A stretch of DNA of 40,981 bases from an uncultured bacterium (GTDB taxonomy: Bacteria; Bacillota; Clostridia; Lachnospirales; Lachnospiraceae), in contig CANCXX010000041.1 of assembly GCA_947381965.1 (NCBI GenBank), forward strand, positions 1 through 40,981. The letters run 5' to 3'. Each line of letters opens with the position of its first letter. Position 1 is the first letter of the stretch. Positions 1 through 40,981 of the stretch are shown here, one piece after another. The position numbers and the translations under genes are program-made. The notes beneath the pieces were generated by a model. It was not told the DNA's origin, did no database searches, and saw only the letters and a list, made by a program, of their open reading frames with translations.

Positions 1-36
1 GTAAACTTGCTGAATATTCTGACAATCTATTCTGCG
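1..36 (+). repeat. Terminal direct repeat, left copy
   Basis: These 36 bases are identical to 40946-40981, the last 36 bases of the window, in the same orientation. The repeat lies inside one arm of the palindromic element. It makes the window look circular. Confidence 0.95.
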
Positions 37-197
37 AAAAGCCTTATGCACCATGAAATCAAGACCATAGAAGGCAGAGGGACGCTCCCCGACTGTCTTC
101 TGTCCTGCTGGGCTTGATGGAATGCCCGGTGCAACAGGATTTGAGTGGAATATATTGTCAGAATATTTCCACAACTCCAAGTTTCGCAATTGCCTAT
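1..197. repeat. Arm-to-arm palindromic repeat element (one end cut by window start)
   Basis: AATATTCTGACAAT at 13-26 is the exact reverse complement of ATTGTCAGAATATT at 154-167. The flanking sequence on both sides also pairs imperfectly, including around ATCAAGACCA near 57-66 and GGCTTGAT near 111-118. The outer end at 180-197, read on the minus strand, is ATAGGCAATTGCGAAACT. Its partner arm occurs at the other end of the window, at 40927-40944. Joined across the window ends, the pieces form a nearly complete inverted-repeat element of about 220 bp. I see no convincing protein in it. It could be a MITE or another dispersed intergenic repeat; the sequence does not say which. Confidence 0.7.
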
Positions 198-259
198 GAT
201 TTCCTGCAACAGATTGCAGGTTGTGTAAAAAAGTCTTATAGAAAAGTCATAAACCGTTC

Positions 260-1696
260 TCACATTTCTCCCCGGATATCTTCCTCTGGCGGCAAAAGAG
301 GATATTTTCCTGTAAAACACCCCTTGCAGATGCCTAAATCTTCCACTATTTCCGAAAGCCTCTCTTCCTTCAGATACCCCAGGGAATCTGCTCCTATCAG
401 TTCACAGATTTCCTCCACAGAACGCTGATAAGCCATCAACTGTTCCCTTGCAGGCACATCTGTTCCAAAATAGCAGGGCCATAAGAACGGAGGGGAGCTT
501 ACCCGCATATGCACTTCCTTCGCCCCTGCCTGCCGCAGCATATGAACAATCCGGTCAGACGTAGTGCCACGAACAATGGAATCGTCTATCATTATAATCC
601 GTCTGCCGCATACTGCTTCCCGCAGCGCATTCAGCTTTACCTGCACGCTGCTTTGTCTGCTCTCCTGACCTGGTTTGATAAAAGTTCTTCCCACATAACC
701 GTTTTTCACAAAAGCCTGTCCATGTGGAATCCCTGACTGCAGGGAATAGCCAATGGCGGCACAATTGCCTGATTCCGGCACACCCACCACCAGGTCTGCC
801 TCCACAGGCGAATCCATTGCCAGAAACCTTCCGGCCATCATCCGGGAATTGTAAACGCTTACGCCATCAATGTAACTGTCCGGCCTTGCAAAATAAATGT
901 ATTCGAACACACATCTGGCATGTTTTTCTTTGGAAATGCACATGCTTTTATCAGAAACAATTCCTTTTTCCGGGGAAATAGTGACAATTTCTCCCGGTTC
1001 CACATCCCGCACAAATTCCGCACCTATGGTATCCAGGGCGCAAGTCTCGGAAGATAAAATATACGCATTATCCCGTTTTCCAATGCAAAGAGGGCGGAAA
1101 CCGAAAGGATCTCTTGCGCCAATCAGTTTTCTGGGCGACATGATAATCAGGGAATACGCCCCCTTAATCCTTTTCATGGCATGCCCTACCGCTTCTTCCA
1201 CTGACTTGCTGTTTAATCTCTCTCTTGCAATAAGATAGGCAATCACTTCTGAGTCTATGGTTGTCTGGAAAATGGCTCCTGTATAGGCAAGCTCCTTTCG
1301 AAGCCCTGGCGTGTTAATTAAATTGCCGTTATGGGCAAGACCCAGTGTTCCCTTTACATAGTTTAGCACAAGGGGCTGGGCGTTCTCTCTGACAGAACTT
1401 CCTGTTGTGGAATAGCGCACATGTCCCACGCCAATATCACCTTTTAATTTTTCCAGCGTTTCCGGCGTAAACACTTCGTTTAAAAGCCCCATATCCTTTA
1501 CACAGGCAACTTTCCCTTTGGGACCCATTGTGTCGCTGACCGCAATGCCACAGCTTTCCTGGCCTCTGTGCTGCAAAGCAAAAAGTCCATAATAAATGGT
1601 ATCCGCTACATTTTTGCCTTCAAAGTCATATATACCGAAAACGCCGCATTCCTCACCCGGTTTATCAGGCAAGTCCCAGCCGTTTAAACACTTCAT
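260..1696 (-). CDS. purF: Amidophosphoribosyltransferase (PurF)
   Basis: PurF catalyses the first committed step of purine synthesis: it transfers ammonia from glutamine to PRPP to give phosphoribosylamine. The protein has 478 residues when started at the ATG at 1696, which has GGAGGA upstream; a longer frame to 1801 has no better site and would run further into purC. The N-terminus carries a short propeptide ending in two Glu before Cys17. By analogy with the Bacillus enzyme, that Cys becomes the glutaminase nucleophile after cleavage. The PRPP loop reads [12 protein letters not shown]. Cysteines in [16 protein letters not shown] and [10 protein letters not shown] match the four ligands of the Fe-S form of PurF. 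The start lies 32 nt inside the end of purC, which suggests translational coupling. No clear U-tailed terminator follows the stop. Confidence 0.97.
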
Positions 1697-2372
1697 TATA
1701 AGCTTCCTCCACATTTCCCAAATCTCTGCGGAAACGGTCTTTATCCAGCTTCTCATTGGTATGGACATCCCAAAGACGACAGGTATCCGGTGAAGTTTCA
1801 TCCGCTAAAAGAATCTGTCCGTGGAAACGTCCAAACTCAATCTTAAAGTCAATCAGTTTAATGTCTGCCTGAAGGAAGTAAGCCTTAAGCACTTCATTAA
1901 CCTTAAAAGCATACTTTTTAATTGTGTCAATCTCTTCCCAAGTAGCAAGTCCCAAAGCAACAGCAAAGTAACTATTTATCAAAGGATCTCCCAGTTCATC
2001 GTTTTTGTAGCTGAACTCAATGGTAGGCTCCTTAAAAGGCGTTCCTTCCGGCACTCCCAGACGTTTGGAAAAGCTTCCTGCTGCAACATTGCGGATAATG
2101 ACTTCAAGAGGCACTATATCCACTTTCTTTACAGCCGTCTCTCTCTCGCTTAACTCTTCAATCAGATGGGTTGGTACCCCTTCCTTTTCCAAAAGCTTAA
2201 ACACATGATTGGTCATCCGGTTGTTAACAACGCCCTTTCCCACAATGGTGCCTCTCTTCTCTCCGTTAAATGCGGTTGCGTCATCCTTATAGTCTACGAT
2301 TACCACATCCGGATCATCTGTGGCAAATACTTTCTTTGCCTTTCCCTCATAAATCTGCTCTCTTTTTTCCAT
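1665..2372 (-). CDS. purC: Phosphoribosylaminoimidazole-succinocarboxamide synthase (PurC)
   Basis: SAICAR synthetase joins aspartate to CAIR using ATP in purine synthesis. The 235-residue length is typical of the bacterial single-domain enzyme. Visible family motifs are EGKAKKVF near the N-terminus (nucleotide-binding loop), [14 protein letters not shown] in the middle, IDFKIEFG, and [12 protein letters not shown] near the C-terminus. The start has a strong AAGGAGGA site 5-6 nt upstream. purC and purF overlap and are the only purine genes in the window; the ABC importer genes lie upstream on the same strand. I see no convincing promoter in the 110-bp gap before it, so read-through from the importer operon is possible. 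A short GCCGC/GCGGC hairpin sits just before the ribosome binding site. Confidence 0.97.
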
Positions 2373-2482
2373 GATTTCCTCCTTCTGCCGCCATGCGGCA
2401 ATAAAATATTAAACTGCTTCACAATTTTTGCAAATTAAACTCTGCAATATATACAGCCAAACTGACAACATTTCTAATAACA

Positions 2483-3253
2483 TTATGACCTGAATTTACC
2501 AATAAATGCCCTGACTCTTTCTTTGTCGGACGAAAAGATTTCTTCCGGCGTTCCCTGGGCCTGTATCACTCCCTGTTCCATAAAAATAATCCGGTCTGAC
2601 AGCTCTCTTGCAAACTCCATCTCATGCGTCACAATAATCATAGTCATATGTTCCTTAGCCAGCTGTTTAATTACACGTAAAACCTCTCCTGTAAGTTCAG
2701 GGTCAAGAGCGGAAGTTGGTTCATCAAAAAAGAGAAGCTTCGGCTGAAGCGCCAGTGCCCTTGCAATGGAAACCCGCTGCTGTTGCCCGCCGGAAAGCTG
2801 ACAGGGATATGCGTCTGCCTTATCAGAAAGGCCAAGCTCCTCCAGCAGCTTTAAGGCCCGCTCCTTCGCTTCCTTTTTTGAAACTCCATCCACACAAACC
2901 GGTGCATCTGTTATATTTTTTAAAACATTATAATGGGGAAATAAATTAAAATTCTGAAATACAAGACCGAAATTCTTCCGAATTTCCTTTATTTTATTTT
3001 TGCCCGCGTAAATACATTTTCCATTTTCCTCCCATGCCGCCTTTTCTCCCAGATAGATAAGCTCACCCCCATCCATCCGCTCCAGCATGGTTGCGCACCG
3101 CAGCAAAGTAGATTTCCCGGACCCTGAAGGCCCTATTATGGATACAACCTCTCCTTTCCTGACGGAAAGGGAAATGTCGTTTATTACCGGAAGGCCGTCA
3201 AAGCCTTTGCTCATATGATTAATTTCAAGTAAAACCTTTGTACCTCTTTCCAC
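2483..3253 (-). CDS. Polar amino acid ABC transporter, ATP-binding protein (GlnQ/HisP type)
   Basis: This is the ATPase of a PAAT-family amino acid importer that would energise the permease encoded just upstream. The 256-residue form starts at a GTG at 3253 with AGGAGG about 5 nt upstream. An ATG at 3289 gives a longer frame but lacks such a site. Walker A is GPSGSGKST, the Q-loop is [10 protein letters not shown], the signature is QLSGGQQQR, Walker B is [12 protein letters not shown], and the H-loop is [10 protein letters not shown]. All catalytic residues are intact. It follows the permease after 53 nt and belongs to the same operon as the binding protein. The substrate cannot be read from the ATPase. 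Confidence 0.93.
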
Positions 3254-3306
3254 TATGCCCTCCTGCCCGTAAAGCTGCAATAAAATCACTTATGAACCGG
3301 CATTTT

Positions 3307-3954
3307 CTACCGATAATAGTTCATAGCCTTTTCAATCCGTTCCATCGCAAACGCCACCACAAAGTTAAATATATAGTAAAACAGTCCTGCCGCCATAAGC
3401 GGAGTCATACTGGTATCCTTGGCAGCAATCTGCTTGGCCATTGTAAACATCTCCGCATGGGCTAATACAAAAGCTAAAGAAGTATCCTTTACAAGGGTAA
3501 TGGTTTCATTGGTTATGGAGGGTAAAATACGTTTCAGCACCTGAGGCAGAATAATCTTAAAAAAAGTCTGTCCTTTACTGTATCCCAGCACCTTTGCCGC
3601 CTCATACTGCCCCACTGCCATAGATTCAATGCCGCCTCTGTAAATCTCCGCAAAATAGGCCGCATAGTTGATAGAAAAAGCAAGAATAATCGCCGGAAAC
3701 CGATACCCCCGTAAATTTAAGCCAAATAAATAATAGGGGGCAAAATAAACCACCAGAAGCTGCAGCATCAGCGGAGTTCCCCGCAAAACAGATATATAAA
3801 ATTTAGACAATGTTCTTAAAAGCCCGTTTTTTGACATTCTTCCAAAAGATATCAAAAGTCCCAAAGGCAGGGAAAAAATTAATGTAAGGACAAAAATTTC
3901 TGCCGTCGATATCATTCCTTTTCCCAGCTGCATCAGCATCATTCCTGTGCTCAT
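3307..3954 (-). CDS. Polar amino acid ABC transporter, permease
   Basis: Inner-membrane permease of the HisM/GlnP type, 215 residues, with about five hydrophobic segments. The start at 3954 has AAAGGAGAA 3-7 nt upstream, whereas the longer frame to 4002 has no site. The family pattern RGTPLMLQL lies after the second hydrophobic stretch. The cytoplasmic EAA loop, which contacts the ATPase, reads EAAKVLGYSKGQ followed by ILPQVLKRILP. Only one permease gene is present, so the transporter is probably a homodimer of this subunit. It sits between the binding-protein and ATPase genes. Confidence 0.92.
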   Translation of the reverse strand: MSTGMMLMQLGKGMISTAEIFVLTLIFSLPLGLLISFGRMSKNGLLRTLSKFYISVLRGTPLMLQLLVVYFAPYYLFGLNLRGYRFPAIILAFSINYAAYFAEIYRGGIESMAVGQYEAAKVLGYSKGQTFFKIILPQVLKRILPSITNETITLVKDTSLAFVLAHAEMFTMAKQIAAKDTSMTPLMAAGLFYYIFNFVVAFAMERIEKAMNYYR

Positions 3955-4065
3955 TTGTTCTCCTTTATCTGCGGCTCCGCTCCAATCCATGCAGAGCCGC
4001 AAAATTATAGCAGCTATTTTCCCGCTGTGCCGTATAAACCGCCCTCCGACGCAGCGTCTATCCAG

Positions 4066-5004
4066 CTATTTTCCAAGGCATACACTGCCTTCCAATCCAT
4101 ATTTTCCGGCAATTTCCATAAACTTACCATCTTCCGCCATCTCAAGCAGGGTCTTTTCCACCTGATCCTTTAATTCATCATTTCCAAGTAAAAAACCAAT
4201 TCCATACTGTTCTGTAGCAAGCTTTTCCTCCATAATCAAATAGCCGTCCCCTCTGGACGCAATCTGATAATCAGCAACTCCAATATCAATGGCAAGAGCA
4301 TCAATGGCGCCTGCTTCCAAGTCCATAAAACCTGTGTTGTAGTCAGCATACTGGCTAAGCTGCGAAAAAGTTCCTGCAAGCTCTGCCGCATCAGACTCTA
4401 AAGCCGCCAGAGCAGAAGAATCCTTCTGGACACCTACAATTTTTCCGGCCAAATCATCAAAAGAAGCAATACCCGCATCTGATTTTACCACAAACACCTG
4501 GCTGTTGTCCACATAAGGAACAGACCATGTATAAGCATCCTCACGCCCATTCATGGTAAATCCATTCCAGATACAGTCAATCGAACCGGAAGAAAGCTCA
4601 AAATCCTTTGAATCCCAGTCAACCGGCTGTTTTACAAGCTCCCATCCATTCCTGTCACATACCTCCTGTGCTAAATCAAGGTCAAATCCTGTGTATTCCC
4701 CATTTTCATCCATATAGCCATAGGGCGGAAATTCCGCGTCAAAACCAACGGTAAAAGTGGTCCTCTCCTGTGCCGGCTCTCCATCATCCGCCTTTGCTGT
4801 GTCAGAGGAAGGGCCATTCTCTTCAGCGCCAGAAACTTCGTCATTTTCCGCCTCCTTATTTCCCGCCAAAGCGTCATTTTCCTCATTTGACAACTCATTC
4901 TGTGCGGATGCCTCCTTGTCATCCCCCTTTGCCCCACAGCCGGAAAGTATTCCCGCTGTTACGGCTGCCACTGCAAACAGTGCGATTAGTTTCTTCATTT
5001 TCAT
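4066..5004 (-). CDS. Amino acid ABC transporter substrate-binding lipoprotein (SBP family 3)
   Basis: Extracellular solute receptor of the adjacent importer, 312 residues. The signal peptide ends in the lipobox LSGC with Cys23 as the lipidation site. Residues about 24-82 form an acidic, low-complexity tether rich in Glu, Asp, Asn and Ala, longer than in most family members. The family-3 domain begins with FTVGFDAEFPPYGY at about 84, followed by GFDLDLAQEV. The second lobe contains KIVGVQKDSSA, where many relatives have GTT. The start has GGAGGAGA upstream. It is the first gene of the importer operon and has its own promoter at 5084-5112. An amino acid ligand is inferred from the family; the exact ligand is unknown. 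Confidence 0.92.
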   Translation of the reverse strand: MKMKKLIALFAVAAVTAGILSGCGAKGDDKEASAQNELSNEENDALAGNKEAENDEVSGAEENGPSSDTAKADDGEPAQERTTFTVGFDAEFPPYGYMDENGEYTGFDLDLAQEVCDRNGWELVKQPVDWDSKDFELSSGSIDCIWNGFTMNGREDAYTWSVPYVDNSQVFVVKSDAGIASFDDLAGKIVGVQKDSSALAALESDAAELAGTFSQLSQYADYNTGFMDLEAGAIDALAIDIGVADYQIASRGDGYLIMEEKLATEQYGIGFLLGNDELKDQVEKTLLEMAEDGKFMEIAGKYGLEGSVCLGK

Positions 5005-5083
5005 AATCTCTCCTCCATCTTGTCACATAATATGCTGCACTTTACCTCGCTAATATGATAAAGTGTTCTTTTATACGCTTATC

Positions 5084-5112
5084 ATGCTACCATGCTCCAA
5101 AATAGAAGTCAA
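5084..5112 (-). promoter_or_regulatory. Sigma-A promoter of the amino acid importer operon
   Basis: On the minus strand TTGACT (5107-5112) is separated by 17 bp from TAGCAT (5084-5089), which is preceded by TGG as an extended -10. The -35 box overlaps the stop codon of the upstream coiled-coil gene. This suggests that the importer is transcribed separately from the DUF5717 module. Confidence 0.6.
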
Positions 5113-6293
5113 GAGAAATCCTTTTCGTACTCTCCCACAATATTTAAAATTTCCTTTGCATATTTCGGATAAGTTTCCACTAAATCCTTAATTTCCGCCT
5201 GGGCTTTTCCAGCAATCATTTCCTTATTGTAATCCATCCGGCGTCTTAGAGACTGCCTCCGTATAATCAGGTTATGCCGGATTTCCACCATTTCCTTTTT
5301 GTCAAGAATCGCTGCTGTCTGATGAAGCCAGATCATAGGATCCTTAACCTGGTATCTGCGCAAAACCCGTAATAAATCCTGCTGACACTGATCCAGCTGC
5401 CATTCTGCCTGCTGGAAACTGCGCCGTTCCTCCTTTTCTTCCTGGTACTGCTGCCAGGTCTTTACCAGCTCGCCTGCACTTTGTACACGGTATTTCATAT
5501 AAAGATATTCCAACAAATTTGTATTATTCACATATCTGATTTTCACTGTATTTTGCAGCCGTATAATACGGCCAATTCCGTTTTCCACCCTCTCCAGTTC
5601 CTTTACGGAGTCATTATGTTTGACAAAAATTGCCGTAATCGCCGCTGCTCCTACTGCTGCCGCAGCCAAATATCCCGGTTTGGTATTCATTTCAAAGCCA
5701 TATTGTAAAACCAAAAGCGCAAGAATACACACAATGACCGCCACGGTACATACAATGGTCATGGCCCTTGTATCTGCTATTATATGACGCAGCTCGCTTC
5801 TCCTGAAATGATACGCCTGCCTCTCCCCATCCAGCTTCCGCAAGTCCCGTTTTACCAAATCCTGATACTCTTCCGCCTGAATAAGCTTTTCATAGCTTTC
5901 CTGATACTCTGCTTCCAGCCGTTCCATCTGTCGGTATTTGTCCTCACTCATCCGATGTTTTCTGTTCTTATACCCGGACTGCTGCTCTTCAAGCGTTTCT
6001 ATTTTTCTGGCACAGGTTTCCAGTTCCTCCCTCTCTTCCTCTGGCAGCGCCTCGATTTCTTCCATATCCTTTAGGTAAGAAGTAACCATATTATATTCAA
6101 ATTGAAGATTTTCCAGCTCTCTGGACGCCTCTGCAATCTGCTCCAGACACCCCTTCACATACTCCTGACGCTGTTCCTTATCGTTAATCTGCAAATCTTC
6201 TCTGTCATAAACGATTTGGTTCCAGTCCTCCACTTCATATACCGGCTCTTCTGTTTTTTTCTTTTTTCCAAATAGCTTTTTAAATAAATTCAT
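5109..6293 (-). CDS. Coiled-coil protein with a central two-helix membrane hairpin, unknown function
   Basis: I do not recognise a characterised family. The 394-residue protein begins with a Lys-rich stretch (about residues 5-13). Acidic coiled-coil segments follow at about 40-165, then two hydrophobic helices at about 177-198 and 207-224 separated by a short loop, then further coiled coil and helical sequence to the C-terminus. Both soluble arms would face the same side, probably the cytoplasm, because there is no signal peptide. The start at 6293 has AGGGAG about 7 nt upstream. It is the last gene of a four-gene set with DUF5717, DUF5716 and the TPR-like protein. This position suggests a membrane anchor or scaffold for that system, which is inference only. 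Confidence 0.75.
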   Translation of the reverse strand: MNLFKKLFGKKKKTEEPVYEVEDWNQIVYDREDLQINDKEQRQEYVKGCLEQIAEASRELENLQFEYNMVTSYLKDMEEIEALPEEEREELETCARKIETLEEQQSGYKNRKHRMSEDKYRQMERLEAEYQESYEKLIQAEEYQDLVKRDLRKLDGERQAYHFRRSELRHIIADTRAMTIVCTVAVIVCILALLVLQYGFEMNTKPGYLAAAAVGAAAITAIFVKHNDSVKELERVENGIGRIIRLQNTVKIRYVNNTNLLEYLYMKYRVQSAGELVKTWQQYQEEKEERRSFQQAEWQLDQCQQDLLRVLRRYQVKDPMIWLHQTAAILDKKEMVEIRHNLIIRRQSLRRRMDYNKEMIAGKAQAEIKDLVETYPKYAKEILNIVGEYEKDFS

Positions 6294-6344
6294 TTCCATC
6301 TCCCTGCATACCACTGCGGTTCTGCACCAGCAAATCATCTATTT

Positions 6345-7178
6345 TTATTGTTCAACCATCTCCCGGTACTCTTCCTTTTTCCGGGAAATTATTTTATCAA
6401 TGTCCTCATAATAGGAAGCCACATTTCCTTCTTCCTTATAAATTTTCAGCGCCGTAAGCATCCGGTTATCCTGTCCGGCCTCAAATCCGCCTTTTGCCGC
6501 CTCAAAACGCTTTTCCACCAAAAGGGAAAGTTCCAGATATTCCCCATGCTCCGCCATAAAAGAAATGTAAGAATTTTCGTGCAGATACAGCCTTTGTGCA
6601 GTAAGATACTGAATGCCGGATTCCTGTTCTCCTGACATATCATAAGCGCGTTTAAAATATTTCGCTGCCATTTCAAATTCAAAAAGTCCTGCGTATGCGG
6701 TTCCCATATTATGGTAAATGGAAGGCTTTAATCCGCTTTCCGTATCCGGAAGTTCTCTGCACAGATTATCGTATTCCTCCAGCGCCTGTCCCAATTTACG
6801 GTTTTTCAACAAAAAATCCGCCTGTTTTTTCTTTTTTTCATAATCTGTAAGTCCCACATTGCTCTGGAGAATTTCCTCAATTTTCTTTTTTTCTCTTGGC
6901 GTGCAATAATTCACATAATCCAAAATCATTCCGACAAAAGTTCCTGCCTGACTCCCTCTGTTAAAAAGTCCAAGAAGCTGGTGGCCCAATTCTGAAAGGC
7001 CACATTCTTCGTCCAGCCACCTGGCAAGCTTTTTATCCATAATATCCCCGTTTATTATAAAAGGATTACTGGCAAAAAGATAACAAAGTTCCTCTACACA
7101 ATACACGTTGGTACACGCATTTTCAAGATAATAGGGATTTTTTGCATACTTTCCCGTACATAAAATCATTCTGCCCAT
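6345..7178 (-). CDS. TPR-like helical repeat protein, unknown function
   Basis: A soluble protein of 277 residues with no signal peptide. Residues about 116-185 look like tetratricopeptide helices, with typical TPR spacing of Ala, Gly, Tyr and Phe in YHNMGTAYAGLFEFEMAAKYF. The N-terminal 60 residues contain several Cys and hydrophobic residues (LCTGKYAKNPYYLEN, VYCVEELCYLF). The start at 7178 has AAGGAG about 10 nt upstream. The gene begins 17 nt after the DUF5716 stop, so it is almost certainly co-transcribed with it. A protein-protein adaptor role is plausible from the TPR fold. No enzyme motif is visible. Confidence 0.75.
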   Translation of the reverse strand: MGRMILCTGKYAKNPYYLENACTNVYCVEELCYLFASNPFIINGDIMDKKLARWLDEECGLSELGHQLLGLFNRGSQAGTFVGMILDYVNYCTPREKKKIEEILQSNVGLTDYEKKKKQADFLLKNRKLGQALEEYDNLCRELPDTESGLKPSIYHNMGTAYAGLFEFEMAAKYFKRAYDMSGEQESGIQYLTAQRLYLHENSYISFMAEHGEYLELSLLVEKRFEAAKGGFEAGQDNRMLTALKIYKEEGNVASYYEDIDKIISRKKEEYREMVEQ

Positions 7179-7195
7179 AAAGCTGCCGCTCCTTA

Positions 7196-8503
7196 CTAGA
7201 CGAAAATCGTCTGTGTCCAGGCCTTTCCGCTGGACTTAAATAACTCTCCAAATCCCATATCTTCCACTGTTATTTCCGCCCTGCTAACCGCCGTCATCTC
7301 CACATGAACGCTGAGTCTTGTCGTTCTGGGCGGTCTTTCTGGCAGTCCTTCCAAAGTAACGGCTTTATTTGTCACGCTGCCGCCAGTTAAGGGGGTGATT
7401 ACAAAGTCCACCGTATTTCCCTCTTCCAGAATAATATCAAAATCAGCGGAAGTTTCATACCAATTGACTCCGGCATCCAAAACCGCGTAATAGGAATCTT
7501 CCCCACCGCGCAGGACTTTCATGCCGATATTGGACTTTAATTTATCTGCGCCCAGATAAACATATTCCTGCCACTCCTTACCAGGATTTAGGCGTTCAAG
7601 CATCCCATAACAGGCCCCTTTACTATAAAGATTGTTTCCCTGGAAAACCCGCCGGTTTTTGCACATAATCCTTAATGAGTCTTTGGGCCATCCTTCTTTA
7701 AAACCATCCCCCAGCAAAAACACCGTGGAAACATTTTTGTCCTCCAGGCTTTTTTTTACAATTCCTGAAAATAACAAGTCAAGCTCCGCCATCTGCTGTC
7801 TTTTTTGTCCCTCATCCTCCTGCCACACTCTCCGCTCCATTTCAGGATAATTTTTCTGCTCAATAAAAATCACCTTTGGCGTAGTCTTCTTATTACATTC
7901 CAGACGCATGGTCTTTAGTTCGCTGTCATATTCATATATCATTACATCATTCTGCCTAAGTTCCCAACTCTGGTGCATGGTAAAGGCATAAAAACTTTCC
8001 GCATGGCTCTGAAAATGAATATGCTGTGCTTTCAGCTGAAGCCCTGCTGCCACTTTTCCCAGCACATCCACAATCCGGGGGGTAAGCTCCTCCACAGTAA
8101 ACATAAAAGCCTCTATCTGGTTAAAAGAAATCCGTATATTAAGAAGCGACAGACTTCGTTTAACAAATAAGGTAAGAAGGGCAACCGGGTCAAAGGCTTC
8201 TCCCTCCACCATTACATCTTCTCCCCGTTCAGCAAGGGTAAGCAAGTCTTCCACCAGAATCCCATTTTCTTCCCTGGCGAATTTAATGGCCTCTTTTCCA
8301 TAATACCACTGCCCTACTCCGCTCCTTTTGCAAAGCAGCGCCGGAATATTATACTGTTCTGTGCCTGCTACCGCAGAAACAGTTTCCGGCTCAGTCTCTT
8401 CCAGTCCACAAAAGCTGATTTGGGCAAAGCTCCGCCCAAGATCATATCCTACGGCCACCTTTTTACTGTTTTTTTTTCCAAAAAAGTTCTGCCCCTGAAA
8501 CAT
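7196..8503 (-). CDS. DUF5716-type protein with a divergent Hsp70/actin-like fold
   Basis: I assign this 435-residue protein to DUF5716 from memory of its usual pairing with DUF5717. The sequence itself reads like a shortened Hsp70. VAVGYDLGRSFAQISF (residues 16-31) resembles the phosphate-1 loop. FQSHAESFYAF (about 164-174) sits where Hsp70 has its NEPTAAAL helix. VFLLGDGF (261-268) resembles the adenosine-loop strand and is followed by an SKGACYGML helix. From about 340 a beta-rich tail resembles the Hsp70 substrate-binding beta domain, including LEGLPERPPRT and EITVEDMGFG; the helical lid is missing. The phosphate-2 loop DLGGGT is replaced by YEYDSE, so ATP hydrolysis is doubtful. The gene lies 9 nt after the DUF5717 stop with a GGAGG site. 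The Hsp70 relationship is my inference. Confidence 0.75.
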   Translation of the reverse strand: MFQGQNFFGKKNSKKVAVGYDLGRSFAQISFCGLEETEPETVSAVAGTEQYNIPALLCKRSGVGQWYYGKEAIKFAREENGILVEDLLTLAERGEDVMVEGEAFDPVALLTLFVKRSLSLLNIRISFNQIEAFMFTVEELTPRIVDVLGKVAAGLQLKAQHIHFQSHAESFYAFTMHQSWELRQNDVMIYEYDSELKTMRLECNKKTTPKVIFIEQKNYPEMERRVWQEDEGQKRQQMAELDLLFSGIVKKSLEDKNVSTVFLLGDGFKEGWPKDSLRIMCKNRRVFQGNNLYSKGACYGMLERLNPGKEWQEYVYLGADKLKSNIGMKVLRGGEDSYYAVLDAGVNWYETSADFDIILEEGNTVDFVITPLTGGSVTNKAVTLEGLPERPPRTTRLSVHVEMTAVSRAEITVEDMGFGELFKSSGKAWTQTIFV

Positions 8504-8512
8504 CCAAACCTC

Positions 8513-11500
8513 CTAACGCATGGAAAAAAGTTCCCGGACAAGAAAATCCTGTTCAAAGTAATCGTCCAAAAGTCTTTCCATGGTTTCATAATCATGGAGA
8601 TTTCTTCCGATGGAAATATCATTCAACAGATTATACCTGTTTTCTCTCTGCTCTATCCCGGTATCATTGCGGCTTAGGGTTCCGCTTTCCGTCAGGTGCT
8701 CTTTTCCATCCTCCATCTCTGTTATATAATACTGCAAATGCTCTCCAAAGAAAAGAATAAATTGTTTTACACAAATACCGCCAAACATATCTTTCATTTC
8801 TTCCTTTATATATTCCTCCCTGGCGCCATCCTCTCTCTCAGGCAAATAATGAATAAACGCTTTATTGCCCTCCCGCACCCGGTATTCTATCATCGTCTTG
8901 TCCGCAAACCGCCGCATAGAAGCAATGTTTTCAGAATATTCCTTAAAGAAAGGGAAATATTTATTTTCAGCCAGTATCTCCTTTAGGAAAACAACTAAAA
9001 AGCGCAGCACTCTCTCGTTTAATTCTTTTTTATTCTCTGAATAATATTTGGTATAAGCAAGCCTGCATATAAAAGGTATCCCATCTTCCTGCCTTTCAAT
9101 AACCCTCTGCATATCCTCCAGGACAAACGCATCCAGCGGCTTGTCCTTCACAAAATATTCATAAGCGCACTGGGCAAGAACCGCCGATTCCACCACTGTC
9201 CGGGCTCCCCCGGATACATAACGTTTAAAAATTTCCGCCCGCTCCCACACAAAAGCGCCTGTATAAAGCATCTGTACCAAAAGCCGCTCCGAAAGCCCAT
9301 AGGTATCTATCCCAAAAGCTTCCGCTGCCTTCCACACATCCCGCATTTCCTTGCTGGTTCCCTGAAAATACCGGCATAAATATTCCAGCAGATTTTCATC
9401 ATATTTGCCCGCCCGAAATGCAAGAAAGGCAAGCTTCGTCATCGTTACATCTTCTTCTGTCCCTTCAAAAGCAAGAAGTCTGCTGCATAACCTGACAATA
9501 ATCTTCGCTTCCACGCCCTCGCATCCACGCATTTTAATCCAGTCATATGCTTTTTCATACATTCCCCGTAAAATCAGGAAACGAAGCACCTGTGAAAAAC
9601 ACTGGTTATGTATCTGCAAAAGGGAAAGCTCCTTTAAACACTCGTCCAACTCTTTCATTCTGTCACTGTCATAAAAGAAATTAAGCAGCCGCATGCGTAT
9701 TTCCTTTTGGACTTCCTCTACAACCTCCGGCGCATTCACCAGACGTTTCATGTATTCCACATTCTCCGCACTGACTTCGGCAATTTCCCTTCCACTCTCG
9801 CACAGCCATAGGTCAAAATGTACACAACCCAAAATAGAGGGGGCGATCAAAAACGCCAGCTTATCCGGCATAAGAAGAACCTCCAGGGTATACTCCTCTT
9901 CCCTGCAATATCTGTTTCCCTTTGCATCCTCCAGTAAAAGCCGGAAGTCATTGCCATAAACAGGAAAAAAAGCTTCCCTTCCTGAAACCGGATAAACCGT
10001 TTCTTCATATTCTTTATCATAAACCAGAATAACCTTTTTTATGTCCTCCCGCATTACTTTTAAGTGCTGCATAAACAACGCCGTTGACAGCCCGACGGCA
10101 ATTTCGTCTGTAAGCATTACCGGCGTAATCAGATTTTTGTAAAGGTATGCCAGGTATTTATTGCTGCGTCCCTTTAAAAGCTGGGCCATTACAAACCGTT
10201 CTATCTGTTCCCGGTAGCTTTCATACAGTTCCGGGTACTGCTCCCGTTTTTCATGAATGTAAGCATAAAGAAAGGAATTGCGCAGACTGTCGAGACTGCT
10301 GTCAAAAGCAAAATACATAAGCACAATTTTAGGGATTTCCCGGTCTTTTTCAAGAGGCAGGGACATCATATAATACTCATACAGTCTTGTTATCCGCAGC
10401 TCTTTTTCTATTCCTTTTTCATACCATAAAAAGCTTTCCTCATCTGTCCTGTTTCCTTTAATTAACAGTGTGCAGATCGTCTGCAACACTTCATCCTCTG
10501 GCAGCAGCTGATAACAGCTTTTTAATATGGCAAACAGCCTGCCGGAAAAGTTTTTCACCCTCTGGGCAAGATAAACCACCTGACCAATCACACCGGTCGT
10601 TAGTAATTCTTTTTTGGCCGCATAAGATAAAATCTGCAGTTCAAAACTGTTAAGACGCATAAGCAGGGCAGGGTTAGCTGCAATTAAATTCCAGGCTTCA
10701 ATATAAAGTACAGGACTTTTGCACCCCTGCCGGAACTGCTCCTCCAAAACAATCCATTTTCCGGAGGGACTTCTCATATAATCTTCAGACAAATATAAAA
10801 GCAGCCATGCAATTCTCCAGTTGTCGGAATTTTGGGTAAAAATCCGTTCCACCTGCCCCGCCACTTCGTCAATATAAGTCTCCCGTCTGTTAAGCAGCGT
10901 GGTCAGATATAAATAATAACAGTAAATGGCCGGAACAAAATTTTCTTCCACCGCCTCTTTTGTCTGACACAGCAGCCAGTCCGCCTCTTTGTCCCTCTCT
11001 TCCGTAATTAAAAGCTGGGCTTTAAACAGCTTTATGGAAACATCCTCATCGTCTATCTGCGTCAGATTTTCCACCAGTTCCCCGGTTTCCTTCATCCAGG
11101 ATGAAGCGCTGATTTTCTTTGTGCGGAAAGCCTCATAATACTGCATCAATTCCATAATGGCATGCTTTTTCTGTCTCCGTACTCCGGCTTTTCCCATTTT
11201 GGAATGCTTATTTGCCACTGTAATTTGAGCTGTAAGACAGACATAAGGATTTAAAAGACGAATCATGCCGTAATTTCTTCCGCTATGGAGCTTTTCCGCA
11301 GATATGTAAAAAGGAAGCCTGCAGCTATTGCCAAGAAAATCCTCCTCACGGATCTTTTCTTTCTCCAGCCGGATAAAATCCCCTTCCTTTTCCAGCGAAA
11401 ACTCAGAATACCCCCATCCATTACGGTTAATTACCAGGCGTCCTTCCAGCTTATCATCTGAATTATCCATACGGATATCTTCATTTTCCAAAAAGAATTC

Positions 11501-12079
11501 CACCTTCTGCTTTTTTCTGATTTCCAGAAGGAATTCTTCTACCTTTTGTTCCCCTCTGCTTCCTCCTGCCAGCCCTCTGTAGGCGCCAAGGTACTGCCTG
11601 CTTATTCCCTCAAATATGCGCACAAAATCTTTGGAGTAAAACAGCCTGACTGCCTCCCCCCAGTTTGTGCGGGCCAGATTCGTAAAATGAAACAGATTTT
11701 TAATATCCCCCAGCTCAGATTCAAGTTTTCCGGTCACAATCGTTACATGATATGGGATATAATACTCTCCATGATTGGAAATGACGCGAAATTCTCCTTT
11801 TAAGGTATCCCCCTCCGTCATTGCGGATGCGTCAAAATAATAGGCAATTTCTTCTTTTCTCCCCAGAAATTGTTCTGTCAGACAGTGCATCCGCAGTCTC
11901 GTGGAGGAAACCATTCCTTCTGTCACTTCGTTTTCAGGGCCTGTAATCACAAAACTTCCTTCATAGTTCTCTCCCTCATGAAGCTTAAGCTCAATAACAG
12001 GATCTGAAAAATCCAGCGAATAGATTTCTTTATTGAATTTTCCCTGCAAAATTTTATCTACTGCATCCTGCACTGCCAT
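8513..12079 (-). CDS. DUF5717-type giant protein: N-terminal beta domains and a long helical solenoid
   Basis: A cytoplasmic protein of 1188 residues without signal peptide or membrane helix, which I place in the DUF5717 family. Two beta-rich, Ig-like regions lie at about 20-130 (LKLHEGENYEGSFVITG, then GEYYIPYHVTIV) and 185-300. From about 310 to the end it is nearly all helical, like a TPR or clathrin-type solenoid. A beta-rich insertion near 660-760 (KVILVYDKEYEETVYPV, then LAFLIAPSILGCVHFDLWL) interrupts it. I see no catalytic motif. The ATG at 12079 has GGAGGAAC directly upstream and a promoter lies at 12119-12148, making this the first gene of the module. A large scaffold or client-recognition subunit for the Hsp70-like partner is a reasonable guess, not shown. 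Confidence 0.8.
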   Translation of the reverse strand: MAVQDAVDKILQGKFNKEIYSLDFSDPVIELKLHEGENYEGSFVITGPENEVTEGMVSSTRLRMHCLTEQFLGRKEEIAYYFDASAMTEGDTLKGEFRVISNHGEYYIPYHVTIVTGKLESELGDIKNLFHFTNLARTNWGEAVRLFYSKDFVRIFEGISRQYLGAYRGLAGGSRGEQKVEEFLLEIRKKQKVEFFLENEDIRMDNSDDKLEGRLVINRNGWGYSEFSLEKEGDFIRLEKEKIREEDFLGNSCRLPFYISAEKLHSGRNYGMIRLLNPYVCLTAQITVANKHSKMGKAGVRRQKKHAIMELMQYYEAFRTKKISASSWMKETGELVENLTQIDDEDVSIKLFKAQLLITEERDKEADWLLCQTKEAVEENFVPAIYCYYLYLTTLLNRRETYIDEVAGQVERIFTQNSDNWRIAWLLLYLSEDYMRSPSGKWIVLEEQFRQGCKSPVLYIEAWNLIAANPALLMRLNSFELQILSYAAKKELLTTGVIGQVVYLAQRVKNFSGRLFAILKSCYQLLPEDEVLQTICTLLIKGNRTDEESFLWYEKGIEKELRITRLYEYYMMSLPLEKDREIPKIVLMYFAFDSSLDSLRNSFLYAYIHEKREQYPELYESYREQIERFVMAQLLKGRSNKYLAYLYKNLITPVMLTDEIAVGLSTALFMQHLKVMREDIKKVILVYDKEYEETVYPVSGREAFFPVYGNDFRLLLEDAKGNRYCREEEYTLEVLLMPDKLAFLIAPSILGCVHFDLWLCESGREIAEVSAENVEYMKRLVNAPEVVEEVQKEIRMRLLNFFYDSDRMKELDECLKELSLLQIHNQCFSQVLRFLILRGMYEKAYDWIKMRGCEGVEAKIIVRLCSRLLAFEGTEEDVTMTKLAFLAFRAGKYDENLLEYLCRYFQGTSKEMRDVWKAAEAFGIDTYGLSERLLVQMLYTGAFVWERAEIFKRYVSGGARTVVESAVLAQCAYEYFVKDKPLDAFVLEDMQRVIERQEDGIPFICRLAYTKYYSENKKELNERVLRFLVVFLKEILAENKYFPFFKEYSENIASMRRFADKTMIEYRVREGNKAFIHYLPEREDGAREEYIKEEMKDMFGGICVKQFILFFGEHLQYYITEMEDGKEHLTESGTLSRNDTGIEQRENRYNLLNDISIGRNLHDYETMERLLDDYFEQDFLVRELFSMR

Positions 12080-12118
12080 GTTCCTCCAGCCGCCTGTTTC
12101 TCTTTTTTCGTTTTCTAT

Positions 12119-12148
12119 AGTATACCATCATTCCCCATATTTCCGCAA
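12119..12148 (-). promoter_or_regulatory. Promoter of the DUF5717-DUF5716 module
   Basis: TTGCGG (12143-12148) and TATACT (12119-12124) are 18 bp apart on the minus strand, with TGG immediately before the -10 (extended -10). The predicted transcript starts about 35 nt before the DUF5717 start codon. Confidence 0.6.
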
Positions 12149-12228
12149 CCAATGAACTGTTAAAAAAGTGCACGGCCTGCCCCGCCATTTTCATACATTG
12201 TGAACATTCTTAATTAACGTTTTATCAG

Positions 12229-12810
12229 TTATGCAGGTTCAGAAATACGGCTTACTCCTACATAAATGTTTGAAATGCTGTACCATGTGGGATAATCCAC
12301 CACACCGGATACAGGAAGATTAAATATTCTTTGAAAAGCGCGTACCGCTTCCGCCGTAGCCGGTCCATATATGCCATCAGCTGTTATAGAGGGAATGGCC
12401 GGATAATTTCTTGCAATACGGTTTAGCTGCTGTTGTATCTGCCTGACCTTCTCCCCGGTGGAACCAATCGTCAGATTATATCCCGGCCAGGAGGAGGGTA
12501 CACCTGCAACGCTTACTGCCGTATTAATATACATGTCACTTCCATAGTAATAATGGATAATATCAATGGCCGAATATCCCTCTTCTCCCAGATATTTAGA
12601 TCCCCACTGGCTTAACCCATTGCATGTAACTCTCCTGCCATCACAATAAGAAGTAAAAATGGGCTGCCGGACTCCCGGACGGGATAAATAGTTTGCAAAC
12701 ACACTGTCTACTACCCGGTCTATATTTTCATAAAAATTCCTGCCCCGCATCCATTTCTGGTCGTAGGCAGTGGACGAGGTTATGGTAAAATTATAGCCTT
12801 TATTCCGGTA
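12229..12810 (-). pseudogene. 3' fragment of a SpoIID/LytB-like peptidoglycan enzyme gene with PG-binding domain
   Basis: This is the C-terminal half of the gene whose 5' half lies at 17935-18621. Reading starts at the Tyr codon at 12808-12810 and continues as YRNKGYNFTITSSTAYDQKW, which directly extends the other half (NRVYTEW). SQWGSKYLGEEGYSAIDII followed by HYYYG resembles the end of the SpoIID domain. Residues from LTIGSTGEKVRQIQQQL to the end form a PG_binding_1 domain that would anchor the protein to peptidoglycan. An internal ATG at 12750 could start a 173-residue product but has no good ribosome site, and that product would lack the first part of the catalytic domain. The fragment retains an open frame, so the disruption may be recent. 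Confidence 0.85.
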
Positions 12811-12838
12811 CGGGGAAACAGACGGTTTTTCATAAAAT

Positions 12839-12863
12839 AAGACCTCTGAATTTCAAAGGTCTT
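12839..12863 (-). terminator. Rho-independent terminator after the cassette
   Basis: On the minus strand, stem AAGACCT with AGGTCTT encloses an 11-nt loop and is followed by ATTTTAT. It lies just after the stop codon of the DUF5722 gene ending at 12883. It also has a T-rich tail on the plus strand, so it may work both ways. Confidence 0.75.
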
Positions 12864-12882
12864 GCTTTTTTGCTTTTAGATT

Positions 12883-14598
12883 TTACTGTGCCCGCAAAAG
12901 GGCCTCCTCCAGACTTTCCGCTCCAATAATATTCAGCATAAAATCCACATTGTCCATCCCCTGTTCCGTATCAATTTCCTTAAATATTTTATAGATAAAC
13001 TTAGGTGTATGGTCAATTTTATATATACCAAAGGAAAGTCCCTGTTTAACCTCTTCCATGGCGTCTGTCTGTCTGTTCATTATAAACGCTTCTATATAAG
13101 GATTGGCATCAATAATATAATAGCAGTAGGCAAAAGCCGCTGCCTGCAGTTTTTCTCCTGAGTTTGAGGTAAATCCAAGCTCTGTAACAGAAATACTCCG
13201 CACATTACCGCTCCGGTCAAGATATTCCTCCTGTTTGAGGAAATCCGTAACCGTACTTAAATTCATAGGCGTAAGCACCGGTGCATCCATGGTCTTATCA
13301 TAAGTCTGGTTCCAATAATTTACCCTGGTAAGAGGCGCAGGATAGGGATGAATTGCCACCCCCCAGTCATAATTTCCCTTCTGCCTGGCGGCCTTGTTAA
13401 CAGCTTCAAGCATATCCCTGGCATTAAAAAATTTGTCATTTTTTCCTTCATTGTCATTCCAGTCATGGTCAATGCTTAAATACACCTTAGCTCCCGCAAA
13501 ATTGCGTTTGGCTGCATTGTAAAAAACACGGAGAGCCTTTTCAAATTCAACGGCATACATAGTAATATCACTGGTATCCATAAAATTCCATAATTTATGC
13601 TGGTTGATTTCATTGGCAATGACCCAGCTTGATACAAGACCATATTCACCGCCTGAATAACGTTCCGCTAAAAAACAGGCTATCGCCTCAAGGTACAGAC
13701 ATCCTTCTTCTTCCGCACAATTAAAGGCATAGTAATAAGCGCCTGACTTTTTATTCCTTGAAAGCGGATGAATCAGCTCCGGATGTTCTTCATTCCAGTC
13801 GTTTAAAATAATTGCCGTTGTAAGCATTCCTTTCGCTGTAAGGTAATAGAACAGATTGTCATAGCCTGCAATGGCAGCGCCGTTAAACTGATAAGTTTTT
13901 CCTCTGTAATCATAAAAAATTGTCGGATATGTATCGTCTGTTGTCTCCCCAAGGATAATAGACAGCGGAATATTATAAATTGCATGCTGTACACCCAATT
14001 CCTCCAGCTTGGGAGTTCCCAAAAGCTCCGGGTCCAGCAGCAGTCCTTTTTTTGACCTGCTCTCCGGATAATCGTCGGTATTGCGTGCAATCACTTCCGG
14101 ATTATTTATATAACTGCTGGAAGAAACCGGAATATATTCCCCATGCACAAGTAACGCCGGTACAAACTGCCTGAAAAGCTGCTCTTCCTTATAGGTCCAC
14201 TGAAATTCACAATTCACCGCCTTTTCCATACTGGCAATTGGCTTCCTTTCAAAATCACCAAAGGCGTCCGTATCCTCATAGACTTCAAACTCAAAAAGGT
14301 AAACCAGCGCATCATCGCTTCCCGGAATATCCGGAAGCGTCAAAGTCAGCCCCACTGTCTTTCCGTCTTCTTTAATAGAGCAGTCCGTAATCTCCCCATA
14401 AGATATAAGCTCCCATTGGGAAAGCGTCACATTCCCTCGTGTCAGACTGTTTATCCTTCCCTCTTCCCCATCCTCCGCGCTTAAATTCTCCGAAGAAGCG
14501 GCAAGGGACTTTCCCTGGCATCCCCGAAGTATCAGCACAATGCCGGCAAACAGGAGAATGCCGCATATAAACAGCGTTATCTTTTTTTTCTTATCCAA
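12883..14598 (-). CDS. DUF5722-type glycoside hydrolase-like protein, membrane-anchored or secreted (copy A)
   Basis: A 571-residue protein starting at a TTG at 14598, with AGGAGG 7 nt upstream. The nearby ATG is in another frame. The N-terminus has a Lys-rich start and a hydrophobic helix ending LRGC, a poor lipobox, so it is either a lipoprotein or a single-pass membrane protein. Beta-rich sequence covers about 55-165 and a TIM-barrel-like region runs from about 185. The motif ANEIN with Glu330 and SVTELGFTS with Glu473 match the acid/base and nucleophile positions of clan GH-A glycosidases. It starts 14 nt after the BMP lipoprotein gene and shares its transcript. Its substrate is unknown. 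It is clearly homologous to copy B at 16092-17753 but diverged. Confidence 0.8.
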   Translation of the reverse strand: MDKKKKITLFICGILLFAGIVLILRGCQGKSLAASSENLSAEDGEEGRINSLTRGNVTLSQWELISYGEITDCSIKEDGKTVGLTLTLPDIPGSDDALVYLFEFEVYEDTDAFGDFERKPIASMEKAVNCEFQWTYKEEQLFRQFVPALLVHGEYIPVSSSSYINNPEVIARNTDDYPESRSKKGLLLDPELLGTPKLEELGVQHAIYNIPLSIILGETTDDTYPTIFYDYRGKTYQFNGAAIAGYDNLFYYLTAKGMLTTAIILNDWNEEHPELIHPLSRNKKSGAYYYAFNCAEEEGCLYLEAIACFLAERYSGGEYGLVSSWVIANEINQHKLWNFMDTSDITMYAVEFEKALRVFYNAAKRNFAGAKVYLSIDHDWNDNEGKNDKFFNARDMLEAVNKAARQKGNYDWGVAIHPYPAPLTRVNYWNQTYDKTMDAPVLTPMNLSTVTDFLKQEEYLDRSGNVRSISVTELGFTSNSGEKLQAAAFAYCYYIIDANPYIEAFIMNRQTDAMEEVKQGLSFGIYKIDHTPKFIYKIFKEIDTEQGMDNVDFMLNIIGAESLEEALLRAQ

Positions 14599-14612
14599 AA
14601 CATTTCCTCCTG

Positions 14613-15941
14613 CTATCTAAGGTGCAGGAAACACACATCTCTGTCCCACACTTTACAGGCCGTCAGAGGTCCTGCCTCTGCGTCAGGCAGTGCAAAATAA
14701 CCGCCTACTGCTGCCGTCGCTTTCCCATCTATATTCTCATTGTAATAATTCACTGTAACCGCTGTATCCGGGTGTTCACTGATATCATCTGATATATAAA
14801 CCTTTCCCTCTCTTAAGCTGGCGCGGATACGGAAATAATCCTTTGTGGATACATTTTGGAACCGCCACGCATTTCCTGTTAGGGGAAGCTCTATACATTC
14901 TTTTTCCGCCCCATAAGTCATAACACATCCTGCCATATCTTCCGGCCAGCTTCCTCCATGGGCAAAAAGCTCATCAAGGGCAACGATAACGGAAGACTGG
15001 ACGCCTTTCATCGCTGAGGTCAGAACATGCTTTGAAATCCCGCTCTGATCCACATCCGCCCCAATCAACATTCCATTACATTTTTCAGCTGATGCCAATA
15101 CAGACTGATAGATGGAACCGCCACAGACAAAAATAATTTCTGTGCCTGCCTCATACCAGCTGCGGGAAGTCTTTTTAATCTCCGGCGAGGGAGAAAACGT
15201 ATCCGCATACCAATATTCCACACAGACTTCATCACAAATATCCAGATCCATGGCCGCATCGTCAATTCCCTGAAGATAACCATACCCGTACCTGCATATC
15301 GTTGGCAGCTGCTCCCCTCCAATAAACCCAAGCTTCCGGTATCCTTCCAGCACTGCCATATATCCGGCCAGATAGCCGGCCTCCTCCTCGTGGTAGGTGA
15401 TACAGTGCACATTGGGAGCTATCACCATCTCCATGCCGGAGGCATCCCTTGGCACACCATCCAGTAAAAGGAATGTGATATCGCCGTACCTTTCCTGAAG
15501 ACTTCCCACTGCCTGTTCAAAATGGGAACCTGCGCAGATAATCAGCTTCGCCTGGTTTTCAATGGCATATAAAACCGTGTCTTCATATGCCTCCGGGGAG
15601 TCAGATTCTGTACTGTAAAAGGAATAGGAAACTCCTGCTGCAAGTGCATATTCTTTGGCTCCTTCCAGCGCTGCCTGATTATATCCGTTATCCATCACAG
15701 AACCTGTATCAGTTACCAACGCCACCTGACCGCCCACTTCCTTATAATCATGATAATAATCCACCCCTATACCGGAAGCGGATTTTCTTATGCCATTTCT
15801 AAAAAAACGTCCTGCAGAAGGCATGTCCGCTATGCTGCCACTGCTGTCCAGCCCATTGCCAAATGTACCGCAGCCTGCGCATAAAAAGGCAAAAGCAGCC
15901 AGAACGAAATATGTTTTTGGATATTGTAAACATCTCTTCAT
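14613..15941 (-). CDS. BMP-family (PnrA/Med-like) substrate-binding lipoprotein
   Basis: A 442-residue lipoprotein with lipobox LCAGC (Cys24). The motif ALVTDTGSVMDNGYNQAALEGA matches the N-terminal strand and helix of basic membrane protein (BMP) family receptors, which often bind nucleosides. LIICAGSHF, GEQLPTICRYGYGYLQGI and LIGADVDQSG follow the family order. The start has AAGGAG about 9 nt upstream and the gene has its own promoter. No ABC ATPase or permease for this receptor is encoded in the window, so it is an orphan here. It lies between two DUF5722 genes inside the inserted cassette. It could feed a transporter encoded elsewhere or act as a sensor; the sequence does not decide. Confidence 0.87.
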   Translation of the reverse strand: MKRCLQYPKTYFVLAAFAFLCAGCGTFGNGLDSSGSIADMPSAGRFFRNGIRKSASGIGVDYYHDYKEVGGQVALVTDTGSVMDNGYNQAALEGAKEYALAAGVSYSFYSTESDSPEAYEDTVLYAIENQAKLIICAGSHFEQAVGSLQERYGDITFLLLDGVPRDASGMEMVIAPNVHCITYHEEEAGYLAGYMAVLEGYRKLGFIGGEQLPTICRYGYGYLQGIDDAAMDLDICDEVCVEYWYADTFSPSPEIKKTSRSWYEAGTEIIFVCGGSIYQSVLASAEKCNGMLIGADVDQSGISKHVLTSAMKGVQSSVIVALDELFAHGGSWPEDMAGCVMTYGAEKECIELPLTGNAWRFQNVSTKDYFRIRASLREGKVYISDDISEHPDTAVTVNYYNENIDGKATAAVGGYFALPDAEAGPLTACKVWDRDVCFLHLR

Positions 15942-15967
15942 TTGCCACCACTCCTTCCTTTCATTTT

Positions 15968-15996
15968 ATTATACCCCTTTCATTTGACAAATTCAA
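15968..15996 (-). promoter_or_regulatory. Sigma-A promoter of the BMP lipoprotein gene
   Basis: TTGAAT (15991-15996), a 17-bp spacer and a perfect TATAAT (15968-15973) lie on the minus strand. The predicted leader before the start codon at 15941 is only about 20 nt. Confidence 0.7.
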
Positions 15997-16041
15997 TGAT
16001 ATAATCAGGCATGGAAGGTTACTTTCCCTGCCAGTGCGCAT

Positions 16042-16078
16042 AAAAATATAAATGGCGCAGCCTTTGGCTGCGCCATTT
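16042..16078 (-). terminator. Strong rho-independent terminator after DUF5722 copy B
   Basis: A perfect 13-bp stem (AAATGGCGCAGCC with its complement) and a 3-nt loop span 16050-16078. On the minus strand it is followed by ATATTTTTAT. It separates copy B from the BMP gene. Confidence 0.9.
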
Positions 16079-16091
16079 ACATCTACTTCCT

Positions 16092-17753
16092 TTATTCGGA
16101 CTGCACGACGCCATCGCCGCTTCTGGTCCAGACAATGTTTTCACCGATCATTTCATCAATATCCATACCGATAATCTCTGAAGCCCGCTCCTTTGCCTGC
16201 GCCTCATTCTCTGTTCCCAGATTTTTATAAATATCAAAGGCCGGCTTTCTGTTTCCATCTAAATCATAAAGACCAAGGGCCAGATGGCTTTCCATTTCAT
16301 GGGCATCATCTGTCTGACGGAATAAAATAAATGAATCTATTTCCGGGATTGATGCTGCCTTTAAATAACCATAAGCAATAGACGCTTCCTGCTTGGAGTC
16401 GCCAAAACTGGATGTGTATCCGATTTCCGCAAGAGAAATGCTTCTTACCTCCCCTGCGGGGTTTAAAAATTCGTCCCGCTTCATGTAGTCAATCAGAATA
16501 TCAATATTCTGCATAGTGATATAAGGCGTTGTAAGTCCCTCTTTCACCCATACTGCCGGTCCATTCCACGCATAAGGATCATATAAAGGGGAATTATAGG
16601 GATGATAGGAAAGTCCCCAATCAATATTTCCCTCACGGTTCATATAGTAATTGAATCTGTCCAGGTAACTCTTTGCAAGGAAGCTTCCCGGATTGGACTT
16701 CCGGTTCCACTCCTGATCAATGGAATTATAAATCCGTACATTGGCATTGCTGCTTTTCATTTCATTATATATAATGCGGAAGGCCTTTACATATGCTCCC
16801 ACATTAAAATCCAGGGAGTCTGAAGTGCTGTACCACCAGGAAGTCCGGGCATTTACCTCATTTCCCAGGATCCAGTTATCTACCTGCCCACAGTCAGAAT
16901 TTCCGTTATAGCGCTGTCCCAGAAAGGCGCCTACTGCCTTTAAATGACTGGTTCCGGCTGCCTCTTCCACATTCAGCGCATATCCCGGAGCCGTATCCCC
17001 GTCCAGAGCCATTGGATGAATCAGATCTTTAGAATAAAGTCCTGTTCCATCATTTAAAATAACAATTGTAATCTGTATTCCTTTTTCATTTAGCAATTTT
17101 GCAAGTGCATCGTAATTGGAAATTACTTCATTATCAAAATAATAGGTCTGACCATTGTAGTCAAAAGCAATGGCTTCCGGCACTGAAGCATCCGAACAGA
17201 TTTCATCCACGCTCATATTGTAAACCACCTGCTGGATACCAAGCTCTTCCATATCCCCATTGTGGATTTTTTCGATGTCCAGCAAAATTCCCTTTATGCC
17301 TGTCTCCGCGCGGGGAGGCGTTTCTCCTGCAAGGGTTTCCGGGTTGGTTATGTAATGCTCGTCGCTGACCTGATACATCTCTCCGCCCCGCTTTACCGCC
17401 ACCAGAAACTTACGGCTTAAATTGGAATCCGCTGAATTATAATTAAGGGGAAAGCTTACGGAAACGGACTTTTCCGCATCCACTTTTGCCACAATGGTTC
17501 CTTCCGCCCCATCTTCATAAACTTCATTTGCATAAATATAATATTTGCCATCATCACTTGACGGGACACTGGATGCGCTGATTTCACATACCACATCTGT
17601 TTCTGAGATCAGACAGGACTCAATTGCCACCGGCCGGCCGGCTGCCTGCACACACATAGGCTCCATACCGCCAATGAATCCGCTTCCCATACCCAAAACC
17701 ACTGCTGCCGCTGATGCTGCAATTAATGCCATTACTTTTTTTCTTTTGCCCAT
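16092..17753 (-). CDS. DUF5722-type glycoside hydrolase-like secreted protein (copy B)
   Basis: A 553-residue secreted protein. The start at 17753 has AGGAGGAAGT directly upstream; the longer frame to 17798 is unsupported. A signal peptide (KRKK then an Ala-rich core) probably ends near CVQAA at about 38. A beta-rich domain (about 40-135) precedes the TIM-barrel-like region, which begins GIKGILLDIEKIHNG near 153. Glu299 in LGNEVN and Glu443 in SLAEIGYTS match clan GH-A catalytic positions. SYHPYNSPL corresponds to IHPYPAPL in copy A. It has its own promoter at 17869-17897 and its own terminator, so it is transcribed apart from the other two cassette genes. The carbohydrate target is unknown. 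Confidence 0.82.
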   Translation of the reverse strand: MGKRKKVMALIAASAAAVVLGMGSGFIGGMEPMCVQAAGRPVAIESCLISETDVVCEISASSVPSSDDGKYYIYANEVYEDGAEGTIVAKVDAEKSVSVSFPLNYNSADSNLSRKFLVAVKRGGEMYQVSDEHYITNPETLAGETPPRAETGIKGILLDIEKIHNGDMEELGIQQVVYNMSVDEICSDASVPEAIAFDYNGQTYYFDNEVISNYDALAKLLNEKGIQITIVILNDGTGLYSKDLIHPMALDGDTAPGYALNVEEAAGTSHLKAVGAFLGQRYNGNSDCGQVDNWILGNEVNARTSWWYSTSDSLDFNVGAYVKAFRIIYNEMKSSNANVRIYNSIDQEWNRKSNPGSFLAKSYLDRFNYYMNREGNIDWGLSYHPYNSPLYDPYAWNGPAVWVKEGLTTPYITMQNIDILIDYMKRDEFLNPAGEVRSISLAEIGYTSSFGDSKQEASIAYGYLKAASIPEIDSFILFRQTDDAHEMESHLALGLYDLDGNRKPAFDIYKNLGTENEAQAKERASEIIGMDIDEMIGENIVWTRSGDGVVQSE

Positions 17754-17868
17754 ACTTCCTCCTAATTCCAGTTTTGCATCTGCTCTTCCAGATACCATTT
17801 AATATTCTATATGGTATAAAGTGCAGCGCTCTTTTAACACTGTTCCTCAAAATAATGTATTAGAGATT

Positions 17869-17897
17869 ATTATAACCGCAAACATTTTGAAAGGCAA
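17869..17897 (-). promoter_or_regulatory. Sigma-A promoter inside the cassette edge
   Basis: TTGCCT (17892-17897), a 17-bp spacer and TATAAT (17869-17874) on the minus strand. It lies about 40 bp inside the cassette boundary and drives DUF5722 copy B. The leader before the start codon is roughly 110 nt. Confidence 0.75.
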
Positions 17898-17934
17898 CCC
17901 AATAATTTTTACCTGCATAAATCTATTTATCTCC

Positions 17935-18621
17935 CTACCATTCCGTATATACCCTGTTTAACGTGAAAGACATGATTGCAAGCGTATTTGCGTAGATTGT
18001 GCTCTCCGGCCATGTGGCATAAATTTCCGATGAAACCACATTTTTGATATAGTCTCTGTATCTTACATAATAATTTGGCGCTGAATAGTCATCTGGCGGA
18101 CCGTCGTGAACAACAATATATTCAGGTATTACCACTCTGCTTAAAACAATCTCTCCGCTTTCATCCATGGGCTTGATTTCATCTTCCGGGATTTTGGGCG
18201 GATACTCTCCATATAATGTATGGTCAGGTATCACAATCACTTCTTCCTCTTCCTCATTGGTTTCAAGGGGCGTAAGGCGGATTGGCTGCACAGCCGTCAC
18301 ATCCGGCAGAATTTCCGTTCCTGAAACCATCACCGGTTCATAACCAGGCGCTTCCACCTGTATATTATATTCGGAATAAGGCTGTTCTTCCACCGGGTTT
18401 AAACTGTATGCAAGGGGCGGCGCCGGAAGGTCAATTTTCTCTGTCTGTCCCGAAGAATCGGTACTTACCTTTTCTATGGCTACATCCGGTACGCCGGTGT
18501 AAGAAATTGTCACTGTGGCGTCCTGTACCGGAATAAGGCCCAGAGTAGATGTCACATTAATCTGGAGCTTTCCAGAATAAGTATTATCCGTCTGGGCGCT
18601 GCGTAAAATATTTTCAGGCAT
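17935..18621 (-). pseudogene. 5' fragment of the SpoIID/LytB-like peptidoglycan enzyme gene
   Basis: This is the N-terminal 228 codons of the interrupted gene. Residues about 18-120 form a beta-sandwich like carboxypeptidase-regulatory domains (LQINVTSTLGLIPVQDATV). An acidic linker with EEEEEV follows. The beginning of the SpoIID-like domain includes YIKNVVSSEIYATWP, where Glu in SSE corresponds to the conserved catalytic Glu of SpoIID. The frame ends with NRVYTEW and a TAG created at the cassette junction (17935-17937). The gene has no signal peptide, which is usual in relatives I remember. The start at 18621 has AGAGG inside the 3' stem of a hairpin that also looks like the htpG terminator. 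Confidence 0.85.
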
Positions 18622-18667
18622 AAAAATACCTCTGCAAATATACTTATCATATATTATGCAGAGGTAT
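18622..18667 (-). terminator. Hairpin terminator of htpG overlapping the next gene's ribosome site
   Basis: ATACCTCTGCA and its exact complement (18657-18667 and 18627-18637) form an 11-bp stem with a 19-nt AU-rich loop, followed by a T run on the minus strand. It ends right before the ATG at 18621, so the downstream arm contains that gene's only purine-rich ribosome site. Confidence 0.7.
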
Positions 18668-18713
18668 GCAAACTGTTCTTTAAACCTACTTATCCGTCTG
18701 ATTTGTCACTGTC

Positions 18714-20861
18714 TTATTGGGTAAGCAGCATCATAATCTCATTGCTTCGTGCAACAAACTTGCTCATTGCTTCCGGCTCAAGAGGGGCATGCTGTAAAAG
18801 CGCCAGGTCATAGAGCTGCTCGCAAATCATATCCATATGCTCTCCCTCCGGCTCTTTCATCAGGCGTTCTACCAGCGGATGGTTGGCATTTAATACCAGA
18901 GTTTCCCCTTCCTTTCCCATATCTCCCATATCCATCCCCGGCATAGAATACATTCTCATCATATCCTGCATTCTTCTGCTTTCCTCAGACAATGTAATCA
19001 GGGAGGAAATCTTCTCATTTTTCAGCTTTTCGACCTTTACGGCAAGCTTATCATTATTGAGAACCTTCTTCATAACCTTACCAATGGATTCCGCCGCTTC
19101 TTCCAGTTCCTTTTGGGCGTCTTCTCCTGCTTCATCCCGGAAGGTGTCTGTCAAATCCGCATCAATTCTCTGGAACTTAATCCCTTCATTCTTTGCCTCC
19201 AGCTGGGAGATAAAGGGCTGGTCAATATTGTGGGTTAAGATGACAGCGTCCATGCCGGCAGCCTTAAACATTTTAATGTATTGTCCCTGCTGTTTTTCGT
19301 CTGTCACATAGTAGATAACCTTTTTCGTTTCCTCTTCTTCGTCATCCTCTGAACCTATCACATTGCCGTCCGCATCAAGAACCTCCCCATCAGATGCTTC
19401 TCCGTCTCCGGCCTCTGCCTCATTTTCCGTTTCTTTTTCTTCCTCCGCCTGCCCACTCTCAGCTGTCTGTGTATTTTCTCCGCCGTCGGTTTCCTGTGCT
19501 TCTTCTTTATTTTCTGCCTCTTCCGGGTCAGTCTTTTTCACCTCAAGACATTCAGGGAGAGTAAGATATTTGCCCTCCAGGTTTTTGAAAAGAATGTAGT
19601 CTGTCATCTTTTCACAGAACTTATCGTCTTTCAGGCATCCAAATTTAATAAATGGACTAATATCATCCCAGTACTTGTCATATTCTTCTTTTTCCGTCTT
19701 GCACATGCCGGAAAGCTTATCCGCCACTTTCTTTGTGATATAGTCGGAAATTTTCTTCACAAATCCATCGTTCTGTAATGCGCTTCTTGAAACGTTAAGG
19801 GGCAGATCGGGACAGTCGATTACTCCCTTTAACAGCATCAGGAATTCAGGGATTACTTCTTTAATATTGTCGGCAATAAATACCTGATTGTTGTATAACT
19901 TAATTACGCCCTCAATGGATTCATATTCCATATTGATTTTGGGGAAATACAGTATTCCTTTTAAATTAAAGGGGTAATCCATATTTAAATGTATCCAGAA
20001 CAAAGGCTCCTTGTAATCCTGGAATACCTTTCTGTAAAATTCCAGATATTCCTCTTTGGTGCAGTCGTTTGGGTGCTTTGTCCATAATGGCGCAGTTTCG
20101 TTTAAAAGCTCCGGACGTTTGATAATCTTATACCTTAACTTGTCCTCTTCCTTTTCCGGTTTGATTTCTTCCACCACTGTATCGGTATCCAGTTTTTCTT
20201 CCGCGTCAATGGTCTGGGTATCGGTGGTATTTTCCTTGGAAAGGTAAATTTCCATGGGCATAAAGGAACAATACTTTTTGATAACTTCCCTTGCCTTATA
20301 TTCATTGCAGAATTCCAGCACATCTTCATTGATAAAAAGGGTAATAGTCGTTCCTACTTCCGTCCGATCCCCTTCCTTCATATCAAACTCTGTGCCGCCG
20401 TCGCACTCCCAATGAACAGGCTTTGCATCCTTCTGCCATGACAGGGTGTCGATATGCACTTCATCAGACACCATAAACGCAGAATAAAATCCAAGTCCGA
20501 AATGTCCGATTATCTGGTCTTCATTGGTCTTATCTTTATATTTCTCAATAAAATCTGTTGCGCCGGAAAAGGCAATCTGGTTGATATATTCTTCCACCTC
20601 GTCCGCTGTCATTCCTATACCGTTATCATTAAATTTCAGTGTTTTCTCTTCCGGGTTTACCAGTACCTGAATTTTCCCCTTATAATCTTCCGACAGGGAA
20701 TATTCTCCCATCATATCCAGCTTTTTCAGTTTGGTAATGGCGTCACAGCCATTGGATATCAGTTCCCTGAAAAAGATATCATGGTCTGAATACAGCCATT
20801 TCTTGATAATCGGGAATATGTTTTCACTGTTGATAGATAAACTTCCGTGTTTCTCTGACAC
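18714..20861 (-). CDS. htpG: Chaperone HtpG (bacterial Hsp90)
   Basis: ATP-dependent cytosolic chaperone, 715 residues, longer than the roughly 620-630 usual for bacterial HtpG. The start is a GTG at 20861 with AAAGGAG about 9 nt upstream. The N-terminal ATPase pocket is intact: ELISNGCDA (Glu33 and Asn37 positions), NDNGIGM, and FGLGFYSAF for the lid. A charged linker lies at about 208-240. The middle domain contains LPLNVSRSALQ with the conserved catalytic-loop Arg. Residues about 442-513 are a Glu/Asp-rich insertion of about 70 residues just before KVIYYVTDE, absent from standard HtpG. The C-terminal dimerisation region is present. A CIRCE element lies upstream, implying HrcA repression and heat induction. 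Confidence 0.96.
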   Translation of the reverse strand: MSEKHGSLSINSENIFPIIKKWLYSDHDIFFRELISNGCDAITKLKKLDMMGEYSLSEDYKGKIQVLVNPEEKTLKFNDNGIGMTADEVEEYINQIAFSGATDFIEKYKDKTNEDQIIGHFGLGFYSAFMVSDEVHIDTLSWQKDAKPVHWECDGGTEFDMKEGDRTEVGTTITLFINEDVLEFCNEYKAREVIKKYCSFMPMEIYLSKENTTDTQTIDAEEKLDTDTVVEEIKPEKEEDKLRYKIIKRPELLNETAPLWTKHPNDCTKEEYLEFYRKVFQDYKEPLFWIHLNMDYPFNLKGILYFPKINMEYESIEGVIKLYNNQVFIADNIKEVIPEFLMLLKGVIDCPDLPLNVSRSALQNDGFVKKISDYITKKVADKLSGMCKTEKEEYDKYWDDISPFIKFGCLKDDKFCEKMTDYILFKNLEGKYLTLPECLEVKKTDPEEAENKEEAQETDGGENTQTAESGQAEEEKETENEAEAGDGEASDGEVLDADGNVIGSEDDEEEETKKVIYYVTDEKQQGQYIKMFKAAGMDAVILTHNIDQPFISQLEAKNEGIKFQRIDADLTDTFRDEAGEDAQKELEEAAESIGKVMKKVLNNDKLAVKVEKLKNEKISSLITLSEESRRMQDMMRMYSMPGMDMGDMGKEGETLVLNANHPLVERLMKEPEGEHMDMICEQLYDLALLQHAPLEPEAMSKFVARSNEIMMLLTQ

Positions 20862-20957
20862 GATAAATCACTCCTTTTTCTCTGTTTTTTCAATTTCCGT
20901 TAAAGCCTTTATCATACCCTTCCAAAGGCCTGGCACAAACTTTTTAAGCTAAACACA

Positions 20958-20986
20958 AGTGTAATTCTCTTTTGACAAAAAGTCAA
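20958..20986 (-). promoter_or_regulatory. Sigma-A promoter of htpG
   Basis: TTGACT (20981-20986), 17-bp spacer, TACACT (20958-20963) on the minus strand. It lies 7 bp downstream of the CIRCE element. Confidence 0.65.
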
Positions 20987-20993
20987 GACAAAA

Positions 20994-21020
20994 TTAGCAC
21001 TCATTTAAAAAGAGTGCTAA
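20994..21020. promoter_or_regulatory. CIRCE operator (HrcA binding site)
   Basis: A perfect consensus inverted repeat, TTAGCACTC with a 9-bp spacer and GAGTGCTAA. It lies immediately upstream of the htpG -35 box and downstream of the PrsA-like gene. HrcA would repress htpG from here under normal temperature. Confidence 0.97.
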
Positions 21021-21074
21021 TAATTGTGCAAAAACGCTGTATTTTCAAGCCTTTCCACATTTCTAAAATTTTTA

Positions 21075-22130
21075 TTAACTAAAAAACTGATTATAAACAT
21101 CAAAAAAATCTTTTGTTTTTACTTCATCATTTTCTACAAAGGAAACGGTACTCCACAGCTCTTCGTTTAAGGTTCTTGCAAGGGATGTTACAAAAGCGTC
21201 ATATTCCTGTCCAAATACCTCTCTTTTACGCTTTTCCACAATTTTAATCTTGTTGGCATCTGTTTCTTCCCGGTTAAAAGTACTTAAGCATTTAATAATA
21301 TTGTACCCATTTTCCGTTTCCACTATGTCACTTATTTCATCTGTTTCCAGATTGAAAGCCGCATCCTCAAATGCCTGCTCCGTCTCTCCTTTGCCAAAAG
21401 AATAGGTTCCCTTCTCCCCCTCACTATACTGCAACACCAGTTCTTCAAAGTCACTGCCCTCTTCCCGCGCAAGGTTCAGCAGTTCTTTTGCTCTCTCTTT
21501 TGCATCCCGTTTTGCGTCTTCCGAATACTCCACCCTCCTGCCTGCGCCGTCTGTGTCGCTGGTTTTGATCAGAATATACCGCACAGTAATGGTTCTTGCC
21601 TCATCATCGCTGATTTCAGGATTAATATCTTTTATAATATATTCATACACTTTATTGGCAAGGGCAAATTCTTCATACAGCCCCTCAATAATTTCCTCTG
21701 TGGCCTGCATTGCCTTTTTTTCTTCTTCATTCAAAGAGCCAAAATAAGCGGCGGCAGCCTCCCTTGCCGTCTGTAATTCGCTGTCGCTTAAAAAAACATG
21801 ATACTGCTCCGCCAAAAGATTCATGGTTTTTACCTGGGCAAGCTGAGCTAACACGGTATCTTTGATACTTTCTTCAAGTGTGACCCCATTTAATTCCGTC
21901 TCCCATATCTTTTTACCATAAACGCTTTCATACTGGTCCTGGGTATTAACCAGATAAACCATAACTTCCGGCAAAGTGCAGGACATGCTTTCAATCCTGA
22001 AAATCTCATCCCTGCCAAATCCAGTGGTCAGCACAAGTCTGGTGTCCGTATCCATTTTCTGGCAGCCCGTCAGTGCAAAAAGAAGCATCCCCCAGTAAAA
22101 CAACAAAGCCCGCCATTTTTTGTTTTTCAT
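21075..22130 (-). CDS. PrsA/SurA-like lipoprotein with a parvulin-type domain lacking both usual histidines
   Basis: Extracytoplasmic folding factor candidate, 351 residues, with lipobox LTGC near residue 23. A SurA/PrsA-like helical N-domain is followed by a parvulin-like domain at about 180-285. The domain has the expected pattern: ITVRYILIKTSD, the long helix AKERAKELLNLAREEGSDFEEL, KGTYSFGKGE and ENGYNIIKCL. Where active parvulins read SHIL and GYHII, this protein has RYIL and GYNII, so both canonical histidines are missing. Isomerase activity is therefore uncertain, and a holdase-type role is possible. The ATG overlaps the stop of the upstream flavoprotein gene by 4 nt. Confidence 0.85.
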   Translation of the reverse strand: MKNKKWRALLFYWGMLLFALTGCQKMDTDTRLVLTTGFGRDEIFRIESMSCTLPEVMVYLVNTQDQYESVYGKKIWETELNGVTLEESIKDTVLAQLAQVKTMNLLAEQYHVFLSDSELQTAREAAAAYFGSLNEEEKKAMQATEEIIEGLYEEFALANKVYEYIIKDINPEISDDEARTITVRYILIKTSDTDGAGRRVEYSEDAKRDAKERAKELLNLAREEGSDFEELVLQYSEGEKGTYSFGKGETEQAFEDAAFNLETDEISDIVETENGYNIIKCLSTFNREETDANKIKIVEKRKREVFGQEYDAFVTSLARTLNEELWSTVSFVENDEVKTKDFFDVYNQFFS

Positions 22131-23530
22131 GCGCCCAGAGTCCTTAAAATACTTCTCGCCACACTGATGCCGTTGGCGGAAGCCTGCTGCAGGCCTCTTG
22201 TGACCCCTGCCCCATCGCCGATTGCCCGAAGCCCTTTGATGCTGGTTTCAAAATCTTGGTTCACCACCACCCGGTTGGAATAAAACTTTACTTCCACCCC
22301 ATAAAGCAGCGTTTCGTCTGCTGCAATGCCAGGCGTAATCTTATCAAGCGCCAGCAGCATTTCTTCAATATCCACCATAATTCTGTGGGGAAATACCAAA
22401 GATAAATCTCCCGGTACCGCATCTTTTAAGGTGGGCATCAGATTATTGCGGCAAAGACGTTCTTCTGTGGTCCGCCTTCCCCTGCGGAAATCCCCGAAAG
22501 TCTGTACCAGAATCCTTCCGCCGCAGAGCATATTGGAAAGCTGGGCAATCTTTTTTCCATACTCAATGGGCGTCTTAAATGGTTTGGTGAAGTTCTTGCT
22601 TACCAAAATGGCAAAGTTGGTGTTGTTGGTTTTATAATCCTTTGATTTATAAGCATGACCGTTTACCACTGCAAGTCCTCCTTCATAGTACTCTGTGGCA
22701 ACTTCACCGGAAGGATTGGTGCAAAAAGTCCTGACCTTATCATCAAACGTAGGGGTATGATAAATCAGCTTTGCCTCATAGAGGTTGTCATTAAGGAACT
22801 GCATCACCTCGTCCCGCACTTCCACCCTTACGCCAATATCCACTGTCCCCGGCGTAGTCTCTATCCCGATTTCCTCACACTTTCCCTTAAACCAGTCAGC
22901 ACCCTCGCGGCCTACTGCGGATATAATTTCTTTCCCATAAAAGACTTCCCCTTTATCTGTCTTAATTCCCACTGCACGGCCGTCTTTAACAAGAATTTCC
23001 TCCACCATAGTCTGGAAGTGCATCTCCGCCCCCTGTTCTATCAGATGATGCTGGAGCTTTTCGTAAATCTTGTACCCTTCCTCTGTTCCCAGATGACGGA
23101 TGGGGCACTCCACCAGTTTTAAATTGGCATTGATCGCTTTCTTTCTGATTTCCCTGATTTCCGCCTGCTTATCCACACCATAAACATTCACATCTGCGCC
23201 AAATTTAAGATAAATGTTATCAGACTCCTTAATCAGCTTTTCTGTTTCCTCATACCCTAAAATAGCAGGCAGATTTCCCCCCACATCCGGGGAAAGAGAC
23301 AGCTTGCCGTCCGAAAAGGCCCCTGCTCCCGCAAAGCCTGTGGTAATGGAACAGGGCTTACAGCCCACACACTGTTTGGTAGTACGTTTGGGACACTGCC
23401 TCTTTTCTATGGAACGGCCCTTTTCCACAATCAATACTTTTATATCCTTCTTTTTATCCAGTAATTCATATGCGCAGAAAATTCCTCCCGGACCTGCCCC
23501 TATAATAATCACATCAAATTGATTTTCCAT
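22127..23530 (-). CDS. FAD-dependent dehydrogenase of the COG2509 type
   Basis: A 467-residue flavoprotein of unknown physiological substrate. The N-terminal dinucleotide-binding motif is IIIGAGPGGIFCAYEL, with a Glu at the end of the second strand (LIVEKG). A Cys-rich segment, CPKRTTKQCVGCKPCSI, follows and then GFAGAGAFSDGKL, which is typical of this uncharacterised family. GDGAGVTRGLQQASANGI near the C-terminus closes the FAD site. The start has GGCGGAAGAG upstream. It follows sbcC after a 93-nt gap and is translationally coupled to the PrsA-like gene. The Cys cluster may bind a metal or act in redox chemistry; this is inference. Confidence 0.87.
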   Translation of the reverse strand: MENQFDVIIIGAGPGGIFCAYELLDKKKDIKVLIVEKGRSIEKRQCPKRTTKQCVGCKPCSITTGFAGAGAFSDGKLSLSPDVGGNLPAILGYEETEKLIKESDNIYLKFGADVNVYGVDKQAEIREIRKKAINANLKLVECPIRHLGTEEGYKIYEKLQHHLIEQGAEMHFQTMVEEILVKDGRAVGIKTDKGEVFYGKEIISAVGREGADWFKGKCEEIGIETTPGTVDIGVRVEVRDEVMQFLNDNLYEAKLIYHTPTFDDKVRTFCTNPSGEVATEYYEGGLAVVNGHAYKSKDYKTNNTNFAILVSKNFTKPFKTPIEYGKKIAQLSNMLCGGRILVQTFGDFRRGRRTTEERLCRNNLMPTLKDAVPGDLSLVFPHRIMVDIEEMLLALDKITPGIAADETLLYGVEVKFYSNRVVVNQDFETSIKGLRAIGDGAGVTRGLQQASANGISVARSILRTLGA

Positions 23531-23623
23531 ACTCTTCCGCCTTTCTTTTCTTTTTCTATTTTTGCCATCCAGTTACTTTTCCTCCCCTTTAAAAGGGAAT
23601 ATGCACAATTAAAGCTTCCTCTG

Positions 23624-26257
23624 TTATGAAAATATAACCTGTGCGCTGCTGCCTGCATTGGTTTTGTAAATCCGTATCTGATTTCCTATTTTTTCAGCAA
23701 GTTCAGGCACATGGGAAATGATACCGATAAGCCGGTCCCTTTCCACCAGACCTTGAAGCGTCAGACAGGCCTGCTCCAAAGATTCCCCGTCCAGACTGCC
23801 AAACCCTTCGTCTATAAAAAGGGCTTCCACCCTAAGCCCTCCGCTTTGAGCCTGGACTACATCGCTCATGCCAAGAGCTAAGGCTAAGGAAGTTTTAAAT
23901 AATTCCCCGCCGGAAAGGGTTTTGGCCGGGCGGTATCTGCCCGTATAATAATCCATTACCTCTATTTCCAGATTATCCTTGCTTCTTCCATCATTAATCT
24001 GCTCCATACGGCGAAGCTCGTATCTTCCTCCGCTCATGGTGCGAAGCCTGATATTTGCCGCATAAAGAATATCCTCAAAGTAAGAGGCAAGCACATATTG
24101 TTCGAATACCAGCCTCTTTTTATTATTACCGTTTGCTGCGTCATCCAAATCTTTTAAAAGACTGTAATCTTCCATCAGTCCATCCAGTTTCTTTTGTTTT
24201 TCTTCAAGGGACGAGAGACTTTTTTCCAGACTTTGCAGCTGCCCGTCCAGCTTCATCTGTTGGTCAAAAAACCTCTTTTTCTCCTCCTCCGCCTTATAAA
24301 GCAGAGCCAAAAGCTTTTCCCCATCCTCCGGCTTCCCTTTATCTGTCTCTTCCCTAAGATGCAAAAGCATCTCCTGGCAAGCCTGCCATTCCTGCCTGTG
24401 CCTTCCAATTTCCTCTCTTACCTGCCCCATCTTTTTATCATCCGTAAGAAGCCGTTGGTAAGCTTCCCAGGAAGAAAAACCAGCTTCCAAAAGCTTTCTG
24501 TCAAAATCCGACTGAACGTTATTCCTGTTTTCTTCCGCGTCTGAAAGTTCCCTTCCAAATTCCTCCAGCAATTTTTGTTTTTCCCCAAGCAGTGTAAGAC
24601 CCTGTTCATATTCTTTTATCTTTTCCTGAAAAGTTCTCTCTTCATATCTTTCCACATATGTGGCAATTTCCGGGGACCTTTTTACTCTGTTTTCATTTAA
24701 AGCTTTTAATTTTCTTTCTGTTTCTTTTACTCTCTCTTCCCATTCTTCGACCTGTCCTGATGCCGCCGCCGCCTTTCCATGGGCTTCCATCCGTCTTTTC
24801 ATTTCCTTCTCAAAAGCTGTTTTCAGCTCCTCCACCTGTTCTCTGGAAGGCGTACTTTTGCTGCTGCCTGCAGGAGCCGGATGATGGACAGAACCACATA
24901 CCGGGCAGGGAACGCCTTCTGTCAGGTTTTGTGCCAGAATGCCGGCTATTCCATGGCGGTATGCCTTATCTGCCCATTCATATGAACGCTTTGCCTCTCC
25001 TTCCTTTTCCTCTGCTGTCAGATAAATTTTCTGCAGCCTTGAAAGCTCCTGCCTTTTTTCCAGAAGAGACGCCATCTCCTTATCCATTAAACGTTTCGCT
25101 TCCTGCCAGCTTTTTTCTTCCTCATAGGCCTCCTCAATTTTCTGCCCCAAAATAAAGAGAGCCTCCCCTTCTTTTATCCGACAGTTAAGGGTTTCTATTT
25201 CTTCCGTAAGAATATGGATTCTTTCTTTAAGCCTCTGTGCCTTCTCCTTTGCCAAAGTCAGATTCATTTCTCCAGGCTTTAAGGCACAGGCTTTCTCCCA
25301 CAAAATAAGAAGGGCCTGCTTTTCCTCCATTTCCTTCTCTCTCCCCTTAAGTTCCTTTTGCCGTTCCTCTTCCTTTTCCAGTTTTTCAAAAAGGCTCTGA
25401 ATTTTTTCATTTTCAGCTATCTTCCGGGTCAGGGCTTTTACTTCTTTGTCTGCCTGCACATATGCGGCTTCCGAAAGATTTTTTTGGGCGTCTAAGCGCC
25501 TTCTCTCTTCCCCCAAAAGGGAAATCGTTCCTTCATAGTAATTTACAGACTGTTCAGGCAAGATACCGCTTCTTGTGAGAATATCAATATCTTCGTCCAT
25601 TTTATGGCGGTATTCCATAATCTGTTTGTAAATGCCGCCGGATTTTCCCTTTAAAGCCGCTGCAATTTTTTCATGAATATCTGTGCCGAAAATTTCACGG
25701 AAAATTTTTGTTTTTTCAGAAGAGGGAGCAGTTAACAGTCTGGCAAACTCCCCCTGGGCAATCATGGATAATTGCTTAAACTGACGGTAGTCCAGCCTTA
25801 AAAGCTCCTGCACGCGTCTGTTCACCTCACTACAGCCTTCTGTGGATTTGCCATCCGGTTCTGTCAAAACCGCCTTTTCCTTCTCTTTTGTATATCCCCC
25901 ATCCTCTTTGGAACCCTCTCCGTCCTCCCTCTTCTTTGGGACTCTGCGCTTTCTGGGGCGCAAATATTCAGGATTTCTGTAAATGGTATATCTTTTTCCT
26001 CCATGAGTCATAAGAAGTTCTACAAAAGTAGGCGTGTCCGCCAGTGCAAAATCACTGCGCACACTGTTTTTTTCCCGGATTTCCCCGCTCATATTTCCGT
26101 AAAGGGCATAGGTGATGGCGTCAAAAATCGTAGTCTTTCCTGCACCGGTAGGGCCTGTAATCAAAAACAGCCCCCGATCCATAAGCCCCTCAAAATCAAT
26201 TTCCTGTTTTTCTTTATAGGGTCCCCACCCGCAGATGGTCAGTTTCACAGGCTTCAT
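23624..26257 (-). CDS. sbcC: DNA repair exonuclease subunit SbcC (Rad50-like)
   Basis: ATPase subunit of the SbcCD nuclease, which cuts DNA hairpins and processes ends. Of its 877 residues, Walker A is GPTGAGKTT (35-43). Long coiled coils flank the zinc hook CPVC at 451-454. The signature LSGGELFKTSLALALG and Walker B ALFIDEGFGSLD lie near the C-terminus. A Lys/Glu-rich insertion is visible at about 100-135. The start overlaps the sbcD stop by 4 nt (ATGA) and has GGAGGG upstream, so the two subunits are translationally coupled. The length is shorter than E. coli SbcC but in the range of Firmicutes proteins. Confidence 0.96.
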   Translation of the reverse strand: MKPVKLTICGWGPYKEKQEIDFEGLMDRGLFLITGPTGAGKTTIFDAITYALYGNMSGEIREKNSVRSDFALADTPTFVELLMTHGGKRYTIYRNPEYLRPRKRRVPKKREDGEGSKEDGGYTKEKEKAVLTEPDGKSTEGCSEVNRRVQELLRLDYRQFKQLSMIAQGEFARLLTAPSSEKTKIFREIFGTDIHEKIAAALKGKSGGIYKQIMEYRHKMDEDIDILTRSGILPEQSVNYYEGTISLLGEERRRLDAQKNLSEAAYVQADKEVKALTRKIAENEKIQSLFEKLEKEEERQKELKGREKEMEEKQALLILWEKACALKPGEMNLTLAKEKAQRLKERIHILTEEIETLNCRIKEGEALFILGQKIEEAYEEEKSWQEAKRLMDKEMASLLEKRQELSRLQKIYLTAEEKEGEAKRSYEWADKAYRHGIAGILAQNLTEGVPCPVCGSVHHPAPAGSSKSTPSREQVEELKTAFEKEMKRRMEAHGKAAAASGQVEEWEERVKETERKLKALNENRVKRSPEIATYVERYEERTFQEKIKEYEQGLTLLGEKQKLLEEFGRELSDAEENRNNVQSDFDRKLLEAGFSSWEAYQRLLTDDKKMGQVREEIGRHRQEWQACQEMLLHLREETDKGKPEDGEKLLALLYKAEEEKKRFFDQQMKLDGQLQSLEKSLSSLEEKQKKLDGLMEDYSLLKDLDDAANGNNKKRLVFEQYVLASYFEDILYAANIRLRTMSGGRYELRRMEQINDGRSKDNLEIEVMDYYTGRYRPAKTLSGGELFKTSLALALGMSDVVQAQSGGLRVEALFIDEGFGSLDGESLEQACLTLQGLVERDRLIGIISHVPELAEKIGNQIRIYKTNAGSSAQVIFS

Positions 26258-27414
26258 AATCTGCCCTCCAGTTCCCCTGCTATATCCACAATCACCTTTC
26301 TTCCCGCACCGGACAACGCTTCTCCCCGAACCTCCTGATAAAAAGCTTCAAACAAATCCGGTATCTCCTTTTTGCCCAGGGGCGCCTGCCCTTTTTGCCC
26401 TTTCCCGTCTGACTGATGCCTGAAAGTCTCTTCACGCACAATCTGCATCATATTGGGATACCGGCTTCGGAGGGTTCCTATTGGATCAATCAGCTCTCCT
26501 TTATCTGTGAGAACTGCCTGTATATAATCCTGACACTGCACCCCGTCCCATCTGTCGTTGGCCGCTTCCATCAGTTCCTTTAAACTGCCTTTTATTTTTT
26601 TCATTTCGCGAAGGGGGCGAAGAGGAAGGGGGCTTACTTCCCCAAGCCCTTTTCCATCAAGAGTAACCAACAGAGCGCTTTTTGTCTGTCCGCTTTCCCC
26701 AAAGGAATACTTAAGGGGGGACCCTGCATACCATACCGGATATTTTCCTATCTGCTGGGGCTTATGGATATGTCCCAGGGCCACATAGTCAAAGTCCCGG
26801 AACAGGGAAACATCCACATTGTCAAGACCCCCCACATGTATTGTGGTTTCGCCATCGGTAAGCTCCGGCTCTTTTCCCTGGTTGGTAACAAAAAAGTGAG
26901 TCACAAGAACATGGTTTGTTTTTACCGTATCCTCTCTTTTCCCTTCCTCTTCCCAATACTTTGTAAGGAAATTCCTGACCATCTCCTCACTGGTTCCGGC
27001 TCCTGCCTGAGCCGGCTTACAAAAGGGCAGTAGAACAAACTGCGTCGTGCACGCTTCTTCTTTTACCAGAAGCTTCGTCAAAGTCTCCTGATATATTCCT
27101 GCAATATAAACCCCCTGCTTTTGTAACAGGCTGCCGCCAAAGCTAAGCCGCTCCGGAGAATCATGATTTCCGCTGACCATTACCACCCATATTCCCCTCT
27201 CGCTTAAGCTTGTAAGGAAAGAGTCCAGCAAAGTCACTGCCTGGCCGGGCGGAATAGCCCTGTCATAAACATCCCCTGCGATAACTACCCCATTTACCTG
27301 ATTTGCCTCCGCCATACCGCTAATCTGCTCTAAAATATACTTTTGGTCCTCCAGCATGGAAAAATCATTGACTATTTTCCCCAGATGCAAATCCGCAATG
27401 TGCAAAAATCTCAT
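26254..27414 (-). CDS. sbcD: DNA repair exonuclease subunit SbcD (Mre11-like)
   Basis: Manganese-dependent nuclease subunit, 386 residues. All metallophosphoesterase motifs are visible: HIADLHLGK (Asp8, His10), VIAGDVYDRA, VSGNHDSPERL, and ALGHIHKPQQ followed by GSPLKYSFGE. The C-terminal part is the helical capping and SbcC-binding region. The ATG overlaps the stop of the upstream PHP gene by 4 nt and sbcC follows with another 4-nt overlap, giving a tightly coupled PHP-sbcD-sbcC set. Confidence 0.96.
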   Translation of the reverse strand: MRFLHIADLHLGKIVNDFSMLEDQKYILEQISGMAEANQVNGVVIAGDVYDRAIPPGQAVTLLDSFLTSLSERGIWVVMVSGNHDSPERLSFGGSLLQKQGVYIAGIYQETLTKLLVKEEACTTQFVLLPFCKPAQAGAGTSEEMVRNFLTKYWEEEGKREDTVKTNHVLVTHFFVTNQGKEPELTDGETTIHVGGLDNVDVSLFRDFDYVALGHIHKPQQIGKYPVWYAGSPLKYSFGESGQTKSALLVTLDGKGLGEVSPLPLRPLREMKKIKGSLKELMEAANDRWDGVQCQDYIQAVLTDKGELIDPIGTLRSRYPNMMQIVREETFRHQSDGKGQKGQAPLGKKEIPDLFEAFYQEVRGEALSGAGRKVIVDIAGELEGRL

Positions 27415-28157
27415 AAAGGCTCTCCTGCTTTACTAAACCATGTGTCGCCGTTTGTCAGTAAGTACTCCTCCCCTCCAAGCACTGCCTGACAGAAATCTTC
27501 TATGGAATGAAGCTTCCTCTTAAAAGCCATACCACCTCCCAAAAGACGACTGGTATGCACATCTGATCCCGCCGTCATGGGAAGCGCCTGCTTTCGGGCA
27601 TAGGCAATCGCCCGGCTGTCAAATTCCGGACAATGGTGCCCTGTGCTTTTAGAAGAAGAATGAGCTGCATTTATTCCTTCCACCCCGTCCACATCCTCCG
27701 GGAAAAGCCGGATTTCGGGAATATAGCCTGCCTCCCTGTAGGGATGGGCATGAATAACCATTCCCCCTGCCGTTTTTATCAGTTGATGCTGCTCTTTAAT
27801 GGAAGCATCCTTTATCTGGGGATGGGATAAAAGCCATTCTTTGTCCACACCATAAACCAAAAATTCCGTCCCATGGTAACAGGATTCATAGCCGAAAAAA
27901 ACATCCAGTCCAATCTGCTCTCCCCATTTTCTGGCATTCTCGTACCCTTTTGCAAACTGTGTAATCCACTCCTCCCACCCAAGTCCGGCATCAATGCAGT
28001 TGTTGCCATACCAGCTGTGGTCCGTAATAATGATTCCCGTATAGCCTGCCTCCTTTGCCGCCTGGGCCATCTCTTTTCCTGTACTGCGTGCACACGCGCT
28101 GCTTTCACAGGTGTGCATATGGGTTTCATACAAATATGGGTACTCTTTCTTAAACAT
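27411..28157 (-). CDS. PHP-domain phosphoesterase
   Basis: A 248-residue PHP protein. Metal-binding motifs are visible: YETHMHTCESSA near the N-terminus, ITDHSW, GYESCYHGTEFLVYG, VIHAHPYRE and TAGSDVHTSRL. The family includes histidinol phosphatase-like and nucleotide or DNA phosphatases; the substrate here is unknown. I chose the start at 28157 because AAGGA lies 8 nt upstream. An ATG at 28178 adds seven residues but has a weak site. It is coupled by a 4-nt overlap to sbcD, which hints at a nucleic acid or nucleotide clean-up role. Confidence 0.85.
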   Translation of the reverse strand: MFKKEYPYLYETHMHTCESSACARSTGKEMAQAAKEAGYTGIIITDHSWYGNNCIDAGLGWEEWITQFAKGYENARKWGEQIGLDVFFGYESCYHGTEFLVYGVDKEWLLSHPQIKDASIKEQHQLIKTAGGMVIHAHPYREAGYIPEIRLFPEDVDGVEGINAAHSSSKSTGHHCPEFDSRAIAYARKQALPMTAGSDVHTSRLLGGGMAFKRKLHSIEDFCQAVLGGEEYLLTNGDTWFSKAGEPL

Positions 28158-28181
28158 CCTTTGCTTCCTTTCTGCCATTCT

Positions 28182-29957
28182 TTACTTTTCTATTCCCTCT
28201 TTCATATAATCCTCAATAATATAAAAAGGCGCCGGTCCCGTTTCCAGCACAAACTGATGAAACGCCTTCTGATCAAACGCATCTCCAAGAGTCTTCTGGG
28301 CCTTGTCCTTAAGCTCAAGGAATTCCAGATAACCGATAAAATAGCTTAGATAATTGGCCGGTTCCTCCACGATAATGCCAAAAAGTTCATCAACAATCTC
28401 ATCATCTCCAATGCCAAGAGAGCTTAGAAAAGCGCCCACATCCTCCTTGTCCCATCCGTCATAGTGGATTTTCATATCAAGGTAACTGCTTAAAGCCAGT
28501 GAAAAAGCCTGATCCCCTGATAGCAGATCCGCCAGGGTTTCATCCATTCCAGTATAGTCATAACTATATTCCATCTCCACATAGGTGGCCCATCCTTCCG
28601 TATATCCCGTATAAGAAAGTAAATTACGGATCAGAGGCAAATTACAAGAAGCTGTATAAATATTCTGGTATAAATGCCCCGGATACCCCTCATGGGCAAG
28701 GGTGGGATGAAGGTCAGCTCCCATTGATTCGTCCGTATCCAGGTATTTGTCATTAATGTAAATAAAATTATTCTGGATATCGTCTACCGGGGAAGTCAGG
28801 TAAAACGCCGGGCTCATATTTTCCTGCATGGAGGGATGTACATGCTTTACCGTATATCCTGCCTCCGGCGCCTTCGGAAAATCCTTTTCCGCTTCACTTT
28901 TCATTTTTTCAATAATTTCTTCCGGCTCCATATCCGGGAACTCATAAGAAACCAGCCGGTCATATAAGCTCATGTCCTTAAGCAGGGCCTCCTGTATCTT
29001 CTGAAAGTAATCCTCCATAAATTTCTCCGTCCGCTTCAGCAGCTGTTTTATGGAATCATCGCTTCCCGTACCTGACCGTACCAGATACTCATAGTATTCC
29101 TTGCCATGCTCATAATAGCACAGCCCAAGTTCATTAACGCCATTTCCCTTCAGTTCCGTAAGACCGTCAATCAGCGTCTGGTACCCGGCCGTTACTTCCG
29201 TAGTGATAATGGCATGGTTTTTTTCTTTGTATGCCTCCCGCTCTTCCTCCGAAAGCTCCGGGAAAGCATCAATCTTATCGTCAAACACCTCTATCATATA
29301 ATTTTCTTCCGGCTGTGCGATAAACTCACTGCACTGCCCGATTACAGCATCTGCCGTATCATCTGACATAAAAAGACCTGCCTGGGCTTTCTCCTTTTCA
29401 AAAACAATAATCTCCTCTGCCATTTCATCTATCTGGGATACTAACACAAGATAATCTTCTATATCCCTTCTGGTACGGAACGTATACTCCGCCAGCACTA
29501 CCGGAAGCTGGGCCTGATATCCTGTGGTAGGCCCTAAGATTTCCGTATATAAAATAAGATCCTTGGCAGAAAGCTCCGTCTGGGCATAATCCATAAGAAT
29601 ATCATAGGTCAGCTTCTGCTCTCCGGATAACCTGGAAACATCAAATTTCTGCAGCTCTTCCACCAGTTCTTCCATTTCAGCCAGGGATTTTTCAAAATCT
29701 TCCACCGAAAAGCTTCCAAGTGAAACCTTATAATCATCAATCCCTGCCTTTTCAGGATATGCCAGTGTATAATGGAGGTTAATGGTATTGGCTGTTGCTT
29801 CTTCCTTAAAAAGCTCATCCACAAAAGCGTCAAACCGCTCCGGCCCATAGCTGCGGCCTCTGACAGCATACAATATACCTGCGACTCCCAATACACAGAA
29901 AATAACCCCTATCCCTGCCGCCCATATTTTATGTCTGCTGCCCGATTTGTTTTCCAT
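28182..29957 (-). CDS. DUF885 family metallopeptidase, membrane-anchored
   Basis: A 591-residue protein with one N-terminal membrane helix (about 11-32), so the catalytic domain is probably outside the cell. The DUF885 zinc site is LAHEGYPGHLYQ, an HExxxH variant, with YTEGWATYVEME downstream supplying the third ligand. The start at 29957 has GGAGGTG upstream; the longer frame to 30026 is unsupported. Family members act as carboxypeptidases or aminopeptidases, but this subgroup has no assigned substrate to my knowledge. It is the first gene of the PHP-sbcDC operon and has an extended -10 promoter upstream. Confidence 0.88.
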   Translation of the reverse strand: MENKSGSRHKIWAAGIGVIFCVLGVAGILYAVRGRSYGPERFDAFVDELFKEEATANTINLHYTLAYPEKAGIDDYKVSLGSFSVEDFEKSLAEMEELVEELQKFDVSRLSGEQKLTYDILMDYAQTELSAKDLILYTEILGPTTGYQAQLPVVLAEYTFRTRRDIEDYLVLVSQIDEMAEEIIVFEKEKAQAGLFMSDDTADAVIGQCSEFIAQPEENYMIEVFDDKIDAFPELSEEEREAYKEKNHAIITTEVTAGYQTLIDGLTELKGNGVNELGLCYYEHGKEYYEYLVRSGTGSDDSIKQLLKRTEKFMEDYFQKIQEALLKDMSLYDRLVSYEFPDMEPEEIIEKMKSEAEKDFPKAPEAGYTVKHVHPSMQENMSPAFYLTSPVDDIQNNFIYINDKYLDTDESMGADLHPTLAHEGYPGHLYQNIYTASCNLPLIRNLLSYTGYTEGWATYVEMEYSYDYTGMDETLADLLSGDQAFSLALSSYLDMKIHYDGWDKEDVGAFLSSLGIGDDEIVDELFGIIVEEPANYLSYFIGYLEFLELKDKAQKTLGDAFDQKAFHQFVLETGPAPFYIIEDYMKEGIEK

Positions 29958-30040
29958 TTTACACCTCCGTATACTACAAGTCCCCTGTCTGCTGGCTAGT
30001 CCACACAGCCTATAATGCTGCCCCACTCCGGCACAATCCT

Positions 30041-30049
30041 ATTATAACA
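30041..30049 (-). promoter_or_regulatory. Extended -10 promoter before the DUF885 gene
   Basis: TGTTATAAT on the minus strand is a consensus extended -10. The -35 region 17 bp upstream (GTGGAA) is weak. The leader to the start codon at 29957 is about 75 nt. Confidence 0.5.
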
Positions 30050-30075
30050 CTTTGCCCACAAATTTCCACCATATC

Positions 30076-31938
30076 TTAAGACTCGGCGTAATACTGTGCC
30101 TGTGCCTCCCACAACTCCCTGTATTTTCCGTTCTCACAGGATACCAGCTCTTCATGACTTCCCTTTTGGACCATCCTTCCTTCATGAAAAACAACAATTT
30201 CATCACAAAACCTGCAGGAAGCAAGTCTGTGACTGATATAAATGGCTGTCCGGTCTTCCACAATCTCATCCAGTCTGGTATAAATCTCATATTCCGCCAC
30301 CGGATCAAGAGCCGCCGTCGGTTCATCCAGTATAAGAAACGGCGCGTCCTGATAAAGAGCCCTTGCTATGGCAATTTTCTGTTCCTCCCCGCCGGAAATC
30401 TGCACGCCTCCTTCATCCATATCTTTATACAAAAAGGTATCAAGACCATTTTTCATAGACCGGACCCTCTCCCAGATCCCTGCTTTTTCCAGACATTCCT
30501 TTGCCATTTCCATTTCATAAACCTGCCCTGTGGCAATGTTTTGCCCCAGTGGAAGGGCAAGCAGCTTAAAATCCTGAAAAACCACAGAAAAGACATTTAA
30601 ATATTCCCGGTAATTATATTTCCTTATATCAATGCCGTTTAATAAAATCTGTCCTTCCACCGGATCATAAAGCCTGCATAAAAGTTTAATAAAGGTTGTT
30701 TTGCCGGAGCCGTTTTGCCCTACCACCGCAAGCCGTCTCCCTACTTTAAACTTTAACGAAACATCCTTTAAAGCATAGCTTTCTGTCCCCGGATACCGAA
30801 AGCTGACATTACGGAATTCTATCTCATAATTTTTGTCCGAACGCTTCTCCACTGTAAGAGACCCCTGATACATCCTGTTGGGAATATCCAGAAATTCAAA
30901 AAACTCCTTCAGGAAAACTGCATTAAGCCCTGCCTCTCCCAGCTCCTTAAGCATTCCCCCAATCCCTCCCGCCAAAGCGGTGATTGCGCTGATATATTGA
31001 GTGACGGAGCCAATGCCAAAAGCGCCGCCCCAGGCTTTCAGACAAACAAAAAGATATACTATTCCCATAAAAACCCTGGACGCAATGGCAGATAATGCAA
31101 AGGCGAATCCCATCTTTCCTTTTGCATACCTGGAAAACTTATCATTTGTCATACTCAGCATCTGTTCAAAAAAATACGTATTCATTATATCCTGCCGGTA
31201 TATGCGGATATCCAGGGCGCTCTTCTGCTGTCCCGAAAGGGCAAGGACATAAAAATACAGCCTGTTTGACAACTTAATTTCCTCATCCGATTCCGTCCAG
31301 AATCTGTTTCCTATCGTTTCCAGATAAGGAGAAACCACTATTACGCCCATCAACAGCAAAAGCAGCAGTAAAATGCAAAGGGGATGATTTAAAAAAGCAA
31401 GTCCCTCATCTGCCACCGGTAAAATAAAAAGTGACAGGGAAAGCGCCAGCCCGCCCAGCATTTTGAAAAATTCCTCTAAAAATTTCTGAAACTGGTAATA
31501 AATTTTGCCAAGGCCCCAGCCTCCCCAGTTTTCTGTCTGAAAAACACTGTCCACCTTCTCATAAGTGGCGTTATCATCCGCCACACAAAAATCCATGGAC
31601 AAAAGTTTGTCTGAAATTCTTTTTTCATTATAATAGTGTAAGGGAGCGGACAAGGCGTTTTTCCACCGCCCCAGCAGTGAATTAACCAAAAGCGCTGCCG
31701 CCTCTGTCAAAAGCAATGTCACTACATAGTGAATTAACAAATCTTTTCGTTTCATCCCGGCCAGTTCATTGATAATCTGTGCTGAAAAGTAAATGGCAAC
31801 ATAGGGCGAAAGTGCGTTTGTCAGTGAAAAAAGCCCGGTGGATATAAATAATGCCGGATACTCCCTGCACCAGAGCCAAACCGCCCGCCTGTTAATACGG
31901 AAGTTTTCTTTCCATGAAATTTTACGATTGTCTTCCAT
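30076..31938 (-). CDS. ABC exporter half-transporter, membrane plus ATPase domains (subunit B)
   Basis: A 620-residue exporter protein with about six membrane helices (residues about 30-330) and a C-terminal ATPase. Walker A is GQNGSGKTT, the Q-loop is VVFQDFKLL, the signature is QISGGEEQK (Ile for the usual Leu), Walker B is FLILDEPTAALDP and the H-loop is YISHRL. The start at 31938 has GGGAG about 9 nt upstream and lies 17 nt inside the end of the subunit A gene. The pair very likely forms a heterodimer. Location next to a LytTR/GHKL pair suggests peptide or drug export, but the substrate is not visible. Confidence 0.9.
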   Translation of the reverse strand: MEDNRKISWKENFRINRRAVWLWCREYPALFISTGLFSLTNALSPYVAIYFSAQIINELAGMKRKDLLIHYVVTLLLTEAAALLVNSLLGRWKNALSAPLHYYNEKRISDKLLSMDFCVADDNATYEKVDSVFQTENWGGWGLGKIYYQFQKFLEEFFKMLGGLALSLSLFILPVADEGLAFLNHPLCILLLLLLLMGVIVVSPYLETIGNRFWTESDEEIKLSNRLYFYVLALSGQQKSALDIRIYRQDIMNTYFFEQMLSMTNDKFSRYAKGKMGFAFALSAIASRVFMGIVYLFVCLKAWGGAFGIGSVTQYISAITALAGGIGGMLKELGEAGLNAVFLKEFFEFLDIPNRMYQGSLTVEKRSDKNYEIEFRNVSFRYPGTESYALKDVSLKFKVGRRLAVVGQNGSGKTTFIKLLCRLYDPVEGQILLNGIDIRKYNYREYLNVFSVVFQDFKLLALPLGQNIATGQVYEMEMAKECLEKAGIWERVRSMKNGLDTFLYKDMDEGGVQISGGEEQKIAIARALYQDAPFLILDEPTAALDPVAEYEIYTRLDEIVEDRTAIYISHRLASCRFCDEIVVFHEGRMVQKGSHEELVSCENGKYRELWEAQAQYYAES

Positions 31939-33751
31939 TTTTCTGTTCTCCCTCCCGGTAATATTTGCTCTGCAAATCAAAAAGTTTCGCATAGCTCCCG
32001 CCCTTTTTAAGCAGCTCGTCATGGGTTCCCTGTTCCGTAATTCTGCCATCTTCAATCAATAATATCCGGGTGCAAAAACGGGTGGAGGCTAATCTGTGGG
32101 AAATGAAAACAGCGCTTTTTCCCTCTGTGAGTTCATGATAGCTCTGATAAATATTACTTTCCGCTATGGCATCCAGCGCCGCCGTAGGCTCGTCTAATAC
32201 CACAACAGGGCTGTCCTTATAAATTAGCCTGGCCAGCAATAAAAGCTGCATCTCTCCGCCTGATAAATCCGCCCCATCCTCATACACTTCCTTTACCAGC
32301 TGGGTATGATACTTTTGCGGCAGGCTCTCTATCTTCTTTTTAAGGCCTGCTTTTTCTATACACGCCAAAACCCTTTCCATATCAATATCATTTATCTTCT
32401 GGGCCACATTTACCGCCACATCGGAGGGCAGCAGGCAAAAATCCTGAAAAACCCCGGAAAACAACTGGTAATAGTCCCTGCGGTTATATTTTTTGATATT
32501 GACGCCATTTAGCAGGACTTCCCCGCTATCCGGGTCGTAAAAGCCACAAATCAGCTTTATCAGAGTGGTTTTTCCTGCCCCATTTAAACCGACAACTGCC
32601 AGTTTTTCTCCCGGATGAATCATCATGTTTAAATGAGAAAAAATCTCTTTACCTGTCTCCTTATACCGAAAGGAAACATCCCGCAGCTCAATGGTATAGG
32701 CCTTTGTCTTTTCCACCGCAATCGCCTCTCCCCCTTCCATTCGGAACAGCTCTTCATAATCCAGAAATTCCCTTACGGAAGAAAGGGCAAGACTTTGTCT
32801 GTGAAGCTCTGAAAAGCTGTCCATGATTCCTCCTATCCATGCCGTGAACCCGCCCACTGCCGTAAACTGCAGCAAAAATTCCGGCGCAGTAAGTTTTCCC
32901 TCCAAAGCAAGATACAAAAGCCACCCATAAGCCGCTCCATTGCGCAGAAAGTATAAAAGAATATGTGCCAGATCTGCCAGAAAATATACCTTTTCCCTTT
33001 TTGCCCCAAAATCCTGGTACATTTTCAAATATCTTTCATGAAGTCCTTTTAACCATTCCTCCATACCGAAAATGCGGATGTCCTTTGCCAGATAACGATC
33101 TCTGGTTCTTCCCTGTATATACTGGATTCCCTGACTGATTTTGCTCTCTTCCTGCCTGTGCCGGTATCCCCAGCCATTTAACCGCCATCTTGCCAGATAA
33201 TCCCCAACGGCTGTCACAGACGTCACACTTACCACCAGAAGCCCCACATTTGTTAAAAGATACAAATAGATCAGAAACCCAAGCACATTCTGGATAATTC
33301 CTGCAAAAGTGTTCCATACCTCTTCCGCCGGCGCAGTATTTGAAAATAATGCTTCATTTGCCTTCGCCTTCAGGTTGATAAAATCCTGTCGCTCTGTCAG
33401 CGGATAGGAGCAGGTTTCTCCCTTCTTCTCCACCTCAAGGGTCAGAGAAGCGCGTACTCTGGTTCTTCCAAACATCAAATTCTGACTTATATAAGCGCTA
33501 AGACCACTGGTTCCCATCATGGCCGCCGTAAAAATAAATATTTTGCCAAGCAGGTCCCCTATGGAAACATGCTCCTCCAGACTGCCCAAAATAACAGGCA
33601 CAACATACAGCTCCAAAAGAGCTGCCGCCACTACAAGCAGCGCCTGCAGCAGCATAAGACAAATTACACTGGGGACCTTTTTAGCCGCCAGTTTTACCAT
33701 ATAGCAGGAGTTACTCCAAATACTATACTTTACAGCCTTATTTTTCCTCAT
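31922..33751 (-). CDS. ABC exporter half-transporter, membrane plus ATPase domains (subunit A)
   Basis: A 609-residue partner of subunit B. The start at 33751 has GGAGGATTC upstream. The open frame continues 59 codons further only because it runs into the 101-bp repeats, which I treat as non-coding. The membrane domain precedes an ATPase with Walker A GLNGAGKTT, Q-loop GVFQDFCLL, signature DLSGGEMQL, Walker B VVVLDEPTAALD and H-loop FISHRL. Both ATPases keep Glu after Walker B, so both sites may be active. No peptidase C39 domain is present. Confidence 0.9.
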   Translation of the reverse strand: MRKNKAVKYSIWSNSCYMVKLAAKKVPSVICLMLLQALLVVAAALLELYVVPVILGSLEEHVSIGDLLGKIFIFTAAMMGTSGLSAYISQNLMFGRTRVRASLTLEVEKKGETCSYPLTERQDFINLKAKANEALFSNTAPAEEVWNTFAGIIQNVLGFLIYLYLLTNVGLLVVSVTSVTAVGDYLARWRLNGWGYRHRQEESKISQGIQYIQGRTRDRYLAKDIRIFGMEEWLKGLHERYLKMYQDFGAKREKVYFLADLAHILLYFLRNGAAYGWLLYLALEGKLTAPEFLLQFTAVGGFTAWIGGIMDSFSELHRQSLALSSVREFLDYEELFRMEGGEAIAVEKTKAYTIELRDVSFRYKETGKEIFSHLNMMIHPGEKLAVVGLNGAGKTTLIKLICGFYDPDSGEVLLNGVNIKKYNRRDYYQLFSGVFQDFCLLPSDVAVNVAQKINDIDMERVLACIEKAGLKKKIESLPQKYHTQLVKEVYEDGADLSGGEMQLLLLARLIYKDSPVVVLDEPTAALDAIAESNIYQSYHELTEGKSAVFISHRLASTRFCTRILLIEDGRITEQGTHDELLKKGGSYAKLFDLQSKYYREGEQKNGRQS

Positions 33752-33763
33752 TTGAATCCTCCA

Positions 33764-33980
33764 TTCCAGTTCCGCTCTTGTCCCCTCCGGTGCCCTTCCC
33801 ATCAGAGAAAAACCCTCTGCTTCGCATACCGTTTTTTTCTGCGCTCCTTCGGGGACCTTCGCTGTTCCAGTTCCGCTCTTGTCCCCTCCGGCGCCCTTCC
33901 CATCAGAGAAAAACCCTCTGCTTCGCATACCGTTTTTCTCTGCGCTCCTTCGGGGACCTTCGCTGTTTCCAGTTCCGCTT
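33764..33980. repeat. Two tandem copies of a 101-bp palindromic repeat plus a partial third
   Basis: Copies at 33764-33864 and 33865-33965 differ at only a few bases; a 14-bp start of a third copy follows at 33967. Within each unit, read on the minus strand, CAGAGAAAAAC and GTTTTTCTCTG can pair (exactly in the second unit). The flanks GTCCCC and GGGGAC extend the dyad. 101 is not a multiple of three, so the repeat is not a protein repeat. It looks like an intergenic hairpin repeat. Confidence 0.9.
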
Positions 33981-34002
33981 TATTGATAAATTATAGTGCA
34001 AA

Positions 34003-34050
34003 ATCCCCCCGGACATACAAACCGGGGACGGAATGCACATCTGGGGGGAT
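34003..34050 (-). promoter_or_regulatory. Two mutually exclusive hairpins downstream of the kinase gene
   Basis: On the minus strand ATCCCCCC (34043-34050) can pair with GGGGGGAT (34003-34010), or CCCCGG (34022-34027) can pair with CCGGGG (34007-34012). The two share an arm, so only one can form. The second is followed by GGATTTTG and could be a weak terminator. Confidence 0.45.
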
Positions 34051-34121
34051 AGAAAACAGTACCTAAATGGTATATTAATTTCAAGTCATTGTGGTGAATG
34101 ATTTATTAACAGCTTCTTACC

Positions 34122-34784
34122 TTACCCCTGGGGAAGTAAGATTTCTGTCGTAAACGCACCGTCTTCACTGTTTCTGCTGATATACCCATGATATCTTTCA
34201 ATAATTGTATCAATACGCACCAGCCCATATCCATGCCCATATCCTTTTCCGGATAAAAAGCGTCCGTTTTCCTTCTTCTGCTTTTTCCCGGCTGTGCGGT
34301 TCGTAAACGACATATAGAGCTGGGTGTTTTTCATATCCATATAAACACGAATCATTCGCTCTTCCTTTGGAAGGGACATGCTGGCCTCAATTGCATTATC
34401 AAAAAGATTACCTATAATAATGCACAAATCTATCTCCGCCGTGGTAAGCGCAACAGGTACATGGGCGTCCGCTGTCACCAAAATGTTTTTTGCTTTCGCC
34501 AGAGATATTTTACTGTTTAAAATAACATCCGTCATTTTGTTTCCGGTCCGAAGCGCCATATCTACCGTATTCAGGTCCGCGTCCAGTTCATCCAGATACC
34601 GTTTGATATCCTCCATATCTCCCATATCCGCATAGCTTTTTAAAACCTGTATATGGTTGCGGTAGTCGTGCCGCCATCCCCGTATCTGGCGGTACATATT
34701 CTCAACCTCTGCGTAATGGGTGGCCAGCAAATCACTTTGATATCCGGCAATCCTTTTATCTATTATTTTCTCCCAAAAAAACAT
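34122..34784 (-). CDS. GHKL-type sensor histidine kinase, soluble short form
   Basis: A 220-residue kinase of the AgrC/GHKL group. The H-box RHDYRNHIQ contains the phosphorylatable His, the N-box is GNLFDNAIEA and the G-box is GYGHGYGL. No membrane helix or sensor domain is present: the protein starts only about 30 residues before the dimerisation helix. The start has AGGAGG 6 nt upstream. It follows the LytTR regulator after 38 nt and precedes the ABC exporter genes. Being soluble, it must receive its signal from another protein, perhaps the exporter; that is inference. Confidence 0.88.
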   Translation of the reverse strand: MFFWEKIIDKRIAGYQSDLLATHYAEVENMYRQIRGWRHDYRNHIQVLKSYADMGDMEDIKRYLDELDADLNTVDMALRTGNKMTDVILNSKISLAKAKNILVTADAHVPVALTTAEIDLCIIIGNLFDNAIEASMSLPKEERMIRVYMDMKNTQLYMSFTNRTAGKKQKKENGRFLSGKGYGHGYGLVRIDTIIERYHGYISRNSEDGAFTTEILLPQG

Positions 34785-34822
34785 CCCATGCCTCCTGCCC
34801 GAAAAGGATATTAAAACAAAGC

Positions 34823-35518
34823 TTAAAAGTAATCTATCATTGCCCGGTTAATGTTTTCATAAAGGTTTCGTGAAAGCGGAATCACGGCGCCGTCTTTTAA
34901 TATCACCTGCCATTTTGTAATTTTGCTGACAAATCTTAAATTAACAATAAAGGAGCGCCCTGTACGGAAGAAGCTGTCATCCAGCTCCTTTTCCAGTTCT
35001 CCCAAGGTCTTTTTTACCGTTATATCTTCATCCCAGTGAATGGTCACATAATTTTTGCGCACCTCCAGATAACGGATTTTACTTATAGGAATCAATACCA
35101 TGCTTCCGTTTGAAGGAAGATAAACAGACTTTTCCCTGTGTTTTTGTCGTTCCACCGCCCTTACAAGCACACTGCCTATTTTTTCCTCTGTTACAGGCTT
35201 AAGCAGATAATGAAGGGCTTCCACCTCATAGCCGTCAGCAATATAATCCATATATCCGGTAACGAAAATAATAGGAATCCCGGAATCCATTTCCCGTATT
35301 TTTTTGGCCAGCGCCATACCGCTTATTTCTCCCATTTCAATATCCAGAAACAGAATATCAAAATTTTTTTCCTCCTCATAATGAAAAAGGAAGGCTTCCG
35401 CAGAAGGGAAGTCTTCCAGGTGCACCGTAACATTATTTTCCGCTGCCCATTTTTTTATTAATCTGGATACATAAAAAACATCTGCCTGATTGTCGTCACA
35501 GACTGCAATTCTGTACAT
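34823..35518 (-). CDS. LytTR-family response regulator
   Basis: A 231-residue AgrA/LytR-type regulator. The receiver domain has the acidic pair in CDDNQ, the phospho-acceptor Asp in ILFLDIEMG, the Thr in FVTGY and the Lys in LLKPV. The C-terminal LytTR DNA-binding domain (about 130-231) includes KIRYLEVRKNYVTIH and FFRTGRSFIVNLRFV. AAGGAG lies 9 nt before the start. It pairs with the kinase downstream and likely acts on promoters near 34.0 kb. I could not identify a convincing LytTR direct-repeat site. Confidence 0.92.
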   Translation of the reverse strand: MYRIAVCDDNQADVFYVSRLIKKWAAENNVTVHLEDFPSAEAFLFHYEEEKNFDILFLDIEMGEISGMALAKKIREMDSGIPIIFVTGYMDYIADGYEVEALHYLLKPVTEEKIGSVLVRAVERQKHREKSVYLPSNGSMVLIPISKIRYLEVRKNYVTIHWDEDITVKKTLGELEKELDDSFFRTGRSFIVNLRFVSKITKWQVILKDGAVIPLSRNLYENINRAMIDYF

Positions 35519-35597
35519 ATCCGTTTTCTCCTTTACTTTTCGGTCTGTCTCTGCACATATGCCAGACCTGTGCGCCTTCGGGGATTTACCCTTTGTT

Positions 35598-36053
35598 CTA
35601 TTTTATGGTAAATTCCCCTGCCAGATAATACCCTTTTTGTTCATCAGCAAAGCTCTTTATAATTCTATAATGTCCCTTTGGCAGCTTTCCATAAGAGTCC
35701 TCCCAGTTTATTTCCATAGCATCCTCACTTCCGGTTGGGATCCATAAAAGCTCCATGGTAACTGCCACCGGGCTTAAAGGCTCAACCACATACCACCGAC
35801 CGTCTTTTTCCTTTTGAATACTGTAATCCTGTCCATAGTTCAGATCCTTATCAGACTGGTTATGGATTTCAATGGCAATTCCAACAGGAGAGGCTTTATC
35901 TTCACTCACCTGTATTCCGGCCCCCTTTAAAGTGTTTACCTCTTCTTTAAACTCTTCCCCAAGCTTTACACCGCAGCCTCCAAGACAAATCATCCCTGCA
36001 CCAATTACCATAGCAAGTATTTTTCTGCCTCTTTGCCGTTTTTTTAACTTCAT
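35598..36053 (-). CDS. Small lipoprotein with a bacterial Ig-like domain
   Basis: A 151-residue lipoprotein with a basic N-terminus and lipobox LGGC at about residue 27. The mature part fits the bacterial Ig-like fold of the Big_14 kind: VGIAIEIHNQSDKDLNYG, then KEKDGRWYVVEP, then GHYRIIKSF with the strand YYLAGEFTIK at the end. It follows aspS after 24 nt and precedes the LytTR regulator. Its ribosome site (GGAGG) is about 12 nt from the ATG, longer than ideal. It may be a surface sensor or adaptor for the two-component pair; this is suggested only by position. Confidence 0.78.
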   Translation of the reverse strand: MKLKKRQRGRKILAMVIGAGMICLGGCGVKLGEEFKEEVNTLKGAGIQVSEDKASPVGIAIEIHNQSDKDLNYGQDYSIQKEKDGRWYVVEPLSPVAVTMELLWIPTGSEDAMEINWEDSYGKLPKGHYRIIKSFADEQKGYYLAGEFTIK

Positions 36054-36077
36054 ATTTTACACTTGCCTCCCCAGACC

Positions 36078-37844
36078 TTATTCATCTTCTTTGGGAAGGT
36101 CTATCTTAATATGCACATCCCGAAGCTGTCTTTCATCCACTTCCGAGGGAGCTCCCATCATAACATCCTGAGCCGTTTTGTTCATAGGGAAAGGAATAAT
36201 TTCACGTATGCTCTCTTCCCCTGCAATCAGCATCACCATCCGGTCCACGCCAGGTGCAATGCCTGCGTGAGGAGGGGCTCCATAACAAAAGGCATTGTAC
36301 ATTGCCGGAAACTTTGCCTTAACATCTTCCTCATCAAGGCCTACCAGCTGGAAAGCCTTCACCATAATCTCCGGATCATGGTTTCTGACTGCGCCGGAAG
36401 AAAGTTCTACCCCATTGCACACCAAGTCATACTGATAAGCATAAATATCCAGCGGATTTTTATTTAAAAGCGCATCCATACCTCCCTGAGGCATGGAAAA
36501 AGGATTATGGCAAAATTCCAGTTCTCCTGATTCCTCCCCAATTTCATACATTGGGAAATCAACAATCCAGCAGAACTCGTAGCATTCCTTTTTCATATGC
36601 TTTTCGCTTGCATTTCCAAGCAGCCTGCGCAGCACCCCTGCCGTCTTTTGAGCTTCCGCCTTTTTGCCGGCGGATACCCCCACAAAATCACCATTCTTTA
36701 ATCCCAGCGCACTAACAACCTGTTCTTTTCTATCCTGTAAAAACTTAGCGATACCGCCTGTTAGTTCTCCCTTTTCATCCACCTTAAACCAGTAGACCTT
36801 TTTGCCGCTTTGTACTTCCACATCCAGACAAATTTTATCAATCACTTTTCTCGTGGCAGTAAAACCATCCACCACTATCGCCTTTACAACCGCACCCTCA
36901 AAAGGAGCAAATCCACAGCCATCCATACAGTCTGTGGCATCCTGTACCAGAAGGTCTATCCGCAGGTCAGGCTTGTCCGTGCCATATTTTTCCATAGCAT
37001 CGTTATAGGAAATTCTCTCAAAAGGAGTCTTAGAGGCAGTCTGATATTTACCGTATTTTGCAAAAACAGGGGGCAGCACCTCTTCAATTACGCCAAACAC
37101 ATCCTCCTGGGTGGCAAAAGCCATCTCCATGTCAAGCTGGTAAAACTCACCGGGAGAACGGTCTGCCCTTGCGTCCTCATCCCGAAAACAGGGAGCTATC
37201 TGGAAATAACGATCAAAACCTGATGTCATAAGAAGCTGTTTAAACTGCTGGGGCGCCTGAGGCAGGGCATAAAACTTCCCCGGATGATTTCTGGAGGGAA
37301 CCAGATAATCCCTGGCCCCTTCCGGTGAGGAGCAGGTTAAAATAGGCGTAGTTATCTCCAGGAAATCATGGGCTGTCATACGCTGCCGGATTTCAGCCAC
37401 TATTTTGCTTCGGAGCACAATTTTATCCTTTACTGCCGGATTTCTCAAATCCAGATAACGGTATTTCAGCCTTACTGCTTCATCCGCTTCTCTGGAACGG
37501 TTTACCTCAAAAGGCAGTTCATTATAAATACATCTGCCAAGAACAACGATTTCCTCCGGCACCACTTCAATCTCACCGGTGGGAAGCTGCATATTTTTAC
37601 TGGAACGCTCCCTGACGGTTCCCGTGATAGACAGGGTAGACTCATTATTAACCCCCAAAAGTTTTGCCATCATTTCTTCTGTCTCCACAACTACCTGTGT
37701 CACTCCATAGAAGTCCCGGAGAATCAGAAACCCAAGATTTTTACTGACCTTTCTCATATTATCATACCAGCCGGTAATTGTTACTGTCTCTCCCACATTG
37801 TTTATCCTAAGCTGGCCGCATGTATGCGTTCTTGACTGTACCAT
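36078..37844 (-). CDS. aspS: Aspartyl-tRNA synthetase
   Basis: Class II synthetase that charges tRNA-Asp, 588 residues, the normal bacterial length including the GAD insertion. The N-terminal OB fold contains VGETVTITGWYDNMRK. Motif 2 reads FRDEDARADRSPGEF and motif 3 GIAPGVDRMVML. QLDMEMAF is the aspartate pocket. The start at 37844 has GAGG 6 nt upstream. A promoter lies at 37949-37977 and the leader of about 100 nt contains a large hairpin. Whether it also charges tRNA-Asn cannot be judged from the window. Confidence 0.97.
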   Translation of the reverse strand: MVQSRTHTCGQLRINNVGETVTITGWYDNMRKVSKNLGFLILRDFYGVTQVVVETEEMMAKLLGVNNESTLSITGTVRERSSKNMQLPTGEIEVVPEEIVVLGRCIYNELPFEVNRSREADEAVRLKYRYLDLRNPAVKDKIVLRSKIVAEIRQRMTAHDFLEITTPILTCSSPEGARDYLVPSRNHPGKFYALPQAPQQFKQLLMTSGFDRYFQIAPCFRDEDARADRSPGEFYQLDMEMAFATQEDVFGVIEEVLPPVFAKYGKYQTASKTPFERISYNDAMEKYGTDKPDLRIDLLVQDATDCMDGCGFAPFEGAVVKAIVVDGFTATRKVIDKICLDVEVQSGKKVYWFKVDEKGELTGGIAKFLQDRKEQVVSALGLKNGDFVGVSAGKKAEAQKTAGVLRRLLGNASEKHMKKECYEFCWIVDFPMYEIGEESGELEFCHNPFSMPQGGMDALLNKNPLDIYAYQYDLVCNGVELSSGAVRNHDPEIMVKAFQLVGLDEEDVKAKFPAMYNAFCYGAPPHAGIAPGVDRMVMLIAGEESIREIIPFPMNKTAQDVMMGAPSEVDERQLRDVHIKIDLPKEDE

Positions 37845-37873
37845 ATCCTACCTCATTTCCACTATAGATTGCC

Positions 37874-37913
37874 CCCATAAACCGGCTGTCCGTACAGACA
37901 ACCGGTTTATGGG
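37874..37913 (-). promoter_or_regulatory. Long hairpin in the aspS leader
   Basis: CCCATAAACCGG and CCGGTTTATGGG form a perfect 12-bp stem around a 16-nt loop that can form a small inner hairpin. No T run follows on either strand, so it is not a standard terminator. It lies between the aspS promoter and start codon. Confidence 0.6.
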
Positions 37914-37948
37914 AGCACTCAGCTTTTATATTCTCTTCAAATATCTGT

Positions 37949-37977
37949 ATTATACATGTTTCCCCATTATTCTGCAA
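37949..37977 (-). promoter_or_regulatory. Sigma-A promoter of aspS
   Basis: TTGCAG (37972-37977), 17-bp spacer, perfect TATAAT (37949-37954) on the minus strand. The -35 box lies inside the last codons of the EAL gene. Confidence 0.75.
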
Positions 37978-40126
37978 TATCGGGTTCCGTTATTTTTTTT
38001 ATACAGCAGATATACTCTTCCTTTTCATCAGGCATCTTTACCTTAAATAAAAGCGCCGATATAATTTCCACCAACGGTTTTCCTTCTGCCGACCTTGTGG
38101 CTTTATAGCACACGCTAAGACTGCCATTGGCGCTTTCCTCCAGTTCCTTATCCAGAAGTTCTTTATTTTCAATGATATGGCCTGCCGGCCTGTCATCGAT
38201 CCATTCAATGTAATCTGCAAATCTGGTGAAAAAGTCTTTAAAATAAACTTTTTCTCTCAGCTGCATGGTATCTGACCCTTCCGTATGAAGAACCTCTCCC
38301 ATCCCTGTTTCGTAATCCAGCCGGTATACCTTATCAAAAAAACGCATAATCGCTGTGCTATAATTCAGAAAATAACCTTCCTCTTCCCTCTTTTTTTCAT
38401 CGTCGATATTATCCACGGCAAAATAAAATAAGGAACGTTTTCCATGGCTTCCAATATAACGGATTTTCATTTTCAGCCAGATATATACATTATCCTTACG
38501 ACGGTAATGAATCTGCACCTGCTGCATCTGGCGGCTCTCCATTGCCAGTCTGCATTTTTCCATCAGAACATTAATATCTGACTCTTCCATTTTCTTGTTT
38601 AAGACTTTTACTTCATCATCCAGTTCTTCCGTCGTGTTATAGATCGCCTCATAAAAGCCTTTGTTTACCTGTATAATCTCAAGGTCTTCATCTGTCAGTT
38701 CAAAGACGCCCATTCCTCCCAGCATCCCGTAAAATAAGGTATCTGCCTGAAAGTTTCCAAGCCGGAATTCGTCAAAAACCACATTTTCAAATTTTCTGTC
38801 TTTCTTCTGGGCATGTGTGCCTTTTCCGCCCTCCATCCAATCCAGCAGCTCTCCAAAGGCCTCTTCCGGCATGGGACGATAAAAATAATACCCCTGGAGC
38901 ATATCGCATTCCACACTTTTTAAATAATCCCACTCTTTTTTATCTTCCACCCCTTCTGCCACTACCTTTAAATTCATCCATTTGGCCATACGGATAATGG
39001 CTTCCAGAATAATTGCTGATTTGTGGCTGGTTTCAAATCCATGCAGAAATTTCATATCCACTTTAAGAACGTCTACAGGCACATCCTTAAGGGTGCTAAG
39101 GGATGAATATCCGCTTCCAAAATCATCCATCAGAACAATAAATCCATATTCATGGAATTTGTTAACTGCTTCCTGCATCTGTTTGGGATTTTCCGCATAT
39201 GCGGTTTCCGTAATTTCTATTTTAATTAAGCTTGCAGGAACCTCATAAGAGGCAACAATGTCTCTGATTTCTTCACAAAGATTTGCTTTATAAAATTCCA
39301 CCCTTGAAACATTAATAGAGACAGGCGCAACTCTAAGTCCCTGTTCCAGCCTTCTCTTTAGCATCCGGCACACTTCATTCCACACATATCTGTCCAAAAT
39401 GGTGATAAATCCATTATCCTCAAACATTGGCACAAATATTCCCGGCGGTATCAGCCCTCTTGTAGGATGTTCCCAGCGTACCAAAGCTTCCGCTGCTTCC
39501 ACAGACCCATCCTGCGCCCGGCATACAGGCTGATAGTATATCTTAAACTGTTTTTCCGCTATTGCGCTTCGAAAATCATTGCTAAGCTTCTGTTCTTCCA
39601 GAATGGTATTCCACATGCTGTCATGAAACCATGCACAGGAACACATGTAATTGTCTTTAATCGTTTCCATGGCAATCCGGGCCTTATCTTCCATCTCACT
39701 GACCGACATATTTCTCTCAGTAATCTGATACAGCCCATAGCAACAGGAAAAATGATACTCCACCTCTCCCACAAAATAGCTTAAGTCCGTCATCTTTGTC
39801 CATTTTTCCTGGGATATAATCTCAATTGGCACACAACAAATAAAGTTATCTCTTTCAACCCGCCCCACTGTGGCATTTTCATCGGAAAGCGCCTTTTGCA
39901 TGGCATCTGCAAGCTGAATTAAAATATCATCCCCTGCCTGCCATCCAAACAGATTATTGACAATCTTAAACCTTCTGATATTCCAATATGCCAGACAAAA
40001 AGACACCTGTGGATTTTGTTCTATCAGCAATTCCGTATATTTATAAAATCCACGGCGGTTATAAAGTCCTGTCAGCTCATCCGTCATTCCATCAAAGGCT
40101 GGCTGCAATTTTAATGATTCACTCAT
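37967..40126 (-). CDS. Cyclic di-GMP phosphodiesterase-like protein: degenerate GGDEF, EAL, C-terminal PAS-like
   Basis: A 719-residue protein without membrane segments. Residues about 14-165 are a GGDEF fold in which the active-site motif is VERDNF (90-95), so diguanylate cyclase activity is unlikely. The EAL domain (about 180-430) keeps its key residues: EALVRWEHP (Glu213), NVSR, EITE, MDDFGSGYSS (Asp334/335), KVDMKF (Lys355), AEGVE (Glu391) and QGYYF (Gln411). It should therefore hydrolyse c-di-GMP. A PAS-like domain spans about 450-590 and a second sensor-like region follows. The order, with sensors C-terminal to EAL, is unusual. The start has AAGAGG upstream. Confidence 0.87.
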   Translation of the reverse strand: MSESLKLQPAFDGMTDELTGLYNRRGFYKYTELLIEQNPQVSFCLAYWNIRRFKIVNNLFGWQAGDDILIQLADAMQKALSDENATVGRVERDNFICCVPIEIISQEKWTKMTDLSYFVGEVEYHFSCCYGLYQITERNMSVSEMEDKARIAMETIKDNYMCSCAWFHDSMWNTILEEQKLSNDFRSAIAEKQFKIYYQPVCRAQDGSVEAAEALVRWEHPTRGLIPPGIFVPMFEDNGFITILDRYVWNEVCRMLKRRLEQGLRVAPVSINVSRVEFYKANLCEEIRDIVASYEVPASLIKIEITETAYAENPKQMQEAVNKFHEYGFIVLMDDFGSGYSSLSTLKDVPVDVLKVDMKFLHGFETSHKSAIILEAIIRMAKWMNLKVVAEGVEDKKEWDYLKSVECDMLQGYYFYRPMPEEAFGELLDWMEGGKGTHAQKKDRKFENVVFDEFRLGNFQADTLFYGMLGGMGVFELTDEDLEIIQVNKGFYEAIYNTTEELDDEVKVLNKKMEESDINVLMEKCRLAMESRQMQQVQIHYRRKDNVYIWLKMKIRYIGSHGKRSLFYFAVDNIDDEKKREEEGYFLNYSTAIMRFFDKVYRLDYETGMGEVLHTEGSDTMQLREKVYFKDFFTRFADYIEWIDDRPAGHIIENKELLDKELEESANGSLSVCYKATRSAEGKPLVEIISALLFKVKMPDEKEEYICCIKKITEPDIAE

Positions 40127-40181
40127 TCGAAGCCTCTTAAATTTTCAAACAACAACATTATTTTCCATAAGTACTTTCATA

Positions 40182-40210
40182 ATCATACATGAAAAATCAG
40201 AAAAAAACAA
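40182..40210 (-). promoter_or_regulatory. Promoter of the EAL gene
   Basis: TTGTTT (40205-40210), 17-bp spacer, TATGAT (40182-40187) on the minus strand. Confidence 0.6.
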
Positions 40211-40268
40211 GTACACCCCATCAAACCATTATAAAATATTTAAAGAGATATTTAAAGTTTCCCTCAAT

Positions 40269-40697
40269 TTAATTTTTTGTATTTTTTTCTTCATACCAGC
40301 AAACCAGATCGGCCAGTGTTATATTATCCACCACCTGATGAACTGCAGCGTTAATTTTTTCCCATATTCTTACCGTCACGCAGTCCTCCTTCCGCCTGCA
40401 GTCTGCCTCCTGATTCCCTACACAGCCAACAGGGGAAAGGTCCCCTTCTGTCAGCTCCAATATCATTCCCACTGTATACCAGGAAGGAGGATTGGTAAGC
40501 AGATAACCTCCCTGGGAACCTCTTATGCTTTTCACGAATCCTGCTTTATTTAACACAGATATAATCTGTTCAAGATACTTGTCCGAAATCTGCTGTCTGT
40601 CTGCAATGTCTTTTAAACTCACCGGTTTTTCTGCAGCTTCCACTGCCAGATCCAGCATCAGCCGCAGCGCATACCTTCCCTTTGTAGATATCCTCAC
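40269..40697 (-). CDS. Rrf2-family transcriptional regulator (IscR/CymR-like)
   Basis: A 142-residue winged-helix regulator starting at a GTG at 40697, with GAGGAG 7 nt upstream. The N-terminus MRISTKGRYALRLMLDLA and the wing SIRGSQGGYLL are hallmark Rrf2 sequences. Three cysteines at 92, 100 and 106 (GCVGN, ADCRR, EDCV) match the IscR-type cluster-binding arrangement, so it may sense an Fe-S cluster. No iscS, iscU or cysteine-synthesis gene lies beside it in this window, although the neighbouring sequence upstream is not available. It has its own promoter at 40738-40766. Confidence 0.92.
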   Translation of the reverse strand: MRISTKGRYALRLMLDLAVEAAEKPVSLKDIADRQQISDKYLEQIISVLNKAGFVKSIRGSQGGYLLTNPPSWYTVGMILELTEGDLSPVGCVGNQEADCRRKEDCVTVRIWEKINAAVHQVVDNITLADLVCWYEEKNTKN

Positions 40698-40737
40698 AAT
40701 ATACTCCTCATTTTCAATTCCGACTTATTTAATATGA

Positions 40738-40766
40738 ATTGTAAATTTTGCTGCCCCAAAAGTCAA
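40738..40766 (-). promoter_or_regulatory. Sigma-A promoter of the Rrf2 gene
   Basis: TTGACT (40761-40766), 17-bp spacer, TACAAT (40738-40743) on the minus strand. A loose dyad, AATTC with GAATT, between 40716 and 40740 overlaps the start region and could be an autoregulatory site; that part is weak. Confidence 0.7.
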
Positions 40767-40926
40767 GAAATATCTGATCATCCCATAAGGATTTGCATTT
40801 AAATCGTTTTTCCCCCCAAAGGCCGGAATTTTAGTATTGAATATTTTAAAAAATTAGATATAATCATAATAAATACTGTTATTATGTGCATATGCCAATT
40901 ATGCACTGATAAGAAGGGGTTTTAGG

Positions 40927-40981
40927 ATAGGTAATTGCGAAACTCGTAAACTTGCTGAATATTCTGACAATCTATTCTGCG
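40927..40981 (+). repeat. Palindromic element arm plus right copy of the 36-bp terminal repeat
   Basis: ATAGGTAATTGCGAAACT at 40927-40944 is the inverted partner of 180-197, with one mismatch. Positions 40946-40981 repeat bases 1-36 exactly. The element is cut off by the end of the window. Confidence 0.85.

Follow-up and report, generated by a model that had tools for sequence, protein, structure and literature searches.

The DUF5717-DUF5716-TPR module of Lachnospiraceae as a candidate remainder of a multi-Hsp70 operon

What might be the role of a set of closely spaced genes whose two largest products belong to DUF5717 and DUF5716? The question is raised by four minus-strand genes in a 40,981-nucleotide stretch of DNA from an uncultured Lachnospiraceae bacterium, the whole of which we call the window. 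The original prediction read their products as a new machine with a chaperone-like core, a client or scaffold, an adaptor and a membrane anchor, and described both families as lacking an assigned function. The latter point agrees with the literature searched, in which no function is proposed for either: our search, which reached a minority of the papers in subscription journals and no bioRxiv preprints, returned no paper on DUF5717 and, within the same limits, one unrelated paper on DUF5716. Hence a module present in nearly every sampled genus of a dominant gut family stands in that literature without a proposed function.

All four open reading frames were found at the positions first given for them (Table 1), and from the 5' end they follow the order DUF5717, DUF5716, TPR protein and coiled-coil protein. 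As measured from the ORFs, the first two gaps are the claimed 9 nt (DUF5717-DUF5716) and 17 nt (DUF5716-TPR); the third has the claimed 51 nt if counted from the ATG at 6293 and 6 nt if counted from the longest ORF. This internal ATG is probably the start of the coiled-coil protein, being backed by relatives (alignment A5) and preceded by a purine-rich, Shine-Dalgarno-like stretch. The promoter claimed in front of the operon finds no firm confirmation: a weak -35/-10 pair (8 of 12 matches by eye) falls below the threshold of our scan, which returned 33 promoter-like sites, on both strands and many of them within genes, with 16.1 expected. The promoter/terminator scan is non-discriminating.

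Table 1. Features of the locus, in coordinates of the window
Feature	Position	Strand	Evidence
DUF5717 protein, 1188 aa	8513..12079	-	PF18984 1049 bits, PF18983 350 bits
DUF5717 residues 19-291	11207..12025	-	two PapD-like/ASH/MSP-resembling beta-sandwich domains, helices between
DUF5716 protein, 435 aa	7196..8503	-	DUF5716_C 357 bits
DUF5716 NBD-like part, residues ~14-310	7574..8464	-	VIA-align to 7rax; interval lengths
DUF5716 SBD-beta-like part, residues ~314-435	7199..7564	-	alignment to 7kru; alignment to DnaK SBD region; hhalign to c4
TPR protein, 277 aa	6345..7178	-	c7 HMM E 8.9e-25; TPR_2 5.7e-5
Coiled-coil protein with membrane hairpin	5109..6293, ORF open to 6338	-	c10 HMM E 5.9e-47
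Possible promoter, weak -35/-10, 18-nt spacer	12119..12148	-	by eye; below scan threshold

Further upstream the window encodes two paralogous DUF5722 proteins (12883-14598 and 16092-17798) on either side of a substrate-binding protein of the PnrA-like kind (14613-15941). Some 6.6-10 kb upstream of the module, at 18714-22130, are the genes for HtpG (715 aa) and a PPIC-type peptidyl-prolyl isomerase. A function in common with the flanking genes was considered and set aside; ValS (in 12 of the 78 Lachnospiraceae loci compared below), a CobD/HisC-like aminotransferase (in 17) and PurB-like proteins (in 41) were judged to be chromosomal context, all these flank names having been assigned by reading.

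Distribution and conservation of the module

With each genus of the window's family represented by a single genome, DUF5717_N is found in 117 of 120. Most carriers have one match; a second match, where listed, covers another part of the profile and lies either next to the first or on another contig. In a sample of the order, which we take to be Lachnospirales, DUF5717_N is found in 75 of 146 genomes and the profile of the distant solenoid protein in 76 of 146, with 15 of the matching genomes in each search belonging to the window's family. Outside the order DUF5717_N gave one weak match in the class sample, and DUF5716_C was detected in 10 of the 291 class genomes, the same 10 that have a strong DUF5717. 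A wider distribution of the solenoid was rejected: outside the order, profile A1 gave just short, weak matches, both in the class sample (7 of 291 genomes, best 34.2 bits) and in the phylum sample (3 of 249, with 21 bits at best), and all were read as generic solenoid similarity.

We then compared 78 Lachnospiraceae loci, comprising the window, 36 named contigs, 40 one-per-genus regions hand-picked among the 117 carriers, chiefly those with enough contig on either side of the gene, and one further locus (L145). The genes for DUF5717, DUF5716 and the TPR protein are co-oriented neighbors in all 78, one of which has DUF5716 and TPR in a single frame. The median gaps are 17 nt (DUF5717-DUF5716) and 12 nt (DUF5716-TPR), with 68 and 70 of 77 gaps, respectively, being no longer than 60 nt. 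The coiled-coil gene comes next in 61 of the 78 loci, namely in all 37 of the window and named contigs and in 24 of the 41 others. Across the 120 family genomes it has 53 clear matches and one weak match, 49 of the clear ones sharing a contig with the DUF5717 match (hand count); the other 66 genomes, which include incomplete ones, gave no match. Hence, of the conserved co-occurrence expected for all four genes, the part concerning the first three holds throughout and the part concerning the membrane gene does not: the module has a three-gene core, to which a membrane gene is added in some genomes. Where computable (14 pairs per gene), dN/dS of the four genes ranges from 0.018 to 0.094, values to be read with the caveat that several dS exceed 1.5, close to saturation, and that some pairs gave no value.

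The single-frame locus (L094:6315-8444) encodes 709 aa; either the two genes are naturally fused or the stop that separated them has been lost. It is probably what caused the first iteration of the TPR HMM to drift into Hsp70s; TPR counts come from a model built without fused-frame rows, together with the c7 model introduced below. The membrane hairpin claimed for the coiled-coil protein (409 aa, nothing over the Pfam cut-off) is recovered by hydropathy as a hydrophobic region at residues 185-240, and it is the only clear hairpin among the four products: DUF5716 and the TPR protein have no hydrophobic stretch by the same measure, and DUF5717 has a single marginal one at 734-760.

Predicted folds of DUF5717 and DUF5716

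The 1188-residue protein is made up of DUF5717_N and the DUF5717 C-terminal domain (Pfam, 1049 and 350.2 bits against a cut-off of 25 each). Its Ig-like/solenoid reading is borne out by an AF2 model (pLDDT 85.9, pTM 0.59) composed of beta-sandwiches and alpha-solenoids, in which PapD/ASH-like sandwiches at the N-terminus are predicted to be fused to the solenoids. Among the fold families compared, the closest matches of the sandwiches are PapD/ASH/MSP-like; the solenoid parts are barely covered by the fold comparison.

The 435-residue protein scores 357.4 bits against DUF5716_C (gathering score 34.7), its sole Pfam match up to E 0.05; it thus lies below the cut-off of the Hsp70 family PF00012, and a PF00012 search of the window's own genome listed no match at the window. 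Its Hsp70-like character, proposed from the outset, is supported by the predicted fold, for which Ssz1 and DnaK tie among the structures compared: a two-lobed, actin-like nucleotide-binding domain (NBD) fold is followed by the beta part of a substrate-binding domain (SBD-beta). The NBD-like part superimposes on 7rax over 292 residues (rmsd 3.9, VIA-align), and the model aligns at near full length (residues 15-434) with 7kru. The SBD-beta-like part aligns with the SBD region of DnaK, matches c4, an Hsp70 considered below, in hhalign, and is present in all 34 rows of alignment A3, which also has many conserved positions outside the ATPase motifs. In a sequence search of the PDB, alignment A3 gave one match at E 0.5 and alignment A4 none. 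The helical lid (SBD-alpha) is absent, with DUF5716 stopping at the SBD-beta strands and residues 510-617 of the reference DnaK missing.

In the consensus of 75 of the 78 DUF5716 rows (three were dropped for length) the set of phosphate-1, phosphate-2 and adenosine motifs is not retained: nothing is left of the phosphate-2 and connect-1 residues, and most of what persists is the phosphate-1 Asp, present in the majority of rows. The interval that separates the phosphate-2 and adenosine motifs measures 59-87 residues in these 75 sequences, as against 133-152 in 15 c3 proteins (see below) and 143 in five DnaKs, so that the DUF5716 and c3 ranges do not overlap and the DUF5716 interval is about half as long, remote alignment inside a degenerate NBD being uncertain. 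Given that both the ATPase signatures and about half of this interval are lost, the claim that DUF5716 forms an active chaperone core finds no support. Nucleotide binding without hydrolysis may still be conceivable from the sequence, as the phosphate-1 Asp is mostly kept. That the protein is nevertheless an ATP-driven chaperone with an unconventional site seems to us improbable: this Asp, the low dN/dS and the predicted Hsp70 NBD fold are in its favor, but it has to contend with the missing phosphate-2 and connect-1 residues, the halved interval, and the fact that the GrpE protein of the related operon is missing from the same loci.

The main rival to the reading that we prefer is a purely structural one, in which DUF5716 would have lost client binding along with its ATPase and would serve as a platform in a membrane-proximal assembly, in the manner of the ASKHA-fold subunits PilM and GspL. 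The loss of the ATPase signatures and of part of the NBD, the many conserved positions outside the motifs and the membrane partner in part of the genomes are all consistent with such a role. However, the SBD-beta present in all 34 rows is not obviously needed by a mere platform, and no secretion- or pilus-like gene occurs among the larger gene clusters at the loci of other families or the five flank families counted, with a minority of the flank genes identified; we regard this alternative as doubtful.

A long Hsp70 operon in other families of the order

Many families besides Lachnospiraceae have a pair of genes, c2 and c1, as the counterpart of DUF5717, and the HMMs of c1 and c2 both match DUF5717 (2.5e-93 and 2.9e-47). 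By clustering the proteins of 23 loci (14 extended loci and 9 single stretches) we defined a long operon with the order c2 (~400 aa), c1 (~900), c0 (~558), c5 (~630), c3 (~530), c4 (~547), c6 (~692) and c7 (~387), followed in some cases by c10 (~380 aa). All 14 extended loci contain c0, c4 and c6, and likewise c5 and c3 if one diverged copy of each is counted. The c7 gene is clustered in 12 of them; G122 has a pair of shorter ORFs that match it, and the extended locus of G247 has no c7 match. The c2 part is present in 13, and that of the fourteenth (G170) lies on another contig. In a few genomes (G157, L135) c2 and c1 form one frame, and three loci of family f22 have a shorter combined gene, c16.

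Pfam identifies c0, c4 and c6 as HSP70 (one member each), in agreement with a PF00012 search of four long-operon genomes. By consensus the Hsp70 motifs are intact in c0 (21 rows), c4 (14) and c6 (14) and decayed in c3. HSP70 is combined with VWA in all 13 c6 proteins scanned (14 in total), and c5 is a helical protein ending in GrpE, which was detected in 13 of 14 scanned (15 in total) and is C-terminal in the member shown. The c3 protein is a diverged Hsp70, with a PF00012 match in 12 of 15 and a DUF5716_C match in 14 of 15, and its profile matches DnaK across NBD and SBD (E 8.5e-23). The lid region is absent in c0, c3 and c4, just as in DUF5716. A search for DnaJ/J-domains gave no match up to E 0.05 in the operon of the window or in 10 operon proteins of relatives.

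Several comparisons connect the two kinds of loci. The c3 HMM matches DUF5716 at 2.3e-44, as against just 9.8e-8 for c4 and no match for c0 and c6, and the profile-profile comparison of DUF5716 with c3 scores 100% (E 1.4e-46, 429 columns). The TPR protein, whose TPR_2 match (5.7e-5) is below the Pfam cut-off, has its N-terminal part in common with c7 (HMM 8.9e-25, alignment A6), and the c10 HMM matches the coiled-coil protein (5.9e-47). The c0, c5 and c6 HMMs found nothing below E 1e-3 in the 78 Lachnospiraceae loci; that of c4 matches 69 of them, in the window through DUF5716. In a tree of 86 rows, computed by a quick method with midpoint rooting and carrying the tool's long-branch warning, the 17 DUF5716 rows included (of 75) form one clade beside the c3 protein of family f4 (SH-aLRT 99), c3 itself not being a single clade; f4 (G122) is accordingly nearest to Lachnospiraceae in the c3 tree. 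The HMM equivalences, the DUF5716-c3 profile match and the placement in the tree together indicate that the Lachnospiraceae module is, as far as sequence comparison can tell, a version of the long operon in which c2 has been joined to c1, c3 persists, and c0, c4, c5 and c6 have disappeared from the locus. Given its spread over other families, we infer that the long form is ancestral.

The window's genome (G000) is the one Lachnospiraceae genome searched throughout for Hsp70s, and elsewhere the absence of c0, c4 and c6 refers to the locus alone. It encodes DnaK at a distance from the module (C4) and a second Hsp70 (C7), and its shorter PF00012 matches may be MreB-like. Profile A2, the N-terminal part of c5 without GrpE, gave one weak match in 291 class genomes, a sample containing no known c5 genome, and c5 was unmatched in 10 Lachnospiraceae genomes searched in full, a sample with no positive control. 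G122 (L117/L146) has c6 and c7 each divided over a pair of ORFs, together with a short c5 of 279 aa, which points to either decay in progress or assembly frameshifts.

In three loci of family f5 (L125, L129, L138) c1 is kept with no Hsp70 gene beside it, and c2 and c9 lie upstream in L125 and L129. The scaffold proteins of this family may hence rely on an Hsp70 whose gene is at another site, or do without one. The c9 product (L131:12328-13650 and relatives), encoded upstream of c2, is a membrane protein with a coiled coil. In G170 (L139/L140) and G210 (L137/L138) c2 is on a different contig from c1, and in G170 c2 forms a unit with c9 that is separate from the Hsp70 genes. Two of the 14 extended loci have c9, six have c10, none has both and six have neither; the other nine loci have no downstream extension, most being too short to judge c10. 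It is possible that c9 and c10 are alternative membrane anchors.

From the earlier interpretation, a conserved module that joins an Hsp70 relative with beta-sandwich/solenoid, TPR and membrane coiled-coil proteins survives, whereas its active core is not supported; and the genes taken for a self-contained four-gene machine form a real module but look like what remains of a larger operon. We consider it fairly probable that the module descends by reduction from a dedicated multi-Hsp70 operon and that DUF5716 acts without an ATP cycle, as a passive platform. By comparison, the long form encodes a PapD/ASH-like beta-sandwich protein, a solenoid protein, three competent Hsp70s, of which one carries a VWA domain, a degenerate Hsp70, a GrpE protein and a TPR protein, with a membrane coiled-coil protein added in some cases. 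In Lachnospiraceae c2 and c1 correspond to the fused DUF5717, and the competent Hsp70s and the GrpE protein are missing from the locus. DUF5716 represents the degenerate Hsp70, which has shed the ATPase signatures and half or so of the interval but retains SBD-beta, through which it could bind one constitutive partner or unfolded segments with no ATP cycle. DUF5717 would be the scaffold holding DUF5716. The TPR protein would serve as an adaptor, perhaps to a client or to the DnaK or HtpG of the cell itself, and the hairpin protein, in genomes that have it, would tie the assembly to the inner membrane face. The whole could thus receive clients passively and hand them over, like Ssz1 in the ribosome-associated complex. 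For the broader proposal, that Lachnospirales possess an order-specific multi-Hsp70 machine of their own, which gene loss turned into a nucleotide-independent core scaffold in Lachnospiraceae, we see the chances as evenly balanced. If the module is indeed left over from a dedicated Hsp70 operon, two DUFs come within testable chaperone biology. The gradation from several Hsp70s with their own GrpE down to a pseudo-Hsp70 scaffold would then form a natural series in which to ask what such a system is still capable of without ATPase and exchange factor.

Comparison with known systems

The long Hsp70 operon is apparently undescribed. No description of it or of the module was found in the searched literature, where the nearest parallel is the Hsp70/GrpE theme of the GAP1-N2 GTPase systems; the main text of a paper on DnaK paralogues (PMC11019930) contains neither "Lachnospir-" nor "Clostridia". 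According to the GAP1-N2 study (Kaur et al. 2020, PMC7159879), the GTPase is central to those systems and their occurrence is tied to a multicellular habit; a subset has an Hsp70 without a peptide-binding domain, and an FNIII protein is fused to TPR or DnaJ. The likeness lies in the combination of Hsp70, GrpE and a beta-sandwich protein, and it raises the alternative of a biological-conflict (defence) system, with a second Hsp70, TPR and membrane association as further common parts (PMC7159879). Consistent with this, c4 and c6 match one candidate-system model of PADLOC (8.7e-11 and 4.4e-7) and c7 matches three PADLOC models (best 4e-6), but we attribute these to general Hsp70 and TPR similarity, respectively. 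The four window proteins have no PADLOC match up to E 0.01, no GTPase family was found when 20 proteins of the window and 10 from the operons of relatives were scanned, and the module is near-universal in one family with low dN/dS, all of which makes a defence role very improbable indeed. The long form further differs from the GAP1-N2 theme in its four Hsp70 paralogues, its Hsp70-VWA fusion and a GrpE fused to a helical protein.

Ssz1 is the precedent for the passive platform: as described in PMC7083937, it has no lid and binds ATP that it cannot hydrolyze, yet nascent chains and a pseudo-substrate are bound all the same. However, Ssz1 belongs to the eukaryotic, ribosome-bound RAC, has the J-domain partner Zuo1 and binds ATP through its NBD, whereas the NBD of DUF5716 carries a deletion and the operon proteins scanned include no J-domain partner. 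With the DnaK-DnaJ-GrpE system the locus shares the intact motifs of c0, c4 and c6, the GrpE end of c5 and the Hsp70 descent of DUF5716. It differs from that system in lying apart from the cell's own DnaK, in having no J-domain protein among the scanned operon proteins, in the missing lid of c0, c3, c4 and DUF5716, and in its additional scaffold, TPR and membrane proteins.
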